Assembly: GCF_029240175.1 (NCBI RefSeq) | Contig: NZ_JARBTM010000005.1 | Span: forward strand, 1 to 64,000 | Direction of reading: 5' to 3' | DNA length: 64,000 bases | DNA from: Anaerosolibacter sp. | Lineage (GTDB): Bacteria; Bacillota; Clostridia; Peptostreptococcales; Thermotaleaceae | In this document: piece after piece, positions 1 through 64,000 of the stretch | How positions within the stretch are numbered: the first letter of the stretch is position 1 | Layout: every line of letters begins with the position of its first letter | Translations under genes and position numbers: made by a program | Notes under the pieces: model-generated | Told to the model about the DNA's origin: nothing | What the model saw: the letters and a program-made list of their open reading frames with translations, nothing else | The model's database searches: none

Positions 1-576
1 GTTTTCAAAGTCTAAGAACACATCGGGTTCATCCATAATGATTAAATCTGGACTTTTAAGCATTTCCTTAATGACCTGAATAAGTTTAAATTCCCCACCA
101 CTAAGCTCAGTTACCATTTGGTTTTTCTGCTTGGTGAGGTTTGCTAGATATAGTTTCTTATCAATATTGCTTTCGAAATCATTTCCACCAATCGCATCAA
201 ATACATCTAAAGCTTGTTGGTACCTTTCTATCAAAGCATCAATATCCGAAGATGTTTCCATTTCAGCACAAATAGATGCTATCTCATTTTGTAGCTTAAT
301 AGATTCTTCTCCTATATATTCGAAAACTGTAGTTTCTTTTGTTTTGTCTAGTTGCGGGAACTGACTTACATATCCAATTCTACAATCTGGGTCAATCTTT
401 AATATTCCATCGAACAAATATTTTTCTGGATCCATAATTATATCTACCAGTGTACTTTTTCCACTGCCACTTGATCCTATGAAAGCACAATGCTGTCCAT
501 CTTCTAGTGTAAATGAAATCTTATTATATAGATCCTTCTGGGGAAATGAGTAGGACAAATTATCAACTTTTATCAT
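1..576 (-). CDS. ABC-F type ribosomal protection protein (N-terminal part, cut by window edge)
   Basis: The visible 192 codons are the first ATPase domain of an ABC-F protein, a soluble twin-ATPase without membrane segments. Resistance members bind the ribosome and displace antibiotics. Walker A GSSGSGKST is at residues 34-42, the signature LSGGE at 158-162 and Walker B DLIIMDEPD at 177-185. The sequence style resembles clostridial CplR-like proteins (lincosamide, pleuromutilin, streptogramin A protection), but that assignment is from memory and not tested. The start is ATG at 576-574, preceded by a GAGG site. A short upstream ORF and a terminator precede it, which fits drug-inducible attenuation. 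The C-terminal half lies outside the window. Confidence 0.85.
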   Translation of the reverse strand, partial: MIKVDNLSYSFPQKDLYNKISFTLEDGQHCAFIGSSGSGKSTLVDIIMDPEKYLFDGILKIDPDCRIGYVSQFPQLDKTKETTVFEYIGEESIKLQNEIASICAEMETSSDIDALIERYQQALDVFDAIGGNDFESNIDKKLYLANLTKQKNQMVTELSGGEFKLIQVIKEMLKSPDLIIMDEPDVFLDFEN

Positions 577-607
577 ATTATTACCTCGCTATATCACTAA
601 AATCACT

Positions 608-636
608 AAAAAAGAGCCTATAAGAATAAGCTCTTT
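608..636 (-). terminator. Leader terminator/attenuator of the ABC-F gene
   Basis: Read on the minus strand, AAAGAGC (636-630) pairs with GCTCTTT (617-611) and is followed by a run of T (613-608). It lies about 32 bases upstream of the ABC-F start and inside its predicted transcript, so it would act as a premature terminator. Confidence 0.6.
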
Positions 637-639
637 AAT

Positions 640-708
640 TTATAATATTCCCATGTAATCAATTATTATTTTGTAAAGACACTTGTTAGAGTTTATCATT
701 GGTAGCAT
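640..708 (-). CDS. Candidate 22-codon leader peptide upstream of the ABC-F gene
   Basis: An ATG at 708 opens 22 codons (MLPMINSNKCLYKIIIDYMG then IL) ending in TAA at 642-640, just before the attenuator hairpin. No strong ribosome binding site is visible. Short leader ORFs ending before a terminator are known upstream of several ABC-F resistance genes, where ribosome stalling by the drug permits read-through. Here the arrangement is seen directly, and the function is inferred. Confidence 0.4.
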   Translation of the reverse strand: MLPMINSNKCLYKIIIDYMGIL

Positions 709-731
709 AACACTTTTTACGACTAAGTTCA

Positions 732-760
732 ATCTTATTTGATATTTTTCTGAAAATCAA
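732..760 (-). promoter_or_regulatory. Candidate promoter of the ABC-F transcript
   Basis: On the minus strand a TTGATT box (760-755) and a TAAGAT box (737-732) are 17 bases apart. Transcription would begin near 725, placing the leader ORF and the terminator in the mRNA leader. Confidence 0.45.
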
Positions 761-774
761 ATTGAGCCTATGTA

Positions 775-803
775 TTGACTGATTATTTTTAGAGGAGTAT
801 AAT
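775..803 (+). promoter_or_regulatory. Promoter of the MarR-family gene
   Basis: TTGACT (775-780) and TATAAT (798-803) have an ideal 17-base spacing. The MarR-type operator follows directly at 807-820, so bound repressor would cover the transcription start. Confidence 0.75.
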
Positions 804-806
804 ATG

Positions 807-820
807 GTTGTCTTGACAAC
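807..820. promoter_or_regulatory. Inverted-repeat operator O1 (MarR-type)
   Basis: GTTGTCTTGACAAC is an inverted repeat placed just downstream of the -10 box of the MarR gene. A near-identical site occurs at 1280-1293 upstream of the next gene. MarR dimers typically bind such palindromes, so autoregulation is likely. Confidence 0.7.
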
Positions 821-828
821 TAAAAGGG

Positions 829-1263
829 GTGATAGAAATAGAATTTAAATTAGATGATTCATTAGGATTTATTTTAAATAGAACGAATACAAAATTAAAA
901 AATGAAATGTTTCAACGATTCAAAGAATATGACATTACGCCAGAACAATGGTCTGTACTTAACTGCCTATGGGTACAAGATGGTGCCACTCCAAAAGAGT
1001 TGGCAGATAACATCTATAAAGATAAACCAAATACTAACCGCATACTTGAGAAATTGCAAAAGAAAGTATTAATCATTCGAAAACCCCATCCTGTAGATAA
1101 AAGAGCTTTTCAAATCTTTTTGACTGATCGTGGCTGGGCATTGAGGGAGGAATTAATTCCTATAGTTATGAAATTACTAGAGGAAGCAACAATAGGAATA
1201 GAAAGAAATAAAGTCACAGAAATGAAAAAAATGTTAAATCAAATATTTGATAATCTTAAATAG
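829..1263 (+). CDS. MarR-family transcriptional regulator
   Basis: This 144-residue protein has the usual MarR length and layout: an N-terminal dimerisation helix, then a winged helix around residues 40-100 (ITPEQWSVLNCLW, ATPKELADNIYKDKPNTNRI, wing near PVDKRAFQIFLTDRG) and a C-terminal helix. It would be a cytosolic, ligand- or redox-responsive repressor. The GTG at 829 overlaps the Shine-Dalgarno-like AAAAGGGGTGAT, so the exact start is uncertain, but no later in-frame ATG occurs before residue 25. Matching palindromes upstream of this gene and of the next one suggest that it controls itself and the DUF169 gene. Confidence 0.85.
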   Translation: MIEIEFKLDDSLGFILNRTNTKLKNEMFQRFKEYDITPEQWSVLNCLWVQDGATPKELADNIYKDKPNTNRILEKLQKKVLIIRKPHPVDKRAFQIFLTDRGWALREELIPIVMKLLEEATIGIERNKVTEMKKMLNQIFDNLK

Positions 1264-1279
1264 TATTTTTATCATTGTG

Positions 1280-1293
1280 GTTGTTTTGACAAC
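1280..1293. promoter_or_regulatory. Inverted-repeat operator O2 (MarR-type)
   Basis: GTTGTTTTGACAAC differs from O1 by one base and is followed, as O1 is, by TAAA. It sits 62 bases upstream of the DUF169 start, so that gene is probably the target of the neighbouring MarR regulator. Confidence 0.65.
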
Positions 1294-1354
1294 TAAATGA
1301 TAAAATTGAAAGTTATATGATATGCCATATCGCAATAAGAAAAGGAGTGTTAAT

Positions 1355-2071
1355 ATGAAAAGTAGAATTGCTGATTCTATCAAGCTGAAAAGTCAGCCGG
1401 TTGCCGTATTTCGTTCAAACTCCAAACCCGAGAATGGCTTACACTTTCAAGAAGGAAAATGGGGTTGCGTTATTTCAATGTTAGATGCTGCAGCCAAAGG
1501 GCGCGTGGCAGTATTTGATGATAAGACCACCAATTGTCCGGGTGGTAAAGTGGGTCTTGGATTCAACCGCTTTCAATTAGGTTTTATCGAATACTTTTTA
1601 TCTACTGGTGTTCCCTGCGGTAAGGAAGGAGAATTTTACAAGAAGAATCCTGAGTTAGCAGCGAAATTTGTATCTGAATTACCAGAAGTTACATCTCCAA
1701 GGTATATTATTTTTAAACCGCTATCGGAATTGACTGAAGATGAAATACCAGAAATCATCATCTTTCTAGCCAATGCAGACCAACTTTCTGCATTGATGTG
1801 GTTCGCCAATTATGACAAATCAACCCAAAACAACGTTAAGATAGATTTTGGTTCGGGTTGTCAGCAGTCTATACTATATGCTTTATCACAAGCTGAGGGG
1901 AAGGATCCGAAGTGTATTATCGGACTAACTGACCCTTCTGCAAGAAAGTTTATCAACAAAGATATCCTTTCATTCAGCATTCCCTATAAACGCTTTTTAG
2001 AGTTAGAAGAGCAAGTGGAAGAGAGTTTTTTAACTAAAGAAACATGGTTACAAATTGCTGAAAGGATTTAG
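1355..2071 (+). CDS. DUF169 family protein
   Basis: The 238-residue product matches the DUF169 family in length and in its conserved pieces: KLKSQPVAV near the N-terminus, [15 protein letters not shown], and a Cys-Pro-Gly-Gly motif ([10 protein letters not shown]) near residue 60. The biochemical role of the family is not established. Several conserved cysteines suggest metal or cofactor binding. An AAAGGAG site sets the ATG at 1355 rather than the in-frame ATG at 1322. The gene follows a MarR regulator, and the two share operator sequences, so it is probably induced by whatever the regulator senses. Confidence 0.75.
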
Positions 2072-2158
2072 TTAAAGAAATGAGTTCCTATTTTATCATG
2101 TGTTGGATATAAAATAAGTATTAAATCAATCAAGAAGAAGTGAATTAATAGGAGGGCT

Positions 2159-2524
2159 ATGATGAAATTCTGTTGGAGTACGTTAAGCGTAAAGAATATG
2201 GAGGAATCACTGAAATTTTATGAAGAGATAGTAGGACTTAAAGTGGATAGAAGATTTATGGCTGGACCAGAAGTTGAAATTGTATTTTTAGGTGACGGAG
2301 AAACAAAGGTTGAATTAATATGTAATAAAAATGAAAAAGAAGTAAGCATCGGAAAAGATATTTCATGGGGTTTCGAAGTTAAATCTGTTGATGAGATGAT
2401 TAGGAGAGTTAAAGAAAAAGGGATAGCCATCGAAGGCGGGCCTTTCCAACCCAATCCACATGTAAAGTTTTTCTATATATTGGATCCAAATGGATTAAAA
2501 GTTCAGTTTGTAGAAAATATGTAG
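2159..2524 (+). CDS. VOC (glyoxalase/bleomycin resistance) family protein
   Basis: At 121 residues this is a single-chain vicinal oxygen chelate protein with two beta-alpha-beta-beta-beta modules: CWSTLSVKNMEESLKFYEEIVGL at the N-terminus and FFYILDPNGLKVQFVENM at the C-terminus. The terminal Glu in QFVE is the position that binds metal in glyoxalase-type enzymes. The first module has no clear His ligand (CWSTL rather than the usual H...), so it may be a binding protein rather than a lyase. GGAGGG precedes two tandem ATG codons at 2159 and 2162; the first was kept. Substrate unknown. Confidence 0.8.
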   Translation: MMKFCWSTLSVKNMEESLKFYEEIVGLKVDRRFMAGPEVEIVFLGDGETKVELICNKNEKEVSIGKDISWGFEVKSVDEMIRRVKEKGIAIEGGPFQPNPHVKFFYILDPNGLKVQFVENM

Positions 2525-2584
2525 GATATTTTAATAACTGTAAAATTCCTATGATAGTCATCTATGATAGGCATAAATACGGGC

Positions 2585-2609
2585 CCGGATAGGATTATTT
2601 ACCTACCGG
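2585..2609 (+). terminator. Terminator after the VOC gene
   Basis: CCGGATAGG and CCTACCGG form an imperfect stem followed by CTTTTATTG. Confidence 0.5.
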
Positions 2610-2826
2610 CTTTTATTGTTTCATAAATACCTTTCGACCCACTGTGTGACAGGGAATGGCGCTACTCTGTCGCTTTACTTTTTTTTATACGGATAGTATG
2701 GTATGATAAAAAATGTGTAATAAAAGATCAGCGAAAAGCTTGGTCCGAGAAATCTCATATATATCAGAAATCAGAAGGAAAAAATACGTGACAGAGGAGG
2801 GTTCTTTGTCACATTTATGTTTCTAA

Positions 2827-2884
2827 GATTATATATGCCAACTGCAATACACCACACATGAAGAGACAGTTTGTCTTTTTAAGC
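2827..2884 (+). repeat. Dispersed repeat, copy A
   Basis: This copy carries the family core ATATGCCAACTGCAATACAC, then CATGAAGAGACAGTTTG. It aligns with copies at 6247, 10347, 11358, 11563, 18393 and 21546, all in spacers and all in the same orientation. The 3' half is more diverged than in other copies. Confidence 0.6.
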
Positions 2885-3001
2885 GAAAATAATCAGTGAA
2901 ATCAAGGCTTTTGGCCTATAGTATTGTTGAATTTATTGTATGCTTTAAGGCTATGGAAGCTAAATGAATAAATTATTAGTATAATTAGGAAGTGAAGATA
3001 A

Positions 3002-3820
3002 ATGAAAACAAGACAAAAAACAATATTTCTCAAAATAATGGTCTTTTTTATGCTTATCATTTCCTTTTTTCTTCCCTCAATTAAATCATTCATAAACCAA
3101 ACGATGAATAGAGAATTCATGGAAAGGGTTGTCAAATATGCCCTTCCAGCAAATATAAAGATAGTTCAACTAAAATACAGGAACGAAGGAAACAGTAGTT
3201 CCACATCAGTATCAGCAGGTGCCAGTGGAGTAATTATCCGTAAGGAAAGTAATAAGTACTATGCGCTTACAGCCAAGCATGTGGTTACAGAAAATGATGA
3301 TATTGATAAAACTCAAATTGTTGTTATGGGGTATGATGATCTAGACTTTAAAGATTATCTAAGCAGAGGAGGAGCATTTCAGGGAATAGTCAATTATTAT
3401 CAGCAATTTCCAGAAGCTGTAATCGAATACTCAAATGATAAATATGATTTAGCCTTAATTAGTTTTATTGCTGATGAAGTCTATACAGTTCTACCGGTTG
3501 CAGATGAAATACCTGAGTATGGAGATATAGTTGCATCTATGAGTAATCCATACCGTAAAAGAAATATAGTTACAGCTGGAAAAATAAGCAGCAGAAAACC
3601 AAGACCCTTTGGTGATGAAGCAGGAAAAATGCAATATCCAATGATTAAGCATACAGCAATATTATCAGAGGGTAGCAGTGGCAGCGCTTTACTGAATGAA
3701 AATTTGGAAGTCGTTGGTATAAATTTAGGTGGAAATGAGAATGTATTTCGTAATTTCATTTCAGGAATGGCGATGCCAAGCGACCGAATCCGTGCTTTTT
3801 TAGAGGAATGGGAAAATTAA
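3002..3820 (+). CDS. Membrane-anchored trypsin-like (S1C/HtrA-type) serine protease
   Basis: A single N-terminal membrane helix (about residues 9-25) is followed by a chymotrypsin-fold protease domain facing outward. The catalytic triad is visible as His93 in LTAKHVV, Asp149 in DLALISF and Ser226 in GSSGSALL. The usual GNSGG is changed to GSSGS but the nucleophile is kept. At 272 residues there is no room for a C-terminal PDZ domain, so it is a minimal relative of HtrA. It stands alone between spacers. The ATG at 3002 follows GGAAGTGA. A role in envelope protein quality control is inferred from family knowledge only. Confidence 0.8.
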   Translation: MKTRQKTIFLKIMVFFMLIISFFLPSIKSFINQTMNREFMERVVKYALPANIKIVQLKYRNEGNSSSTSVSAGASGVIIRKESNKYYALTAKHVVTENDDIDKTQIVVMGYDDLDFKDYLSRGGAFQGIVNYYQQFPEAVIEYSNDKYDLALISFIADEVYTVLPVADEIPEYGDIVASMSNPYRKRNIVTAGKISSRKPRPFGDEAGKMQYPMIKHTAILSEGSSGSALLNENLEVVGINLGGNENVFRNFISGMAMPSDRIRAFLEEWEN

Positions 3821-3885
3821 GATGCTAGTATTGCATGAAGATTTGAATTGAGTCTTATGAAGGATTAATTAGAGGAGGTTAGGTT

Positions 3886-5010
3886 ATGAAAATTTCAAAG
3901 AAAGATGCATTGATATGGTTTGAATTGTTTTCTATCATGCCTGAGGAAGAGGAAATGAGTACAAAACATGAAGAAATCATTTACGCTACTTTTGCGCAAA
4001 TAGAGGCAGCGATCGATCATAGAAATGATACGTTAATGTCGGAAATTAGCGGTTTGAAAACCTTGGAGAATAGAACTTTTTTCGTGGGAAATGAAAGCAA
4101 ATTCCCAAATGGATGTCGTTCTTGTTTGTTGGGCACTGGGTTGAGTGCAATTAGGAAAACGAATAAATGTAACATAGAATGTAAGTTCTGTTATAATTAT
4201 GGACAACTAGAAGATATTCCGCCAGTTGGTGAAGGTATGTGGGAAATTGGGGGCACTAAATTTTATGAGAAAGATATTGATTTACTTCTTTCCATCCACC
4301 AGAAACCCTCTGGCATTTCCTATGTTTATTTAGAGCCATTCATGGAAATTGAAAAATACTATTCGGTGATAAAGAAATTTAGTGATGCGGGGATTCACCA
4401 ACATCTATATACAAATGGCATTTTAGCTACGGAAGAGACATTAAAAGCATTAGGTGAAGCCGGTCTTAACGAGATACGTTTCAACCTGGGTGCTGCTAAG
4501 TGTTCAGACAAAGTTATTAAAAATATTGGCATAGCGAAAAAATATATTAAAAATGTAGGTATTGAAACACCAATGACTCCTGAGTTTTTCGAAGCTTTTT
4601 TAAAGAAAAAGCAAGGGATCTTCGAGACAAAACTCGATTTTATCAATTGTGCAGAATTACATTTAAATGAGAATAACATAGACAATTATTATGGGGAAAA
4701 CATGTATATTTCTAGACATGGCTATATATCTCCGATTTGGAGTAGGGAATTAACACTGAAATTCATGAAAATAGCTGTTGAAGAAAACTGGGATTTAGCA
4801 GTTCATGATTGTTCAAACTATACAAAATTTGCCAGAGGTTTAAATTTGAGCAGCAAAGCGGGGATGTGGTTCGGAGCTAGTAATTATGCTTGTGAGTTTT
4901 CTAGGATTCCATACGAAGTATTTTTACCAATTCTGCGTGATGACAATTTCAAATTTTTAAGTGAAGAAGAATTACCTGAAGACTACAAACCCGCAGAGAT
5001 GAATTATTAA
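3886..5010 (+). CDS. Radical SAM protein of unknown function
   Basis: The CxxxCxxC iron-sulfur motif is at Cys95, Cys99 and Cys102 (KCNIECKFCYNYG), so the protein should cleave S-adenosylmethionine to start a radical reaction. An extra CRSC pair at 77-80 (FPNGCRSCLLGTG) could bind a second cluster or zinc. The barrel continues through YLEPFMEI, HLYTNGI and GLNEIRFNLG. There is no SPASM-type cysteine-rich tail, but a few late cysteines occur (Cys near residues 307 and 331). GAGGAGG precedes the ATG at 3886. No partner gene is adjacent, so the substrate cannot be guessed. Confidence 0.8.
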   Translation: MKISKKDALIWFELFSIMPEEEEMSTKHEEIIYATFAQIEAAIDHRNDTLMSEISGLKTLENRTFFVGNESKFPNGCRSCLLGTGLSAIRKTNKCNIECKFCYNYGQLEDIPPVGEGMWEIGGTKFYEKDIDLLLSIHQKPSGISYVYLEPFMEIEKYYSVIKKFSDAGIHQHLYTNGILATEETLKALGEAGLNEIRFNLGAAKCSDKVIKNIGIAKKYIKNVGIETPMTPEFFEAFLKKKQGIFETKLDFINCAELHLNENNIDNYYGENMYISRHGYISPIWSRELTLKFMKIAVEENWDLAVHDCSNYTKFARGLNLSSKAGMWFGASNYACEFSRIPYEVFLPILRDDNFKFLSEEELPEDYKPAEMNY

Positions 5011-5095
5011 TTACAGTGGGAATGAAATTAGGTTCTTAACGATTTTATCAAGTATCGAGCAAAATAATTCAGAGACAAGGAGAGGAGAGCCTAAC

Positions 5096-5461
5096 ATGGA
5101 AAACGTATCAAATGCAAATAAATTGGAATCAATAAAATCCTTCCAATCATCAATCAGTAAATCCGAAAATGCCTTGGCTCAGATGACTCATAAAGGTGCA
5201 AATACTACCTTGTTAGAGAAACGACTCAAGGCTCTTTATATTGGCTTAGCCATGTTAGAATACGTTTGGAATCAAAGACTCCACAATTATACCCGGGAAG
5301 AATTAGTTGAAGCTCGCCATGTTCTTACTGGTTTACTCCCATCCATTGAGGCTGTTTATGCTAAATCAAAGGCAGGAAGTCCTCAAAGAACGCTTTTAGA
5401 AAGAAGAATTAAAGCGTTGGAACTAGCTGTTCAAGCGATCGACGATATTTTCAATGAATAA
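5096..5461 (+). CDS. Small helical protein with an internal duplication
   Basis: No family was recognised. The 121 residues are predicted all-helical and consist of two similar halves. Around residues 37-60 it reads NTTLLEKRLKALYIGLAMLE, and around 96-119 it reads QRTLLERRIKALELAVQAID. Each half ends in an aromatic-Asn turn (VWNQ, IFNE). There is no signal peptide or membrane segment. AAGGAGAGGAG sets the ATG at 5096. It stands between a radical SAM gene and a methyltransferase gene in the same direction but with spacers of about 90-110 bases, so operon membership is uncertain. Confidence 0.7.
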   Translation: MENVSNANKLESIKSFQSSISKSENALAQMTHKGANTTLLEKRLKALYIGLAMLEYVWNQRLHNYTREELVEARHVLTGLLPSIEAVYAKSKAGSPQRTLLERRIKALELAVQAIDDIFNE

Positions 5462-5572
5462 CGTATCTAAACAGATAGAGTATTTCAGAAACTCTCATAG
5501 GGTAACCTTATTATATTGATGTTGTAGTATGTATGTGGGTTTTTAAGATTAAGACAGATTGGAGAGATAATC

Positions 5573-6175
5573 ATGGGAAATACCGATATCTTTGAAATGA
5601 TGGCTAATAGATATGATACTATTGAAAGAATCCAAATTGCTAAGTTGACATCAGATGCCATTCGTGAATATTTAGTCGACGCAAATAATAAGAATGCTAT
5701 TGATTTTGGGTGTGGAACTGGTCTTGTTGGATTGAACTTATTAAATGAGTTCAATTCTATGCTTTTTCTGGATACCTCGCAAAATATGATTGATAAAATA
5801 AAACAAAAAATTACCCACTTAAATATTCCAGATGTAGATACATTATGCTTTGATCTCGAAAAAGAAAGTCTATCGGATTTACATGCTGACTATATTTTTA
5901 TGGCTCAGGTTTTACTCCACATTAATGATGTAGAGTTAGTTTTATCAAGGCTATATGATGTTCTAAGTACAGGAGGACATTTACTAATCGTAGATTTTAA
6001 TAAAAATGAAGAAATCGTCTCAGAGATGGTTCATAACGGATTTGAACAAGAAAAGCTTATCGATCTCTTGAACAAAATAGGGTATAAAGAAATTCAATCC
6101 AAAACTTTTTATACTGGAAGTAAAATATTCATGGGTCATGACGCTTCTTTATTTATACTTGATTCTCAAAAATAA
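5573..6175 (+). CDS. Class I SAM-dependent methyltransferase
   Basis: This 200-residue cytosolic enzyme shows the Rossmann methyltransferase motif I as NAIDFGCGTGLVGLNLL (about residues 42-58), motif II LFLDTSQNMI, motif III-like LCFDLEKES and motif IV DYIFMAQVLLHI. A GGHLLIVDF strand follows, as in UbiE/Methyltransf_11-type enzymes. The acceptor substrate cannot be deduced. The ATG at 5573 follows GGAGAG. The downstream gap carries a dispersed repeat and a terminator, so it is probably the end of a transcription unit. Confidence 0.85.
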   Translation: MGNTDIFEMMANRYDTIERIQIAKLTSDAIREYLVDANNKNAIDFGCGTGLVGLNLLNEFNSMLFLDTSQNMIDKIKQKITHLNIPDVDTLCFDLEKESLSDLHADYIFMAQVLLHINDVELVLSRLYDVLSTGGHLLIVDFNKNEEIVSEMVHNGFEQEKLIDLLNKIGYKEIQSKTFYTGSKIFMGHDASLFILDSQK

Positions 6176-6246
6176 ACTTCAAGACAGATACTTTTAGCGC
6201 TGTTGCTATAATTAAGGTGCCAACTACTGCAATTTCGTACAGATTT

Positions 6247-6300
6247 ACAATATGCTAAGAAGAACATACCATCCGTGTTGAGGTAGTTGTGAGAAAAGAG
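6247..6300 (+). repeat. Dispersed repeat, copy B
   Basis: It contains ATATGCTAAGAAGAACATAC, CATCCGTGTTGAGGTAGTTG and GAGAAAAGAG and aligns with the other copies. It is followed within 20 bases by the TTCCCTCA-type hairpin at 6319. Confidence 0.6.
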
Positions 6301-6318
6301 AAAATGAAGTGTGTTTTT

Positions 6319-6348
6319 GTTCCCTCAAACAGATTAGTTTGGGGGAAC
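6319..6348 (+). terminator. TTCCCTCA-type terminator T1
   Basis: GTTCCCTCAAAC (6319-6330) pairs with GTTTGGGGGAAC (6337-6348) and is followed by TTTG. It is one of five terminators in the window that share the TTCCCTCA stem sequence. Confidence 0.7.
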
Positions 6349-6463
6349 TTTGTTTAAGGGCTCAAGCACTGGTCAATATTAAGATGATTTGCTGTAAATA
6401 AAAATTATGTTGATAATATTTTTATAATCTACTACCCTTTTAGTATAGCGTTAACAGGGGGAG

Positions 6464-7210
6464 ATGATTTGTATATACAATTTATATGATATGTTTTTTA
6501 AACGCAAGTCGTTCAGACGTTTTGATGATACGCTGACGCTTTCTTTAGAGGAATTGCAAAATATTGAACAGCACCTTAATGAGGTTGTTCCATTATTGCA
6601 TAATATAAAAATTGAGTATAGGCTTGTTAAACGTGAAGAAACAACATGTAAGCGTGGTGAATACTGTCTTTTGGTGTATAGTGAACAAAAAGAAAATTAC
6701 CTAATAAATGTGGGATATATTCTGGAGCAACTGGATCTCTGGATGGCATTCCATAATATTGGTGCGTGCTGGTATGGCATGGGGAAACCTGATAAGTTAA
6801 AGTGTAATGAACTTGACTATGTGATTATGCTGGCTTTCGGGAAAAGTCTGCTGGAAGAATTTAGGAAAGACTACACAAAGGCAAAACGTAAGGATTTAGA
6901 GGCAATTTGGAGCGGTGAATACTTACCGAATGTCACAAATGTTGTCAGATTTGCTCCGAGTGCCTGCAATTCTCAGCCTTGGCGTGTAGTTCGCGAGAAT
7001 AAATATATCCGAATTTTTCGCTCAACAGAAGTACGTTCGATTATACCTAAGGCAAAGCTTCCATTCTATAATTCCATTGATATGGGAGTATTCCTTTGTT
7101 TTATGGAAATTGCTTTGAGGCACAGTCAATATGAATTCAAGAGGATGCTCTATGAGAATCAAAAGTCCGATGCAGAGCAAATAAAAATTGCGGAATATAC
7201 AATGTATTAA
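6464..7210 (+). CDS. Nitroreductase-fold protein (TM1586-like)
   Basis: The 248-residue product carries FKRKSFRRFDD at the N-terminus and a late FAPSACNSQPWRV motif (about residue 164 on), the double-module pattern of TM1586-like putative nitroreductases that bind FMN. It is a paralogue of the 48665 gene. GGGGGAG directly abuts the ATG at 6464, so translation may instead begin at a later codon such as ATG 6491. It is flanked by long spacers. Substrate unknown; reduction of quinones or nitro compounds is only a family-level guess. Confidence 0.75.
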   Translation: MICIYNLYDMFFKRKSFRRFDDTLTLSLEELQNIEQHLNEVVPLLHNIKIEYRLVKREETTCKRGEYCLLVYSEQKENYLINVGYILEQLDLWMAFHNIGACWYGMGKPDKLKCNELDYVIMLAFGKSLLEEFRKDYTKAKRKDLEAIWSGEYLPNVTNVVRFAPSACNSQPWRVVRENKYIRIFRSTEVRSIIPKAKLPFYNSIDMGVFLCFMEIALRHSQYEFKRMLYENQKSDAEQIKIAEYTMY

Positions 7211-7212
7211 GC

Positions 7213-7317
7213 TTATGTACTTTGGTGTTATATGGTGAGAATCCTTTATTAGCTCTAGACGAAACCCTCAGAAATATTCGAGTGATGGATCGCATTTTAG
7301 CGCAGATATATCATTAA
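7213..7317 (+). pseudogene. Candidate remnant of a Gfo/Idh/MocA-type C-terminus
   Basis: This frame has no good start but reads as a protein tail: YGENPLLALDETLRNIRVMD then RILAQIYH and a stop at 7315-7317. The pattern Gly-Glu-x-Pro followed by a DETLRNIRVMD helix resembles the end of sugar oxidoreductases. It lies in a different frame from the preceding nitroreductase and has no ribosome binding site. It is probably a decayed fragment; the family match is tentative. Confidence 0.35.
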
Positions 7318-7320
7318 ACC

Positions 7321-7360
7321 AGAAAAGATCATGATTATTTAAATAATCGTGATCTTTTCT
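7321..7360. terminator. Forty-base near-perfect palindrome (bidirectional terminator)
   Basis: AGAAAAGATCATGATTATTT and AAATAATCGTGATCTTTTCT match at 19 of 20 paired positions. T-rich flanks on both sides allow termination in either direction. The central AAATTT-like region leaves almost no loop, so it could also extrude as a cruciform. Confidence 0.65.
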
Positions 7361-7534
7361 TGAATGTTTCCTTCTTTGAAAATTAATGCTCTCTACTTTA
7401 ATTATAACATGTAAAAAAATGTAAATCTAGACTATTTGTTTTCATTCACTATTGCTATAATGAAAAAGCCATTCATACGATTTGTTGGAGAGGTATATAG
7501 AATATTTCAAAAAGGTACATTATAGGTAGGCTAG

Positions 7535-10213
<2,679 letters not shown>

Positions 10214-10346
10214 TGGAGAAGATGTTGTCTTGCTCCTGGGGAGCTAAATAAAAGATGAAAGCTAGGAAGGCGGTCCAATCAGGGTCGCTTTTTCAGAAGG
10301 AAAAAAGTAATTACATGAGTCAATTTCAGTTTGTGTTTCAAAGATC

Positions 10347-10407
10347 ATATACATGCTAACTGAAAAACACCATGCATGTGGAGATGGTTGTTGAGATCGT
10401 GAAGAGT
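10347..10407 (+). repeat. Dispersed repeat, copy C
   Basis: It reads CATATACATGCTAACTGAAA, AACACCATGCATGTGGAGAT and GGTTGTTGAGATCGTGAAGA, close to the family consensus. The TTCCCTCA-type hairpin T2 begins about 22 bases later, as in copy B. Confidence 0.65.
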
Positions 10408-10428
10408 AGATAATAAAGAATACACTAC

Positions 10429-10459
10429 ATTCCCTCAGACTGATCTGGTTTGAGTGAAT
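10429..10459 (+). terminator. TTCCCTCA-type terminator T2
   Basis: ATTCCCTCAGAC (10429-10440) pairs imperfectly with GTTTGAGTGAAT (10448-10459) and is followed by TTTGTTTT. Confidence 0.6.
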
Positions 10460-10521
10460 TTTGTTTTATGGATATTTATGGTACAATTTGATCAGAGAAA
10501 TTAAGTGAGGGGAAATGATTT

Positions 10522-10560
10522 ATGAAATCCTTGATGGTTTCATTTAAAAGTATGAACTGA
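10522..10560 (+). CDS. Candidate 12-codon leader peptide upstream of vat
   Basis: GTGAGGGG precedes an ATG at 10522 that opens MKSLMVSFKSMN and stops with TGA at 10558-10560. The vat start is 37 bases further on. Short leader peptides before drug-resistance genes often mediate inducible attenuation. The binding site is good, but no strong hairpin masking the vat start is evident. Confidence 0.4.
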   Translation: MKSLMVSFKSMN

Positions 10561-10597
10561 TAAGAAATATTTTAAAAGCCGAAAGGAGTGAATATCC

Positions 10598-11227
10598 ATG
10601 ACAGGACCAGATAAGAAAAAACTATATCCAAATGAAAACATTAAAACGGTTTGCTATATAAGTAATTTGCCTAAACGGCCCAATGTAGAGATTGGAGAAT
10701 ATACTTATTATAGTGATAATAAAAAGTCTCCTGAGAAATTTTATGATCATATTGAGCATCATTATGAGTTTCTAGGAGATAAGCTAATAATAGGTAAATT
10801 TTGCGCAATTGCAGAGGGCGTTAAATTCATTATGAACGGAGCAAATCATAGGATGGAGGGCATAACAACCTATCCCTTTAATATTTTTGGCGGCGGTTGG
10901 GAAAAGGCTACGCCTACAGTAGAACAACTGCCATTTAAAGGGGATACTGTGATTGGCAACGATGTCTGGATAGGTCAAAATGTAACCATTATGCCGGGTG
11001 TTAAAATTGGTGACGGTGCGATTATTGCTGCTAACGCAACTGTAGTAAAAGATGTTGAACCATATGCAATATATGGCGGGAATCCAGCAAAACTTGTCAA
11101 GAAACGGTTTAACGATGAAAAAATTGAATTATTGTTAGAGCTTAAATGGTGGGATTGGGACGAAGAGAAGATATTTAATAATCTTGAAATGCTAACATCA
11201 AGGGATGGGTTAGATCATCTGCTATAA
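10598..11227 (+). CDS. Vat-family streptogramin A / xenobiotic acetyltransferase
   Basis: This is a left-handed beta-helix hexapeptide acetyltransferase of 209 residues, the standard Vat length. Family landmarks include the MTGPDKKKLYPNENIKTVC start, GDKLIIGKFCAIAEGVKFIM, the active-site His84 in NGANHRMEG, YPFNIFGGGWE, LPFKGDTVIGNDVWIG and the C-terminal WWDWDEEKI. Vat enzymes acetylate the free hydroxyl of group A streptogramins in the cytosol using acetyl-CoA. AAAGGAGTGA sets the ATG at 10598. A leader ORF and a TACAAT box (10482-10487) lie upstream. Close relatives may act on other xenobiotics, so the drug range is inferred. Confidence 0.85.
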   Translation: MTGPDKKKLYPNENIKTVCYISNLPKRPNVEIGEYTYYSDNKKSPEKFYDHIEHHYEFLGDKLIIGKFCAIAEGVKFIMNGANHRMEGITTYPFNIFGGGWEKATPTVEQLPFKGDTVIGNDVWIGQNVTIMPGVKIGDGAIIAANATVVKDVEPYAIYGGNPAKLVKKRFNDEKIELLLELKWWDWDEEKIFNNLEMLTSRDGLDHLL

Positions 11228-11357
11228 CGTATAATCCTTGAATAAACTAAAAGTTGGCGAGAACTATATAGATCTCATTTATAGGAAACACCCTCTAAAC
11301 CCAAAAGGGGACTATCGGGGGTAGGCTATCATTTTTTTGCGAAGTAGTATCATCTTT

Positions 11358-11402
11358 TTATAAAAACACATGTTGAGGTAGTTGCCTTGATAGAGAAAGA
11401 GT
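11358..11402 (+). repeat. Dispersed repeat, copy D (3' half only)
   Basis: AAAACACATGTTGAGGTAGT followed by TGCCTTGATAGAGAAAGAG matches the 3' half of the family and is very close to copy B. The 5' half is not recognisable. Confidence 0.5.
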
Positions 11403-11562
11403 TGAGCAGTATGATGATTAGAAACATCTGATAAAATCGCTGTATTCACTCCAAATCTATCACTTGAAAGAAGGATAAACTTATATATGAAATAGAAATA
11501 ATATAAGTGATTCAATAAAAAGTCATGAAACCCGGCACATGGGATATTAGTATTTCCTAGTA

Positions 11563-11632
11563 GGCATGTGCATGTTAACCGCAATATACCATGCATGTAG
11601 AGTTTGATGTTGACAAAGAGCGAAATAGATGA
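11563..11632 (+). repeat. Dispersed repeat, copy E
   Basis: GGCATGTGCATGTTAACCGC, AATATACCATGCATGTAGAG and TTTGATGTTGACAAAGAG match the family along its length. GCATG and CATGC can pair in this copy. It lies immediately upstream of a small basic ORF. Confidence 0.6.
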
Positions 11633-11665
11633 AAATTTAGAATAAATTTGAAAGGTAGGGATCGT

Positions 11666-11788
11666 ATGTCATTTAAAAACCCGGATAAATTAAAGAAAGA
11701 GAAGAATAAAACTAAGAAATTTATTAAGAAAGCAAAGATTACCACAGAAAAAGTTGTGGCAAAGAAGAACAATGAAAAACAATCATAA
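11666..11788 (+). CDS. Small Lys-rich ORF (40 residues)
   Basis: GAAAGGTAGGG precedes an ATG at 11666 that opens 40 codons with about 17 lysines (starting MSFKNPDKLKKEKNKTKKF) and ends in TAA at 11788. No family was recognised. The strong basic charge would suit nucleic-acid binding or ribosome association, but this could also be a chance ORF in A-rich DNA. It sits between repeat copy E and terminator T3. Confidence 0.4.
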   Translation: MSFKNPDKLKKEKNKTKKFIKKAKITTEKVVAKKNNEKQS

Positions 11789-12175
11789 AATGTCCCCGAA
11801 GCACCTTTAATTTAGCGTGCTATGTTTTATGCAAAAATTAAACAATTATGCTTAATGAATAGAAATCCTATATAATTCATAATTGAATAGATTTAAGATA
11901 TTTCGATTGAAGCATGTTTTACGTTCCCCGGACTACTGTCTGAGGGAACTTTTTATTTGAAGTTGTTGTACTCTAAGAAAGAATTAAAGCAAATATGCAG
12001 AAGAAGAAGGAGTCGTATATATTGATATGGAAATACTTACAAGATAAATTTCCTGTAAAAAAGAGATAAATGTGAAATGAAATGCTGGATATAATTTTTT
12101 AAGTGTACAGAAAAATGTCCATATCGAATTTGATCTGAAGATTATTTATATAATGTTATGATAAGGGAGAATATA
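11789..12175. other. AT-rich spacer with one terminator
   Basis: Apart from the hairpin at 11923-11949, no gene, repeat copy or regulatory element was recognised before the AAA ATPase gene. Confidence 0.5.
11923..11949 (+). terminator. TTCCCTCA-type terminator T3
   Basis: GTTCCC...GAC pairs with GTC...GGGAAC around a TACT loop and is followed by TTTTTATTT. Its right arm GTCTGAGGGAAC is shared with the other members. Confidence 0.65.
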
Positions 12176-13030
12176 ATGGTTTATTTAAATGTTTTTACAT
12201 TCCCAAATGAGGACATGGAATTTGACTTTTTCATGAAGATAAAAAGAACGTGCTATGACTCGTTTTATCCATTTAAGATATTATCAAGAAATGGTTTTGA
12301 AAGAATTGATTTTGAGCCAGTTACGATTTTCTATGGAGGAAATGGTTCGGGAAAGTCAACGGCATTAAATGTGATCGCAGAAAAAATAGGAATCCATCGC
12401 GATTCGATCTATAATAAATCAAACTTCTATTCAGATTATGTAAATATGTGTGAGATGCAGTTTGAAGCTGAGATTCCTGAAAATAGCAGAATTATTACTA
12501 GTGATGATGTATTTGACTATATGTTGAATATCCGTAACCTCAATGAAGGCATTGATCAAAAACGGGAGGCTCTGTTTGAAGAATATCTGGATGTGAAATA
12601 TTCTCACTTTCAGTTGAAATCTATAGCAGATTACGAGCAGCTTAAAAGAGTAAATACTGCTAGAAGTAAAACCCAGTCCCGTTTTGTGAGAAATGAATTG
12701 ATGGATAATGTGCGAGAATATTCCAATGGAGAAAGTGCATTTCTGTATTTTACTGAAAAAATTGGTGAAAATGGATTGTATATATTGGATGAGCCTGAAA
12801 ATAGTCTTTCTCCAAAACGGCAGATGGAATTAATGAAATTTATTGAGGATTCTGTCCGATTTTTTGGCTGTCAATTTATTATATCTACACATTCCCCATT
12901 TCTGCTTGCCATGGGTGGCGCGAAAATATATGATCTTGATGAAAATCCAGTTCATGTGAAACAGTGGACAGAATTGGAAAATGTCCGTACATATCATGAA
13001 TTTTTCAAAAGATACGAAAATCAGTTTTGA
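12176..13030 (+). CDS. AAA/ABC-like ATPase
   Basis: A 284-residue soluble ATPase with Walker A FYGGNGSGKSTALNV (about residues 58-72), a degenerate signature EYSNGESAFLYF and Walker B GLYILDEPENSLS followed by QFIISTHSPFLLAM, the switch His region. This is the AAA_21-type head domain seen in RecF/OLD-like and ABC-fold ATPases, without a transmembrane partner. AAGGGA sets the start at ATG 12176 rather than 12158. It stands alone, so its substrate or effector is unknown. A defence or toxin role seen in some relatives cannot be claimed without a partner gene. Confidence 0.75.
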   Translation: MVYLNVFTFPNEDMEFDFFMKIKRTCYDSFYPFKILSRNGFERIDFEPVTIFYGGNGSGKSTALNVIAEKIGIHRDSIYNKSNFYSDYVNMCEMQFEAEIPENSRIITSDDVFDYMLNIRNLNEGIDQKREALFEEYLDVKYSHFQLKSIADYEQLKRVNTARSKTQSRFVRNELMDNVREYSNGESAFLYFTEKIGENGLYILDEPENSLSPKRQMELMKFIEDSVRFFGCQFIISTHSPFLLAMGGAKIYDLDENPVHVKQWTELENVRTYHEFFKRYENQF

Positions 13031-13167
13031 TGTGATGAAGCGTAAAAACCAAAAGTATCAAATGGATTAGATTAGAAAAATGTTATCAGATAGGGAACCG
13101 GTGCAAAAATTTCATCGTCTAACTACCATAATAGCTAATGAATTATTTTATTAGAGGAGGAAAAGAC

Positions 13168-14070
13168 ATGAAATCAAAATTTGCAAAGGCTGCATCAGTA
13201 TGTGCAATAGTAGCCATTACAGGCCTATCTACAGTGGGTGCAACTACAGTATACAATAACGTAAGTGCTACCTTGAGGCCGGATATCACGGTGAAGTATA
13301 ACAATGAAGCGATTGAGTTAAAGGACTCCAATGATGGGTTAATTACGCCAATAATCATAAATGGCAGAACCTACCTACCCATAAGAGCAATAGCAAATCT
13401 AACAGGATTAAATATTAATTGGGACAATGAAAGCCAAACAATACTTATTGATAATATAATTGAAGAAAAGGAAGAAATAGGCGTAAGGGGTGTAGTCAAA
13501 AATCTGGTTAAGGGTAAGGATGGTGTAACCTTCTTGGTTGAAGGAAAGTTGGAGGAGGACACTATGCTGGATATTGCTTATGTTACCGTCAATATGCAAA
13601 CAAAAGTAATGAAGGATGGTGTGGAAATAACCAAGGACTTTGCCTATGGGGAAATTAAAGAAGGGGATATTTTAGAGGCAGTCTTTACGGGTCCTATTGC
13701 AAAATCCTATCCAGCTCAAGCTGTGGCAAAGAAGATCAATATATTATCCGCGAAAATAAATTCCCCTGTCATCAATGCAAAAGTAAAGGCTCCCGATGTT
13801 GTAGGTAAAATAATGGAGATTGAGGAAGGGGGAAAACGTATATTGGTAGATTCTAAGGACACTACCGTGAATGGTCTGATTTGGATAACCATAAATAATG
13901 AAACCAACTTCTTTGAAGACATCTCAGAGAATGTAGCCATTGGTTATAGAAATGTAAGTAGAAAATTTGAGGTAGGAAATCTTGTAGAGATAATAACAGA
14001 CGGAGGGATTATGGAATCGTATCCTATGCAGGCAACCGCTGGTGCAGTGGCGGTAAATGAAAAAAGATAA
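13168..14070 (+). CDS. Secreted copper-amine-oxidase-like stalk domain protein with tandem C-terminal repeats
   Basis: A signal peptide (about residues 1-30) is followed by a copper amine oxidase N-terminal-like stalk domain, seen as IIINGRTYLPIRAIANLTGL and WDNESQTILID (residues 60-105). Two beta-rich modules follow, each ending in a similar phrase: AKSYPAQAVAK and MESYPMQATAG. The SYPxQA endings resemble DUF3221/YobA-like domains. In Clostridia, stalk domains usually place enzymes or binding modules at the cell surface. GAGGAGG sets the ATG at 13168. No catalytic motif was seen, so the role is unknown. It is followed by terminator T4. Confidence 0.75.
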   Translation: MKSKFAKAASVCAIVAITGLSTVGATTVYNNVSATLRPDITVKYNNEAIELKDSNDGLITPIIINGRTYLPIRAIANLTGLNINWDNESQTILIDNIIEEKEEIGVRGVVKNLVKGKDGVTFLVEGKLEEDTMLDIAYVTVNMQTKVMKDGVEITKDFAYGEIKEGDILEAVFTGPIAKSYPAQAVAKKINILSAKINSPVINAKVKAPDVVGKIMEIEEGGKRILVDSKDTTVNGLIWITINNETNFFEDISENVAIGYRNVSRKFEVGNLVEIITDGGIMESYPMQATAGAVAVNEKR

Positions 14071-14157
14071 TCGGTTCTAGCAATAGCTGGTGGGATCGGT
14101 CCTTGTATATTGTTAGGCAAAGAGAAACGAAATGAGAATAATTTAATCTATATTATG

Positions 14158-14190
14158 AATTCCCTCAGCCCCCATAGGTCTGAGGGAATT
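14158..14190 (+). terminator. TTCCCTCA-type terminator T4
   Basis: AATTCCCTCAG (14158-14168) pairs perfectly with CTGAGGGAATT (14180-14190) and is followed by TTAT. The 60 bases upstream weakly resemble the 3' half of the dispersed repeat (TGTTAGGCAAAGAGAAACGA). Confidence 0.7.
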
Positions 14191-14368
14191 TTATGAAATT
14201 TGAAGATTTAAAGATAAAAATCCTAGAGACGAAATCAAATGGGATAGATATCTTAGCTATTTTGATAAAAAGAATTCTGTATGTAAATGGAGGTATTAAG
14301 TTATAATGAATATGAACAGCTCTTATTGATGGATTGGATGTAGCGCAAATCATCAAGTTATCCGATGG

Positions 14369-14488
14369 CTAACAACTCTAAGACTCCAGTTTCTACAAAA
14401 GGGAGATAAGAGTTGTACAGCCCCTGGATAACTCGACTTGGCGTTCAGGTGAAGTTACAAACTCCATCTGAACTGAGTCTTAGTTGAT
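14369..14488 (+). ncRNA. Candidate structured RNA element
   Basis: A hairpin (GTTCAGGTG at 14443-14451 with CATCTGAAC at 14465-14473, extended by AGTT/AACT) is enclosed by AAGACTC (14380-14386) pairing with GAGTCTT (14475-14481). In addition ACAACTCT (14372-14379) is perfectly complementary to AGAGTTGT (14409-14416) and also partly to AGTTG (14482-14486). The nested and competing stems suggest a folded or switching RNA of about 120 bases. It lies 46 bases upstream of the next gene. It may belong to a known Rfam family (for example raiA-like) or be a transposon relic; neither was testable here. Confidence 0.5.
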
Positions 14489-14534
14489 TATGAGATTGTT
14501 GTAAATGCTTATGAGAAACGGGGAAGATCATAAA

Positions 14535-16136
14535 ATGACAAGAGATATTAAGAAAGCCCTAGGGATGTTTGTTATAACAGTAATTTTGGGTGGCATAGTG
14601 TATTACTTTGCATTGCCTTCATTTAGCTTTGAGTCAGTGGGATTTTGGATTTATTTAATAATATTGCTCTCATTATTTGAAGTATCCCTAGTTATAGCCA
14701 GTGTAACGAAGGCCAATAAAAATGAACACAAAGCAGGGGTAGTCGCAAAGGCTGGGGGAATAGCCATAGCTTTATTTGTATTGACTTTTATTATCTCCAG
14801 TTTTGCAAGCGGCAGGTTATTTAACCCATCGGATTATGCTAATTTGATAAAGGAGGACATAAAAGAAGCAGACTTTTCAACTTATCAGGGAACATTGAAC
14901 AATGTTCCATTGCTTGATAAAGGTTCAGCTGTCCAGATCAGTAACAGGAAACTGGGTAGTCTAGTAGATGTAGTGTCCCAGTTTGAATTAGGGGAAAATG
15001 AGCAGATAACCTTAAACGGAAAATCTGTACGTATATCGCCGCTATATTATGGAAGCTTCTTTAAATGGAATAACAACAAAAATGAAGGAACGCCGGGATA
15101 TATCAAAATTGATATGATGACCCAGGAAGCAGAGCTGGTGAGACTGGAAAAAGGAATAAAATACAGCCCCAGTGAGTTCTTTGGAAGAGACTTGAAAAGG
15201 TATTTAAGAATGAAGTATCCTTTCGCTTTGTTTAGTTCATTTAATTTTGAAGCAGATGAGGACGGAGCGCCATTTTGGATAGTGCCCGTTGAAAAGCATA
15301 CAATAGGCCTATTTGGCGGCGTTGATGTGGATTATGTTCTAGTAGTAGATGCTGTGACAGGTGACATAAAGAAATATTCTGTTGGAGAGTTACCTGAATG
15401 GGTAGATAACGTCTATAATTCGGATTTGATCACTTCACAATATGATGATTATGGAAGTCTGCAAAACGGTTACTGGAACTCTGTGTTTGGACAAAAAGGA
15501 GTGAAGGTAACCACTGAGGGTTATAACTATATTCCCCAAGGCAATGACAATTGGATATATACCGGTGTAACTTCTGTGGGTCGAGACGAAAGTAACATAG
15601 GTTTCATTCTCTCCAATAAGAGAACCAAGGAAACGATTTATTTTCCAGTTTCAGGAGCGGAAGAATATTCTTCTATGAGCAGTGCAGAAGGGGTGGTCCA
15701 GCATTTAGGTTATGAAGCAACATTTCCATTATTATTAAATGTGGAAGGACAGCCTACCTATATCATGGCATTAAAAGATGCCGGCGGTCTGGTTAAGATG
15801 TATGGTATGGTTAACGTTGAAAAATATCAGATTGTTGCAACCGGGGAAACTATCCAAGTTACCCAGCAGAAATATAGGGAGCTCTTAAAAAATAATCGTA
15901 TGACAGTAACAGAAACCGAAACAGAGCACATTTCAGGTGTAATAGAGCACATCAAAACTGCTGCTATAGACGGAACTACCTATTACTATATAAAGCTGGT
16001 AGCTGATGACGCATATTATGTGCTAAGTGTGAAAGATAATCAGCTGATTGTTTTAAAAGAAGTTGGTGATGGAATCGCCTTAGATGCCGATAAGAAAAGT
16101 ACTGGGAAAATCAGAAATGCATTATTGGCAGAATAA
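14535..16136 (+). CDS. Large membrane protein of unknown function
   Basis: No family was recognised with certainty. The 533-residue product has about three N-terminal membrane helices (FVITVILGGIVYYFALPSF, FWIYLIILLSLFEVSLVIAS, IAIALFVLTFIISSFASG), then about 430 residues that probably face outside. This long domain is beta-rich with phrases such as DYVLVVDAVTGDIKKYSVGE and TYIMALKDAGGLVKMYGMVN, reminiscent of PepSY-like or Cvp-like surface domains, but that is a loose impression. GGGGAAG sets the ATG at 14535. A perfect 16-base terminator follows. The candidate structured RNA lies just upstream. Confidence 0.7.
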   Translation: MTRDIKKALGMFVITVILGGIVYYFALPSFSFESVGFWIYLIILLSLFEVSLVIASVTKANKNEHKAGVVAKAGGIAIALFVLTFIISSFASGRLFNPSDYANLIKEDIKEADFSTYQGTLNNVPLLDKGSAVQISNRKLGSLVDVVSQFELGENEQITLNGKSVRISPLYYGSFFKWNNNKNEGTPGYIKIDMMTQEAELVRLEKGIKYSPSEFFGRDLKRYLRMKYPFALFSSFNFEADEDGAPFWIVPVEKHTIGLFGGVDVDYVLVVDAVTGDIKKYSVGELPEWVDNVYNSDLITSQYDDYGSLQNGYWNSVFGQKGVKVTTEGYNYIPQGNDNWIYTGVTSVGRDESNIGFILSNKRTKETIYFPVSGAEEYSSMSSAEGVVQHLGYEATFPLLLNVEGQPTYIMALKDAGGLVKMYGMVNVEKYQIVATGETIQVTQQKYRELLKNNRMTVTETETEHISGVIEHIKTAAIDGTTYYYIKLVADDAYYVLSVKDNQLIVLKEVGDGIALDADKKSTGKIRNALLAE

Positions 16137-16154
16137 GTGAATGTAAAAATCTTT

Positions 16155-16198
16155 AACCCAAAAGTCATGGTAAACGTATTTGCCATGACTTTTGGGTT
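16155..16198 (+). terminator. Perfect 16-base-pair terminator hairpin
   Basis: AACCCAAAAGTCATGG (16155-16170) and CCATGACTTTTGGGTT (16183-16198) are exact complements around a 12-base loop, 19 bases after the preceding stop codon. Confidence 0.75.
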
Positions 16199-16435
16199 TA
16201 TTAGCATCAAAGTCAATGCCCATAGTTTTAATACGCAATTGGTTGTTGAAACGGTTATATCCTATCAATACTGGGATAAAAGATTATCCTATATGTTTCA
16301 CAATGTTAGTTTATTTTAGTGTGCATCTTTAGCATGGAGAAGAAGAAATTCAGCCAATAGATATGTTCCCTCCAACTAATGCTAATGAAACTCTACCAAA
16401 AGGTCAACCTATTATTCTTAGGACAGAAGGTTTCC

Positions 16436-16463
16436 TTGTAATTATTTTAGAATATGCTATACT
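16436..16463 (+). promoter_or_regulatory. Candidate promoter of the MFS transporter gene
   Basis: TTGTAA (16436-16441) and TATACT (16458-16463) are 16 bases apart, 43 bases before the ATG. Confidence 0.5.
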
Positions 16464-16506
16464 TATTAGGATTATCAACTATATATAAGTAGGAGAATTA
16501 AAGAAT

Positions 16507-17709
16507 ATGAAAAATCAATCGTTTTACACACAGCTTAGCAAAGATCAAAAATACGTTTTAAATTGTTGCTTTTTCGTGTTTGCAGTCAATGGTTTATACG
16601 CTATGATTTTAGGGTCACTACTCCCTTTAATCAGTATGGAATATGGTTTAAGCAATACAGTAAGTGGAGGATTGATTTCTGCCCACCAAGTAGGTAACTT
16701 AATTTCTGGATTTATTGCAGGGGTGTTGCCTCTATATTTAGGCAGAAAAAAATCAATTATATTTTTATGTAGCTTTGTTGTCATGGGATTTTTGATCATG
16801 ATTTTAACAGGTAATCCAGTCCTATTGATTTTAGGATTTTTATTTACAGGATTAAGTAGGGGGAGTATTTCTAATTTTAATAACACCATGGTAAATGAGG
16901 TGTCTAATAGTAGTCCAGCAGCCCTTAATGTTTTGCATAGTATTTTTGCGGTGGGTGCTTTAACCTCTCCATTTTTAGTTATTGTATCTACAAATATTTC
17001 AGGGGAACTGGGGTGGAAAATAGCTGCCAGCGTTATTATTGTTCTTGCTATTATTTCTATGCTTCTTTTTTCAAGGATGAAAATAGATAACACTGGGAAA
17101 AAGATAGAGAAAAAGAAAAAGTCTTATGAATTTTTGAAGAACAGGAGTTTTTGTATTAGTGCTGGGATTATGTTTTTTTATTTGTGTGCGGAAGCAACTA
17201 TTAACGGATGGATGGTTAAATATTTCATTGACTCAAATATCATGACCATAGAATATGCTCAAATGCTTGCTTCCTTATTGTGGTTAGTTATTCTTGCTGG
17301 TAGATTAACCTGCGCATTTTGGGGAGATAAAGTATCAAAGAAAGTACTGCTGTTAACAACTAGCTGTGGAACTGCTGCTTTTTATCTATTGTTACTTTCT
17401 ACACATAACTTAAAGATTATTACCATTGCTATAATGGGATTAGGATTTTCTATGGCAGGTATTTATCCTACAACAATTTCTACAGTTGGGGATATCATTA
17501 AGGAGTATCCTATGGCGATGGGTGTCTTGCTAATGTTAGGAGGAATTGGTGCTATTATCATGCCAATTATAACGGGTGCATTATCGGATGCTTTTGGTAT
17601 TTTAGCTGGTATGGGTGCTATTGTAGGCGCTATTGTTTTAATGATCATATGTGTGGTTTTAAGCGTGACAAGGAAAAAAGAGCATGTCAACTGCTTTGAA
17701 AAATTATAG
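16507..17709 (+). CDS. MFS transporter
   Basis: A 400-residue integral membrane protein with about twelve helices in two six-helix halves. The intracellular loop between helices 2 and 3 reads LYLGRKKSIIF, a form of the MFS signature. The long basic central loop SRMKIDNTGKKIEKKKKSYEF separates the halves, and the second-half repeat of the motif is FWGDKVSKKVLLLTT. It is probably a proton-coupled symporter or exporter; the two similar halves and the length suit the sugar/FucP-like or drug-transport groups, but the substrate is unknown. AGGAGA precedes the ATG at 16507. It converges on a small membrane-protein gene across a shared terminator. Confidence 0.85.
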   Translation: MKNQSFYTQLSKDQKYVLNCCFFVFAVNGLYAMILGSLLPLISMEYGLSNTVSGGLISAHQVGNLISGFIAGVLPLYLGRKKSIIFLCSFVVMGFLIMILTGNPVLLILGFLFTGLSRGSISNFNNTMVNEVSNSSPAALNVLHSIFAVGALTSPFLVIVSTNISGELGWKIAASVIIVLAIISMLLFSRMKIDNTGKKIEKKKKSYEFLKNRSFCISAGIMFFYLCAEATINGWMVKYFIDSNIMTIEYAQMLASLLWLVILAGRLTCAFWGDKVSKKVLLLTTSCGTAAFYLLLLSTHNLKIITIAIMGLGFSMAGIYPTTISTVGDIIKEYPMAMGVLLMLGGIGAIIMPIITGALSDAFGILAGMGAIVGAIVLMIICVVLSVTRKKEHVNCFEKL

Positions 17710-17720
17710 GTCAACTATGA

Positions 17721-17758
17721 AAAAGGAGCTTAAACCAGCGTTGATTTAAGCTCCTTTT
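17721..17758. terminator. Bidirectional terminator between convergent genes
   Basis: AAAAGGAGCTTAAA (17721-17734) and TTTAAGCTCCTTTT (17745-17758) pair perfectly and give A/T tracts on both strands, serving the MFS gene and the opposing membrane-protein gene. Confidence 0.8.
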
Positions 17759-17778
17759 CAATACGGCAAAACAATAAT

Positions 17779-18228
17779 TTATGATTCATAATGATTGGAT
17801 TTGTGAGTGGGTTTCTTTTTCCCTATTTTGATAAGGGCACTAAACCCGATGATACTGGCAAATAGAGAGATTCCTATGCCATATAAACCTAGGATTCCAA
17901 TCATTGCCATAGTCTTGTCCTTTGCTAGAATACACACAGTGCCGACAATGCCTATAAGCAAGATTCCTATTAAGAAGAGCTTAGGATTTAAAAATTTTTC
18001 AACGGCATTGTACATCAGGATGAGAGCCACAATAAATAAAAGATCTATATTTAACAGTAGCTTGATGCCAGGTAAGAAAAAAATGAAGCGATTGGATATA
18101 CCTAATGCATATTTACCATATTCCATGAGTCCAGCTATATTTAATAAAAAAAAAGCAGAGAGACCTGCAAAGCCCATATAATTTACAAAAACGTGGCTGT
18201 TTGTTGATAGCTGAAAAAGTTTTCTCAT
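17779..18228 (-). CDS. Small four-helix membrane protein
   Basis: The 149-residue product has about four membrane helices (MGFAGLSAFFLLNIAGLMEY, IDLLFIVALILMYNAVE, LFLIGILLIGIVGTVCILA, MIGILGLYGIGISLFASIIG) and a short basic, His-containing tail. No family was recognised. GAGGAGG on the minus strand sets the ATG at 18228, sixteen codons inside the longest frame. It converges on the MFS gene and diverges from the flavodoxin-like gene, with repeat copy F in the divergent spacer. Function unknown. Confidence 0.7.
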   Translation of the reverse strand: MRKLFQLSTNSHVFVNYMGFAGLSAFFLLNIAGLMEYGKYALGISNRFIFFLPGIKLLLNIDLLFIVALILMYNAVEKFLNPKLFLIGILLIGIVGTVCILAKDKTMAMIGILGLYGIGISLFASIIGFSALIKIGKKKPTHKSNHYES

Positions 18229-18392
18229 ATGTATTTCCTCCTCAAGATCAAATAAGATTACGTCATATGGCATAATCCATATGCATTTGAATCATATATG
18301 AATGTTAATATATATTATCTTGTCCATAAAAATATGACAAGAAATAAAAGGCATGATAGAATTGCAGAAATGGTTATGTTTTCAACATGTTT

Positions 18393-18452
18393 TCGTATGC
18401 TAACTACAACACACCATGCACGTTGAGACGGTTTTGAGGATAGAGAGGAAAA
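18393..18452 (+). repeat. Dispersed repeat, copy F (closest to consensus)
   Basis: TTCGTATGCTAACTACAACA, CACCATGCACGTTGAGACGG and TTTTGAGGATAGAGAGG match the family consensus best. It lies in the divergent spacer between a membrane-protein gene and a flavodoxin-like gene. Confidence 0.65.
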
Positions 18453-18577
18453 AGGTTGGGACAAAGGGTTAGAAGATTTTATCACTATCATGATAATATT
18501 TTAAAGTAGTACATATGAATGGAATATGACATTGGTTGATTTTAAAATTATTTGAGGGGATTAAGGGGCAGGTAAAA

Positions 18578-19825
18578 ATGAAAACTTTGTTTGATCTAAG
18601 AAAGAAACAAGATGGTGAAATGATCGAGGCCATCCAAAAGCTTTATGATGAACCTTTGAACGTTGTTAGATTAGGAGATCAATCCATAACTGCATGCATT
18701 GGCTGTTGGAACTGTTGGATTAAGACCCCTGGCAGATGTGTAATGAAGGATCGAATGGCTGAATTCTATCCTGACTATGTAAACAGTGATACTGTAATTT
18801 TGCTAATGAATACAGCCCAAGGCTTTATCAGCCATCAAGCCAAAGCTTTTTTGGACAGGACTATTCCCCACTACCATCCATATATAGAAATTGTAGATGG
18901 AGAATGTCATCATGTTGCTAGATATCAGTGCTATCCTGATATGGTATTTTACTATGATACTGAAGGTTTAACAAATCAAGAAGAACAGGTTATTGAGGAC
19001 TATTTGTATCGTACTGCCTACCATTTTCAGTCTAAAGCTTACCGAATTGTAAAAGATGGCAGTCATCGATTGCACCCCTTGGAATCAAGGAAGGCTAAAT
19101 GCAATGTTGTAACCTTTGCATCAATTGAACCCATGGAAACACTCGTGATTTACAACGGTTCTCCTAGAAGAAGAGGCAGCAATTCGACACTCATTCTGAA
19201 AAAAGCTGTTGAAGCCCTTTGCGATAGAGTTGAGATTCGTGATTTGAAGGAAGAAGATAAATGGGATGAGTGGGCAGAGAATTTCAAAAGCGACAAACAT
19301 GTTATGTTCTTCATGCCCCTGTATGTCCATGCAATGCCTTCTCACGTCATGGGATTTATCGAGAAACTTCAAGCCTCCAAAGGGAGTATAAGCTTTTTTG
19401 TACAATCTGGCTTTCCTGAAAGTAGTCAATCTCACTATCTTGAGGCATACCTTGAACAACTGGCTCTCAGATTGGGAAGAACATATATTGGTACGGCCAT
19501 TAAGGGCGGGGTGGAAGGTTTGCAGATGAGACCGGCTAAGGCTCAGGAAAAAATTATGGAACCATTGGTTAAGGCCATTGAGAGCTTAGTTTATGAAGGG
19601 AAATTCAACCCAACAAATATTTCCCAATTAGCCAGACCAATTCGATTGGGAACGGGCATGAAAATCCTCTTCAAGGTACTTACCAAGATTGGCCTAATAA
19701 ACTTTTTCTGGAATCAACAACTTAAAGAAAATAATGCATATGAAAAACGTTTTGATCGCCCGTACGTATCTTTAACTTATGAAAACAATGATACGAGATC
19801 ATTCCATTGCAATGTTAACCAGTGA
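18578..19825 (+). CDS. Tandem flavodoxin-like NAD(P)H-dependent oxidoreductase
   Basis: The 415-residue protein appears to be two flavodoxin-fold units in one chain. The first carries CIGCWNCWIKTPGRCVMKDR (about residues 40-60), the Cys-rich loop typical of NADPH-dependent FMN reductase family proteins, followed by VILLMNTAQGFISHQAKAFL. The second starts near residue 195 with LVIYNGSPRRRGSNSTLILK, a classical FMN phosphate-binding loop, and MFFMPLYVHAMPSHVMGFIE. FMN binding is therefore likely in the second unit; the first has lost its GSP loop. The start is set at ATG 18578 after AAGGGGCAGG. Substrate unknown. Confidence 0.75.
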   Translation: MKTLFDLRKKQDGEMIEAIQKLYDEPLNVVRLGDQSITACIGCWNCWIKTPGRCVMKDRMAEFYPDYVNSDTVILLMNTAQGFISHQAKAFLDRTIPHYHPYIEIVDGECHHVARYQCYPDMVFYYDTEGLTNQEEQVIEDYLYRTAYHFQSKAYRIVKDGSHRLHPLESRKAKCNVVTFASIEPMETLVIYNGSPRRRGSNSTLILKKAVEALCDRVEIRDLKEEDKWDEWAENFKSDKHVMFFMPLYVHAMPSHVMGFIEKLQASKGSISFFVQSGFPESSQSHYLEAYLEQLALRLGRTYIGTAIKGGVEGLQMRPAKAQEKIMEPLVKAIESLVYEGKFNPTNISQLARPIRLGTGMKILFKVLTKIGLINFFWNQQLKENNAYEKRFDRPYVSLTYENNDTRSFHCNVNQ

Positions 19826-20001
19826 ATGTATTACTATTTCAGATCCTCTCAGTCAAGAACTTGCTAATCATACTTCTTTTCCTTTCTATAGTATCCTTTT
19901 AGGTACTATAATACAAAATAGTGCGTACTTGTTATATGTAAACTTATTTTTTATAATAATACCATGCATGATGGAAGATCCCAATTAGGAGGTAAGTATA
20001 A

Positions 20002-20502
20002 ATGAATGCGATATTAAACAGAAAAAGTATAAGAAAGTTTAAGGATATAAAGATAAGTGATGAGATCGTAGAAGAATTGTTAAGAGCAGGTATGGCAGCA
20101 CCTTCTGCTGGAAATGAACAACCTTGGGAATTTATCGTGTTAAGAGATAAAGAGATTATGAAAAAAATCACGGAAGTACATCCCTATTCAAAAATGCTAT
20201 TAAATGCAGATGTTGCGATTGTAGTTTGTGGAGATGAAGCAAAAGAAGTATATAAAGGATATTGGGTACAGGATTGCTCCGCCGCTACTGAAAATATATT
20301 AATAGAAGTCGAAGATAAAGGTTTAGGCGCCGTATGGCTTGGGGTTTACCCAATGGAAGACAGAGTGGAGGCAATAAAACATCTTTTAAATTTACCTGCT
20401 AGTGTAATCCCATTATCCATAATACCTGTGGGATACCCAGATGAGCAAAGGAGACCAGTAGATAGATTTAATAAAACAAGAATACATTATGATAGATGGT
20501 AG
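20002..20502 (+). CDS. Nitroreductase family protein
   Basis: At 166 residues this is a short FMN-dependent nitroreductase. The FMN contacts are visible as RKSIRKFKDIKISDE at the N-terminus (Arg-Lys-Ser-Ile-Arg), APSAGNEQPWEF near residues 33-44 and GLGAVWLGVYPMED in the middle of the chain. Members form homodimers and pass electrons from NAD(P)H or ferredoxin to nitro compounds, quinones or flavins. TTAGGAGGT sets the ATG at 20002. It is one of four nitroreductase-type genes in this window. Physiological substrate unknown. Confidence 0.88.
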   Translation: MNAILNRKSIRKFKDIKISDEIVEELLRAGMAAPSAGNEQPWEFIVLRDKEIMKKITEVHPYSKMLLNADVAIVVCGDEAKEVYKGYWVQDCSAATENILIEVEDKGLGAVWLGVYPMEDRVEAIKHLLNLPASVIPLSIIPVGYPDEQRRPVDRFNKTRIHYDRW

Positions 20503-20672
20503 TAAGAGTATGGTCTAGAATTTGGTTTGAAATTTTTGAATTATTATAAATCTAGATAGAGAATGGGTATTAAAAAAGTTGCCTAGATAAATGTTGACAT
20601 CAACGCATTTTGGTGAGTAATCTGATAAATAGATTGCTATAGCCTATTAAATATGTTATTCTACTAACTACA

Positions 20673-20702
20673 CTCTTATATCTTTTGATATGAGGGTTTT
20701 TT
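20673..20702 (+). terminator. Terminator in the spacer before the pentapeptide-repeat gene
   Basis: CTCTTATATC and GATATGAGGG pair through ten positions with G-T wobbles around TTTT, followed by TTTTTTATT. Confidence 0.65.
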
Positions 20703-20796
20703 ATTTGTATAACTTGGGAAAGATAGATTCTAATAATAGGGAGTAGAATAAGTGAATAGTGAGGCAAAATGAAATATATTTTAGATGGAGGTAAAG

Positions 20797-21453
20797 ATGA
20801 ATATAAGTAAAAGAGTGAATGACCAAATAAACTATAGCAATAGGAAAAAATCAGGTTCAGATTTTGTGAACAAAGACTTAAGAAGAAGTAATTGCTACAA
20901 CTGTGATTTTTCAAATTCTAACTTTAATCATACAAGTTTTAGAGGTGCACAGTTTAAATCGTGTAACTTTTTTGAATGTACATTTGAATCTGCAGAATTT
21001 GTTGCAACTAACCTTAAAAATAGCAAATTTAAGCAAGCTAAATTTGAAAATACAGTATTTGATTCAGCAAATTTAGAGGGTGTGGACTTTGAAGGGGCAG
21101 AATTTAAAAACGTTATATTCGTATCTACAGATACAAGTAAAGCTATAAATCTGGAGTTATCAAATAAGGAAATTAAAGTATTTAATGAAATGCCGAGATT
21201 AGAAATAAGTGAAAGACTTGAGAGTGCAGCTAAAGCGGCTATGAAAAATGAGTATATTAAATTTGCAAGAGTATTGGATACCAAAAAAGGTGAGATTAGT
21301 CCTATTAGTATGATGATATTATTAGCACATTTTGATGAAGAAACTTTAATCAAAGGGTTAGGTATTCTAAAGAGTAAAGTGGATAAAGATTTTGGAACAT
21401 TAAGTTATATGATTCAAGTATTAAAATCATATCAAGCAAACGGTCTTATTTAA
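20797..21453 (+). CDS. Pentapeptide-repeat protein
   Basis: The 218-residue product has a run of about fifteen pentapeptides between residues 26 and 105, with the A(D/N)LXX pattern in diverged form, for example NCDFSNSNFNHTSFRGAQFK and SAEFVATNLKNSKFKQAKFE. These build a right-handed square beta-helix. Some relatives (Qnr, MfpA) mimic DNA and protect gyrase, but most are uncharacterised. The C-terminal 95 residues are helical. GGAGG at 20787-20791 sets the ATG at 20797. There is no signal peptide, so it should be cytosolic. Confidence 0.85.
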   Translation: MNISKRVNDQINYSNRKKSGSDFVNKDLRRSNCYNCDFSNSNFNHTSFRGAQFKSCNFFECTFESAEFVATNLKNSKFKQAKFENTVFDSANLEGVDFEGAEFKNVIFVSTDTSKAINLELSNKEIKVFNEMPRLEISERLESAAKAAMKNEYIKFARVLDTKKGEISPISMMILLAHFDEETLIKGLGILKSKVDKDFGTLSYMIQVLKSYQANGLI

Positions 21454-21472
21454 AGAAATTTTGAGGTTTTAA

Positions 21473-21502
21473 GTAAATCCCTATAGGTCTAGGGGTGTTT
21501 AC
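21473..21502 (+). terminator. Hairpin after the pentapeptide-repeat gene
   Basis: GTAAATCCCT and AGGGGTGTTTAC form an imperfect stem shortly after the stop codon. No clear T-run follows, so its action as a terminator is uncertain. Confidence 0.4.
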
Positions 21503-21545
21503 AGAATAAAAGAGGCAAAAATGTGCTGTATGAGGTATGGAAGCA

Positions 21546-21612
21546 CATATAGCATTCTAACCACAGCGCACTTGCACTTGGAGAGAGCCGTGAGGATAGA
21601 AGGAAGATATTT
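21546..21612 (+). repeat. Dispersed repeat, copy G
   Basis: ATATAGCATTCTAACCACAG, CGCACTTGCACTTGGAGAGA and GCCGTGAGGATAGAAGG match the family, with the 3' part (GTGAGGATAGA) close to copy F. Confidence 0.55.
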
Positions 21613-21639
21613 CTAAAAATGTATAAAAAGATTATTTTT

Positions 21640-21690
21640 AAGCCTAAAGGAGTAAATATCTTTGTAAAACCCCTATAGGCTTAATTTTTT
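21640..21690 (+). terminator. Terminator before the ABC exporter unit
   Basis: AAGCCTAAAGG pairs with CCCCTATAGGCTT across an AT-rich loop and is followed by AATTTTTTT. Confidence 0.65.
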
Positions 21691-21834
21691 TATAAAAATA
21701 CCAGTAGCCGACAAAACTTTTTAAACTTCCATTTCTATAGTATACATGCACATAAGATATTCGTAATCGGCAGCAGGATTTTCTACGAATATGCTTAAAG
21801 AGTAATGAAAATTTATTTTGGCGTAGAGATGCTG

Positions 21835-21863
21835 TTGACAAGATTAGACAATGTTTATACTAT
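21835..21863 (+). promoter_or_regulatory. Promoter of the ABC exporter operon
   Basis: TTGACA (21835-21840) and TACTAT (21858-21863) are 17 bases apart. About 100 bases of leader follow before the permease start. Confidence 0.65.
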
Positions 21864-21970
21864 GGATTTGTTAATATGTAAGTGATACCAAAATGATAAG
21901 ATGTTTGGCGATGAAGACTAATTCTGTATAAACTGAAATCGGTTAAAAAGCTTGAAATTAGGGGGGGCAT

Positions 21971-24289
21971 ATGTATTATAGAATAATTCGCAAAGACATT
22001 TTAAAGAGTAAAGTGATAACGCTGACAACAATGATATTTATCGCTGCCGCGGCTATGCTTGTCTCGCTCGCGGCGATACTCGTCGTAAATCTTTCGGGTG
22101 CTATAGATACGCTTATGACGCAGGCGAAAACTCCGCATTTTATGCAGATGCATTCGGGTGAAATTGATACTGGACGGCTTACGGCTTTTGCAGAGGAGTA
22201 TGGCAATGTCGATGAATTTCAGGTTCTTGAATTTCTCAACGTTGACGGAGCGCAGATTATATTTGAAGAAAGATCGCTTGCGGATAATGTTCAGGATAAC
22301 GGGTTATCCAAGCAGGGTGAAAAATTCGATTATCTTCTTGACCTTGATGGAAACGTCATAAACGTATCAGACGGCGAGATTTACGTTCCGATATGCTATA
22401 TGAGGGACAACACTGCAAAGGTTGGTGGTAAGGCAGTGATATGTGGCAAGGAATTTACTGTTGCGGGATTTCTACGGGATTCTCAGATGAACTCTATGCT
22501 CTCCTCCTCAAAGAGATTTCTTGTTAGTGAAAATGATTACATGGAAATAAAAGGCCTCGGAAGTACGGAGTATCTGATTGAGTTCAGATTAAAGGATTTG
22601 TCGGCACTCGGCGCATTTGAAACCGCGTACACCTCCGCAGGACTTGAAACGAATGGACCGACGATTACATATCCGCTTTTCAAAATGATTAACGCAATTT
22701 CTGACGGGCTGATGATTGCGGTTATACTTCTTGTAAGCGCCCTTGTCGTCGCAATCGCATTTATGTGCATACGTTTTACGCTCCTTGCAAAAATCGAAGA
22801 CGACTATCGGGAAATAGGCGTTATGAAAGCAATAGGGCTGCGTGTTACCGACATAAAGAAGATTTATCTTGCGAAATACGCTGCGATTGCGATGGTAGGC
22901 TGTATCCTCGGATTTGCACTTTCGTTTGTGCTTAGAGGCATACTTCTTGAAAATATACGGCTTTATATGGGTGAAAGCGAAAATTCTTCTTTTGCCTTGC
23001 TTTTCGGAATAATCGGCATACTGCTTGTATTCCTTGCAATCATTGCCTATGTAAATGGAGTGCTGAAACGCTTTAGGAAAATATCCGCCGCAGAAGCAAT
23101 ACGCTTTGGCACTTCACAGGAAAAATCTGCGGGCGCAAAGCATTTTTGCCTGAGCAGAAATCGGCTGTTTGACACGAATATTTTTCTTGGCGTCAAAGAT
23201 GTTCTCGCAAGGAAAAGTATTTACGTTACAATGCTTGCAGTGCTCGTGATTTCGGCATTTATTATTATTGTTCCCCAGAACCTGTACACCACTATTTCCT
23301 CAAAAAGCTTCATCACATATATGGGGATAGGAAGCAGCGATATGCGCATTGACATTCAGCAGACCGACAATATTTCTGAAAAATCCGTTGAAATTCTAAA
23401 GACGATGAAAGGCGACACTACCATTTCAAAGTATGCCGTGCTTACAACAAAAACATTCAAAGCAAAGACGGAGGACGGCTTGGAGGAAAGTATAAAAATT
23501 GAGCTTGGCGATCATTCGATATTTCCTTTAGAATATTCCGAGGGCAGAGCACCTGTCGCAGAAGACGAAATTGCGCTTTCTGTTATAAACGCCAATGAAC
23601 TGGACAAAAAGGTTGGTGATGTCATTCCGCTGGTGATTGAGGGTAAGGAAAAAAAACTCACGGTTTGCGGAGTTTATTCTGACATTACCAATGGCGGCAA
23701 AACCGCGAAGGCTGTTTTCAACGACAATTCGGCAGATATTATGTGGTCCGTTATCTACGCGGAGTTGATGGATAAATCTCTTGTCGGCAGAACGGCTTCG
23801 GAATATGCGAATAGGTTTCATTTTGCAAAAATCTCGGGAATTGATGATTATATTTCACAGACATTCGGTCCAACAATAAGTTCTATCAGAAAGGCCTCGT
23901 TTGCCGCAATTGCCGTTGCGCTGATTATAACGTTACTGGTTACACTGTTGTTTATGAAAATGCTTGTCGCAAAGGACAGGTATTCCATTGCCGTAATGAA
24001 AGCGTTCGGTTTTACAAACTCGGATATTACGGCGCAGTATGTTTCACGTTCCGTATTCGTTCTGATTGTGGGAATTGTTCTTGGCACGCTTCTGGCAAAC
24101 ACTCTCGGGGAGATACTTGCGGGCATTCTTATCTCCTCGTTTGGAGCGTCGTCGTTTAAGTTTGCGGTCAATCCACTTTCGGCGTATCTTCTTAGTCCTT
24201 TAATGATGGTATGCTCGGTACTTATTGCAACAACTATCGGCACATCGGGCGTTGGACAAATAAAAATATCCGAAAATATAAAGGAGTAG
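21971..24289 (+). CDS. FtsX-type ABC transporter permease
   Basis: This 772-residue membrane protein has the MacB/LolC/FtsX-like layout, in duplicated form: an N-terminal helix (TMIFIAAAAMLVSLAAILVV), a large outer domain, three helices near residues 245-365, a second N-terminal-type helix (YVTMLAVLVISAFIIIVPQN), another outer domain and three last helices. These proteins do not pump by a classical channel but transmit ATPase motion to the outer face, exporting peptides or lipids or sensing antibiotics. GGGGGG precedes the ATG at 21971. The codons are visibly richer in G and C than those of flanking genes, suggesting transfer. Confidence 0.88.
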   Translation: MYYRIIRKDILKSKVITLTTMIFIAAAAMLVSLAAILVVNLSGAIDTLMTQAKTPHFMQMHSGEIDTGRLTAFAEEYGNVDEFQVLEFLNVDGAQIIFEERSLADNVQDNGLSKQGEKFDYLLDLDGNVINVSDGEIYVPICYMRDNTAKVGGKAVICGKEFTVAGFLRDSQMNSMLSSSKRFLVSENDYMEIKGLGSTEYLIEFRLKDLSALGAFETAYTSAGLETNGPTITYPLFKMINAISDGLMIAVILLVSALVVAIAFMCIRFTLLAKIEDDYREIGVMKAIGLRVTDIKKIYLAKYAAIAMVGCILGFALSFVLRGILLENIRLYMGESENSSFALLFGIIGILLVFLAIIAYVNGVLKRFRKISAAEAIRFGTSQEKSAGAKHFCLSRNRLFDTNIFLGVKDVLARKSIYVTMLAVLVISAFIIIVPQNLYTTISSKSFITYMGIGSSDMRIDIQQTDNISEKSVEILKTMKGDTTISKYAVLTTKTFKAKTEDGLEESIKIELGDHSIFPLEYSEGRAPVAEDEIALSVINANELDKKVGDVIPLVIEGKEKKLTVCGVYSDITNGGKTAKAVFNDNSADIMWSVIYAELMDKSLVGRTASEYANRFHFAKISGIDDYISQTFGPTISSIRKASFAAIAVALIITLLVTLLFMKMLVAKDRYSIAVMKAFGFTNSDITAQYVSRSVFVLIVGIVLGTLLANTLGEILAGILISSFGASSFKFAVNPLSAYLLSPLMMVCSVLIATTIGTSGVGQIKISENIKE

Positions 24290-24292
24290 ATC

Positions 24293-25051
24293 ATGAAGAA
24301 GATTATTATCGGTGAGAACATAGTAAAATCATTTGGTGAGGGCGATGAAAAGCGTAACGTACTCGATGTTGTTTCCGTTGAAATAAACGAGGGCGAGTTC
24401 GTTTCGGTTATGGGTCCTTCGGGCTCGGGAAAATCGACGCTGATGTTTGCCCTGAGCGGAATGGACGGCATTGACGACGGAAAGGTTGTTTTTGACGGCA
24501 GGGATTTATCAGCACTCAGGGAAAATGAGCTTGCAGACATACGCAGAACAGAAATGGGATTTGTTTTCCAGCAGCCGACTTTACTAAAGAATTTGAATAT
24601 CCTTGATAACATCATTATTCCGTCAATGCGTGACAACAGAAAAAACGCCGCAGAGATTACAGAAAAAGCAAGAGCGCTTATGAAAAAGGTGAGCATTGAG
24701 GAACTGGAAAAGCGTGATATTACACAGGTTTCTGGAGGACAGCTTCAGCGCGCGGGAATATGCCGCGCACTTATGAGCAATCCGAAAATTATTTTCGGTG
24801 ACGAGCCGACAGGCGCGCTTAACTCAAAATCTGCCCAGGAGATTATGAACATCTTTTCCGAGATCAACGCGAACGGTACTGCGGTTATGCTTGTAACTCA
24901 CGATGCAACGGTGGCGGCGCGGACGGAGCGGATTATGTTTATGCGCGACGGAAAAATCGTGAGTGAAATGCGGCTTCCCAAATTTATCGGCACAGATATT
25001 AACGACAGGATGGAAAAAGTCACGGCGAAAATGCGGGAAATAGGAATATAA
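24293..25051 (+). CDS. ABC transporter ATP-binding protein (partner of the FtsX-type permease)
   Basis: The 252-residue ATPase has Walker A GPSGSGKST near residue 40, a Q-loop in FVFQQPTLLKN, the signature VSGGQLQRAGICRALMSNP, Walker B IIFGDEPTGAL and switch His in LVTHDATVAA. The type is that of LolD/MacB/BceA ATPases. It starts three bases after the permease stop, so the two are cotranscribed and form one exporter. No sensor kinase or response regulator is adjacent, unlike typical Bce systems. It shares the GC-rich codon choice of the permease, and base composition changes abruptly after its stop. Confidence 0.9.
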   Translation: MKKIIIGENIVKSFGEGDEKRNVLDVVSVEINEGEFVSVMGPSGSGKSTLMFALSGMDGIDDGKVVFDGRDLSALRENELADIRRTEMGFVFQQPTLLKNLNILDNIIIPSMRDNRKNAAEITEKARALMKKVSIEELEKRDITQVSGGQLQRAGICRALMSNPKIIFGDEPTGALNSKSAQEIMNIFSEINANGTAVMLVTHDATVAARTERIMFMRDGKIVSEMRLPKFIGTDINDRMEKVTAKMREIGI

Positions 25052-25059
25052 TTTGTTGT

Positions 25060-25200
25060 TTCACTATCACGATTTTTACTGATGGCAAAATTTTAAAAAT
25101 AGATGAAGGTTGGATTGCACTGGTAAATAATATTCCCAATCTAAAGATTTCATTAAGTGATATAATAAGAGATGTTAGATTCAAGGATGGCAATTTATAA
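25060..25200 (+). pseudogene. Truncated coding remnant without a start
   Basis: This frame reads as protein (FTDGKILKIDEGWIALVNNI then PNLKISLSDIIRDVRFKDGN) and ends at TAA 25198-25200, but has no start codon or ribosome binding site before it merges with the GC-rich ABC cassette. Its base composition is that of the host region. It is probably the surviving 3' end of a gene cut when the ABC genes arrived. Confidence 0.4.
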
Positions 25201-25304
25201 AATGCTATCCTTTCTTCGTAATGGGATATGATTCAGTGAAGAGTAGAAGAGAAGGATATTGAGCAAGATACCATAAGAAAATAAAAATACAGTGGAGGTA
25301 TGAA

Positions 25305-25694
25305 ATGATTACAGCTTACATGGTGGGAATTTCAGGGTATTATGAGGGAGAGGATATAGAGATTAGATACCGTATCTATGACAATGAAGAGCTGGTGTGC
25401 GAAAAATCTATGTTGAAGGAATATAAGAAACCGGCGATTGTAAATTTATTTTCATTAATAACGTTATTAAATGAATTAGAAAAATATTCGGATAGGGAGA
25501 TCGTCATCGTGGTGAATGATGCGGCTTTAATTGAACAAATCAGAGGAACCTCAACATCGAAGAATAAAGATGTTTTAAAAACAGCAAGTATAGCTAGGGA
25601 GCGAATTAAAGAATTTAGAAAACCTATTGTTATCAAAGATATTAGTAATGATAAAGTAGAACTGGCTAAATGGAATGACATATTGAAGCCTTAA
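25305..25694 (+). CDS. Hypothetical protein, 129 residues
   Basis: No family was recognised. The product begins MITAYMVGISGYYEGEDIEI with several predicted beta strands, followed by a helix (NLFSLITLLNELEKY), a strand (REIVIVVNDAALI) and a basic region, an order that recalls RNase H-like folds, although catalytic acidic residues are not obvious. TGGAGGT sets the ATG at 25305, and a good terminator follows at 25706. There is no signal peptide. It is probably a real single-gene unit of unknown role. Confidence 0.65.
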   Translation: MITAYMVGISGYYEGEDIEIRYRIYDNEELVCEKSMLKEYKKPAIVNLFSLITLLNELEKYSDREIVIVVNDAALIEQIRGTSTSKNKDVLKTASIARERIKEFRKPIVIKDISNDKVELAKWNDILKP

Positions 25695-25705
25695 GGCATT
25701 ATAAG

Positions 25706-25732
25706 AGGCATCTGCTGAGGCAGGTGCCTTTT
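25706..25732 (+). terminator. Terminator after the 129-residue hypothetical gene
   Basis: AGGCATCTGC and GCAGGTGCCT pair around TGAG and are followed by TTTT. Confidence 0.75.
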
Positions 25733-25928
25733 ACAATACCAGAATTGTAAAGGTTAGATGTAATATTTAATCCAAAACTGTTATATTTAACTCAAGGATG
25801 ATGGAAGTATATCAACATATTACTTTAACAGAGCATAGAAATAAATAACCTTTGGTGATTATCAAGATGAACCAAAGGTATATATAATTTAAATCCATGA
25901 AATATGGAGTACTAAGGAGGATAATACT

Positions 25929-26810
25929 ATGCAGAATATAATTCCACATTTATGGTTTGACAAAGAAGCAGTAGAAGCTGCTGAATGGTATGTCAGTTTG
26001 TTTCAGAATTCCAGCATCATTGACATTACAACGATTCCAGATACCCCATCAGGTGATACAGTACTTGTTGATTTTCAGCTTGCCAATCTTAGATTTTCAG
26101 CAATCAGCGCAGGTCCGTATTTTTCATTCAACCCATCGGTTTCTTTAATGGTAAGTTGTAGTACGAAAGAAGAGGTGGATAGATTACATGATAATCTGTC
26201 TGCTAATGGAACAGAACTCATGCCTTTAGGTGATTATCCGTTTAGTAAACGGTATGCGTGGGTACAAGACAGATATGGTCTTAGTTGGCAGATCATGCTG
26301 GTTGAAAATATGGAAGAACATCCAAGAATAAGACCGACATTACTATTTACGGGAGACGTATGTGGTAAAGCGGAAGATGCGATTGATTATTATGTTTCAG
26401 TTTTTAAGGAAGCAAATAAAGGCTTCATCAACTATTATGAAGCAGGAGAAGCAATGGATGCGAGGGCAAAAATAAACTATGGAGAGGCAAATATCCGAGG
26501 AACTCAAATGATCGTTATGGATCATGGCTTTGGTGGCGATTTTACTTTTAATGAAGCATTCTCTTTTATGGTACTTTGCGAAAATCAGGAAGAAATAGAT
26601 TATTTTTGGGATAAGCTTTCCTTTGTTCCAGAGGCTGAGCAGTGTGGATGGGTCAAAGATCAATTTGGATTATCTTGGCAGATTACGCCTGCTAATATGA
26701 ACGATATTCTCATGAAGGGGACAAAAGAAGAAGTAAAACGTGTCACAGAGGCATTTCTGAAAATGAAGAAGTTTGATCTGGCTGCCCTTGAAAAGGCGCG
26801 GTTAGGATAG
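25929..26810 (+). CDS. PhnB-like VOC family protein (two domains)
   Basis: The 293 residues form two consecutive VOC modules of the PhnB / 3-demethylubiquinone-9 3-methyltransferase-like type. Each starts with a typical phrase (IIPHLWFDKEAVEAAEWYVS and TLLFTGDVCGKAEDAIDYYV) and ends in a GLSWQI motif (residues near 117 and 250). A duplicated single-chain arrangement is common in the family. Despite the old domain name, no methyltransferase motif is present. Metal binding and substrate are unknown. AAGGAGG sets the ATG at 25929, and it is followed by its own terminator, so it is a single-gene unit. Confidence 0.85.
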   Translation: MQNIIPHLWFDKEAVEAAEWYVSLFQNSSIIDITTIPDTPSGDTVLVDFQLANLRFSAISAGPYFSFNPSVSLMVSCSTKEEVDRLHDNLSANGTELMPLGDYPFSKRYAWVQDRYGLSWQIMLVENMEEHPRIRPTLLFTGDVCGKAEDAIDYYVSVFKEANKGFINYYEAGEAMDARAKINYGEANIRGTQMIVMDHGFGGDFTFNEAFSFMVLCENQEEIDYFWDKLSFVPEAEQCGWVKDQFGLSWQITPANMNDILMKGTKEEVKRVTEAFLKMKKFDLAALEKARLG

Positions 26811-26853
26811 ATGCTTTAATAGATTAATATAGAAATAGCATTATAATTTAGTG

Positions 26854-26882
26854 TGCAAGAATCCTAGGGTTCTTGCATTTTT
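26854..26882 (+). terminator. Terminator after the PhnB-like gene
   Basis: TGCAAGAA (26854-26861) pairs with TTCTTGCA (26870-26877), followed by TTTTT. Confidence 0.75.
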
Positions 26883-27102
26883 CAACTTATGCAACAGTAT
26901 TTCTGATTGTCTTTTTGTTTTTTGAACTATAAACTAAAGGAAATAAGTAACATCTGTAGAAAATTATCAGAGTGAGAAGTCAAAGTGAGATTGATGAAGA
27001 AGAAATTATGTTAATCAGATTACGATTGTGTGCATCATTGAGAATAATCATTTCGCTAGAAAGTGCATGAAAAATTTATATAAAGATTGGGGATAGTAAA
27101 GA

Positions 27103-28944
27103 ATGTATCAAAGCTTAGAAGAATGTATTCTTGATTTAGAGAAAACTGGTCAATTGGTTAGGATACATGAAGAGGTCGATCCTTATCTTGAAATGGCAGC
27201 TATACATATGAGAGTTAATGCAGCAGGAGGTCCTGCACTCTTATTTGAAAATGTTAAAGGTTCAAAATTTCGAGCGGTATCTAATTTATTTGGTAATATA
27301 GAGAGAAGTAAATTTATTTTTAGGCATACCCTAGATGCGACAAAGGACGTGATTGCTTTACGCAATAACCCAATGGGTGTATTGAACAATCCGATTAGAC
27401 ACTTGAGCACAGGATGGGCTGCTTCAAAGTCACTTCCTTTTAAAAAAGCGAGCAATAAATTGACTGGCTTCAAGGAAATACAAATTTCAGATCTTCCCCT
27501 TATTCACCATTGGCCAGATGATGGAGGAGCATTTATCACTTTGCCTCAAGTGTACACTGAAGACCCTGAAAAACCTGGGATTATGAATAGCAATCTTGGA
27601 ATGTACCGTGTTCAGCTTAGCGGTAACGAGTACAAATTAAATAAAGAAGCTGGTTTGCACTATCAAATTCACAGGGGAATAGGTGTTCACCAAGAGAAAG
27701 CAAACAAGCTTGGGGTTCCGTTAAAAGTGAGTATTTTTATTGGAGGTCCTCCTGCGCATACGCTAGCTGCAATCATGCCATTACCTGAAGGGTTAAGTGA
27801 AATGACATTTGCAGGTTTGCTTGCTGGTCGTAATTTTCGTTATTGTTATGTGGATGGTTATTGTATTAGTCTAGATGCAGATTTTGTGATTACAGGTGAG
27901 GTCCATCCAGGTGAAACAAAGCCAGAGGGCCCTTTTGGCGACCATATTGGATATTACAGTCTTATTCATGATTTTCCTCTATTTAGGGTACATAAAGTGT
28001 TTGCTAAGTCCAATGGAATATGGCCGTTTACTGTTGTTGGGCGGCCCCCACAAGAAGATACTGCCTTCGGTGACCTCATTCATGAGTTAACAGGTAATGC
28101 TGTAAAACAAGAAATTCCAGGGGTAAAAGAAGTCCATGCTATAGATGCAGCAGGCGTTCATCCGCTGCTATTTGCAATTGGAAGTGAACGGTACACACCG
28201 TATCAAAAAGTTAAACAACCAGCTGAACTCCTCACTATTGCAAATCGAATTTTAGGAACAGGACAGGTAAGTCTAGCAAAATATTTATTTATTACAGCCG
28301 AAGAGATGCAACCATTAGACACCCATAAAGAAATAGAGTTCTTAACGTATATCCTTGAACGAATTGACCTTCATCGTGATATTCATTTTCAAACAAATAC
28401 AACGATCGATACCCTTGATTATTCGGGAACTGGCTTAAATACAGGCAGTAAAGTGGTAATTGCAGCCTACGGGGATCAAAAAAGAAACTTGTGTCAAGAA
28501 GTCCCTGTTCAGTTGAAGGATTTATTCGAATTTAAAAATCCATTATTAGTGATGCCGGGGATTGTAGCCATCGAAGGACCAGCATTTTCAAGTTACCAAC
28601 AAGCACATAAACAATTAAATGAGCTATGCACAGCTATTCAGGCAAGAGGCACAATGCCAACATGTCCAATGATTATACTATGTGATGATAGCTCGTTTAT
28701 AAGTGGCTCCCTCCAAAACTTTTTCTGGGCCACATTTACGAGAAGTAATCCTTCCCATGATATTTATGGCGTGAATAGTTATTATGAAAACAAACATTGG
28801 GCTTGCGACAATATGATTATCGATGCCCGTACAAAACCACACCATGCACCACCGCTCATTCCTGAACCAGCAGTTGAGAAGAACATTGAGCGTCTATTTG
28901 AAAAGGGAGGGAGCTTAAGCAAAGTAAAAATAACAAAGCCATGA
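27103..28944 (+). CDS. UbiD-family decarboxylase
   Basis: The 613-residue enzyme matches the longer form of UbiD-family decarboxylases, which use prenylated FMN to remove a carboxyl group from aromatic or unsaturated acids. Landmarks include the N-terminal LEECILDLEKTGQLVRIHEE, NPMGVLNNPI, the flavin-site region NLGMYRVQL...LHYQIHRGIG, and EVHPGETKPEGPFGDHIGYY with the conserved acidic residues. No ubiX (flavin prenyltransferase) gene is adjacent, so cofactor must come from elsewhere. Relatives of this length take part in menaquinone synthesis or aromatic acid metabolism; which applies here is unknown. GGGGATAG precedes the ATG at 27103. Confidence 0.85.
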   Translation: MYQSLEECILDLEKTGQLVRIHEEVDPYLEMAAIHMRVNAAGGPALLFENVKGSKFRAVSNLFGNIERSKFIFRHTLDATKDVIALRNNPMGVLNNPIRHLSTGWAASKSLPFKKASNKLTGFKEIQISDLPLIHHWPDDGGAFITLPQVYTEDPEKPGIMNSNLGMYRVQLSGNEYKLNKEAGLHYQIHRGIGVHQEKANKLGVPLKVSIFIGGPPAHTLAAIMPLPEGLSEMTFAGLLAGRNFRYCYVDGYCISLDADFVITGEVHPGETKPEGPFGDHIGYYSLIHDFPLFRVHKVFAKSNGIWPFTVVGRPPQEDTAFGDLIHELTGNAVKQEIPGVKEVHAIDAAGVHPLLFAIGSERYTPYQKVKQPAELLTIANRILGTGQVSLAKYLFITAEEMQPLDTHKEIEFLTYILERIDLHRDIHFQTNTTIDTLDYSGTGLNTGSKVVIAAYGDQKRNLCQEVPVQLKDLFEFKNPLLVMPGIVAIEGPAFSSYQQAHKQLNELCTAIQARGTMPTCPMIILCDDSSFISGSLQNFFWATFTRSNPSHDIYGVNSYYENKHWACDNMIIDARTKPHHAPPLIPEPAVEKNIERLFEKGGSLSKVKITKP

Positions 28945-28975
28945 TAAGGAATGATTCTTTATCATGGCTTTGTTA
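28931..28975. terminator. Seventeen-base-pair terminator overlapping the ubiD-type stop codon
   Basis: TAACAAAGCCATGATAA (28931-28947) is the exact complement of TTATCATGGCTTTGTTA (28959-28975). The left arm contains the last four codons and the stop of the decarboxylase. It also serves the convergent transpeptidase gene. Confidence 0.8.
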
Positions 28976-28996
28976 TACTTGATAAGGATTAAAATT

Positions 28997-30157
28997 TTAC
29001 GCTACATACACACCGGTACCATCTTTTATATGATCATAAACCCACTTAGCATCATCTACGCTTAATCGAACACAACCATGGGAAAGAGATTCACCTAGGC
29101 GTGAATCAATAATTTTTTCCCCCTTAGCATCAAATAAAATGGAATGAAAATAATAATTTCCAAAAAACCTTACTTTGTATTTTGCTTTTACATCTCCACT
29201 ATAGGAAGTGAGCCATGGTGCTCTGCCATCAATTTGAAAATTTCCTTTAACAGTGGGTGTAGAAGCCTTTCCATCTGTACAGGCCATCTCTTTTATAAGA
29301 TTCCAATTTTTGTTTTCGCCTTCAAAAACATAGACAAAGTTCTTATCTGTATCCACCCACATGAAATGCTTGGTTTTACTATCAAAATCTGTTTCATTTA
29401 TAACTTTTTCTAGTCTTTCTGTTTCAGAAACAGTTTTTTCATATATAATAATTTCTTCTGAATACTCACTGACGTATTTATCAAATTTGTCCCTCACATA
29501 TACACGGCCCTTATAGACCCCAGGCTCATTCGGTGTATAGTTAATACTATTATTTTCACTGAGTAATCCATCATATGCTACAGTTGAATCCTTGAATATA
29601 TACCAATGATAAACTAAATTCGCTCCTTCCGCTGAAACGGAAAAGGTCAGGGGTGTACCAACGGGCTGTTCACCATTTTTATCTACCGAAACAGAATGAA
29701 TTGTTATTGGCTGAATAATATCTATTTTTTCTGATAACTTACTTACAGTATAGCCATTGGAATCTTTAACAGTTACAAGAACTTGGTATGTTCCAAATTC
29801 ATTCATTGAAAAATCGAAAAAGTTTTCTTTGCTATAATCCTTTTTATAGATTTCATCAAAGTCTTTAAATAACATCCATTTATAGTCTAAATTTTCATGT
29901 TTAGAAATAGCCGTAAATCTGACGACTGTTCCTATCATCTCAATAGTACGCTTATCAAATGTTATTGAATCTATTTTTAGGGAGGCTGTATTTGTAACTT
30001 CTATATCCTCATTCGTATTCTTAGGTTTAATTTCCTCAATTGTTGATGGACTGTTATCTTCTCCATGTACTTCATTAACCGATAAAACTTGTACTTGAAG
30101 CAGCACCAAAATAAAAATTAGTACATAATAAAACAGTTTGTTCCTTTTACTAAGCAT
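28997..30157 (-). CDS. Secreted L,D-transpeptidase (YkuD) with two Ig/PKD-like domains
   Basis: The 386-residue precursor has an N-terminal hydrophobic signal or anchor (LFYYVLIFILVLLQVQVLSV), then two related beta-sandwich modules of about 90 residues (YKWMLFKDFDEIY and YHWYIFKDSTVAY mark equivalent strands). The C-terminal catalytic YkuD domain has HSILFDAKG and SHGCVRLSVDDA holding the catalytic His and Cys. Such enzymes form or edit 3-3 cross-links in peptidoglycan, or attach proteins to it, in vegetative wall or spore cortex. A GAGGGGG site precedes the ATG at 30157. It faces the UbiD-type gene across a shared terminator and diverges from the sugar cluster. Confidence 0.9.
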   Translation of the reverse strand: MLSKRNKLFYYVLIFILVLLQVQVLSVNEVHGEDNSPSTIEEIKPKNTNEDIEVTNTASLKIDSITFDKRTIEMIGTVVRFTAISKHENLDYKWMLFKDFDEIYKKDYSKENFFDFSMNEFGTYQVLVTVKDSNGYTVSKLSEKIDIIQPITIHSVSVDKNGEQPVGTPLTFSVSAEGANLVYHWYIFKDSTVAYDGLLSENNSINYTPNEPGVYKGRVYVRDKFDKYVSEYSEEIIIYEKTVSETERLEKVINETDFDSKTKHFMWVDTDKNFVYVFEGENKNWNLIKEMACTDGKASTPTVKGNFQIDGRAPWLTSYSGDVKAKYKVRFFGNYYFHSILFDAKGEKIIDSRLGESLSHGCVRLSVDDAKWVYDHIKDGTGVYVA

Positions 30158-30383
30158 AGTCCCCCTCCATAGTCTGATAATTTACCTACAAAGAAAATAT
30201 ATGTGTTTACTATTGGGGGTATGAATGAATTAATTTTCAACTATACGATGATTCATACCAAATAGTGACTTAGGATGGGAGTGGGTTTTGATATACTAAG
30301 CTATTACCTTTTTTGGCTGGTGAATATACTATTATATTATGCCATAGCATATAATCTAATAAACCATTCGAAAGGGAATTACA

Positions 30384-31346
30384 ATGATTAAGATTGCTTT
30401 GATAGGTTGTGGGAAATGGGGTAAGAACTATCTGAAAACCCTAATTTCAATGGAAGAATGTGAGTTAAAGTGGGTCTGTGATCTTGATCCAAGAAAACTA
30501 AAGGAAGCTGGCCTGGATTATCCTCAAATTCAATATACTGAAAATAAAGAGGATATATTAAATGACAGTACAGTACAAGGGGTAGTTATTGCCACCACAC
30601 CTGAGAGTCACTACATACTAGCTAAGGAATTCATCAACAAAGGAAAAGCAGTGCTTGTAGAAAAACCCGTGACAATAAATCTGAAAGACAGTATGGAGTT
30701 AATAAATCTAGCTGCTGCCCAAAGTACCATATTGATGGCCGGGTACACATTGATGTATCACCCAGCAGTTAGAAAGATAAAAATGATATTAAAAGAAAAT
30801 GATAGCATAGATGATGTATGCTATTTAAACATGTCCAGAACCAATGCTTTGTCCCAGGTCTCTGGGGTAGATGTTCTTTATGATCTGGCAGTTCATGATA
30901 TATATCTTTCACACCATCTAGTGGGAGAAGAGCCTATTTGGGTAATTGCACAGGGTGGAAGTTACCTTGGAAGTTCCAATAACAATGTTATTTATATTCT
31001 CCTTGGTTTTCCAAGTGGTAAAGTCGCTTCAATTTTTGCAAGCTTCATCCACAGTGAAAAAACGAGAAAAATTGCATTAATTACATCAAAGGGAAAATTG
31101 GTTTTTGATGATGTACAGCCAGCGGACAAAAAAGTTCAGTTTTTCACCAATGGGGATAACTGTCATGTTTTAGTAGATGAAGGAGATTCAGAGCCCTTAA
31201 AGCTTGAGTGTCACCACTTTATTGAATGTATCAGTGAGAATAAGGAACCCCATAGTGGTAAAGAATATATTTATTTTGTGGAAAAGGTTACGGATTGCAT
31301 TACACAATCACTTGCAAAAGGGGGAGAAAAAGTCATTATCCATTGA
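30384..31346 (+). CDS. Gfo/Idh/MocA family sugar oxidoreductase (GnnA/WlbA-like)
   Basis: The 320 residues give an N-terminal NAD-binding Rossmann domain with GCGKWGKNYL (residues 8-17), the conserved EKP at 93-95 whose Lys is catalytic in the family, and the substrate-domain motif DLAVHD (Asp167, His171). Family members that partner a DegT aminotransferase (GnnA, WlbA, WbpB) oxidise C3 of UDP-GlcNAc or UDP-GlcNAcA. Here it heads a five-gene cluster that ends with such an aminotransferase and contains an LpxC homologue, so UDP-GlcNAc 3-dehydrogenase activity is the best inference. AAAGGGAATT precedes the ATG. Confidence 0.82.
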   Translation: MIKIALIGCGKWGKNYLKTLISMEECELKWVCDLDPRKLKEAGLDYPQIQYTENKEDILNDSTVQGVVIATTPESHYILAKEFINKGKAVLVEKPVTINLKDSMELINLAAAQSTILMAGYTLMYHPAVRKIKMILKENDSIDDVCYLNMSRTNALSQVSGVDVLYDLAVHDIYLSHHLVGEEPIWVIAQGGSYLGSSNNNVIYILLGFPSGKVASIFASFIHSEKTRKIALITSKGKLVFDDVQPADKKVQFFTNGDNCHVLVDEGDSEPLKLECHHFIECISENKEPHSGKEYIYFVEKVTDCITQSLAKGGEKVIIH

Positions 31347-31400
31347 TGGAATAATAGTCAATCAGAATGGCGAGGGGTATATATTATAGTAAGGGTAAGC

Positions 31401-32390
31401 GTGATAAGAATGATGTTGGTAGTCAAGAGATATATGGAAGTCTATGAAAATGAATGGAATGATTTTGTTGCTTCTTCTGTGAATGGGACCTTCATGCAGG
31501 AGAGAAAGTTTTTGAATTACCATCCTGTGGATAGGTTTACGGACCATTCATTAGTTTTTATGGAAAATAAGCGGATTATTGCTGTTCTTCCTGCAGCTCA
31601 AATACAGAAGGAAGATGGAAAACTTGTATTGATATCTCATCCGGGCGCATCCCACGGAGGACTCATTATTCAACCCAGCCTCGGTACTAAAAAATGTCTG
31701 GAGCTGGTTGAGGCTTTCATTGAATACTGTAAAAATTCTAGTTTTGAATATATACGACTAAAACCAGTTCCGAGGATTTACCATAGGGAGTTGGCGGATC
31801 AACTAGACTTTGCATTAAGATTTACGGGATTTTACATAGAATATACGGAATTGGCTACGGTCCTTGCACTGAATAAAGGGCAGGAACCTTTTTTAAAGCG
31901 TGTAATGGGCGCTGCGACTTTTCGAAACTATAAGAAGGCGTTAAAAAGTGGATTATCTGTTGCTGAGGAAGCAGATATCAATGATTATTGGCCTATATTA
32001 GAAAAAAAGCTTGAACAGAACCATCATACAAAGCCCACCCACTCACTTGGGGAAATCAAACACCTAAAAAGCCTTTATCCTGATAAAATTAAACTCTTTG
32101 CAGCCTATACAGGGGAAATACAAACAGCGGGGGTTTTGGTGTTTTTACTAAACGAAAGAGTAATGAACTGTTTTTATATCGCCCACGACGACAATTATCA
32201 GCACATGCGTCCGCTGAATCTGATATTTGGTCATCTCATGGAGTGGGGACGAAAGAACGGTTTTTTTTATTTGGATTGGGGTATTTCCACTGAACAAAAA
32301 GGAAGCAGGGTTAATGCCGAGTTATTCCGATTCAAAGAAGGTTTCGGAGGACATGGGGTATTACGAGAGAGTTATGTATATGTTCTATAA
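31401..32390 (+). CDS. FemAB/GNAT-like acyltransferase
   Basis: The 329-residue protein resembles the Acetyltransf_6 (FemAB/BioF2-like) group: an N-terminal half with SVNGTFMQERKFLNYH and KRIIAVLPAAQIQ, and a C-terminal half with ETAGVLVFLLNERVMNCFYI-like strands and LNLIFGHLMEWGRKNGFFYL. These enzymes move acyl or aminoacyl groups to amines on sugars, lipids or wall peptides. In this cluster it could acylate the amino group made by the aminotransferase; that is inference. The GTG at 31401, after GTAAGGGTAAG, is chosen; ATG 31410 is possible. It follows the oxidoreductase by 54 bases. Confidence 0.72.
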   Translation: MIRMMLVVKRYMEVYENEWNDFVASSVNGTFMQERKFLNYHPVDRFTDHSLVFMENKRIIAVLPAAQIQKEDGKLVLISHPGASHGGLIIQPSLGTKKCLELVEAFIEYCKNSSFEYIRLKPVPRIYHRELADQLDFALRFTGFYIEYTELATVLALNKGQEPFLKRVMGAATFRNYKKALKSGLSVAEEADINDYWPILEKKLEQNHHTKPTHSLGEIKHLKSLYPDKIKLFAAYTGEIQTAGVLVFLLNERVMNCFYIAHDDNYQHMRPLNLIFGHLMEWGRKNGFFYLDWGISTEQKGSRVNAELFRFKEGFGGHGVLRESYVYVL

Positions 32391-32511
32391 AACAAACAAT
32401 CATTACTTAAGTTATCAACCAATAACATATCTCCAATCTGTCTATAGTAGACATGATATTTAACTGTGGGGTGGATCACACACGAAATCTGCTGTTAAAA
32501 GGGAGGAAAAT

Positions 32512-33477
32512 ATGCGTAGAATACTGTTTTTTGCCCGCAGTTCCAAATATACCCTCGGTCTTCCACAGGGGTTTAGAGAATTAGGTTGTCCTGTTTATGT
32601 TCTAAGGGATTTAGATAAAAATTCTATAAAGGAAGCAGTTGATTACTTTAGGCCGGATCTTTTAATAACAACAGGGTGGGCGTATCGCCGACATAAACGG
32701 AAATATATAGATCAGCTCGTTGAGAAAGTGGCTAAGTATAGGATAAAACATGTATATTGGGCAACCGAGGACCCACGATGGACTGAAGCGTGTTCTTTTC
32801 AATGTATTGAAATTTTCAAGCCAGATGGAGTTTTAACGATACATCCCGAAAGCATAGGCAAATACCAGAGATTAGGAATCCCTGCAGGACACCTAGATTT
32901 TGGATGTAATCCTGAATTTAACAAACTGGAGCCCCTTAGCAGTCATTATGCTTATGATGTGGCATTGGTGGGAAATGGGGGAAAAGAGTGGAATTCATAC
33001 AGAAAAGACAGTGTTCAAATATTGCTGAAGCCTTTGGTCGAAAGAGGATATAACATAGCAATTTGGGGTAAGCGATGGGAACGCTTTAACGAGGAATTGA
33101 TGGGATTTAAGATACCAAGGCATATGATTAAGGGTGAGCTGCCCTACGAGGAAACAAACAAGGTTTACAATTCAGCCAAGATCATAATAGGTCTGCAAAA
33201 TGACCAAGAAATGTTAACCTCACGGACTTTTGAAGTGCTAGGTTCAGGCGGTTTTTTACTGACAGTACCTACCCAGGCGGTCAATAACTTGTTTATCCAT
33301 AAGGTTCATCTAGTATCTTCATCTTACCCTGAAGATACAGTCAACCTTGCTAATTATTATCTGAAAGATGGCTTTGCACGGCAAGTGGTGGCACAGAATG
33401 GCCAAAGGGAGGTTTATGTAAATCACACATATAAAGAACGAGCTAAACAAATTTTAAAATTCGTATACCTTGGTTGA
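32512..33477 (+). CDS. CgeB-like glycosyltransferase
   Basis: The 321-residue protein is a GT-B-like glycosyltransferase with an N-terminal nucleotide-sugar-fold half (RRILFFARSSKYTLGLPQGF, PDLLITTGW, YWATEDPRW) and a C-terminal glycosyl_trans_1_2 region (YDVALVGNGG, YNIAIWGKRWERF, LPYEETNKVYNSAKIIIGLQ, SRTFEVLGSGGFLLT). The last motif corresponds to the Glu-containing donor-site loop. CgeB of Bacillus acts in maturation of the spore outer layer. GGGAGG sets the ATG at 32512. Sitting inside a sugar-modification cluster, it would attach the unusual sugar to a surface acceptor, possibly on the spore. Confidence 0.8.
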   Translation: MRRILFFARSSKYTLGLPQGFRELGCPVYVLRDLDKNSIKEAVDYFRPDLLITTGWAYRRHKRKYIDQLVEKVAKYRIKHVYWATEDPRWTEACSFQCIEIFKPDGVLTIHPESIGKYQRLGIPAGHLDFGCNPEFNKLEPLSSHYAYDVALVGNGGKEWNSYRKDSVQILLKPLVERGYNIAIWGKRWERFNEELMGFKIPRHMIKGELPYEETNKVYNSAKIIIGLQNDQEMLTSRTFEVLGSGGFLLTVPTQAVNNLFIHKVHLVSSSYPEDTVNLANYYLKDGFARQVVAQNGQREVYVNHTYKERAKQILKFVYLG

Positions 33478-33520
33478 CAGAATATTGAATACAAAATGTT
33501 GCAACTAGAAAGGAAATGAA

Positions 33521-34420
33521 ATGCATAATCAGAAAACGATACAACAACATGTTTCCTTAACGGGTATTAGTATAACCGGGGAAGCAGATGCAAGGGTTAC
33601 GTTTTGTCCTGCCCCTCCGAATACGGGTATTGTATTTATCCGTAATGACTTGCCACACCGCCCAAAAGTGAAATGCTTATTGAAAAAGGCAAAAGTTGAA
33701 TACCGATGGACTTCTCTGGTCCATGGAAATGTCCGCATTGAACATACTGAGCACGCATTGGCGGCCATATCAGGATTGGATTTGGATAATTTGTTTATTG
33801 AGCTGGAGCAGCCTAGTTTGCCTGTAATGCCTGACTACAGCAGTAAAGATTTCGCGCAGGCCCTAATAAACGCAGGGGTAGTGCAGCAACCCTTTGATCA
33901 GGAGAAGATTAAGATACATAAACCTATTATTGTTTTTAAACGGGGAAGGTTTGGTGATGTGAAAAATGAAAAGCTGCTCATTGTTCTTCCTTACGATGGC
34001 TTTAAATTAACATATATGCTTGATTATCCTAATCTGCCCCAGATTTCGCAAGCGGCTGAAATAAATATTACTCCCGACACTTTCATTAAGGAATTGGCTG
34101 CTGCCCGTTCTTTTATCATTGAATCGGAAGCTGAAGAAGTTGTAAAATTGACAGGAAAAGCCAGTTCAAATGTTTTGATCGTTAAATCTGGATCTGAACA
34201 TGGAGAATGGCTTTGGCCAAATGAACTTGCCCGGCATAAAGCATTGGATCTTCTTGGGGATCTCAGCTTGCTTGGAAAAAGAATTATAGGCCATGTGATA
34301 GGTATTCGATCTGGACATCAATTAAATCTTGAGCTATGCAAAAAAATTTATAAGGAGTGTAAAAATGATTCCTTTGGTGAAACCCATGCTTGGTATAGAG
34401 GAACAAATGCTGGTGAATGA
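33521..34420 (+). CDS. LpxC-like UDP-3-acyl-N-acetylglucosamine deacetylase
   Basis: The 299-residue protein aligns with E. coli LpxC (305 residues) over its whole length. The N-terminus KTIQQHVSLTGISITGEAD and PAPPNTGIVFIRNDL match. Zinc and catalytic residues are in place with a one-residue shift: Glu77/His78 in TEHALAAISGLDLDN (E. coli 78/79), His239 and Asp243 in ARHKALDLLGDL (238/242) and His266 in RSGHQLNL (265). LpxC removes the N2-acetyl of UDP-3-acyl-GlcNAc in lipid A synthesis, yet no other lipid A gene is present here. It overlaps the aminotransferase by 56 bases, showing tight coupling. AAAGGAAATG sets the start. Confidence 0.88.
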   Translation: MHNQKTIQQHVSLTGISITGEADARVTFCPAPPNTGIVFIRNDLPHRPKVKCLLKKAKVEYRWTSLVHGNVRIEHTEHALAAISGLDLDNLFIELEQPSLPVMPDYSSKDFAQALINAGVVQQPFDQEKIKIHKPIIVFKRGRFGDVKNEKLLIVLPYDGFKLTYMLDYPNLPQISQAAEINITPDTFIKELAAARSFIIESEAEEVVKLTGKASSNVLIVKSGSEHGEWLWPNELARHKALDLLGDLSLLGKRIIGHVIGIRSGHQLNLELCKKIYKECKNDSFGETHAWYRGTNAGE

Positions 34421-35453
34421 AGTTCTTTTAAGTGGAAAGCTAGCCCAGGGAGAATATGTAGAAAAGTTTGAACAAGATTTTGCCTTATACCAAGGATCTA
34501 ATTATTGTGTTGCAATCTCTTCTGGAACCGCTGCTCTCCATGCAGCATTGTTGGCATCAGGCATTCAGTCAGGTGAAAAAGTCATAACCACACCGTTTTC
34601 ATTTATAGCCACAGCAAATGCAATCCTTTATGCACAAGGAGAGCCTGTCTTTAGCGACATAGCGCTGGCAAACTATAATATGTCTCCTCATATCTTACTG
34701 GATACGATAAAAAATCATCCCGACACAAAAGCAATCATTGTTGTTCATCTTTACGGTCAACCAGCACCTATGAAAGAAATTATGGAAATTGCTAACAAAT
34801 ATAACTTGATCGTTATAGAAGATTGTGCACAAGCCCATGGGGCTTCAATCAATGGAAAGAAAGTTGGAACTTTCGGGCACTTAGGTGTTTTTAGCTTTTA
34901 TCCTACAAAAAATATGACCTGCGGCGAGGGTGGCATGCTTACGACTCAGGACAAAGAGATGGCTAAGAAAGTCAGAAGCCTGATAAATCATGGTCAGGCA
35001 GCTAAATATCACCATGATTTACTCGGGTATAATTATAGGATGACGAATATTCATGCAGCAATAGGCATAGAGCAACTACGTAAGCTGCCCAGATTTAATG
35101 ATAGGCGTAAAGAAATTGCGGGACGGTATTCTAGAGACATAACAAATCCTGCGTTTACTAAGCCAATCTGTTTGACAGGGTTTGAACATGTATATCATCA
35201 GTACACCCTAGGGGTGAACAACCGAAATCATTTTATAGAATACCTTGAAGTACATGGAATTGGATATGGCATTCATTATCCCAAAGCTATTCCCGACCAG
35301 CCCCTATATCAACAAAGAGATAATTTGGGGTCATTCACAAATGCCTGTAAGGCTGCAGAAAGGGTAGTGTCAATACCAGTTCGCCCAGGACTGACAGAGC
35401 AGGAGGTTGACTACATCATCACGACCTTACAAAATTATAGAGAAAATGGATAG
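34365..35453 (+). CDS. DegT/DnrJ/EryC1 aminotransferase (GnnB/WlbC-like)
   Basis: A 362-residue PLP enzyme of the sugar aminotransferase family. Landmarks are SSGTAALHAALLASG (residues 52-66), VIEDCAQAHGAS with the cofactor Asp (near 153) and FSFYPTKNMTCGEGGML with the Schiff-base Lys182. The C-terminal IHYPKAIPDQPLY is typical. Members paired with Gfo/Idh/MocA oxidoreductases transaminate 3-keto UDP-sugars to 3-amino sugars using glutamate. TAAGGAGTG sets the ATG at 34365, inside the 3' end of the LpxC-like gene, so the two proteins should be made together. It closes the intact part of the cluster. Confidence 0.87.
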   Translation: MIPLVKPMLGIEEQMLVNEVLLSGKLAQGEYVEKFEQDFALYQGSNYCVAISSGTAALHAALLASGIQSGEKVITTPFSFIATANAILYAQGEPVFSDIALANYNMSPHILLDTIKNHPDTKAIIVVHLYGQPAPMKEIMEIANKYNLIVIEDCAQAHGASINGKKVGTFGHLGVFSFYPTKNMTCGEGGMLTTQDKEMAKKVRSLINHGQAAKYHHDLLGYNYRMTNIHAAIGIEQLRKLPRFNDRRKEIAGRYSRDITNPAFTKPICLTGFEHVYHQYTLGVNNRNHFIEYLEVHGIGYGIHYPKAIPDQPLYQQRDNLGSFTNACKAAERVVSIPVRPGLTEQEVDYIITTLQNYRENG

Positions 35454-35680
35454 TCCTATAAGGGTACTCGTTATGAGTGCTGGTTCCGTATACGGGATTG
35501 GTATCATCAGAACACTTTCTTTTCCACTTGATCCGCTTAAACAAATTAGAAATGATATGCTATGATTGGGAATGATCTATATATTGAAGAAAAATGTATG
35601 GATCATCCCATACCTGATAAAATAAAAATTACTACAGGAAGTGATTCCAGTAGTAATTTCCAAATCAAGGGTATTTTGTC
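35446..35680 (+). pseudogene. Broken ATP-grasp-like gene remnant
   Basis: An ATG at 35446 overlaps the aminotransferase stop, as expected for the next operon gene, and opens MDSPIRVLVMSAGSVYGIGI followed by IRTLSFPLDPLKQIRNDML and a stop at 35563-35565. The start resembles the nucleotide-fold of carbamoyl-phosphate-synthase-like ATP-grasp proteins (LVxSAGSVxGxGIIRxL). A shifted frame continues with IGNDLYIEEKCMDHPIPDKI. It seems to be a frameshifted, truncated relic of a sixth cluster gene. The family assignment is tentative. Confidence 0.4.
35626..35659 (+). terminator. Terminator-like hairpin at the end of the sugar cluster
   Basis: AAATTACTACAGGAA and TTCCAGTAGTAATTT pair at 14 of 15 positions around GTGA. 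Confidence 0.55.
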
Positions 35681-35741
35681 CAATGGAATTTATATAAGCC
35701 AATATATATTCTTAAACTTTAAAGCAAATAACTTTTTGCTA

Positions 35742-36308
35742 TTAGCGACCGTGCTCTTGTTCAGCAGCTTCCGCAGCTGCTTTCGTTTCATGAACTGTAC
35801 CTCGTGGATGCTGTGGCGGCGCATAAATAGAGTATAATTTGATTGGTTTATTCCCTGTATTGATCAAGTTGTGCCATTTACCAGCAGGTATGATGAAGGC
35901 AAAATCATCATAGACTTTTTCTTGAAAATCTAGCTTATCTTTTCTATCACCCATTTTAACAACTCCCTGACCGTCTTCGATACGTATAAATTGATCAAGG
36001 TGAGGATGAATCTCCAAACCAATATCTTCACCAACATTAATACTCATCAAGGTAAGCTGCAAATGGGTTCCTGTCCATAAAGCGGTACGGAAAGTGTTAT
36101 TTTGTTTAGTGACCTCCTCGATATTTACTACAAAGGGTTCTGGTCCATAATCTCTAAATTTAGTATAGGGTTGAGGAAAGTCTGAGTTATACATGGGTGT
36201 GTTAACCCAGTAAGGATATGGATTATAAACATTATGCATATTGTATGGCTGATGCATTGGTGTATTTACATAATAGGGGCAGGAATATGGGTTATACATA
36301 GGATACAT
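35742..36308 (-). CDS. Cupin protein with a Tyr/Pro/Asn/Met-rich N-terminus
   Basis: The 188-residue product has a low-complexity N-terminus of about 50 residues with a repeated unit (NPYSCPYYVNTPMHQPYN, then NPYPYWVNTPMYNSDFPQPY), then one cupin barrel. Its metal site is visible as EIHPHLDQF (two His and an acidic or Gln position) and KWHNLINTG. The N-terminal composition resembles coat and exosporium-associated proteins of spore formers, so a spore-coat-bound sugar isomerase or binding protein is plausible, but this is inference. Start chosen at ATG 36308; ATG 36326 is possible. It is convergent with the sugar cluster. Confidence 0.75.
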   Translation of the reverse strand: MYPMYNPYSCPYYVNTPMHQPYNMHNVYNPYPYWVNTPMYNSDFPQPYTKFRDYGPEPFVVNIEEVTKQNNTFRTALWTGTHLQLTLMSINVGEDIGLEIHPHLDQFIRIEDGQGVVKMGDRKDKLDFQEKVYDDFAFIIPAGKWHNLINTGNKPIKLYSIYAPPQHPRGTVHETKAAAEAAEQEHGR

Positions 36309-36410
36309 ATTATTCACGCCTTTCATCTTCTTTTAGAATTAACATATGCCCTATGGCTTGGCAATGTGCTTCGATTTTTAGGAATGGCATATCCCTGGGA
36401 TAAATAAAAA

Positions 36411-37334
36411 CTATAGTATGATTTTTAATAAGATAGGCACTGTAATTAGAGAAAGTAATGTGGTTACAGATACAACAACAGCAGCGTATTCCTTTTCTTT
36501 TTCAAAGTTTTCTGCTAGTATAGCAGTCATGGCAGAGGCGGGCATAGCAGTCATAATAATTACTGTATTTATAGCCTTTGAGGTATCTTTTGCTAACAAT
36601 GATAGTAGGTACATTACAGCAGGTATAATGATTAATTTAGTTGTTAATCCATAGTAAATTGTCCAATCACTTAGATACTTTTTTATTTTTGTATTTGAAA
36701 GTATGACACCAATAATAATCATAGATAATGGGCCAGTAATATTTCCGATACTTCTTATACTGGATAATATTGCACCAGAAAATTGAATATCAAAAATCAT
36801 GATTAGTATACCAATACACACTGCTAAAATAGATGGATTTAGAAGAATCTTTCTTAGTTCTGCCTTTAATTCATCCTTTTCAAGCTTCCCTTTAAATAGT
36901 ATAATTCCGTATGTCCACAGAAATATTACGAAAAACATATTAAATATAGATCCGTATACAACACCCTCTGTACCATATATTGAATTCAGTATTGGAAATC
37001 CAACATAACCTGTATTCATAAACACATTGGCAAAATGCAATATTGTTTTTTTATCATTTTTTATGGGTAATAAGATCAAGTATGAAAAAATGATCATTAT
37101 TATATAAGCGATCATTGAATAGTAAAATGTTTTTATTACATTAGATTTAATTGTATTGTCATATGTGTAAATAAAAGAAGAAAGAATCATAAAAGGCAAT
37201 GCAATCTGAATGAGTATATCTATCAATCCTTTATTTATTTTTTCAGTAATAATATTTTTCTTACTGGCATAGATGCCTACAAGGATGACGATAAATAAAG
37301 AAATAACACTTTCTAAAATAACTGACAGTTCCAA
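36411..37334 (-). CDS. AEC family transporter (auxin efflux carrier-like)
   Basis: The 307-residue integral membrane protein shows the AEC/PIN-like pattern of two five-helix bundles with helix-breaking Asn/Pro motifs (MNTGYVGFPILNSIYG in the first half, MTAMPASAMTAILAENF in the second). Bacterial members export or take up organic acids such as malate or malonate. The start is a TTG at 37334 preceded by GGGGGG. It stands divergent from the next membrane-protein gene. A second AEC gene occurs at 51002 in this window. Substrate unknown. Confidence 0.85.
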   Translation of the reverse strand: MELSVILESVISLFIVILVGIYASKKNIITEKINKGLIDILIQIALPFMILSSFIYTYDNTIKSNVIKTFYYSMIAYIIMIIFSYLILLPIKNDKKTILHFANVFMNTGYVGFPILNSIYGTEGVVYGSIFNMFFVIFLWTYGIILFKGKLEKDELKAELRKILLNPSILAVCIGILIMIFDIQFSGAILSSIRSIGNITGPLSMIIIGVILSNTKIKKYLSDWTIYYGLTTKLIIIPAVMYLLSLLAKDTSKAINTVIIMTAMPASAMTAILAENFEKEKEYAAVVVSVTTLLSLITVPILLKIIL

Positions 37335-37531
37335 GAGAATGCCCCCCTTTTGTTTAGGTATTAATCATTTTATGCAGTAAGTTTTATTGTGTTACGAGAA
37401 CAATATCTTGTATCTGTATGTTGGCTCTAAGGTTTATATAGGATTTTTTATATAGACAAGGTTTTAGGAAGAGGTATATTGGCATACTAAGGTTAAGTTT
37501 TTCATAATTATTCTTAGGGGGTGATGGTGAA

Positions 37532-38062
37532 TTGAAACTTAGAATAAGGAATTGGCATATTGTTGGGACTGTGTTTATTATATTGTTTGGCACAATACTT
37601 CATTTCGTGTATGAATGGTCAAATAATAATACCTTTGTTGGAATTTTTGGTGCAGTGAACGAAAGTACATGGGAGCATCTAAAATTACTGTTCTGGCCGG
37701 CACTTTTCTTTTCAATTTTTGAATACTTGTTGATTGGAAAATATTTTAATAACTACATCACGGCAAAGGCTATTTCCCTATATGTAGGTTTATTATTGAT
37801 TATTTCTTTATTCTATACCTATACAGGTATTCTAGGAAGACACTATTTAGCGGTGGATATAGCAATATTTATAATTAGCGTAATGATCAGTCAAAATATT
37901 GGATATCGTATTACAACAAGCAATGATAAAGTTAGCAGAATTGGAAACATTATTTCTTTGATAGCAATAATAATTCTCATCATTGCATTTGGTTTGTTTA
38001 CATTTAATCCGCCACAAATACCACTTTTTAAAGACCCATCCAGTGGAGATTATGGTATATGA
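37532..38062 (+). CDS. Five- to six-helix membrane protein (DUF6512-like)
   Basis: The 176-residue protein has about five membrane helices (IVGTVFIILFGTILHFVYEW, LLFWPALFFSIFEYLLIG, ISLYVGLLLIISLFYTYTGI, LAVDIAIFIISVMISQNIG, IISLIAIIILIIAFGLFTFN) and a conserved-looking VNESTWEHLK segment after the first helix, as in DUF6512 proteins. The start is TTG 37532 after GGGGTGATG. The C-terminus FKDPSSGDYGI faces the outside or inside of the cell in an unknown topology. Function unknown; no linked partner. Confidence 0.7.
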   Translation: MKLRIRNWHIVGTVFIILFGTILHFVYEWSNNNTFVGIFGAVNESTWEHLKLLFWPALFFSIFEYLLIGKYFNNYITAKAISLYVGLLLIISLFYTYTGILGRHYLAVDIAIFIISVMISQNIGYRITTSNDKVSRIGNIISLIAIIILIIAFGLFTFNPPQIPLFKDPSSGDYGI

Positions 38063-38272
38063 GGGAGCGTAATCATAATCTACGATTCAATTAAAAATTG
38101 AGTAAGGAATACAGTTGAAGATATATTCCTTGACATCCATTATTTTCAAGTTTTATAATTTGAATGAGATTATAATTGCACCATGATGAATCTATGCTTA
38201 TGAGTACTCTTGTATTGTTTTTAATGCAAATAATTGTTTTGCACGAACCCTGTATTTATGGTGATATTTATG

Positions 38273-38308
38273 ACCTTTCCGAAGCTGTGTAGTTAGGAAA
38301 GGTTTTTG
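38273..38308 (+). terminator. Terminator-like hairpin 46 bases before the GNAT gene
   Basis: ACCTTTCC (38273-38280) pairs with GGAAAGGT (38296-38303), followed by TTTT. Its position close to the downstream ATG at 38354 would also suit an attenuator. Confidence 0.6.
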
Positions 38309-38353
38309 TTTGTCCTATTAGTGTATTAATTAACGAGAGGAGAGTCAAACACT

Positions 38354-38905
38354 ATGATTAACGATTTATTCATAAGCAGTCCCACTGAAACCGATTTAAA
38401 GTCAGCCTATCAGGTTTTTGAAACATCTATCCCTGATGCCTTTGAAAAAGAGGGGCTTGGAAGCTTAAAAGAGGATATTCACAGAGAAATCATGCATAAA
38501 AAACATTTACTAGATGCTTCCATTGCCTTGCCGCGTTCTGATATATATTTCCTCATTGCCAAACTTGATGGAACTGTTGTGGGTACAATCTCCTTTGGGC
38601 CATGTGGTGAGGACATCAAAAAATGCACAGAAAGTCAGCTCCAAAGCATTGGGGAACTAGGCAGTCTTTATATATTGCCTCATTATCAGAACCAAGGTGT
38701 GGGATCGGCATTAATCAATGCCATGGTGGCCCATCTATCCAGCCAAGGCATTGAACAGTTCTGTTTAGACAGCGGATATAAGCGTGCGCAGAAAAGATGG
38801 GTTAGGAAATTTGGGGTGCCCTATAAAATAGTAGAAGATTATTGGGGGCCAGAGTCCAGTCACATGATTTGGCTTTGTAAGGTAGCTGATTTTATAGCAG
38901 AATAA
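38354..38905 (+). CDS. GNAT family N-acetyltransferase
   Basis: The 183-residue protein carries the GNAT acetyl-CoA loop in LYILPHYQNQGVGSALINAM (about residues 104-123), with strand beta4 in GTVVGTISFGPC before it. The C-terminal half (ALDSGY-like DSGYKRAQKRWVRKFG) is unusual in placing many basic residues after the catalytic core. AGGAGAG sets the ATG at 38354. Upstream is a terminator-like hairpin. The acceptor substrate is unknown. Confidence 0.8.
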   Translation: MINDLFISSPTETDLKSAYQVFETSIPDAFEKEGLGSLKEDIHREIMHKKHLLDASIALPRSDIYFLIAKLDGTVVGTISFGPCGEDIKKCTESQLQSIGELGSLYILPHYQNQGVGSALINAMVAHLSSQGIEQFCLDSGYKRAQKRWVRKFGVPYKIVEDYWGPESSHMIWLCKVADFIAE

Positions 38906-38979
38906 AAGGTAGGCCCGTTAAGGTAGCATACAACTAAAGCAATAAGCTAGAATAACTAAATTCAAATGAGGGTGATATA

Positions 38980-39597
38980 ATGGCATATGAAATTGAATTA
39001 ATAAGAAAAGAACAGCTTGAAGTAGCAAAATGGACGGGGGGAACTACAACGCAACTGGCTATTTTCCCAAAGGGTGCAGTATATAGTGAACGCAATTTCA
39101 AATGGCGCTTAAGTTCGGCAAAGGTGGAGGTTGATGAATCAGTTTTTACATCACTTCCCAATATTCATAGAATTATTATGATTATTGAAGGCGAGCTGAT
39201 ACTAGAGCATGAGGGTCATCATAAAAGCAATTTGAAGCCATTCGATCAGGATCATTTTCATGGGAGCTGGAAAACAAAAAGTTTTGGGAAAGTGACAGAT
39301 TTTAACTTGATGATGACAGAAGGATGTGAAGGCGAATTAGAAGCTGTACATCTTGAAAAATCACAAAGTAAGAGCATTTCTCTTGATAAGTATAAGGGGT
39401 TTTTAGAAAATGCTCAGGCCATATATTGTGTGAATGGACAAGTAAAGATAGAGATTTCGACTGATGATATGATTATACTATATCCAGGAGATATTCTATT
39501 GGCAACGTATAAGGATGCTATGACTGATCTTAACTTGAAAATTTCTAATGAAGGAGAAAGCAAGGCGGATTTGATTAGAGCTAGTATACGTTATTAA
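38980..39597 (+). CDS. HutD/Ves family protein
   Basis: The 205-residue protein matches the HutD family, a bicupin without an assigned reaction. Landmarks are the N-terminal WTGGTTTQLAIFP, FKWRLSSAKVEVDES, PNIHRIIMIIEGELILEH and the late YPGDILLATY. In proteobacteria hutD lies in histidine-utilisation operons, while E. coli Ves is cold-induced; here no hut genes are adjacent. GAGGGTGATAT precedes the ATG at 38980. It may be cotranscribed with the ywbE-like gene 40 bases downstream. Confidence 0.82.
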   Translation: MAYEIELIRKEQLEVAKWTGGTTTQLAIFPKGAVYSERNFKWRLSSAKVEVDESVFTSLPNIHRIIMIIEGELILEHEGHHKSNLKPFDQDHFHGSWKTKSFGKVTDFNLMMTEGCEGELEAVHLEKSQSKSISLDKYKGFLENAQAIYCVNGQVKIEISTDDMIILYPGDILLATYKDAMTDLNLKISNEGESKADLIRASIRY

Positions 39598-39639
39598 TAC
39601 TTTTTATACTGATAGTATTTAATGAAAGAGGATGATCAT

Positions 39640-39831
39640 ATGAATGGAACGATACGAGATAATATAAAGCAAGGTGTAAGAGTGAGAGTTGTGCAAAAAC
39701 AAGACCAGCGGTCTGGAAAATTAACAGAGGGTGTGGTTCAAAGAATTCTTACAAACGCATCAAGTCATCCCCATGGGATCAAAGTGATGCTAGAGAGTGG
39801 TATTGTAGGTAGAGTGAAAGAAGTATTATAA
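39640..39831 (+). CDS. YwbE family protein
   Basis: This 63-residue protein matches the YwbE/DUF2196 family along its length: MNGTIRDNIKQGVRVRVVQK, DQRSGKLTEGVVQRILTNAS and SHPHGIKVMLESGIVGRVKE. It is predicted to be a small KOW-like beta-barrel of unknown function, found widely in Firmicutes. AAAGAGG sets the ATG at 39640 rather than an upstream in-frame ATG at 39622. Confidence 0.88.
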   Translation: MNGTIRDNIKQGVRVRVVQKQDQRSGKLTEGVVQRILTNASSHPHGIKVMLESGIVGRVKEVL

Positions 39832-39974
39832 ATTGTCATAATCAGGTCCTAAAAATTGGTATAAAAAGCAATAACTAAATGAAAATCATAGAAGGGTCTA
39901 TGATTTTTATTTTATATAAAAGAAGAAACTAGTATATAGATAGAAAAGAAAAGAAAAGGAGAAAAAGAGACACC

Positions 39975-41450
39975 ATGACGAAGGAACATGAAATTATTGA
40001 AACAGGATGGAATTTAGATAATAGTTATGCTCGTCTGCCTCAAACATTTTTTTCCAGCGTCAAGCCGACGCCAGTATCCTCTCCGAAGTTGGTCATGCTC
40101 AATCACCCTTTGGCAACATCCTTAGGATTGAGCAGTCAGGCCCTGCTAAGCAATGACGGTGCAGCGGTGTTTGGCGGCAATCGGATTCCCGAAGGCGCTT
40201 CGCCCCTTGCTCAAGCTTATGCTGGCCATCAATTTGGACACTTTACCATGCTAGGAGACGGTCGGGCCATTTTGCTTGGTGAACAGATCACGCCTGTAGG
40301 TGAAAGATTTGATATTCAGCTCAAGGGTTCAGGTAGAACACCATATTCCCGCCGAGGTGATGGTAGAGCAGCACTTGGGCCGATGCTCCGGGAATACATC
40401 ATCAGCGAAGCAATGTATGCCCTTGGTATTCCTACCACCCGTAGTTTGGCAGTGGTAAAAACTGGAGAGGATGTTGTCCGAGAAACAATCCTTCCAGGTG
40501 CAATTTTAGCCCGTGTGGCTGCCAGCCATCTTCGTGTTGGTACCTTTCAATACGCTGCAAAATGGGGTACTATTGAGGACCTCCAGGTTTTGGCTGACTA
40601 TACACTTAAGCGCCATTTTCCAGACGTGTATGCTGGGGAGAAGAAATACCTGTCACTACTTCAGGAAGTAATCAAACGACAGGCCGTGCTGATTGCCAAA
40701 TGGCAGCTGGTTGGCTTTGTTCATGGGGTGATGAATACCGATAACATGACCATTAGTGGAGAAACCATTGATTATGGCCCTTGTGCCTTCATGAATACGT
40801 ATGACCCTGCAACGGTGTTCAGCTCTATTGATACCCATGGACGCTATGCCTATGGAAATCAGCCCAGTATTGCTGCATGGAATCTCGCAAGATTTGCTGA
40901 AACCCTATTGCCGCTGCTTCATGACGATCAAGAAGAGGCTATCAAAATAGCCCAAGGTGCAATCTCAGATTTCACTGAATTGTACCATACCCATTGGCTC
41001 ACAGGAATGAGAGCAAAGCTAGGACTATTTAATGAAGAGATAGAGGATGAGTCCCTTATTGAAGGTCTCCTCAATATAATGCAAAAACATCGTGCGGACT
41101 ATACCAATACCTTCCGCGCATTAACCTTTGGTAAACTGAACGATATGGCTCTGTTTGACACTACAGAATTTGAACAGTGGCATGAGCTTTGGCAGGCGAG
41201 GCTAGGCAGGCAGGAGGAACCGGAAGCATCCTCACATCAGTTGATGCGGAATTCAAACCCCGCGGTAATCCCTCGTAACCATCGGGTAGAAGTGGCACTG
41301 GAAGCCGCGGTGAAAAATGGAGACTACAGCGTGATGGAACGGCTTGTTGATGTTCTTTCAAGACCTTACGCCCATTCTCCTGAGCAGGATGATTACGCCG
41401 CACTTCCTGAGCCATCAACTCGTCCATACAGAACCTTTTGTGGTACCTAA
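39975..41450 (+). CDS. selO: Protein adenylyltransferase SelO (YdiU family)
   Basis: The 491-residue pseudokinase has the full set of SelO features: [51 protein letters not shown], and the metal-binding stretch [13 protein letters not shown] followed by IDYGPCAFM. SelO binds ATP upside down compared with kinases and transfers AMP to Ser, Thr or Tyr of target proteins, with roles in redox stress. The protein ends RPYRTFCGT, so a Cys occupies the near-C-terminal position where some eukaryotic members hold selenocysteine. AAAAGGAG precedes the ATG at 39975. Confidence 0.93.
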
Positions 41451-41470
41451 AATAGAAACATATTCAAGGT

Positions 41471-42013
41471 TTAAGTATTTCTTAATACTGTAATAAACCC
41501 ATCAAGTATCTGATGACTTATTTTGAATCCTTTACTTTGATAGAATTTTAATGCAGGATCATTACCATTGGACACAAATATAAACAAATCAGTGATTGCG
41601 TTAAATGAGTTTAGCCAATCCATGGATTTATCGAACAAAACTGTACCAATGCCAGCATTGCGATAATTGTCTTTTATATAAAACTGGGAAAGACAACCAA
41701 CATCATCACTTTGAACAGAATCAAAGTCAAAGAAGTCAACAGGGTCAAGGGTAGCAAATCCACCAGAATAAGTATTCTTGGGACAAATATTGCTATAGGC
41801 ATATCCGATAATTTCATGGGCATCTTTAGCAATGATAATAAAGTTGGCCTTAGCACTTTGGAAGGAAGGAATCATTCTGGTTTCAAAGCACATGTTATCA
41901 AACCACTCGGGATGGACTAGGGCTTTGGATTTTTGATATTCCATTAATTCATTGCATAAATCCTTAACACAAATAATGCTATCTGGAGTAATTACTTCAT
42001 AATGTATGCTCAT
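41471..42013 (-). CDS. GNAT family N-acetyltransferase
   Basis: The 180-residue protein has the GNAT signature in SQFYIKDNYRNAGIGTVLFD (about residues 107-126), with IIGYAYSNI as strand beta4 and ALKFYQSKGFKISH as the C-terminal motif B region. AAGGAAG sets the start at the second ATG, 42013. It is divergently transcribed from the HxlR regulator gene at 42158 across 144 bases, so it is a candidate target of that regulator. Acceptor unknown. Confidence 0.82.
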   Translation of the reverse strand: MSIHYEVITPDSIICVKDLCNELMEYQKSKALVHPEWFDNMCFETRMIPSFQSAKANFIIIAKDAHEIIGYAYSNICPKNTYSGGFATLDPVDFFDFDSVQSDDVGCLSQFYIKDNYRNAGIGTVLFDKSMDWLNSFNAITDLFIFVSNGNDPALKFYQSKGFKISHQILDGFITVLRNT

Positions 42014-42157
42014 ATTCATCTTCCTTTCGAGAAAAAATTGAAAAGCATATTTGATTAATCAATCTTCTTTGATATGATTATATCAGTTAAAATATTTATA
42101 ACAAGTATGCAGTTTTTTCTGCTTAAGGAAGTAAAAACTGAGTATTGGAGTGATAGG

Positions 42158-42505
42158 ATGAATAACCAAGGATTGTATAAAAGTCACCTTGACGGCTGTC
42201 CGTTAACCTTTGCATTAAATCTGATCGGTGGTAAGTGGAGATTGCCTATCATTTGGGCATTAAATAAAAATGGCACCATGCGGTATAATGAACTACAAAA
42301 GAGTATTGAAGGAATTACTAACATGATGCTGACACAAACCCTGAGAGACTTGGAATTGTCTAATATTATAGATAGAAAACAGTTTATGGAAGTACCTCCG
42401 AGGGTGGAGTATTCTCTGACTGACAACGGAGAAAATCTAATACCAGCTCTTAAAGCGTTAGCTACTTGGGGAGATCGGATGAAGGGTAATGATAATTCAA
42501 ATTAG
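42158..42505 (+). CDS. HxlR family transcriptional regulator
   Basis: The 115-residue protein matches the HxlR winged-helix family: CPLTFALNLIGGKWRLPIIW at the N-terminus with the family-typical Cys, MRYNELQKSIEGITNMMLTQ as the recognition region and VEYSLTDNGENLIPALKALA at the C-terminus. The conserved Cys15 often acts as a redox or aldehyde sensor in relatives. GGAGTGAT sets the ATG at 42158, 28 codons inside the longest frame. The divergent GNAT gene is the likely target, by the common arrangement of such pairs. Confidence 0.9.
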   Translation: MNNQGLYKSHLDGCPLTFALNLIGGKWRLPIIWALNKNGTMRYNELQKSIEGITNMMLTQTLRDLELSNIIDRKQFMEVPPRVEYSLTDNGENLIPALKALATWGDRMKGNDNSN

Positions 42506-42525
42506 TATAGCATAAAAATTATATG

Positions 42526-42550
42526 AGATTGGTGATTGCCAATCTTTTTT
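42526..42550 (+). terminator. Terminator after the HxlR gene
   Basis: AGATTGG and CCAATCT pair around TGATTG, followed by TTTTT. Confidence 0.75.
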
Positions 42551-42706
42551 CTTTTTTCTTGTCTTTTTTGTCTTTTTCCTCAATTGCATATGGAAAATAT
42601 ATATGAATAAATGTAAAATATAATTTACACAAAGAAGAATATATGATACTATTAATCTAAACACAAGGTTAATCTAAACACAATAGAGAGGATTGTAGGT
42701 GAGAGA

Positions 42707-42916
42707 TTGGGTAAAAATTTAAAACTAAAGTCAGCTCGGGCTGCAAAAGACATGTCACAAAAAGATATCGCTGATGCAGTAGGTGTTACTAGACAAACCA
42801 TTAATGCCATAGAGAGCGGAGATTATAATCCAACTATCAATTTATGTATTGCCATATGTAAAGTACTGGACAAAACACTTAATGATATTTTTTGGGAGGA
42901 TGATCGGAATGAGTAA
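42707..42916 (+). CDS. Small XRE-family HTH regulator
   Basis: The 69-residue protein is little more than one lambda-repressor-like helix-turn-helix: KSARAAKDMSQKDIADAVGV, TRQTINAIESGDYNPTINLC and LDKTLNDIFWED. Such small Xre proteins usually regulate the membrane protein encoded next to them. The start is TTG 42707 after AGGTGAG. Its stop lies inside the start of the membrane-protein gene (overlap 42909-42916), so the pair is translationally coupled. Confidence 0.88.
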   Translation: MGKNLKLKSARAAKDMSQKDIADAVGVTRQTINAIESGDYNPTINLCIAICKVLDKTLNDIFWEDDRNE

Positions 42917-43355
42917 AAAAGGTTTAGATGAAATGCAGCTCCAAAGAAAAAATAAAGTTGGAAATCAATCATTCCTAATCTTAATGTATTTACTTATGCT
43001 AGACGCTGGACTTTATGGTTTTGGTTTTCGGTGGGTGAGTTATCCTGCGAATATAATGATTATTTTAAACATTTGTTCAGCTGTTTACGTTGTTCGTTTA
43101 ATTAAAGGGAATGCCTATGTAGGCCCATCATATGAAAAAGAAAAGCCTATTTTGAGGGTTGTTATTAATAGTGTGGTTGCAATTTTATTTGCCACAGCTA
43201 TCATATTATTTTTAAAAAATACTCGTTTCAATAATGTTAATCAGATCGATAGCATGGCAGCACCGATTTTATTTATAACTTCAATCACTGCCATCATCAT
43301 CGTGACATTAACGGGTATTATCAGAAAAATACAAAATAAAGATGATAAAGAATAA
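42909..43355 (+). CDS. Small membrane protein coupled to the XRE regulator
   Basis: The 148-residue product has about four membrane helices (FLILMYLLMLDAGLYGFGF, NIMIILNICSAVYVVRLI, VVINSVVAILFATAIILFL, APILFITSITAIIIVTLTGI) and charged ends. GGGAGGATGATCGG precedes the ATG at 42909 inside the preceding gene. The XRE plus four-helix membrane protein layout is common in Firmicutes (DUF2178/DUF3796/DUF6773-like groups). Which group applies is uncertain, and the function is unknown. Confidence 0.75.
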   Translation: MSKKGLDEMQLQRKNKVGNQSFLILMYLLMLDAGLYGFGFRWVSYPANIMIILNICSAVYVVRLIKGNAYVGPSYEKEKPILRVVINSVVAILFATAIILFLKNTRFNNVNQIDSMAAPILFITSITAIIIVTLTGIIRKIQNKDDKE

Positions 43356-43400
43356 CGTGAACATTGTTAGATGATGTTTTGTCTGGTATAAATTTTTAAC

Positions 43401-43434
43401 ATGACATGATGCTGTCATATATATTTAATATAAT
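43401..43434 (+). promoter_or_regulatory. Candidate palindromic operator and -10 box
   Basis: ATGACA (43401-43406) and TGTCAT (43413-43418) form an inverted repeat 10 bases before TATAAT (43429-43434). No good -35 box is present, which would fit an activator-dependent promoter for the downstream gene pair. Confidence 0.4.
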
Positions 43435-43508
43435 AGATAGGGGATATGTAATAAGAATGATGGAGAAATGTATTAATACATCACTTTGAATGATTTGGAG
43501 GAGTGAGA

Positions 43509-44273
43509 ATGGATATTATAAGTGTTAATAACAGCAATATCGATACTGAACACATTTGCTGTGCGATCACTGACAAAAAAGGGGAAAATTGTGTTTCTTC
43601 AAAAAAAGCTTGGATGAAAGAACAGTTTGAAGATGGACTTGTCTTTAAAAAGCTTGATGCTCGAGGAAAGGTCTTTATAGAATACATGCCTGCTGAAAAT
43701 GCTTGGAGTCCAATAATAGCTGACGGCTATATGTTTATAAACTGTTTTTGGGTTTCGGGGCAATTTAAAGGGCAGGGTTATTCAACTAAACTGCTAGATG
43801 CGTGTATTAGTGATGCAAAGATTCAAAATAAGAAAGGTCTTGTTATCGTTTCCTCAAAAAAGAAAATGCCGTTTTTATCCGATCCTAAACACTTAAGACA
43901 TAAAGGTTTTGAAGTATGCGATACAGCAGAACCCTATTTTGAACTGCTCTATCTACCCTTTGAAAAAAATGTAGAAAAGCCTTCTTTCAAAGAATGCTGT
44001 AAGAAAGGGAAGATTGAAAAAGGCGGCATGGTCTTATATTATTCGAATCAATGTCCCCATACAGAAAAATACGCACCCTTGATTGCAGATATTGCCAAGT
44101 CTAGAGGTGTTAATCTCGAGTTGATTAAGTACCAGACGAAGGAACAGGCACAACATGCGCCAACACCATTTACAACCTATGGTTTCTTTTGTGATGGTAA
44201 GTTTGTGACAAATGAAATATTCTCTGACAATAAATTTGTTAAATTTCTTGATGGGAAAGGTTATAAAGTATGA
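43509..44273 (+). CDS. GNAT N-acetyltransferase with YoaP domain
   Basis: The 254-residue product has an N-terminal GNAT domain (INCFWVSGQFKGQGYSTKLL is the acetyl-CoA loop, about residues 77-96) and a C-terminal YoaP-type domain from about residue 165 (MVLYYSNQCPHTEKYAPLIA, TPFTTYGFFCDGKFVTNEIF), which is thioredoxin-like with CPH-T in place of CxxC. GGAGGAG sets the ATG at 43509. Its stop overlaps the start of the radical SAM gene (ATGA at 44270), a sign of joint function. Substrate unknown. Confidence 0.82.
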   Translation: MDIISVNNSNIDTEHICCAITDKKGENCVSSKKAWMKEQFEDGLVFKKLDARGKVFIEYMPAENAWSPIIADGYMFINCFWVSGQFKGQGYSTKLLDACISDAKIQNKKGLVIVSSKKKMPFLSDPKHLRHKGFEVCDTAEPYFELLYLPFEKNVEKPSFKECCKKGKIEKGGMVLYYSNQCPHTEKYAPLIADIAKSRGVNLELIKYQTKEQAQHAPTPFTTYGFFCDGKFVTNEIFSDNKFVKFLDGKGYKV

Positions 44274-45175
44274 GGTTTGTTCCAGCAAAAACTATGATCT
44301 CTGGATATGCCAGCAATAATACATGGTTTGGCAACAATTATAATATGAACATTTACAAAGGCTGCAGTCATGGCTGTATTTATTGTGATAGCCGCAGTGA
44401 ATGTTATCGGGTGGAAAATTTTGATGAGGTAAGGGCAAAAGAAGATGCACTTGCAATAATTGCCCGTGAGCTTAAAGCCAAACGCAAAACCGGTGTGATT
44501 GGGACTGGTGCAATGAGTGATCCATATAATCCATTTGAAAAAGAGTTCGAACTGACAAGAGGTGCGTTGAAGCTCATTAACCATTACCAGTTTGGGGTTT
44601 CTATCGCAACGAAAAGTGACTTGATTTCAAGGGATATTGATATTCTAAAAGCAATATCGGTACACTCACCTGTGCTTATAAAGATGACGGTCACAGCTGC
44701 AGACGATATATTATGCAAAAAAATTGAGCCCAATGTAGCTGCTTCATCAGCCCGATTTGCTACTATCAAAAAACTATCAGAAGCAGGTATTTTTTCAGGT
44801 GTATTGCTAATGCCAGTATTGCCATTTATCGAAGATACAGTGGAAAACATTAGCAACATTATTAAGCTTGCCCATGAAAATGGAGCAAGATTTATTTACC
44901 CCGCTTTCGGAGTCACGTTGAGACAGAATCAGAGAGCGTGGTTTTATAGCAGATTGGATGAGGGGTTCCCGGGTCTTAAACAAAAGTACATAAGGCAGTT
45001 CGGAAACATATATGACTGTCGTTCACCTAAAGCAAAGGAGCTTTGGCAGTTATTTCAAAAGGAATGTGACTACTACGGAATACTCTATAGAATGAAAGAT
45101 ATTATCAATGGGTACAAACAGGGATATGGAAGTAATCAGCTGTCCATATTTGATATAGTGAATGATGATCTATAA
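44270..45175 (+). CDS. SPL-family radical SAM protein
   Basis: The 301-residue enzyme carries the CxxxCxxC cluster motif in IYKGCSHGCIYCDSRSECYR (about residues 28-47) and resembles the spore photoproduct lyase-like / Rv2578c-type group: GTGAMSDPYNPFEKEFELTR, FGVSIATKSDLISRDIDIL and SGVLLMPVLPFIEDT. True SPL repairs thymine dimers in germinating spores; shorter family members like this one are uncharacterised. The four-base overlap with the GNAT-YoaP gene suggests a two-enzyme pathway. Confidence 0.85.
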   Translation: MRFVPAKTMISGYASNNTWFGNNYNMNIYKGCSHGCIYCDSRSECYRVENFDEVRAKEDALAIIARELKAKRKTGVIGTGAMSDPYNPFEKEFELTRGALKLINHYQFGVSIATKSDLISRDIDILKAISVHSPVLIKMTVTAADDILCKKIEPNVAASSARFATIKKLSEAGIFSGVLLMPVLPFIEDTVENISNIIKLAHENGARFIYPAFGVTLRQNQRAWFYSRLDEGFPGLKQKYIRQFGNIYDCRSPKAKELWQLFQKECDYYGILYRMKDIINGYKQGYGSNQLSIFDIVNDDL

Positions 45176-45267
45176 TCTGATGGACTTACGGTGCACATAC
45201 ATAAAAATCTGCTAGAACTCTTATAAACATGGTATACTTGTAAAAAAGACATACGAAAGGAGAAACC

Positions 45268-45678
45268 ATGGTAGAAAACAAGATTACGGTTAAATCAATT
45301 GACGAATATATATTGCAATTTCCTCCTGAGGTTCAGGAGATACTAAAAGCGTTAAGAAAAGTTATTAAAGACGCTGCACCTGATGCAGAAGAAAAGATCA
45401 GTTGGCAAATGCCTACTTTTGTGCTGCATGGAAATCTAGTGCATTTTGCTGCCCACAAGAATCACATAGGATTTTATCCAGCCCCTAGTGGAATAGATGC
45501 TTTTAAAGAAGAATTGTCCGAATACAAGGGAGCAAAAGGATCAGTTCAGTTTCCTATCAAAAAGCCACTCCCCTATGAATTGATAAGCAAGATCGTGAAG
45601 TTTAGAGTTGCCGAGAATACAAAATTCGCTGAGGATAAATTAAACAAAAAAAGCAATCTTATGACTAATAATTCTTAG
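45268..45678 (+). CDS. DUF1801 (YdhG-like) family protein
   Basis: The 136-residue protein has the DUF1801 pattern: SIDEYILQFPPEVQEILKAL, DAEEKISWQMPTFVLHGNLV with the Trp-x-Met-Pro motif, HFAAHKNHIGFYPAPSGIDA and GSVQFPIKKPLPYELISKIV. Members have a TATA-box-binding-protein-like fold and no known enzymatic reaction; some bind iron or are iron-induced (YdhG). AAAGGAG precedes the ATG at 45268. Independent of its neighbours by spacing. Confidence 0.87.
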   Translation: MVENKITVKSIDEYILQFPPEVQEILKALRKVIKDAAPDAEEKISWQMPTFVLHGNLVHFAAHKNHIGFYPAPSGIDAFKEELSEYKGAKGSVQFPIKKPLPYELISKIVKFRVAENTKFAEDKLNKKSNLMTNNS

Positions 45679-45752
45679 AATAAGTACGAAGGATATAGCA
45701 ATAGACTAATGATGGGTTCAATCATTTTGTAATTGGGAGATTTTTTGAAAAT

Positions 45753-46985
45753 ATGATCATGAAAAAAGTAGTACAACCGAAATACTATAGTAAGTTTCAG
45801 TGTGATCCAATCAAATGCAATGAATCTTGCTGTGAACGGTGGAAAATAATCATCGATAGAAGCACCTATCAGAAATACATTGAGAGTGAACAAGAAATCA
45901 TTAAAGAGATTGTACAATCGGGGCTTTCTATAAATGAGACATCTATCAATGATGAAGATTTTGCAGCTATTAATCTAAATAATGAGATGATGTGTCCATT
46001 TCTGAACCAGGATAACCTTTGTGAAGTATTCATCCACATGGGAGAAGACAGTTTATCGAAAACATGCAAGAGTTACCCTAGAGCTATTACCTTGGTAAAT
46101 GATGTAGTAGAACGTGGACTGGAAATGTCTTGTTCAGTTGCAGCGGAACTGGCTTTGCTCAATGAGAATGGGATCGAATTCGAACATATAATGGATACTG
46201 TAGAATCGAGGGATTTTTATATCGTTTCACCTACCATTGAGGATTTGAAACAAATAGAAATAGCCAAGGAAATCAGAACAACGGTCATTGATCTTTTGCA
46301 GACTCGAACAATGGAATTAAGTAAAAGAGTAGTTGCTGTGGGTTATTTCTTAAATCAAGTCATAGATGGTATTGATTTTTCAGTTCATGATCACGAAGAA
46401 GTCCGATCTAGAATGAATAAAGCAAGAACGCTCATTGATCCGGGACAATTCAAAACTGGGAAAAATAATGAACAGCACCATGAAAGGAGGCAGTTTGAAC
46501 ATTTAAATATCCTGCTTTCCATGAAATTTAAAGAAGGCGACAGCATAAGGTTTTTTTCAAAACGATACATAGAGTGCTTGATGCAAGTCCTTGATGTCTT
46601 TGGAAAAGTGAAAGAGAAGGAACTAGAAAAACAGTATAGGAGAAGTTATGAAAAATATCTAAAACCCTATTTAGATGAAAAATCCTATATTTTAGAGAAC
46701 TTTCTTGTTAATTATGTTTTTATCTACGGAATCGAACTATTCAAATTGAATAATATTTGGACTTCATACATGAAGTTATGTGTGGTTTACGGTTTATTCA
46801 AATTCAATTTGGTTGGACTAGCCGCCTATCATAAAGGGATGAATGATGACTTGGCACTAAAGCTGATCCAATCATTGTCAAAAACGATTATTACCGATAG
46901 AACATATTTGGACTCTGTGATTAAATATTTAGAAAAAGTAAAACTAGTGGAGCTTACGCAGGTAATAACGCTTGTAGAAGATTGA
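45753..46985 (+). CDS. FliB-family lysine-N-methylase
   Basis: The 410-residue protein matches flagellin lysine-N-methylase FliB: a Cys-rich N-terminus (FQCDPIKCNESCCERWKI), MCPFLNQDNLCEVFIHMGED with SLSKTCKSYPR, and a mostly helical remainder (LEMSCSVAAELALL). The clustered cysteines probably hold an iron-sulfur cluster. In Salmonella FliB methylates flagellin lysines; no flagellar gene is present here, so the target is unproven. Start is ATG 45753 after GGGAGA (ATG 45759 possible). Confidence 0.8.
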   Translation: MIMKKVVQPKYYSKFQCDPIKCNESCCERWKIIIDRSTYQKYIESEQEIIKEIVQSGLSINETSINDEDFAAINLNNEMMCPFLNQDNLCEVFIHMGEDSLSKTCKSYPRAITLVNDVVERGLEMSCSVAAELALLNENGIEFEHIMDTVESRDFYIVSPTIEDLKQIEIAKEIRTTVIDLLQTRTMELSKRVVAVGYFLNQVIDGIDFSVHDHEEVRSRMNKARTLIDPGQFKTGKNNEQHHERRQFEHLNILLSMKFKEGDSIRFFSKRYIECLMQVLDVFGKVKEKELEKQYRRSYEKYLKPYLDEKSYILENFLVNYVFIYGIELFKLNNIWTSYMKLCVVYGLFKFNLVGLAAYHKGMNDDLALKLIQSLSKTIITDRTYLDSVIKYLEKVKLVELTQVITLVED

Positions 46986-47073
46986 TACTTGGCAAAAGGG
47001 TGATAGAATTCCCTTAAAAATAGGAAACACTAAGAAAAAGTATTATACAAGGGAAATGTGAAAGGATGTTAAT

Positions 47074-47487
47074 ATGAATACAATAACCTCTGAATCATTG
47101 AATCAATGCTTAGAATACTGCGAGAGTACCCAATTAGCTGCAACCAATTATGGAAGCTTTATTCGAGCTTTGGTGTATACGATGAAAGCAGAACTACCTG
47201 TTGAGATTATGGATAATGAAAGCAAAACCATTATCAAAGTTCAGCTAAAATTCTTCTCAATTGCATGTCCAGAGGGACAAGAGGGAAGCGCTGATAGCTT
47301 ACAAATCGAATATGCCGTAATAGGAGATGAGGCATTAAAGACCCTGAACTTTGAAAAGCTAAGGCGGCTAGATATCGTTCAAGATATAAAAAGCAGTCCC
47401 CGTACCTTCTATAGATATTATATCAATCAAAGTAAAAAAACAAGGTATAGATTCACCTTTAACAGAAGAATTACTAAAGGCCAATAA
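47074..47487 (+). CDS. Hypothetical protein, 137 residues
   Basis: No family was recognised. The product is a soluble alpha/beta protein starting MNTITSESLNQCLEYCESTQ with a central strand pair (TIIKVQLKFFSIACPEGQEG and SLQIEYAVIGDEALK) and a very basic C-terminus (YRYYINQSKKTRYRFTFNRR). The basic tail could bind nucleic acid. GAAAGGATG precedes the ATG at 47074, and a strong shared terminator follows. It is convergent with the chemoreceptor gene. Confidence 0.65.
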   Translation: MNTITSESLNQCLEYCESTQLAATNYGSFIRALVYTMKAELPVEIMDNESKTIIKVQLKFFSIACPEGQEGSADSLQIEYAVIGDEALKTLNFEKLRRLDIVQDIKSSPRTFYRYYINQSKKTRYRFTFNRRITKGQ

Positions 47488-47510
47488 TATACTCTCCACT
47501 ATAACGATAT

Positions 47511-47546
47511 AAAAAATCAGAAGACCAGTTGGTCTTCTGATTTTTT
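47511..47546. terminator. Bidirectional terminator between convergent genes
   Basis: AAAATCAGAAGACC and GGTCTTCTGATTTT pair perfectly around AGTT, with A and T tracts on the two sides. The right arm includes the end of the chemoreceptor gene. Confidence 0.8.
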
Positions 47547-48396
47547 ATGAAAGCATTTTTGTAAAATTATCTAAAGAGATTGATATGTTCTCAAGTTCAC
47601 TGGATAAAGATTGAACCATCTGGGTTTGATTCTTTGAGGAGACAGTATAAGATTGAATATTTTCTGAGATATTCACGATAATGTTTTGCATGGTTTTTAG
47701 GATGTCATCTATCTGATTAACTGAAGTAGCAGTACTTTCTGCCAATTTTCTAACTTCGTTGGCGACAACATCAAATCCCTTTCCCTCATTTCCTAATCTG
47801 GCCGCTTCGATGGAAGCATTGATACCTAATATTTTTGTTTGCTTGGAAATTTTTTGAATCAGGTCGATGATCTGATTTGTTTTCATTACATTGTTCTTTG
47901 CCTCAAATACCTTCCCACTTAAATCTTCTACAGTTTTTTCCTGTTTCTTTGAAGATGATGATATTTCCTCTAAAGCTGCTGAAGATTCTTGAAGACTATT
48001 ATTAATTGTACTGGCCATGATATTGATGTTATCCATGAACACCTTTCTCTCATATTCAGAAACGATTACGTGACTGGCGATCATGGCTATTGGCTTCATT
48101 AGCTGAGGATCTCCGCTAATTCCTATAGCACCAATACGTGCATTTTTTGAATGAATGCCTACACTAAATCCAGGTCGTGTACCGCTCATTGTTCTTGCCA
48201 TTTCTTCAGTTATAGCGATATGGTCAACCTTGCCTGCCATGATATCCTTAGCACCGGTGTGAATAGTTCCGAGTCTTTCTGGCTGGGTAGTAGCAATAAT
48301 TTTCCCGCCTTCGCCAAAAATATGTGCATTTTGATTGGTTTCCTTATAGATTAATTCAACTAATTCTTGCGCGAACTTCGTATCAATGATAGACAA
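47545..48396 (-). CDS. Cytosolic chemoreceptor with a sugar-diacid recognition domain
   Basis: The 283-residue protein lacks membrane helices. Residues 5-130 match the putative sugar diacid recognition domain (FAQELVELIYKETNQNAHIF, GFSVGIHSKNARIGAIGISG), normally found in CdaR regulators. Residues 140-283 are a methyl-accepting signalling hairpin with the tip NASIEAARLGNEGKGFDVVA then NEVRKLAEST. It probably senses a carboxylate in the cytosol and controls CheA. The start is TTG 48396 after GGGGGAGGG. No che genes are nearby. Confidence 0.87.
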   Translation of the reverse strand: MSIIDTKFAQELVELIYKETNQNAHIFGEGGKIIATTQPERLGTIHTGAKDIMAGKVDHIAITEEMARTMSGTRPGFSVGIHSKNARIGAIGISGDPQLMKPIAMIASHVIVSEYERKVFMDNINIMASTINNSLQESSAALEEISSSSKKQEKTVEDLSGKVFEAKNNVMKTNQIIDLIQKISKQTKILGINASIEAARLGNEGKGFDVVANEVRKLAESTATSVNQIDDILKTMQNIIVNISENIQSYTVSSKNQTQMVQSLSSELENISISLDNFTKMLS

Positions 48397-48664
48397 TGCA
48401 AACCCTCCCCCAAAACATGATAAGAAAAAATTATTTAAGATAACTTAAGGAAGAATTCGACGTGAAATTTAAATTTCCTTTAAATTCTGATAATTATACA
48501 TTTAAGGGAGTTTCGTATTGACCAATATATGAAACCTATTGCTTTATAAATCAATTAAGCGTATTATTTAGAAAAATAGGATAATAATCTTTTGGGGATA
48601 CAAAAAGTAAAGATGTAAGACTTATATAAATCATAATAATGCCATCTTGAAAGGAAGTGTAGCT

Positions 48665-49540
48665 ATGAGTAAAGAAAATAATCATCATTTTGAAAGACCT
48701 ATAATGGAGGTTGTTAGAAACAGGTATTCCGTGAGAACCTACAAAGCAGAAAAACTGTCTGATAAGATGAAAAGCCAGTTAGATCAATATGCTGCAGACA
48801 TTAAAGGTCCTTTTGGGCCTAAAGTGCGGTTGGAATTGATTAGCAGCACAGACATTCTAGAAAAAGCTGACGGAAAGATCGGTACTTATGGAGTGATCAA
48901 GGGTGCCCAGGATTATATTGCGGCTATTGTAGAAAATGGAGAAAAGGATCTAGAACAATTAGGATATGTGTTGGAAAATCTGATCTTATATGCAGCCTCT
49001 ATAGGACTAGGCACTTGCTGGCTGGGAGGAACCTTTAAGAAAAGTGAATTTGTAAGACTCGTATCTTTGAAGGACAATGAGATAATGCCCATTGTTACAC
49101 CTATAGGGTATCCAGGGGATAAAAAAAGTGTAGTGGAATCCTTCATGCGTTTTGCCGCAGGATCTAACCAGCGGAAACCGTGGAAAGAATTATTCTTTAA
49201 TGAGCGTTTCAGTGTACCTTTGGAGGAGAAGAACCTACAGGACTATGCATCAGCCTTAGAAGCTGTAAGGCTGGCCCCGTCTGCTTCCAATAAGCAGCCA
49301 TGGAGAATTTTGAAAAAAGGAAGAACCTATCATTTCTACTTAAAGACGAATAAGGGATATGGGGAAAAGCTAGGGTATAATATCCAGAGGATTGATATGG
49401 GTATTGCCATGTGTCACTTCCAGATGGTTCTACAAGAATCAGGTATAAAGGGAAGCTGGCGGGTAGAAAATCCCCAAGTAGATACCGCTGGATTAGAGAA
49501 TCTTGCGTACACAGTAAGTTGGCAAGAAACCATTGCGTAA
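48665..49540 (+). CDS. Nitroreductase-fold protein (TM1586-like)
   Basis: The 291-residue product is a TM1586-type nitroreductase in which two half-domains are fused. The N-terminal half has RNRYSVRTYKAEKLSDKMK and GLGTCWLGGTFKKSEFVRL; the C-terminal half has LAPSASNKQPWRILKKG. It is a longer paralogue of the 6464 gene. FMN is the likely cofactor, bound across the dimer; the natural substrate is unknown. AAAGGAAG sets the ATG at 48665. A second, classical nitroreductase follows 39 bases after its stop, so the two are probably one operon. Confidence 0.85.
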   Translation: MSKENNHHFERPIMEVVRNRYSVRTYKAEKLSDKMKSQLDQYAADIKGPFGPKVRLELISSTDILEKADGKIGTYGVIKGAQDYIAAIVENGEKDLEQLGYVLENLILYAASIGLGTCWLGGTFKKSEFVRLVSLKDNEIMPIVTPIGYPGDKKSVVESFMRFAAGSNQRKPWKELFFNERFSVPLEEKNLQDYASALEAVRLAPSASNKQPWRILKKGRTYHFYLKTNKGYGEKLGYNIQRIDMGIAMCHFQMVLQESGIKGSWRVENPQVDTAGLENLAYTVSWQETIA

Positions 49541-49579
49541 GGAGAAGAATTTGAAAACATTAAGAAAGGAGCAATATCA

Positions 49580-50152
49580 ATGCTACGTGAACTAATAATC
49601 AAAAATAGGACGTATAGAAGGTTTTATGAAGATGTTAAAATAGAAAGGGAAACGTTAGAAGAACTAATTGATTTGGCTAGATTATCATCAACGGGAGGAA
49701 ATCTACAGTCTTTAAAATACATAGTCTCCTACACTGAAGAAAAAAATAGTTTAATATTTCCTCATCTTAAATGGGCCGGATATTTAAAAGATTGGGATGG
49801 GCCAATAGAAGGGGAAAGGCCAGCCGGTTATATTGTCATCCTATTGGATAAAGGTATTTCAAAAAATTGCTTCTGGGATCATGGAATCGCCTGCCAAAGT
49901 ATCCTTTTAGGTGCTGCTGAAAAGGGCTTGGGAGGCTGTATGTTTGGTGCCGTAGATAGAGAAGGACTTAACAAGGCTTTAGAGATTCCAGAACAATATG
50001 AGTTGCTTTTGGTAATCGCTTTAGGAAAACCTAAAGAAGAAGTTGAACTTGTGGATTTAAAAAATTCTCAGGATGTTAAATACTGGAGAGATGAGAATCA
50101 AGTACATCATGTACCAAAAAGGAAGCTGGAAGACTTAATATTAGATATATAA
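49580..50152 (+). CDS. Nitroreductase family protein
   Basis: The 190-residue protein has FMN-contact motifs NRTYRRFYEDVKIERETLEE at the N-terminus, the STGGNLQSLKYIVS segment replacing the usual APSxxNxQPW, and CQSILLGAAEKGLGGCMFGA in the second half. A C-terminal extension (KYWRDENQVHHVPKRKLEDL) is typical of clostridial nitroreductases. AAAGGAG sets the ATG at 49580. It follows the TM1586-like gene closely, suggesting cotranscription. Substrate unknown. Confidence 0.87.
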   Translation: MLRELIIKNRTYRRFYEDVKIERETLEELIDLARLSSTGGNLQSLKYIVSYTEEKNSLIFPHLKWAGYLKDWDGPIEGERPAGYIVILLDKGISKNCFWDHGIACQSILLGAAEKGLGGCMFGAVDREGLNKALEIPEQYELLLVIALGKPKEEVELVDLKNSQDVKYWRDENQVHHVPKRKLEDLILDI

Positions 50153-50223
50153 GACCCCCTTTACTTCATAGTCTTTCAATGGTATTATAGTAAGAAAATT
50201 TAGAAAAGGGTGGTAATGGAGAA

Positions 50224-50796
50224 ATGATACCTACTAGAGAACAGGCTTTTGATTTGTTGAAAGAATACAATCAAAACGAAAGCTTAATAAGACATGCTTT
50301 AGCAGTTGAGGCTGTAATGGTCCACTTTGCAGAATTATTGAATCAAGAGAATAAGGAAAAATGGAGAATTGTGGGATTGGTACATGATCTAGATTATGAA
50401 CAATATCCAGAGCAGCATTGCATAAAGGTAAGAGAGATTTTGGAGGAGAACCATTGGCCAGAGGACTATATTCATGCTGTTGAGAGTCATGGTTGGGGGC
50501 TATGCGTAGATGTTGAACCTGTGGAAACCATGGAAAAGGTATTATATACAATCGATGAGCTAACTGGGCTGATTGCTGCTACTGCTGTCATGAGACCCAG
50601 CAAGAGTATTCTAGATATGGAAGTAAAATCTGTGAAAAAGAAATGGAAGACAAAAGGCTTTGCAGCAGGGGTCAACCGTGAGGTTATTGAAAAAGGTGCA
50701 GAAATACTAGGTATGGAATTAGAGATGGTTATTGGAGAAACGATCAAAGGGATGCAACAGGCCGCTGAGGAAATTGGTTTGAAAGGCGATTTATAA
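50224..50796 (+). CDS. HD-domain hydrolase
   Basis: The 190-residue protein is a single HD domain with all metal-site residues: His in LIRHALAVEAVM, the HD pair in IVGLVHDLDYEQYPEQH and the following His in HAVESHGWG. The family hydrolyses phosphate esters, often nucleotides; proteins of this size with the YPEQHCIK region are uncharacterised hydrolases. AAAAGGGTGG lies about 10 bases upstream of the ATG at 50224. A long hairpin follows. Confidence 0.87.
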   Translation: MIPTREQAFDLLKEYNQNESLIRHALAVEAVMVHFAELLNQENKEKWRIVGLVHDLDYEQYPEQHCIKVREILEENHWPEDYIHAVESHGWGLCVDVEPVETMEKVLYTIDELTGLIAATAVMRPSKSILDMEVKSVKKKWKTKGFAAGVNREVIEKGAEILGMELEMVIGETIKGMQQAAEEIGLKGDL

Positions 50797-50843
50797 AGAC
50801 TAGAAAAGTGGGCCAATACCATCTATGGAAGTTGTTAAATTAT

Positions 50844-50885
50844 ATAAACCTTTGGATTAAAATGATATTTTAGTCCGAAGGTTTA
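50844..50885 (+). terminator. Long terminator hairpin
   Basis: ATAAACCTTTGGATTAAAAT and ATTTTAGTCCGAAGGTTTAT pair over nearly 20 positions, followed by TTTCT. Confidence 0.75.
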
Positions 50886-51001
50886 TTTTCTAGAAAAAAC
50901 CATCCTATAGATGTATAATTATTATAGGTATAGTACTTTTATATAATTAATGGCTTTAAAAGACTAGGTGTACCTATTACATCTACAGGGGGACTGCAAG
51001 T

Positions 51002-51964
51002 ATGTCAATATTTTTACACATTCTAAGCTACAATGTCGTGCCAATTTTTACAATGATTATACTGGGGTTTGTGTTGGGGAAAAAATTTGATTTGAACATA
51101 TTCACTTTGAGTAAATTGAATTTTTACTTATTTGTGCCTGGATTTATATTTTATAATCTGTATACGAGCAATCTAAATGCCAGCATGCTGAAAGTCGTAT
51201 TATTTTGTGTTTTATATATGACAACCAACGATTTATTATCAAGAATCATTGCTAAGATTCGAAAATACGATATAGGCATGACAAATGCTTTTAAGAATTC
51301 TATCATGTTTAACAATACTGGTAATATCGGTCTATCTCTTGTTACCCTTATTTTTGGAAGTGCACCCTATATTATCAATGGAGAAAAGCCATTTCTAAGT
51401 GAAGCCCTTGGGGCTCAGATCATTATCTTGGTATTTATGAATGTTACGATGAATACCATAGGTTTCTATAATGCAGGAAGCGCAACAATGAAAGCCAAGG
51501 ATTCAATAAAAAAGATCTTTTCTATGCCATCGGTGTATGTTATACCGCTAGCGCTATTGCTTAGATACTTGAGTCTTGACATAACGTCAACTCCCCTATG
51601 GCCTGCCATCGGGTACTTAAAAGATGGACTAGTAGCCATGGCATTATTAACGTTAGGGGTGCAGCTTTCAAAGACAAACTTTGATTTTGGAAATAAGGAT
51701 GTGCATATGTCGGTGTTTACACGGCTCATCATAGGGCCAATACTTGCATTAGGATTCATATATTTACTCGATTTTTCAAGGGTGACTGCACAAACCTTAT
51801 TGATTTCCTATTCTGTACCTACAGCTGTAAATACGGCATTGATTGCCGTTGAGTGCGACAATTACAAAGATTTTGCATCTCAAGTAGTGGTGGTTTCAAC
51901 GGTGTTTAGTGCGATTACACTTACTTTGGCGATTTTCATGGCTAGAATCATATTTCCGGTTTAA
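51002..51964 (+). CDS. AEC family transporter
   Basis: The 320-residue membrane protein has about ten helices in the AEC arrangement, with the half-repeat crossover motifs FNNTGNIGLSLVTLIFG and SYSVPTAVNTALIAVECDN. The N-terminal helix FTMIILGFVLGKKFDL and KLNFYLFVPGFIFYNLYTS are typical. Relatives transport small organic acids. It is distantly related to the other AEC gene at 36411. A weak GGGGGACTGC site precedes the ATG at 51002. Substrate unknown. Confidence 0.86.
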   Translation: MSIFLHILSYNVVPIFTMIILGFVLGKKFDLNIFTLSKLNFYLFVPGFIFYNLYTSNLNASMLKVVLFCVLYMTTNDLLSRIIAKIRKYDIGMTNAFKNSIMFNNTGNIGLSLVTLIFGSAPYIINGEKPFLSEALGAQIIILVFMNVTMNTIGFYNAGSATMKAKDSIKKIFSMPSVYVIPLALLLRYLSLDITSTPLWPAIGYLKDGLVAMALLTLGVQLSKTNFDFGNKDVHMSVFTRLIIGPILALGFIYLLDFSRVTAQTLLISYSVPTAVNTALIAVECDNYKDFASQVVVVSTVFSAITLTLAIFMARIIFPV

Positions 51965-52040
51965 GCTTTTGAATAATAAATACAAGTAAAACATTCATGA
52001 ATAGGATGTTCATAAGTGTCTTTTATCGATAATTTTGAAA

Positions 52041-52077
52041 GTTCCCTCAGGCGGCTGTTTTGAGGGAACTTTTTTTC
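52041..52077 (+). terminator. TTCCCTCA-type terminator T5
   Basis: GTTCCCTCA (52041-52049) and TGAGGGAAC (52061-52069) pair exactly, followed by seven T. Same stem sequence as T1 to T4, but no dispersed repeat lies upstream. Confidence 0.8.
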
Positions 52078-52127
52078 TAAAAATATTTGACCTTATTGAA
52101 AAATTAAAAGCTATAAAAAAATATAAC

Positions 52128-52156
52128 TTGACAGGTGTTTAAATATTCTGTAAAGT
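52128..52156 (+). promoter_or_regulatory. Promoter of the aromatic amino acid operon
   Basis: TTGACA (52128-52133) and TAAAGT (52151-52156) are 17 bases apart, 48 bases before tyrA. An imperfect inverted repeat, GTTTAAATA...TATTTAAC (52138-52163), covers the -10 region and could be an operator. Confidence 0.7.
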
Positions 52157-52204
52157 ATTTAACTAAAATACAAAGTGTGGAATTACTTATAGGAGAGAAA
52201 GAAT

Positions 52205-53341
52205 ATGCAGCAATTTCAAGAAATCGCCATTATTGGAATGGGCTTGATCGGTGGTTCTTTGGCCTTAGCGCTAAAGAAATCAGGTTATAGTGGGACAATA
52301 ATCGGCTGCGATGCATCAATGGAGTCTTTGCAACATGCAATGAATATAGGGGTGGTTGATAGAATCTATCAACAGCCGAAGGATGCCGTTATGAATGCTG
52401 ATCTAGTCATCCTGGCTGTACCCGTTGGATGCTATGTCCAATTATTTGAAGAAATAGCACTCTATCTTTCTCCACATGTTGTCGTTACAGATGTAGGAAG
52501 TGTGAAAGGTCATGTGAAGAAGGTTGCCGAGAAGTATCTTCCCAATCATATACAGTTTTTGGGAGGTCATCCCATGGCAGGATCGGAAAAAGGTGGCATC
52601 AAGGCTGCTACACCTTTTCTCTTTGAAAATGCATACTACTTTTTAGCTCCAAATGGTAATACTGAAAGGGGCACCATTGAAAGGGTGGAGAATTTGGTGA
52701 AGAGAATTGGAGCCTTTCCTGTGGTTGTTGAAGCCCATGAACATGATAAAATTGTAGCACAAATTAGCCATGTTCCACATTTGGCAGCAGTATTGGTTGC
52801 CAATCTTTTAGAAAAAAGAAATAGTATTTCCTATATCCCATTTGTAGGCGGAGGTTTTAGAGATACGACCAGGATTGCTGCAGGAAATCCAAGGATGTGG
52901 AAGGATATATTCTTTTATAATAAAGACGCGATTGTGGAAGGGATTGAATCCCTAGAGGGAATGCTTCAAGATTTTAAAAGAAAATTATTAAACGCAGAAG
53001 GCGTAGCTATATTAGAAGAACTTGAAAAAGCCAAGAAAATTCGGGACAGCATTCCCCATACTGGAAGGGATTATATACCACCAATCTACGATCTTATTAT
53101 CGACGTGGAAGACCGACCTGGCGTATTGAGAGAACTCACCCAAGTGATAGGGAATCATGATATTAATATAAAAGAAATTGAAATACTTCATGCTCGGGAG
53201 GGAGAGCTGGGAGCTGTACGTATTGGCTTTGCTTCCATGATGGAGCAAGAGAAGGCATTAAGGGTGTTAGAAATAGGAGGTTTCCCGCTAACCTACCGTA
53301 AAGGAGAGAATGAAGATGTTTACAACCCACAAAATTCATAA
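52205..53341 (+). CDS. tyrA: Prephenate dehydrogenase with C-terminal ACT domain
   Basis: TyrA oxidatively decarboxylates prephenate to 4-hydroxyphenylpyruvate for tyrosine synthesis. The 378-residue protein begins with an NAD-binding GMGLIGGSLALALKKSG (residues 11-27), followed by HPMAGSEKGGIKAA and the catalytic His region ISHVPHLAAVLVANLL. A C-terminal ACT domain (YDLIIDVEDRPGVLRELTQV) starts near residue 295 and probably binds tyrosine for feedback inhibition. AGGAGAG sets the ATG at 52205. It heads the tyrA-aroA-pheA-aroC operon and overlaps aroA by 26 bases. Confidence 0.95.
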   Translation: MQQFQEIAIIGMGLIGGSLALALKKSGYSGTIIGCDASMESLQHAMNIGVVDRIYQQPKDAVMNADLVILAVPVGCYVQLFEEIALYLSPHVVVTDVGSVKGHVKKVAEKYLPNHIQFLGGHPMAGSEKGGIKAATPFLFENAYYFLAPNGNTERGTIERVENLVKRIGAFPVVVEAHEHDKIVAQISHVPHLAAVLVANLLEKRNSISYIPFVGGGFRDTTRIAAGNPRMWKDIFFYNKDAIVEGIESLEGMLQDFKRKLLNAEGVAILEELEKAKKIRDSIPHTGRDYIPPIYDLIIDVEDRPGVLRELTQVIGNHDINIKEIEILHAREGELGAVRIGFASMMEQEKALRVLEIGGFPLTYRKGENEDVYNPQNS

Positions 53342-54593
53342 AATAGAAGGAAAAATAACAGTTCCTGGAGACAAGTCCATCTCCCATAGGGCAGTGATGT
53401 TATCTAGTATTAGCAAAGGTAAGGGCCGAATTAAGGGATTTTTGAGGGGAGAAGATTGTCTTAGCACCATAGCCTGTTTTCGAGGACTAGGTATTGAGGT
53501 TGAAGATAAAGGTGAGGAAATTGTAGTTCATGGAAAAGGCCTATACGGTCTTGAAGAGCCTCAAGATATATTGGATGCAGGAAATTCCGGTACGACCATG
53601 CGGCTTCTTTCAGGTATATTGGCAGGACAAGAATTCCTATCCATTATGACAGGAGATAGCTCCCTTAGAAGGAGACCTATGGCAAGGATCGCTGTGCCTT
53701 TACGTCAAATGGGTGCAAGCATAGAAGGTCGGAACAATGGAAATCTCGCACCTTTGGTGATTAGAGGAGGTAATTTGAAGGGGATTGATTATGCCTCCCC
53801 TGTGTCCAGTGCCCAGATAAAGTCTGCGATTCTTTTGGCAGGGCTTTATAGTGAAGGAGATACGACCGTGAGAGAAGAGATTGTTTCCCGGGATCATACG
53901 GAAAACATGTTAAAATCATTAGGAGCCAATATTCACGTAGAAAATGGAATCGTCACTGTAAGAAAGTCTGAGCTCTATGCCCAGGACATACAAGTGCCGG
54001 GAGATATATCATCAGCTGCCTTTTTTATGGCAGCAGCCGCCGCTCTACCTGGGTCTCATTTGATCATCGAAAAGGTAGGCTTGAACCCTACTCGGACGGG
54101 AATGATTGATGTCTTAAGGGATATGGGAGCAGATATAGAAATTGATAATCTATTTGTCAGCGGTGGAGAGGAAATCGGAGATATTATGGTTAGGGGTAGA
54201 AATCTGAAGTCTGCTAGCTTAACCAAGGAGATTATCCCAAGACTAATCGACGAGATTCCTGTGATTGCAGTAATTGCTGCGGTGGCTGAGGGGAAAACCA
54301 TCATCACTGGCGCTGAAGAATTAAAGGTGAAGGAGTCCAATCGTATTACATCCATGGTAACAGAGATGAAAAAACTGGGGATTCAAGTGAGAGAGCTGCC
54401 AGATGGCATGGAAATCGAAGGACCAAATGAAATCAGGGGAGGAAGGGTTGAGAGTTATGGAGATCATCGCATTGCCATGGCTATGGCAGTTGCAGGACTT
54501 TTTGCCAATGAACCTGTAGAAATTGAAAACAGCGAATGTATAGCTGTGTCCTTTCCGGACTTTGAGAAGAAGCTAAAGGCGATTACAAAATAG
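53316..54593 (+). CDS. aroA: 3-phosphoshikimate 1-carboxyvinyltransferase (EPSP synthase)
   Basis: AroA joins phosphoenolpyruvate to shikimate-3-phosphate, the sixth step of the shikimate pathway. The 425-residue protein has the two-domain inside-out barrel landmarks VPGDKSISHRAVMLSSIS, LDAGNSGTTMRLLSGILAGQ (residues near 88-107), SSLRRRPMARIAVPLRQMGA, PVSSAQIKSAILLAGLY and SYGDHRIAMAMAVAGLFA. The NSGTT loop with an unaltered Gly-Asn-Ser-Gly and RRRPM is seen as in ordinary enzymes. AAAGGAGAG sets the ATG at 53316; it lies inside tyrA, so translation is coupled. Confidence 0.95.
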   Translation: MFTTHKIHKIEGKITVPGDKSISHRAVMLSSISKGKGRIKGFLRGEDCLSTIACFRGLGIEVEDKGEEIVVHGKGLYGLEEPQDILDAGNSGTTMRLLSGILAGQEFLSIMTGDSSLRRRPMARIAVPLRQMGASIEGRNNGNLAPLVIRGGNLKGIDYASPVSSAQIKSAILLAGLYSEGDTTVREEIVSRDHTENMLKSLGANIHVENGIVTVRKSELYAQDIQVPGDISSAAFFMAAAAALPGSHLIIEKVGLNPTRTGMIDVLRDMGADIEIDNLFVSGGEEIGDIMVRGRNLKSASLTKEIIPRLIDEIPVIAVIAAVAEGKTIITGAEELKVKESNRITSMVTEMKKLGIQVRELPDGMEIEGPNEIRGGRVESYGDHRIAMAMAVAGLFANEPVEIENSECIAVSFPDFEKKLKAITK

Positions 54594-54607
54594 GAAGAAG
54601 GGATCAG

Positions 54608-55429
54608 ATGATGTTGGGGTATTTAGGACCGGAGGGTTCCTATAGTCATACTGCTGCAAGGCAATATGCCCGTGATGGTATATTAGTAGGGATGAAAAAC
54701 TTTAAACAGATTATCACCGCCGTGGAGGAAGGCACGATAGAGGAAGGCATTTTACCCATTGAGAACTCTACGGAAGGTGCAGTTACCCAGGTGATGGATC
54801 ACTTGATGGACACGAGTAATTCAAAGATTAACGGGGAACTTATTCTGCATGTAAGGCATAATCTTTTAAGTACTGGTGAAAATGTTGAGGAACTTCGATA
54901 TGTATTGTCACATCCCCAGGCTTTGGAGCAATGCCGCGAGTTTTTCGAGAATCATTACCCCCATATTCAGCTGACCTCATGTGAAAGTACTTCTTATGCG
55001 TGCAAAATAGCAAGGGAAAAGGGATTGGGATATGGTGCCATAGCCAATAACTTAGCAGCAAAAAACCATGGTTTAAAAATACTCCATAAAGATATTCAGG
55101 ACAACGTCAACAATCAGACGCGATTCGTTGTCATAGGCAGAGAAAATGCTGCTGCAACGGGAATGGATAAGACTTCTATTGCATTCTCCTTTCATGAGGA
55201 TTTTCCCGGCAGTTTGTATCGTGTGTTGAAGGAATTTGCAGAGGAAAAAATTAACCTCACCCGGATCGAATCCCGACCAGCCAAAACAGAACTGGGGAAA
55301 TATATTTTTTACGTTGACTTTGAGGGGCATCAAGAAGACGCAAAATCGAAGATCGTATTAAAAAATATAGAAAATATAACCAATAAATTAAAGATTTTTG
55401 GATCCTATCCTATGGGAAGGGTTTATTAA
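54608..55429 (+). CDS. pheA: Prephenate dehydratase
   Basis: PheA converts prephenate to phenylpyruvate for phenylalanine synthesis. The 273-residue monofunctional enzyme has LGYLGPEGSYSHTAARQY at the N-terminus, the IENSTEGAVTQVMD motif (near residues 51-64), the catalytic TRF motif in VNNQTRFVVIGRE and a C-terminal ACT domain containing NLTRIESRPAKTELGKYIFY, the ESRP phenylalanine-binding motif. No chorismate mutase domain is fused. It starts 14 bases after aroA; ATG 54608 and 54611 are both possible after GAAGAAGGG. Confidence 0.94.
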   Translation: MMLGYLGPEGSYSHTAARQYARDGILVGMKNFKQIITAVEEGTIEEGILPIENSTEGAVTQVMDHLMDTSNSKINGELILHVRHNLLSTGENVEELRYVLSHPQALEQCREFFENHYPHIQLTSCESTSYACKIAREKGLGYGAIANNLAAKNHGLKILHKDIQDNVNNQTRFVVIGRENAAATGMDKTSIAFSFHEDFPGSLYRVLKEFAEEKINLTRIESRPAKTELGKYIFYVDFEGHQEDAKSKIVLKNIENITNKLKIFGSYPMGRVY

Positions 55430-55443
55430 GGAGTGATGAAGGT

Positions 55444-56583
55444 ATGTTCCGATTGCTTTCCGCAGGGGAATCCCATGGCAAAGGATTGGTAGGTGTCTTG
55501 GAGGGATTTCCGTCCAATGTAAAGATTGACATAGAAGAGATTAATAAGGATTTGGCCAGGAGACAAAAAGGCTATGGCAGAGGCGGAAGAATGAAGATTG
55601 AAAAAGATCAGGTTAGTATCCTTTCAGGTATAAGAGGGGGAATGACCTTGGGGAGTCCTATTTCTTTTCTCATCGAAAATAAAGATTATGAAAACTGGGA
55701 GTCGTTTATGAATCCTGTCGCGGTGGACGAAGAAACAAGAAAGGTCACAGCACCTAGGCCAGGCCATGCGGATTTAACAGGGGCGATAAAGTATGGGTTT
55801 AAAGATATTCGAAATGTATTGGAAAGAAGCAGTGCAAGGGAGACAGCAGTGCGGGTGGCAATCGGAAGTCTTGCACGGCAGTTGTTAGAACCCTTTGGCA
55901 TACAGGTTGTCAGTCATGTGACTGCCATTGGAGAAACATCTCTCCCTGATAAGGTTGAGGATATAGGAAAAATCAGGATGGCAGAGGCTTCAGAGGTAAG
56001 ATGTTGTGATGCTGCCGTGGAATCAGCGATGATTGAGGAAATAAAAGGCGCAAAGGAAGAAGGAAATTCTTTAGGTGGTATTTTCGAAATTCATATTACG
56101 GGTGTACCAGTAGGCCTTGGCAGCTATGTCCAATGGGATAGAAAATTGGATGCAAAGCTGGCTCAAGCCCTTATGGGTATTCAAGGCATTAAAGGCGTGG
56201 AGATTGGCTATGGCTTTGAAAATGCTCAGAGAAAAGGTTCCTTGGTACATGACGAAATCTTCTATGAAGAAAACAGGGGTTATTTTAGAGGCAGTAATCA
56301 CGCGGGTGGGATAGAAGGGGGCATGTCCAATGGAGAAAATATCATCATCCGATGTGCGATGAAGCCCATTCCCACCTTATATACCCCTCTTCGAACGGTA
56401 GATATTGAAACACTGGAAACGGTTTTGGCAACAGTAGAAAGAAGTGATACCTGCGCAGTACCTGCAGCTTCTATCGTTGGGGAAATGGTGTCAATCACTG
56501 TGATTGCTCAGGAATTTCTCAGAAAATATGGTTCGGATTCTTTTGATGAGATTATGAAGCGATGGAATAATGATGCTAGATGA
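55444..56583 (+). CDS. aroC: Chorismate synthase
   Basis: AroC makes chorismate from EPSP with reduced FMN as catalyst. The 379-residue protein has the family signatures GESHGKGLVGVLEGFPSNV at the N-terminus, RRQKGYGRGGRMKIEKD, APRPGHADLTGAIKYGFKDI, SSARETAVRVAIGSLARQLL and SDTCAVPAASIVGEMVSITV. The flavin- and substrate-binding Arg and His residues lie in these motifs. It follows pheA by 14 bases with GGAGTGAT upstream of the ATG at 55444. It is the last gene of the first transcription block; aroK has its own promoter. Confidence 0.96.
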   Translation: MFRLLSAGESHGKGLVGVLEGFPSNVKIDIEEINKDLARRQKGYGRGGRMKIEKDQVSILSGIRGGMTLGSPISFLIENKDYENWESFMNPVAVDEETRKVTAPRPGHADLTGAIKYGFKDIRNVLERSSARETAVRVAIGSLARQLLEPFGIQVVSHVTAIGETSLPDKVEDIGKIRMAEASEVRCCDAAVESAMIEEIKGAKEEGNSLGGIFEIHITGVPVGLGSYVQWDRKLDAKLAQALMGIQGIKGVEIGYGFENAQRKGSLVHDEIFYEENRGYFRGSNHAGGIEGGMSNGENIIIRCAMKPIPTLYTPLRTVDIETLETVLATVERSDTCAVPAASIVGEMVSITVIAQEFLRKYGSDSFDEIMKRWNNDAR

Positions 56584-56662
56584 GAGATTCTTATATTGTC
56601 ATAAATTATCGGTATGGATGTATTAGACTCCAAAAAGTTTTTAACAGTAACAAAATATTGAC

Positions 56663-56691
56663 TTGACACATATAGAATTATTACATAAAAT
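56663..56691 (+). promoter_or_regulatory. Promoter of the aroK leader
   Basis: TTGACA (56663-56668) and TAAAAT (56686-56691) with exact 17-base spacing, 40 bases before the leader ORF. Confidence 0.75.
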
Positions 56692-56730
56692 ATTTGTTAA
56701 TATTCTAAAAACTTAAAAAGGTGATTATTG

Positions 56731-56892
56731 ATGTTAGAAAAAACCACAAGAGGCTATGAAAACTATATCTTTTATTTTAACTTTTACTGGGGCTTTTACT
56801 TTTACAGCGCTGGTTATTTTGCATGGAAATTTAATAGATATAGCAGGCTCTTTCTAAGAGATGATTTTCAATATAGATTAGCATTGGCTTAA
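56731..56892 (+). CDS. Aromatic leader peptide of the aroK attenuator
   Basis: AAAAAGGTGAT precedes an ATG at 56731 that opens 53 codons ending in TAA at 56892. Twenty of the 53 residues are aromatic (9 Phe, 9 Tyr, 2 Trp), and 16 of these fall in residues 9-34, including NYIFYFNFYWGFYFYSAGYF. A Rho-independent terminator follows 32 bases later, and aroK starts 99 bases after the stop codon. By analogy with trp and phe leaders, ribosome stalling at these codons when charged Phe-, Tyr- or Trp-tRNA is scarce would prevent termination. The alternative antiterminator fold was not resolved. Confidence 0.85.
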   Translation: MLEKTTRGYENYIFYFNFYWGFYFYSAGYFAWKFNRYSRLFLRDDFQYRLALA

Positions 56893-56923
56893 GGTCAAGA
56901 AATACGAATACTTTTCTATACAA

Positions 56924-56955
56924 AAAAAGGAGATTCTTAGATGAATCTCCTTTTT
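56924..56955 (+). terminator. Attenuator terminator upstream of aroK
   Basis: AAAAAGGAGATTC (56924-56936) pairs exactly with GAATCTCCTTTTT (56943-56955) around TTAGAT. It lies between the aromatic leader peptide and aroK. Confidence 0.8.
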
Positions 56956-56990
56956 GATTTCGTAAAAACCAATAAAAAAGAGGAGGTATT

Positions 56991-57554
56991 ATGTTGATAA
57001 TAAGTAGAAGGCTGCAGTCTAAAAAGCTTATTCCAAATAATATTGTTTTAACAGGATTCATGGGTACTGGGAAATCTACGATAGGAAAAGATCTGGCAAA
57101 AAAGCTTGAAATGGAGTATGTGGACACCGATGCTTTCATTGAGAATCGGGTGAATATGACAATCAAAGATATATTTGAAAAGTATGGAGAAGACTATTTT
57201 AGAAGTACGGAGAAGCTGATCATTGAGGAAGTAAGCCATTTGAAAAATAAAATTATCATCTGTGGTGGGGGTGTAGTGCTCAATAAAGATAATGTAATGA
57301 ACCTAAGAAAGAATGGAACCATCATATTGCTTAAAGCACAGCCTATGACTATCTATGAAAGGTTAAAGCAAGATTACTCAAGGCCTATATTGGTATTAGA
57401 TGGAAAAATATGTTTGGAGAAAGTAGAGGCACTATTGAAGCAAAGGGAAGAAGCGTATAGGAGCGCCGCCCATGTATTTATTCAAACGGATGGCAGGCAA
57501 GTAGATGAAATCAGCCAACAGATCATTGCCCTGTTATACGAGGTTAAAAACTAG
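56991..57554 (+). CDS. aroK: Shikimate kinase
   Basis: AroK phosphorylates shikimate at O3 with ATP. The 187-residue protein has Walker A LTGFMGTGKSTIGKDLAKKL (residues 20-39), the shikimate-binding YVDTDAFIENR with its Asp, FRSTEKLIIEE with the conserved Arg, CGGGVV (the Walker B-like GGG motif) and the lid Arg in DYSRPIL. GAGGAGG sets the ATG at 56991. It has a separate promoter and an aromatic-codon attenuator, so it is regulated apart from the tyrA-aroC block. Confidence 0.95.
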   Translation: MLIISRRLQSKKLIPNNIVLTGFMGTGKSTIGKDLAKKLEMEYVDTDAFIENRVNMTIKDIFEKYGEDYFRSTEKLIIEEVSHLKNKIIICGGGVVLNKDNVMNLRKNGTIILLKAQPMTIYERLKQDYSRPILVLDGKICLEKVEALLKQREEAYRSAAHVFIQTDGRQVDEISQQIIALLYEVKN

Positions 57555-57687
57555 CATTCGCTTTTGGAAATGTTACAGTTTCAATTAAATACTGCGCAAT
57601 CTTCAAGATGGTCTTTTATACTACGAGAGAGTATGAGATAATGGGAGAAAAGTCAGAAAAATCACATGGGGAGGCTGAACGCAGGGG

Positions 57688-58569
57688 ATGGGATATAGTA
57701 TAAAATTAACTGAAAAACTAAACAAACATGATTATGATGATATCAATCTACTTCAAAATATTTGCTTTGAAGTAGATCAAACAGCACTAAAGCTAGAGCT
57801 TGCCTATAAACTAGGTAGATCAGAAGGAAGTGATCCGAGTTTAAACAACATCAATGAATTTATGTATTATGAAAAGGATAATCTTGTTGGGTATATTGGA
57901 ATTGGTGATTTCGGTGGTGCTGCCCTAGAAGTAAATGGCATGGTGCACCCTGACTATCGAAGAAGGGGCATATTTAAGAGATTGTTTTCTTTGGTAAGTG
58001 ATGAGTGGAACAAAAGGGATACCAAAAACATGCTTTTACTGAGTGATCCTAATTCTATCGCTGGACGGGAATTTATTCAATATACAGGTGCCCATTATAA
58101 GAATTCTGAATATGAGATGTTTTTGAAGAGGAATGGAAAGACAGATTCAATTATGCACAATGTGACCTTGAGAAAAGCTTCAAATAAAGATGCAGAAGAG
58201 ATTGCAAGGCAAAACGCAGTATATTTTGATATAGAATATAAAGAAGAAGATATTACTTTGCCTGAAGAAGATGAGAGGTGTGGCTTGACTGCATATTTAG
58301 CAGAGATTGATGGTGAAATGATTGGAAAGGTTAATGTACAGCTGCTCGATGGCGTGGGAGGTATCTATGGATTAGGTGTACTTCCAGCCTATCGTGGAAA
58401 GGGATATGGAAGGGCAATATTAACTTGGGCAGTTGAAAAGCTCAAGGAAAGTAATGCGAAGGAGATCATGCTTCAGGTGGCTGTGAAAAACAATAATGCT
58501 TTGAACCTTTACAAATCCTGTGGTTTTGAAGTGACATCTACAATGGATTATTATGAAATTAGCAGATAA
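57688..58569 (+). CDS. Tandem GNAT acetyltransferase
   Basis: The 293-residue protein carries two GNAT folds. The N-terminal copy has LEVNGMVHPDYRRRGIFKRL (about residues 75-95) and the C-terminal copy GIYGLGVLPAYRGKGYGRAI (about 225-245), each with a version of the RxxGxG acetyl-CoA loop; the second is the canonical one. Mycothiol synthase-like and related tandem GNATs have this layout, but substrate is unknown. The ATG at 57688 follows GGGAGGCTGAACGCAGGGG, so the start is less certain. Confidence 0.83.
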   Translation: MGYSIKLTEKLNKHDYDDINLLQNICFEVDQTALKLELAYKLGRSEGSDPSLNNINEFMYYEKDNLVGYIGIGDFGGAALEVNGMVHPDYRRRGIFKRLFSLVSDEWNKRDTKNMLLLSDPNSIAGREFIQYTGAHYKNSEYEMFLKRNGKTDSIMHNVTLRKASNKDAEEIARQNAVYFDIEYKEEDITLPEEDERCGLTAYLAEIDGEMIGKVNVQLLDGVGGIYGLGVLPAYRGKGYGRAILTWAVEKLKESNAKEIMLQVAVKNNNALNLYKSCGFEVTSTMDYYEISR

Positions 58570-58577
58570 CAAGCATA

Positions 58578-58607
58578 AGTTCCCATGAATATAATGGGGA
58601 CTTTTTA
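58578..58607 (+). terminator. Terminator after the tandem GNAT gene
   Basis: AGTTCCCAT and ATGGGGACT pair around GAATATA, followed by TTTTT. Confidence 0.7.
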
Positions 58608-58733
58608 TTAGAGAAAAAATCTGAAAATAATACGGGTGAATCTCGTAATAGGATGAAGGAATATGATCGTAGTTTAGGGAATCATTGTATAGGAAAAAAA
58701 TCGAAGCTGGAAGTTATGCTAGGAGAGAATGAA

Positions 58734-59657
58734 ATGGAAATACAAAACATAAAGGGAAATACATATTGCATTGATACGCGAATGACATGCATACCTTTTT
58801 ACAAAATAAATGATCAGGATATTATTATGCTTGATTCGGGGTGGGCAGAAGGGGAACAAAAAGGAATCGATGGGCTTCTTGAAAAAAATAAATTCAAGGT
58901 GGTTGGTATTATATCTACCCATGCCCATATAGACCATATAGGTAATAATACATACCTAAAAAATAAATACGGCAGCATTATTGCCATGCCAGCTTATGAA
59001 GCTTATATTTGCAGTTCTATGGTAAATCTTAAAGCTTACTACAGCGGCCAGACATTGTCTGATCTTGAGAAGCATTATGGACATATGATTTGTGAAACGG
59101 ATAAGATGATTATAGATAGCCAAGATCAAGTAGATCTGTGTGGCGTCAAGTTTAGAATTCTCCATACACCTGGACATAGTCCTGCCCATATATGCGTGAT
59201 TACCCCGGATGATGTTGTTTACCTAGGAGATTCCCTCATAAGCTATGAAGTAATGGCGGGAGCAAAGATGCCTTATGCCTTTGTCTTAAGGGAAGATTTA
59301 AAAAGTAAGGAAAGACTATATGACGTAAAGGGCAGTAAATATATTGTGGCCCACAAGGGTGTTTATGATGATATTACGAAGCTCATAACGGACAATATCA
59401 ATTTTTATAAGAGCAGAGCAAAAAGTATTTATGATGTCATAGAAGGTACCATGACCATGGAAGATATTATGAAGGCTGCGATTAAGTCTTTCAATATTCA
59501 TCTGAAAACTATACATAAATATGTGGTAACAGAAAGAATGTTAAGATCCTACGTGGAGTACTTAAATGAAGAGGGCATGATCGAGCTAATCATGGAAAAT
59601 GGATTCCTCAAATATTCAAAGAATATAACAGAACTTTCACAGCAGAATTTGGAGTGA
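58734..59657 (+). CDS. Metallo-beta-lactamase-fold hydrolase
   Basis: The 307-residue protein shows the MBL metal motifs: STHAHIDHIGNN (residues near 62-73, the HxHxDH motif), HTPGHSPAHIC with the third His, YLGDSLI with the bridging Asp and AHKG with the last His. A helical C-terminal extension of about 90 residues (YVEYLNEEGMIELI, MLRSY) makes it like the longer glyoxalase-II-type hydrolases with a winged-helix-like end. AGGAGAG sets the ATG at 58734. It precedes the MFS gene by only 8 bases, so the two are cotranscribed and may act in one detoxification or drug-handling step. Confidence 0.87.
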   Translation: MEIQNIKGNTYCIDTRMTCIPFYKINDQDIIMLDSGWAEGEQKGIDGLLEKNKFKVVGIISTHAHIDHIGNNTYLKNKYGSIIAMPAYEAYICSSMVNLKAYYSGQTLSDLEKHYGHMICETDKMIIDSQDQVDLCGVKFRILHTPGHSPAHICVITPDDVVYLGDSLISYEVMAGAKMPYAFVLREDLKSKERLYDVKGSKYIVAHKGVYDDITKLITDNINFYKSRAKSIYDVIEGTMTMEDIMKAAIKSFNIHLKTIHKYVVTERMLRSYVEYLNEEGMIELIMENGFLKYSKNITELSQQNLE

Positions 59658-59664
59658 TAAATCA

Positions 59665-60840
59665 ATGGGTTATATTGAAAAGGGTACAAAGGAATTTCTG
59701 GACACCAATGTTGCGTTATTTGCCGGTGGATTTAATACATTTGCAATTTTATACAGTACACAGCCAATACTTCCGTACCTCACCAAAGAGTTTGGCATAT
59801 CGCCAACCATGGCCAGTCTATCCTTGTCAGTGACCACCATAACCCTTGCGGTGAGTATGCTGGTGATGGGGTCCTTATCAGAGGTATGGGGAAGGAAATC
59901 CATCATGACTTTTTCTATTACAGCTGCATCCATCTTGGCCATATTAACTTCTTTTACTCAAGGATTTGCTTCACTGCTTGTCATAAGGGTTTTGCAGGGA
60001 ATTGTTTTGGCTGGACTTCCTGCAATTGCTATGGCTTATATCAGCGAAGAGGTTGAGAAGACAAGTCTGGGTATGGCTATGGGACTTTATATAAGCGGTA
60101 ATTCTATAGGCGGAATGGGCGGCCGTATTATCATAGGCTTTCTTACAGATGCTTTTCATTGGAGGATAGCCTTGGGCAGCATTGGGGTTATCGGTATTGC
60201 AGCTAGTTTGTTATTTTGGCTGAAACTACCACCCTCTAGGCACTTTGAGGCTCGGGAGTTCGAAATAGGGAAACTATTAAAATCAATGGAGAGTCATTTG
60301 AAGAATCCCGGTTTGCTACGCTTGTATTGTATTGGATTTTTATTGATGGGGGGTTTTGTTTCATTATACAACTATATAGGCTTTCAATTGATCGATCCCC
60401 CATATTCCCTTGACCCAGCCCTCGTAAGCTTCATCTTCGTAATCTATATTGTAGGGACATTTAGCTCCACCTGGATGGGACGATTAGCCGATAATCATGG
60501 TCATCACAAAGTGCTTAGATATGCAATTTTATTAATGTTTGCTGGAGCTGCTACAACACTAAATATGGATCTAGCTTTAAAGGTTTTTGGCATTGCCCTT
60601 TTAACTTTTGGGTTCTTTGGGGGTCATTCCATCGTTAGCAGCTGGGTTGGAAGGTTGGCTTCCCATGACAGGGCACAAGCTTCTTCTCTTTATTTGTTTT
60701 TCTATTATGCAGGGTCTAGTGTTGGAGGGACTTCTGCTGGTATCTTTTGGACGAACTATGGGTGGGGTGGGGTTATCAGTATGATTACATGCTTTTTGAT
60801 ATCTGCGCTCTTTCTCTCAACTCGTCTTTCATCAAGATAG
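59665..60840 (+). CDS. MFS transporter (YnfM/drug-resistance type)
   Basis: The 391-residue protein has about twelve helices and the drug-efflux-type loop motif GSLSEVWGRKSIMTFSITAA between helices 2 and 3, followed by RVLQGIVLAGLPAIAMAYIS in helix 4 and GRIIIGFLTDAFHWR, also the second-half repeat STWMGRLADNHGHHKVLRYA. These features place it with proton-driven exporters close to YnfM. GGAGTGAT sets the ATG at 59665. It follows the MBL gene by 8 bases. The exported compound is unknown. Confidence 0.88.
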   Translation: MGYIEKGTKEFLDTNVALFAGGFNTFAILYSTQPILPYLTKEFGISPTMASLSLSVTTITLAVSMLVMGSLSEVWGRKSIMTFSITAASILAILTSFTQGFASLLVIRVLQGIVLAGLPAIAMAYISEEVEKTSLGMAMGLYISGNSIGGMGGRIIIGFLTDAFHWRIALGSIGVIGIAASLLFWLKLPPSRHFEAREFEIGKLLKSMESHLKNPGLLRLYCIGFLLMGGFVSLYNYIGFQLIDPPYSLDPALVSFIFVIYIVGTFSSTWMGRLADNHGHHKVLRYAILLMFAGAATTLNMDLALKVFGIALLTFGFFGGHSIVSSWVGRLASHDRAQASSLYLFFYYAGSSVGGTSAGIFWTNYGWGGVISMITCFLISALFLSTRLSSR

Positions 60841-60919
60841 AGTATGCTTGAATCCCTGTGGTGTAGGTTAAGTATAAACATATGGAGATAAAGGATTGCA
60901 TGGATGTGGAGGAGAATAT

Positions 60920-61468
60920 ATGACAGATATTGTATATAGACAATTAACATTAGAAGAATGTGAACGAATCAATGAAATGAATCCATCCCAGTATATTGGC
61001 AAAGCCTGGAGAGAGGTAGATGGAAAGCGCCAGTTGGTCGAGATTAATTATCATGATACAGATTGGCCCAATGGTTATGAACATCATTTAACCCATTTAA
61101 AAAGAACTATTTTAGATGGCGGCAGTGCAATTGGAGTTTTTGACAGCAAAGACAAGTTATTGGGCTTTGCAACTGTGGATCGAGCGTTCTTTGGTAATAA
61201 ATTTAACTATGTTTTATTGGACCAACTATTTATTACGTTAGAGCACAGAAATAAAGGAATAGGTAAAAAGCTGTTTATGCTTTCTGCAAAAGCGGCGAAA
61301 GCGTGGGATACGGATAAACTATATATTTGTGCTGGATCTGCCGAGGAGACAGTGGCATTTTACTTTGCAATAGGATGTAAAGAGGCTGAAGAAATAAAGA
61401 AAGAACTATATGAAAGCGATCCAAGAGATTTTCAGCTAGAGTTCCCCTTAAGTTTGGTGAATGATTAA
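60920..61468 (+). CDS. GNAT family N-acetyltransferase
   Basis: The 182-residue protein has the acetyl-CoA loop in LDQLFITLEHRNKGIGKKLF (near residues 97-116) and the following YICAGSAEETVAFYFAIGCK, the strand and helix region where the product is released. GGAGGAG sets the ATG at 60920, inside a longer frame. It stands alone 80 bases after the MFS gene. Acceptor unknown. Confidence 0.84.
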   Translation: MTDIVYRQLTLEECERINEMNPSQYIGKAWREVDGKRQLVEINYHDTDWPNGYEHHLTHLKRTILDGGSAIGVFDSKDKLLGFATVDRAFFGNKFNYVLLDQLFITLEHRNKGIGKKLFMLSAKAAKAWDTDKLYICAGSAEETVAFYFAIGCKEAEEIKKELYESDPRDFQLEFPLSLVND

Positions 61469-61517
61469 TGGCCATAGCGAATGTAAGTTATGATTGCTCA
61501 TAAACATGAAAATGGGG

Positions 61518-61550
61518 AGAGCCCTTTCGGTTGGGGCACGAAAGGGCTCT
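61518..61550. terminator. Hairpin after the GNAT gene
   Basis: AGAGCCCTTTCG (61518-61529) and CGAAAGGGCTCT (61539-61550) are exact complements. No T-run follows, but a strong stem between convergent genes suggests termination or transcript protection. Confidence 0.65.
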
Positions 61551-61624
61551 AGTGTAGAAATCTCTCAAGAAGAAATTTCAAAAATAATTATAACATACAT
61601 TAAAACTCAATACAAAATAGTTTA

Positions 61625-62209
61625 CTACGTCGATTGCAGCTGACAACTTCCACCTCGAATTACAGCTTCCAGGACTGGAGCACCAGATATTCCTGTTATT
61701 GAATTGGAAGGGCGAATGACCAACCGTGAGTTTGGAATGATGGAAGCAACCGTAGGGATATCTATTCTAGTTGACCAGGTTGGTGGGTCTAAGGGTGTAG
61801 GAAAGAGTTGGTTACCGAAGCCGCCAATATCGGGTATCAATATTTCACCGATATATATATCAAAATTGCCGAACATTGCAGGTTGTGGCAATGTTGCTGC
61901 AAAGGTTACCGACTGACCTCCCCTAGGAGCAAAACCCACATAAGCTACGCCCCCTGTTCCAAAAGGTACACGGGTTGAAGGTGTTAAAATGATTGAACAA
62001 GGATAGGGTATTCGCCCAGGAACACAAAGGACATCACCAGGGAATATGATGTTGGGATTTGGAATATGAGGATTATTTACTGCAAGGGCTTCTATTCTTA
62101 CTCTGAACATTTGCCCGATCATAAAAAAAGTATCACCTGGCTGAACCGTGTATCTTCCTTGGAATGCAGGTGGACAATTTTGAGGAACTCGTGATTGCTG
62201 CCTAAACAT
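61625..62209 (-). CDS. LysM-domain protein, probably spore-coat or envelope associated
   Basis: The 194-residue protein has one LysM near the N-terminus (GRYTVQPGDTFFMIGQMFRV then AVNNPHIPNPNIIFPGDVLCVPG, about residues 19-65), followed by a beta-rich domain. It has no signal peptide; SafA-like LysM proteins of spore formers also lack one and bind cortex or coat. GGAGGT sets the ATG at 62209. Function beyond peptidoglycan binding is inferred. Confidence 0.82.
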   Translation of the reverse strand: MFRQQSRVPQNCPPAFQGRYTVQPGDTFFMIGQMFRVRIEALAVNNPHIPNPNIIFPGDVLCVPGRIPYPCSIILTPSTRVPFGTGGVAYVGFAPRGGQSVTFAATLPQPAMFGNFDIYIGEILIPDIGGFGNQLFPTPLDPPTWSTRIDIPTVASIIPNSRLVIRPSNSITGISGAPVLEAVIRGGSCQLQST

Positions 62210-62316
62210 AAACGATACCTCCAAACTATATGTTTATTTACATAGATTAAAAGTTAAGCATGATCTCAACCTTTAGAAATTGATAGAATATAATATGAAA
62301 TAGAATGGAAAAATTC

Positions 62317-62372
62317 AACCCCCATCTTGTGAATTTCCTCACTTTGAGAAGAAAAATCACGGGATAGGGGTT
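62317..62372 (-). terminator. Hairpin after the FMN-binding LysM gene
   Basis: AACCCCCATCTTGTGA (62317-62332) and TCACGGGATAGGGGTT (62357-62372) form an imperfect 16-position stem that would terminate the minus-strand FMN-binding LysM gene. Confidence 0.55.
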
Positions 62373-62414
62373 AAATATATTCAGGATTAAATTCTAACAA
62401 TGATATGTAAAGGA

Positions 62415-63461
62415 TTATTTAACAGGAATCACAACTTCTACGCGGTTTTCATAAGCATTAGCCACAGCGCCTAGGAAATCGCCATGAGCATCTCTAACGG
62501 ACATGGTAGCACCGGAAACCACGTCAGCAAGGACAGCCTTTTCTGCGTCAGTAAGCTTGGCTAGCTTTGCAAGCTCATCTTCTTTTTTTGTCGAAGCTTT
62601 TATTGGGCGACCTGCTGCAGTTGTATTCTTTTGGAACCATTCTTCTAACTCAGCTACAGTTTTGCCAACAAAGAATTTTTGGAAGAAATCCATTTGCTTA
62701 TACCATTCATTGGATGGATTCATATGGTAGCTGTCTCCACGTTGACGCTTTGTTTGCCATGCAGCAACTTCAGCAGCAGCGGATTCTTTTGTGTTAACAG
62801 ATACACCAGACACTTTTTCGGTATCGTGATCTGTTACATTGTACCCTTCTTTATCAGGCCAACCTGAGAAATGAGGCATTGATGCACCGTCATAGTTTGG
62901 TGTAGAAACTTCATAACCATCTATGTATACGCTAAGGATTCTTCCTTCTGCATCGAAGGTAGCTTGAGCCATAGCAATATTGAAGCTATATACCGGTACG
63001 CCTTCACTGTCTGAGCCAGGGCCATTTCTGAAAGCAGTAGTATATCCTAACCCTTGATAAACTTTCACGTTTCCAGCTGGAGCAGGAGCTGCAGCAGCGA
63101 CTGGAGGCGTATGCTTAACAATGATTTGTTGGCCTACAGATAATTGATTTGGATTCTTTAATTGTGGGTTAAGTGCTAAAAGCTGTTCAAGGGTAAGATT
63201 ATGCTTCTGGGCAATCTTCCAAAGAACATCACCGTTTACGACGACATATACCTGGTGGTCCCCTGAAACAGGAACTACTGTTTCAGTTTGTGTTACCTTG
63301 GGCGTTGTTGCTTTTGGAGCCGGTGCAGGTTTAACTGGCGCTTCTTCTACCCATGTAGTAGCTGCGGCAACAGTATCTACATGGGATGGTGGTTCAGCAT
63401 AAACTACGGCTGACGATAGGAGAAGCAACAGTGTTAGAGTTTTTGCAATTTTCTTTTTCAC
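62415..63461 (-). CDS. Secreted LysM and FMN-binding domain protein
   Basis: The 348-residue precursor has a signal peptide (AKTLTLLLLLSSAVVYAEPP), a Pro/Ala/Thr linker, one LysM (HQVYVVVNGDVLWKIAQKHN, NPNQLSVGQQIIVKH) and two FMN_bind-like modules. The C-terminal VVSGATMSVRDAHGDFLGAV contains the SGA(T/S) sequence to which flavin transferases attach FMN covalently via Thr. The N-terminal module (VSGVSVNTKESAAAEVAAWQ) is degenerate. Such proteins take part in extracellular flavin-based electron transfer. The start is GTG 63461 after GGGGGT. No ApbE flavin transferase gene is nearby. Confidence 0.82.
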   Translation of the reverse strand: MKKKIAKTLTLLLLLSSAVVYAEPPSHVDTVAAATTWVEEAPVKPAPAPKATTPKVTQTETVVPVSGDHQVYVVVNGDVLWKIAQKHNLTLEQLLALNPQLKNPNQLSVGQQIIVKHTPPVAAAAPAPAGNVKVYQGLGYTTAFRNGPGSDSEGVPVYSFNIAMAQATFDAEGRILSVYIDGYEVSTPNYDGASMPHFSGWPDKEGYNVTDHDTEKVSGVSVNTKESAAAEVAAWQTKRQRGDSYHMNPSNEWYKQMDFFQKFFVGKTVAELEEWFQKNTTAAGRPIKASTKKEDELAKLAKLTDAEKAVLADVVSGATMSVRDAHGDFLGAVANAYENRVEVVIPVK

Positions 63462-63792
63462 GTGTGATACCCCCTACAATAAATTTAGCGTTGATTAACT
63501 TTTCATGAAGAATTAAAATTAAATTTCACAAAGAATTAATCGCTGATTAAATATTAGCACCTTTTGGAAGAATATTCAATTTATTTCCTGCAACACCAAT
63601 CGATAAAATATGTCAAAAAATTAGAACTAGAGGGAGATTTAGCAACCTTACATTCGTGTATGGGTTTTAGAAATACAAATGAACTGAACTGGATAATATT
63701 TTACATGGAGTCAGAAAAAACACCTTACTATGAATGTATCATAGTAAGGTGTTTGTGGTGCATTGGTTCATGAGAGTCAAACCTAATAACGA
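63462..63792. other. Spacer containing a terminator
   Basis: The only recognisable element is the hairpin at 63718-63754. A 69-codon plus-strand frame at 63564 has no good ribosome binding site and crosses the hairpin, so it is not called. Confidence 0.5.
63718..63754 (-). terminator. Terminator of the small helical protein gene
   Basis: AAACACCTTACTATG and CATAGTAAGGTGTTT pair exactly, and on the minus strand a T-rich run follows. It serves the gene at 63793. Confidence 0.75.
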
Positions 63793-63969
63793 CTAGTCTT
63801 GGTATCCAGATAGTTGTTGTTGTGCAGAATTAAGTGAATTTATTGCTTGTTGAATTCTATTCTTATTATCTTGCTTTTCCGCTGAACTAAGAGCTTGTTG
63901 TAACGAGCTAACTGCTGTTTGAACAGTGGCCATGGTTTGATCAACTTGTTGCTTTGCTTTTCCAGGCAT
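63793..63969 (-). CDS. Small helical coiled-coil-like protein
   Basis: AAGGAGGTGA sets an ATG at 63969, giving 58 residues rich in Gln, Ser and Ala: MPGKAKQQVDQTMATVQTAV then SSLQQALSSAEKQDNKNRIQ. It is predicted to be a two-helix protein without signal peptide or membrane segment. Similar small Gln/Ala-rich proteins occur in spore formers, but no family was recognised. The strong ribosome binding site and dedicated terminator support a real gene. Confidence 0.7.
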   Translation of the reverse strand: MPGKAKQQVDQTMATVQTAVSSLQQALSSAEKQDNKNRIQQAINSLNSAQQQLSGYQD

Positions 63970-64000
63970 AGGTTTCACCTCCTTGATTTAAACACCTCAG

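What the first reader, a model, noticed from the sequence alone, without database searches (positions are those of the whole stretch)
30384..35565. LpxC homologue inside a diamino-sugar-like cluster in an apparently monoderm spore former
The sequence shows an LpxC-like protein with the zinc and catalytic residues intact (His78, His239, Asp243, His266, Glu77, all shifted by at most one residue from E. coli), in an operon with a Gfo/Idh/MocA oxidoreductase and a DegT aminotransferase. Known GnnA/GnnB pairs turn UDP-GlcNAc into UDP-GlcNAc3N, and LpxC then removes the N2-acetyl after acylation. Here a FemAB/GNAT-like acyltransferase and a CgeB-like glycosyltransferase are present, but no lpxA, lpxD or lpxB. 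Inference: an unreported pathway that makes a 3-acylamino-2-amino sugar for a spore or cell surface glycan.
Basis: partly seen in the sequence, partly recalled or inferred. Interest (0 to 1): 0.88.

Follow-up and report, generated by a model that had tools for sequence, protein, structure and literature searches.

The report
Repurposed LpxC in clostridial sugar cassette
Some spore-forming bacteria that seem to lack the endotoxin pathway carry a travelling cluster of sugar-building genes that includes an enzyme otherwise known from making endotoxin, with its catalytic core intact and its fat-binding region rebuilt, which suggests that it now helps to build a different, non-fatty sugar, perhaps for the spore surface.

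Summary
Window 33521-34420 encodes a true LpxC homologue (PF03331, 209 bits; predicted fold matches P. aeruginosa LpxC, Z 37.7) with zinc and catalytic residues intact, in a row with a Gfo/Idh/MocA oxidoreductase, a FemX-like acyltransferase, a CgeB-type glycosyltransferase and a DegT aminotransferase. Own-genome searches found no LpxA or Omp85 and no LpxB above cut-off. Fifteen related loci (69-84% LpxC identity) lie in Anaerosolibacter, nine Clostridium genomes, Formimonas and four others; the next LpxC found is at 38%. The cassette moves horizontally (more alike than SpoIVA in 64 of 66 genome pairs). Its LpxC forms a separate clade: H19, C63, G106, T191 and most of the GGS[LF]xxA stretch of insertion II are replaced. 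Best reading: LpxC recruited as N-deacetylase of a non-lipid, perhaps aminoacylated, UDP-amino sugar. The spore link rests on a SigK-like promoter and gene company.

The parts
30328..30355 (+). SigK-like promoter AC-N18-CATATAAT upstream of gfo
   Evidence: Exact AC-N16..18-CATANNNT in 9 of 16 cassettes (0.26 expected from Markov resampling), CATANNNT in 13 of 16 (3.52 expected); rows are homologous, so not independent; consensus recalled
30384..31346 (+). gfo: Gfo/Idh/MocA oxidoreductase, best NCBIfam match UDP-GlcNAc 3-dehydrogenase (128.7 bits, cut-off 450)
   Evidence: EKP motif in 16 of 16
31401..32390 (+). femX-like tandem GNAT, possibly aminoacyl-tRNA-dependent amino-sugar acyltransferase
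   Evidence: AF2 model (mean pLDDT only 63.4) ranks streptothricin Sbb17/Sba18 and FemX/FemA first, Z 14.2-16.5, the other rows shown 11.4 or less
32429..32497 (+). remnant of wbqC (codons about 204-226)
   Evidence: tblastn 74% over 23 residues, E 7e-7; gene covered 99-100% in the 14 cassettes other than window and L014
32512..33477 (+). GT: Glyco_trans_1_2 + DUF3880 glycosyltransferase (CgeB type, by family)
   Evidence: of 14 control genomes DUF3880 rings only in Bacillus subtilis
33521..34420 (+). lpxC homologue, zinc and catalytic residues intact, acyl-tunnel region rebuilt
34365..35453 (+). degT: DegT/DnrJ/EryC1/StrS aminotransferase; best PDB match QdtB, WbpE also listed, best NCBIfam match PseC (below cut-off); start overlaps lpxC end by 56 nt
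35407..35541 (+). 5' remnant of the ATP-grasp (PRK12767-type) gene, overlapping the degT end
   Evidence: tblastn 44% over 45 residues, E 2e-7; gene covered 94-100% in 14 cassettes

Best explanation
A horizontally spread amino-sugar cassette in which an LpxC homologue has left lipid A synthesis and works as the N-deacetylase of a water-soluble UDP-amino sugar. Shown: gene content, order, spread, residue changes, deletions, constraint. Inferred: Gfo oxidises C3 of UDP-GlcNAc; DegT (or, where degT was lost, another aminotransferase, or no amination) sets an amine at C3; the FemX-like enzyme loads an amino acid from aminoacyl-tRNA onto that sugar; LpxC removes the 2-N-acetyl, recognising UDP and sugar as LpxC does but with a more polar pocket in place of the fatty-acyl tunnel; WbqC and the ATP-grasp ligase, where present, add optional further groups; the CgeB-type glycosyltransferase puts the sugar on a surface acceptor, most likely late in the mother cell for the spore surface.
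For: LpxC fold: pLDDT 87.7, Z 37.7 over 274 residues to 2ves. Zinc and catalytic residues conserved in 16 of 16. At E. coli positions H19 (T/A in 15 of 15 rows that reach it; H in 35 of 35 others), C63 (W in 16; never W in 35), G106 (Y in 16; G in 35), T191 (S in 16; T in 35), G210 (K/E in 16; G or A in 35), F212 (S in 16; L, A or M in 35) and A215 (V/D in 16; A in 34 of 35) the clade stands apart; M195 is E in 15 of 16, but D or E also in 5 of 35 others; three residues are missing from insertion II in 16 of 16. Insertion II forms the acyl passage (PMC13333357, passages); inhibitor tails contact Gly209 and Val211 of P. aeruginosa LpxC there (PMC11877204, passages). Clade is one side of a 1.6-long branch, SH-aLRT 100. 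FabZ- or hexapeptide-like neighbours in 0 of 15 clade loci, 58 of 65 others. LpxA C-terminal domain in 0 of 15 carrier genomes. Non-lipid gene company: femX homologues lie next to degT in Devosia and near degT and fdtA/qdtA in Ruegeria; WbqC relatives lie by PIG-L deacetylases in 2 of 3 regions opened. Constraint: dN/dS 0.09-0.15 for five genes, window against A. carboniphilus.
Against: No biochemistry. An acidic residue at M195 also occurs in 5 of 35 lipid A-type rows. The FemX model is weak (pLDDT 63.4). Neither sugar nor acceptor is known. Gfo scores far below the UDP-GlcNAc 3-dehydrogenase cut-off, and DegT's best NCBIfam match is PseC, a C4 enzyme (position recalled). degT is absent in 6 of 16 cassettes, which the C3-amination step does not explain well. 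The promoter rows are related, and TATAAT occurs in 11 of 16 upstream regions, so a vegetative promoter is not excluded. In the window two of seven genes are gone, so its product may differ from that of full cassettes.
Confidence: 0.6

Rival explanations
1. One reading: GnnA/GnnB-like steps make UDP-GlcNAc3N, an acyltransferase adds a fatty or short acyl group at N3, LpxC then removes the N2-acetyl as in lipid A.
For: Gfo best NCBIfam match is UDP-GlcNAc 3-dehydrogenase; DegT best PDB match QdtB, with WbpE also listed (that both act at C3 is recalled); GnnA/GnnB genes go with the Lpx genes in Mesorhizobium and Phyllobacterium (PMC5644692, passages).
Against: degT deleted by five distinct events with the rest kept; the acyl-tunnel region of LpxC rebuilt; no LpxA in 15 of 15 carriers; acyltransferase of FemX type.
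Confidence: 0.2
2. LpxC deacetylates UDP-GlcNAc itself or a 4-amino sugar, and Gfo and DegT act on another sugar or at a later step.
For: LpxC, Gfo and GT stay constrained in the DegT-less pair L024/L026; DegT's best NCBIfam match is PseC, 301.3 bits against a cut-off of 423.5; WbqC clusters elsewhere have PIG-L deacetylases, one of them among pse genes.
Against: LpxC needs a 3-acyl group for good turnover (recalled); Gfo and DegT sit in one unit and the Gfo match is to a C3 enzyme.
Confidence: 0.15
3. The cassette is a decaying leftover of a lipid A or O-antigen island with no present function.
For: wbqC and ATP-grasp broken in both Anaerosolibacter species, degT lost in six others.
Against: Purifying selection on the kept genes in the pairs tested; upstream block alignable in all 16; no FabZ- or hexapeptide-like neighbours in 15 loci.
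Confidence: 0.05

Closest known systems
LpxC of lipid A synthesis (PF03331; E. coli, P. aeruginosa, A. aeolicus)
   Same: Fold, zinc ligands, general base and acid, K239, D246, LPYDGFK motif (one position varies in 3 of 16)
   Different: About 30% identity; H19, C63, G106, T191, G210, F212, A215 changed, three residues of insertion II lost; no LpxA/FabZ company
GnnA/GnnB UDP-GlcNAc3N pathway
   Same: Gfo-type dehydrogenase plus DegT aminotransferase next to an LpxC
   Different: Known pairs go with lipid A genes (PMC5644692, passages); here degT is dispensable and no Lpx pathway was found
FemX/Sbb17 aminoacyl-tRNA-dependent transferases
   Same: Tandem GNAT, best structural matches
   Different: 10-15% identity, weak model; homologues in Ruegeria and Devosia are annotated only as GNAT
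CgeB of the Bacillus subtilis spore surface
   Same: DUF3880 family, which rings only in B. subtilis among 14 controls
   Different: CgeB itself was not aligned here; that the B. subtilis match is CgeB is recalled

Membership tests
LpxC (PF03331) | Profile match over full length above curated cut-off | tested here: met
   209.4 bits against 27, positions 1-267 of 268
LpxC (PF03331) | Zn ligands H79, H238, D242 and E78, H265 | tested here: met
   16 of 16 at E. coli-aligned positions
LpxC equivalog (TIGR00325) | Score above curated cut-off for the lipid A enzyme | tested here: not met
   153.6 bits against 187.25
LpxC equivalog (lipid A enzyme) | Hydrophobic acyl passage formed by insertion II | tested here: inconclusive
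   Residues of insertion II changed in 16 of 16; no coordinates to measure a cavity
Lipid A pathway | LpxA and LpxB in the same genome | tested here: not met
   LpxA C-terminus 0 in own genome and 0 of 15 carriers; LpxB below cut-off in own genome, not tested in the carriers
GnnA/GnnB pathway | Gfo/Idh/MocA 3-dehydrogenase plus DegT C3 aminotransferase acting in series | tested here: inconclusive
   Both families present in window and 9 other cassettes, degT absent in 6 of 16; activity not testable
UDP-GlcNAc 3-dehydrogenase NF040723 | Score above curated cut-off | tested here: not met
   128.7 bits against 450
FemX-type aminoacyl-tRNA-dependent transferase | Tandem GNAT fold and tRNA-dependent transfer | tested here: inconclusive
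   Z 14.2-16.5 but mean pLDDT 63.4 and only the C-terminal half aligns tightly; activity not testable
SigK regulon | AC-N16..18-CATANNNTA promoter and late mother-cell expression | tested here: inconclusive
   AC-N16..18-CATANNNT in 9 of 16; consensus recalled; no expression data

The most novel reading that the evidence does not exclude
A new LpxC subfamily, freed from lipid A, deacetylates an aminoacylated UDP-2,3-diamino sugar in monoderm endospore formers; the seven-gene cassette travels between species and is pruned gene by gene (degT, wbqC, ATP-grasp), giving varied spore-surface glycans from one core of gfo, femX, GT and lpxC.
Probability: 0.35. Interest if true: 0.78.

Novelty: new variant of a known kind. 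Interest (0 to 1): 0.62.

Why it matters
LpxC is regarded as the committed step of endotoxin synthesis and as a Gram-negative drug target. A clade with the catalytic core kept and the acyl-tunnel region rebuilt, in organisms where no lipid A pathway was found, points to recruitment of the enzyme for another sugar, names residues that may separate lipid from non-lipid work, and warns that an lpxC annotation alone does not mark a diderm. If the spore link holds, it opens a way to unknown spore-surface amino sugars in Clostridium.

Tried and rejected
Mobile vector: no clade LpxC relative in viral contigs (49 pattern matches, none confirmed), none at 60% identity or more on plasmids (63 records, all below 60%), no match at E 0.001 or better in the viral fold library; no shared orthologous flanking genes except between L020/L021 and L024/L026 (three ORFs a side; three other pairs match at only 32-34%). 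So transfer is shown but not the vehicle.

Search bias: the 15 loci were found with LpxC, so its constancy could come from the search. A survey with the GT gave exactly the same 5 of 391 class genomes as LpxC did, so no LpxC-free cassette was seen there; that sample has few positives. The genome scan needs an exact match to one of two short peptide patterns and kept the best 80 of 110 relatives, so intermediates between 69% and 38% could have been missed.

SigE promoter: 2 of 16, against 0.59 expected; less fitting than SigK. Rfam: no match in the window. A compensating degT copy in the six degT-less genomes: none close; best 34-38% over most of the length, up to 46% over part, apart from the short remnants at the cassettes. 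The own-genome search with DUF3880 listed one match on another contig and not the window's own GT, although one search gives that GT 41.6 bits; so a zero from this search type is not proof of absence. The M. branderi GNAT beside WbqC has no blastp match at 1e-3 to the femX-like protein. Of 50 plasmid records with WbqC I opened three regions; two have a PIG-L deacetylase, Solidesulfovibrio does not. Of three with femX homologues, Prevotella has no annotation and was not analysed. In one search the fold list is filled by the C-terminal GNAT domain; the N-terminal half is barely tested.

Rows dropped: one search lost most genomes to an ATG-only filter and was redone; one search compares 12 genomes, without window and L014 (my motif filter did not fit their SpoIVA), L025 (no SpoIVA) and L028 (split SpoIVA). 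SpoIVA dS is saturated in many of its pairs. Searches use 35 of the 65 non-clade loci, picked by hand for spread. L028 lacks the LpxC N-terminus, hence 15 rows at positions 18-21. The FabZ/hexapeptide count uses my own crude motif patterns. In one search codons with more than one difference are split by a rough rule.
Full report
What is there. The window lies in a 3.87 Mb genome of the same genus as G001, whose cassette contig has the length (165142) of the Anaerosolibacter carboniphilus contig; A. carboniphilus is in Thermotaleaceae, Clostridia. LpxC is the only PF03331 match in the genome. LpxA and Omp85 gave no match and LpxB only one below cut-off; SpoIVA is present.

Distribution. In the same family 2 of 16 genomes have LpxC, both of this genus; 5 of 391 class genomes including the own one do, the other four from a second family, in which 4 of 22 carry it. 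A scan of the 84,980-species collection confirmed 110 LpxC relatives and kept the best 80: 15 at 69-84% identity, then a gap to 38%. The 15 are A. carboniphilus, nine Clostridium genomes, Candidatus Formimonas warabiya, and four others whose contig lengths equal those of the four second-family genomes (one is titled Calditrichales, which looks wrong for that reason).

The full cassette. In 8 of the 15 loci all seven genes stand in the order gfo, femX-like, wbqC (PF08889), GT, lpxC, degT, ATP-grasp (PRK12767 type, 311 bits against 218); two of these eight are imperfect, L025 with unread bases in degT and L028 with lpxC lacking its 5' part. In A. carboniphilus wbqC lacks codons 78-124 and the ATP-grasp gene codons 188-265; in the window only short ends of both remain. 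In the other six loci (L017, L018, L019, L024, L026, L027) degT is missing, by five distinct junctions, L024 and L026 sharing one; four of the five have 3-8 nt of shared sequence at the break. No close copy exists elsewhere in those six genomes. On the cassette tree the DegT state needs at least 3 changes; the junctions raise this to five losses. The core gfo, femX, GT and lpxC is whole in all 16 apart from the lpxC of L028. Flanking genes are shared only by two pairs of close relatives.

Mobility and constraint. For 12 genomes the mean amino acid identity of gfo, femX, GT and lpxC exceeds that of SpoIVA in 64 of 66 pairs; the two exceptions are the sister pairs L024/L026 and L020/L021. Example: L022/L024, 82% against 57%, with cassette dS 0.27-0.75 where SpoIVA dS is 2.8. 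So the cassette has been transferred. Between L022 and L023, gt and lpxC dS (0.57-0.83) differs from the rest (0.13-0.23), a sign of recombination inside it. dN/dS between window and A. carboniphilus is 0.09-0.15 for all five genes; in L024/L026, which share the degT deletion, all six kept genes still show a deficit of replacement changes, p 4.7e-4 or less.

The LpxC itself. AlphaFold2 from 34 sequences gives pLDDT 87.7; the PDB matches at the top are LpxC structures, Z 34.2-37.7, then a drop to 7.4. Against E. coli and 35 lipid A-type LpxCs the clade keeps every zinc and catalytic residue, K239, D246 and the LPYDGFK motif (one position varies in 3 of 16), but H19 becomes T or A, T20-G21 mostly G-E, C63 W, G106 Y, T191 S, M195 E (15 of 16; acidic also in 5 of 35 others), G210 K or E, S211 V or A, F212 S, A215 V or D, and three residues of insertion II are lost. 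Its score lies below the cut-off of the LpxC equivalog model (153.6 against 187.25). Papers say that the acyl chain lies in a hydrophobic passage formed by insertion II (PMC13333357, passages), that His19 hydrogen-bonds inhibitor amides, and that inhibitor tails reach Gly209 and Val211 of P. aeruginosa LpxC (PMC11877204, passages). A bulky Trp at C63 and the changed GGS[LF]xxA stretch fit a shorter, more polar substituent; this is inference. On the tree the clade is one side of the longest branch, 1.6 changes per column, support 100. Arg at E. coli L62 is no evidence: 34 of 35 others have it too.

Partners. The femX-like protein has one weak PDB sequence match, an aminoacyl-tRNA-dependent peptide synthase (E 0.0032). 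Its model is weak (63.4) but ranks that enzyme's relatives and FemX/FemA in the first 11 places, Z 14.2-16.5, ahead of the other rows shown at 11.4 or less. Homologues at 31-32% lie next to degT in Devosia, and in Ruegeria one gene away from degT and fdtA/qdtA, which are on the other strand. WbqC relatives: in M. branderi next to a PIG-L deacetylase, in Mariluticola with three genes between, in Solidesulfovibrio none; so a deacetylase, of another fold, can be company for WbqC. WbqC has no solved relative by sequence, and none of the seven papers listed for the word gives a function in title or opening of the abstract (listing only). DegT: best PDB match QdtB, WbpE further down; best NCBIfam match PseC, below cut-off.

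Spore link. 15 of 16 carriers have SpoIVA, as expected in Clostridia. The GT carries DUF3880, found among 14 control genomes only in B. subtilis. A GT relative (38%) on a Niallia taxi megaplasmid is separated by two ORFs from a GPK-rich, collagen-like ORF, judged by eye. A block upstream of gfo is alignable in all 16 and reads AC-N18-CATANNNT in 9. This is suggestive, not proof.

Literature. Searches (open-licence PMC papers, capped listings read) showed no paper on an LpxC in a lipid A-free spore former. The Kdo2-lipid A evolution paper (PMC3087551) and the diderm Firmicutes paper (PMC5007114), read as passages, mention LpxC only within the lipid A pathway. Papers outside that library were not searched.

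Noticed in passing
window 27103-30157 and L014:11925-15215: ubiD and ykuD neighbour the cassette in both Anaerosolibacter species, but upstream of it in the window and downstream in A. carboniphilus, so the locus was rearranged or the cassette moved locally.
   Followed up: no
window 35742-36326 (-): A cupin protein with a Tyr/Asn/Pro-rich N-terminus, spore-coat-like in composition by eye, right behind the cassette.
   Followed up: no
L022 and L023: gt and lpxC are far more diverged than the other five genes in the same pair (dS 0.57-0.83 against 0.13-0.23), a sign of recombination inside the cassette.
   Followed up: partly
L148:6739-9984 (Niallia taxi pMEGANia): A CgeB-type GT near a collagen-like GPK-rich ORF on a 1.44 Mb plasmid.
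   Followed up: no
L023 / JAJGRE010000005.1: A record titled Calditrichales bacterium whose contig length equals that of a Clostridia class-mate genome (G207); the title is probably wrong.
   Followed up: no
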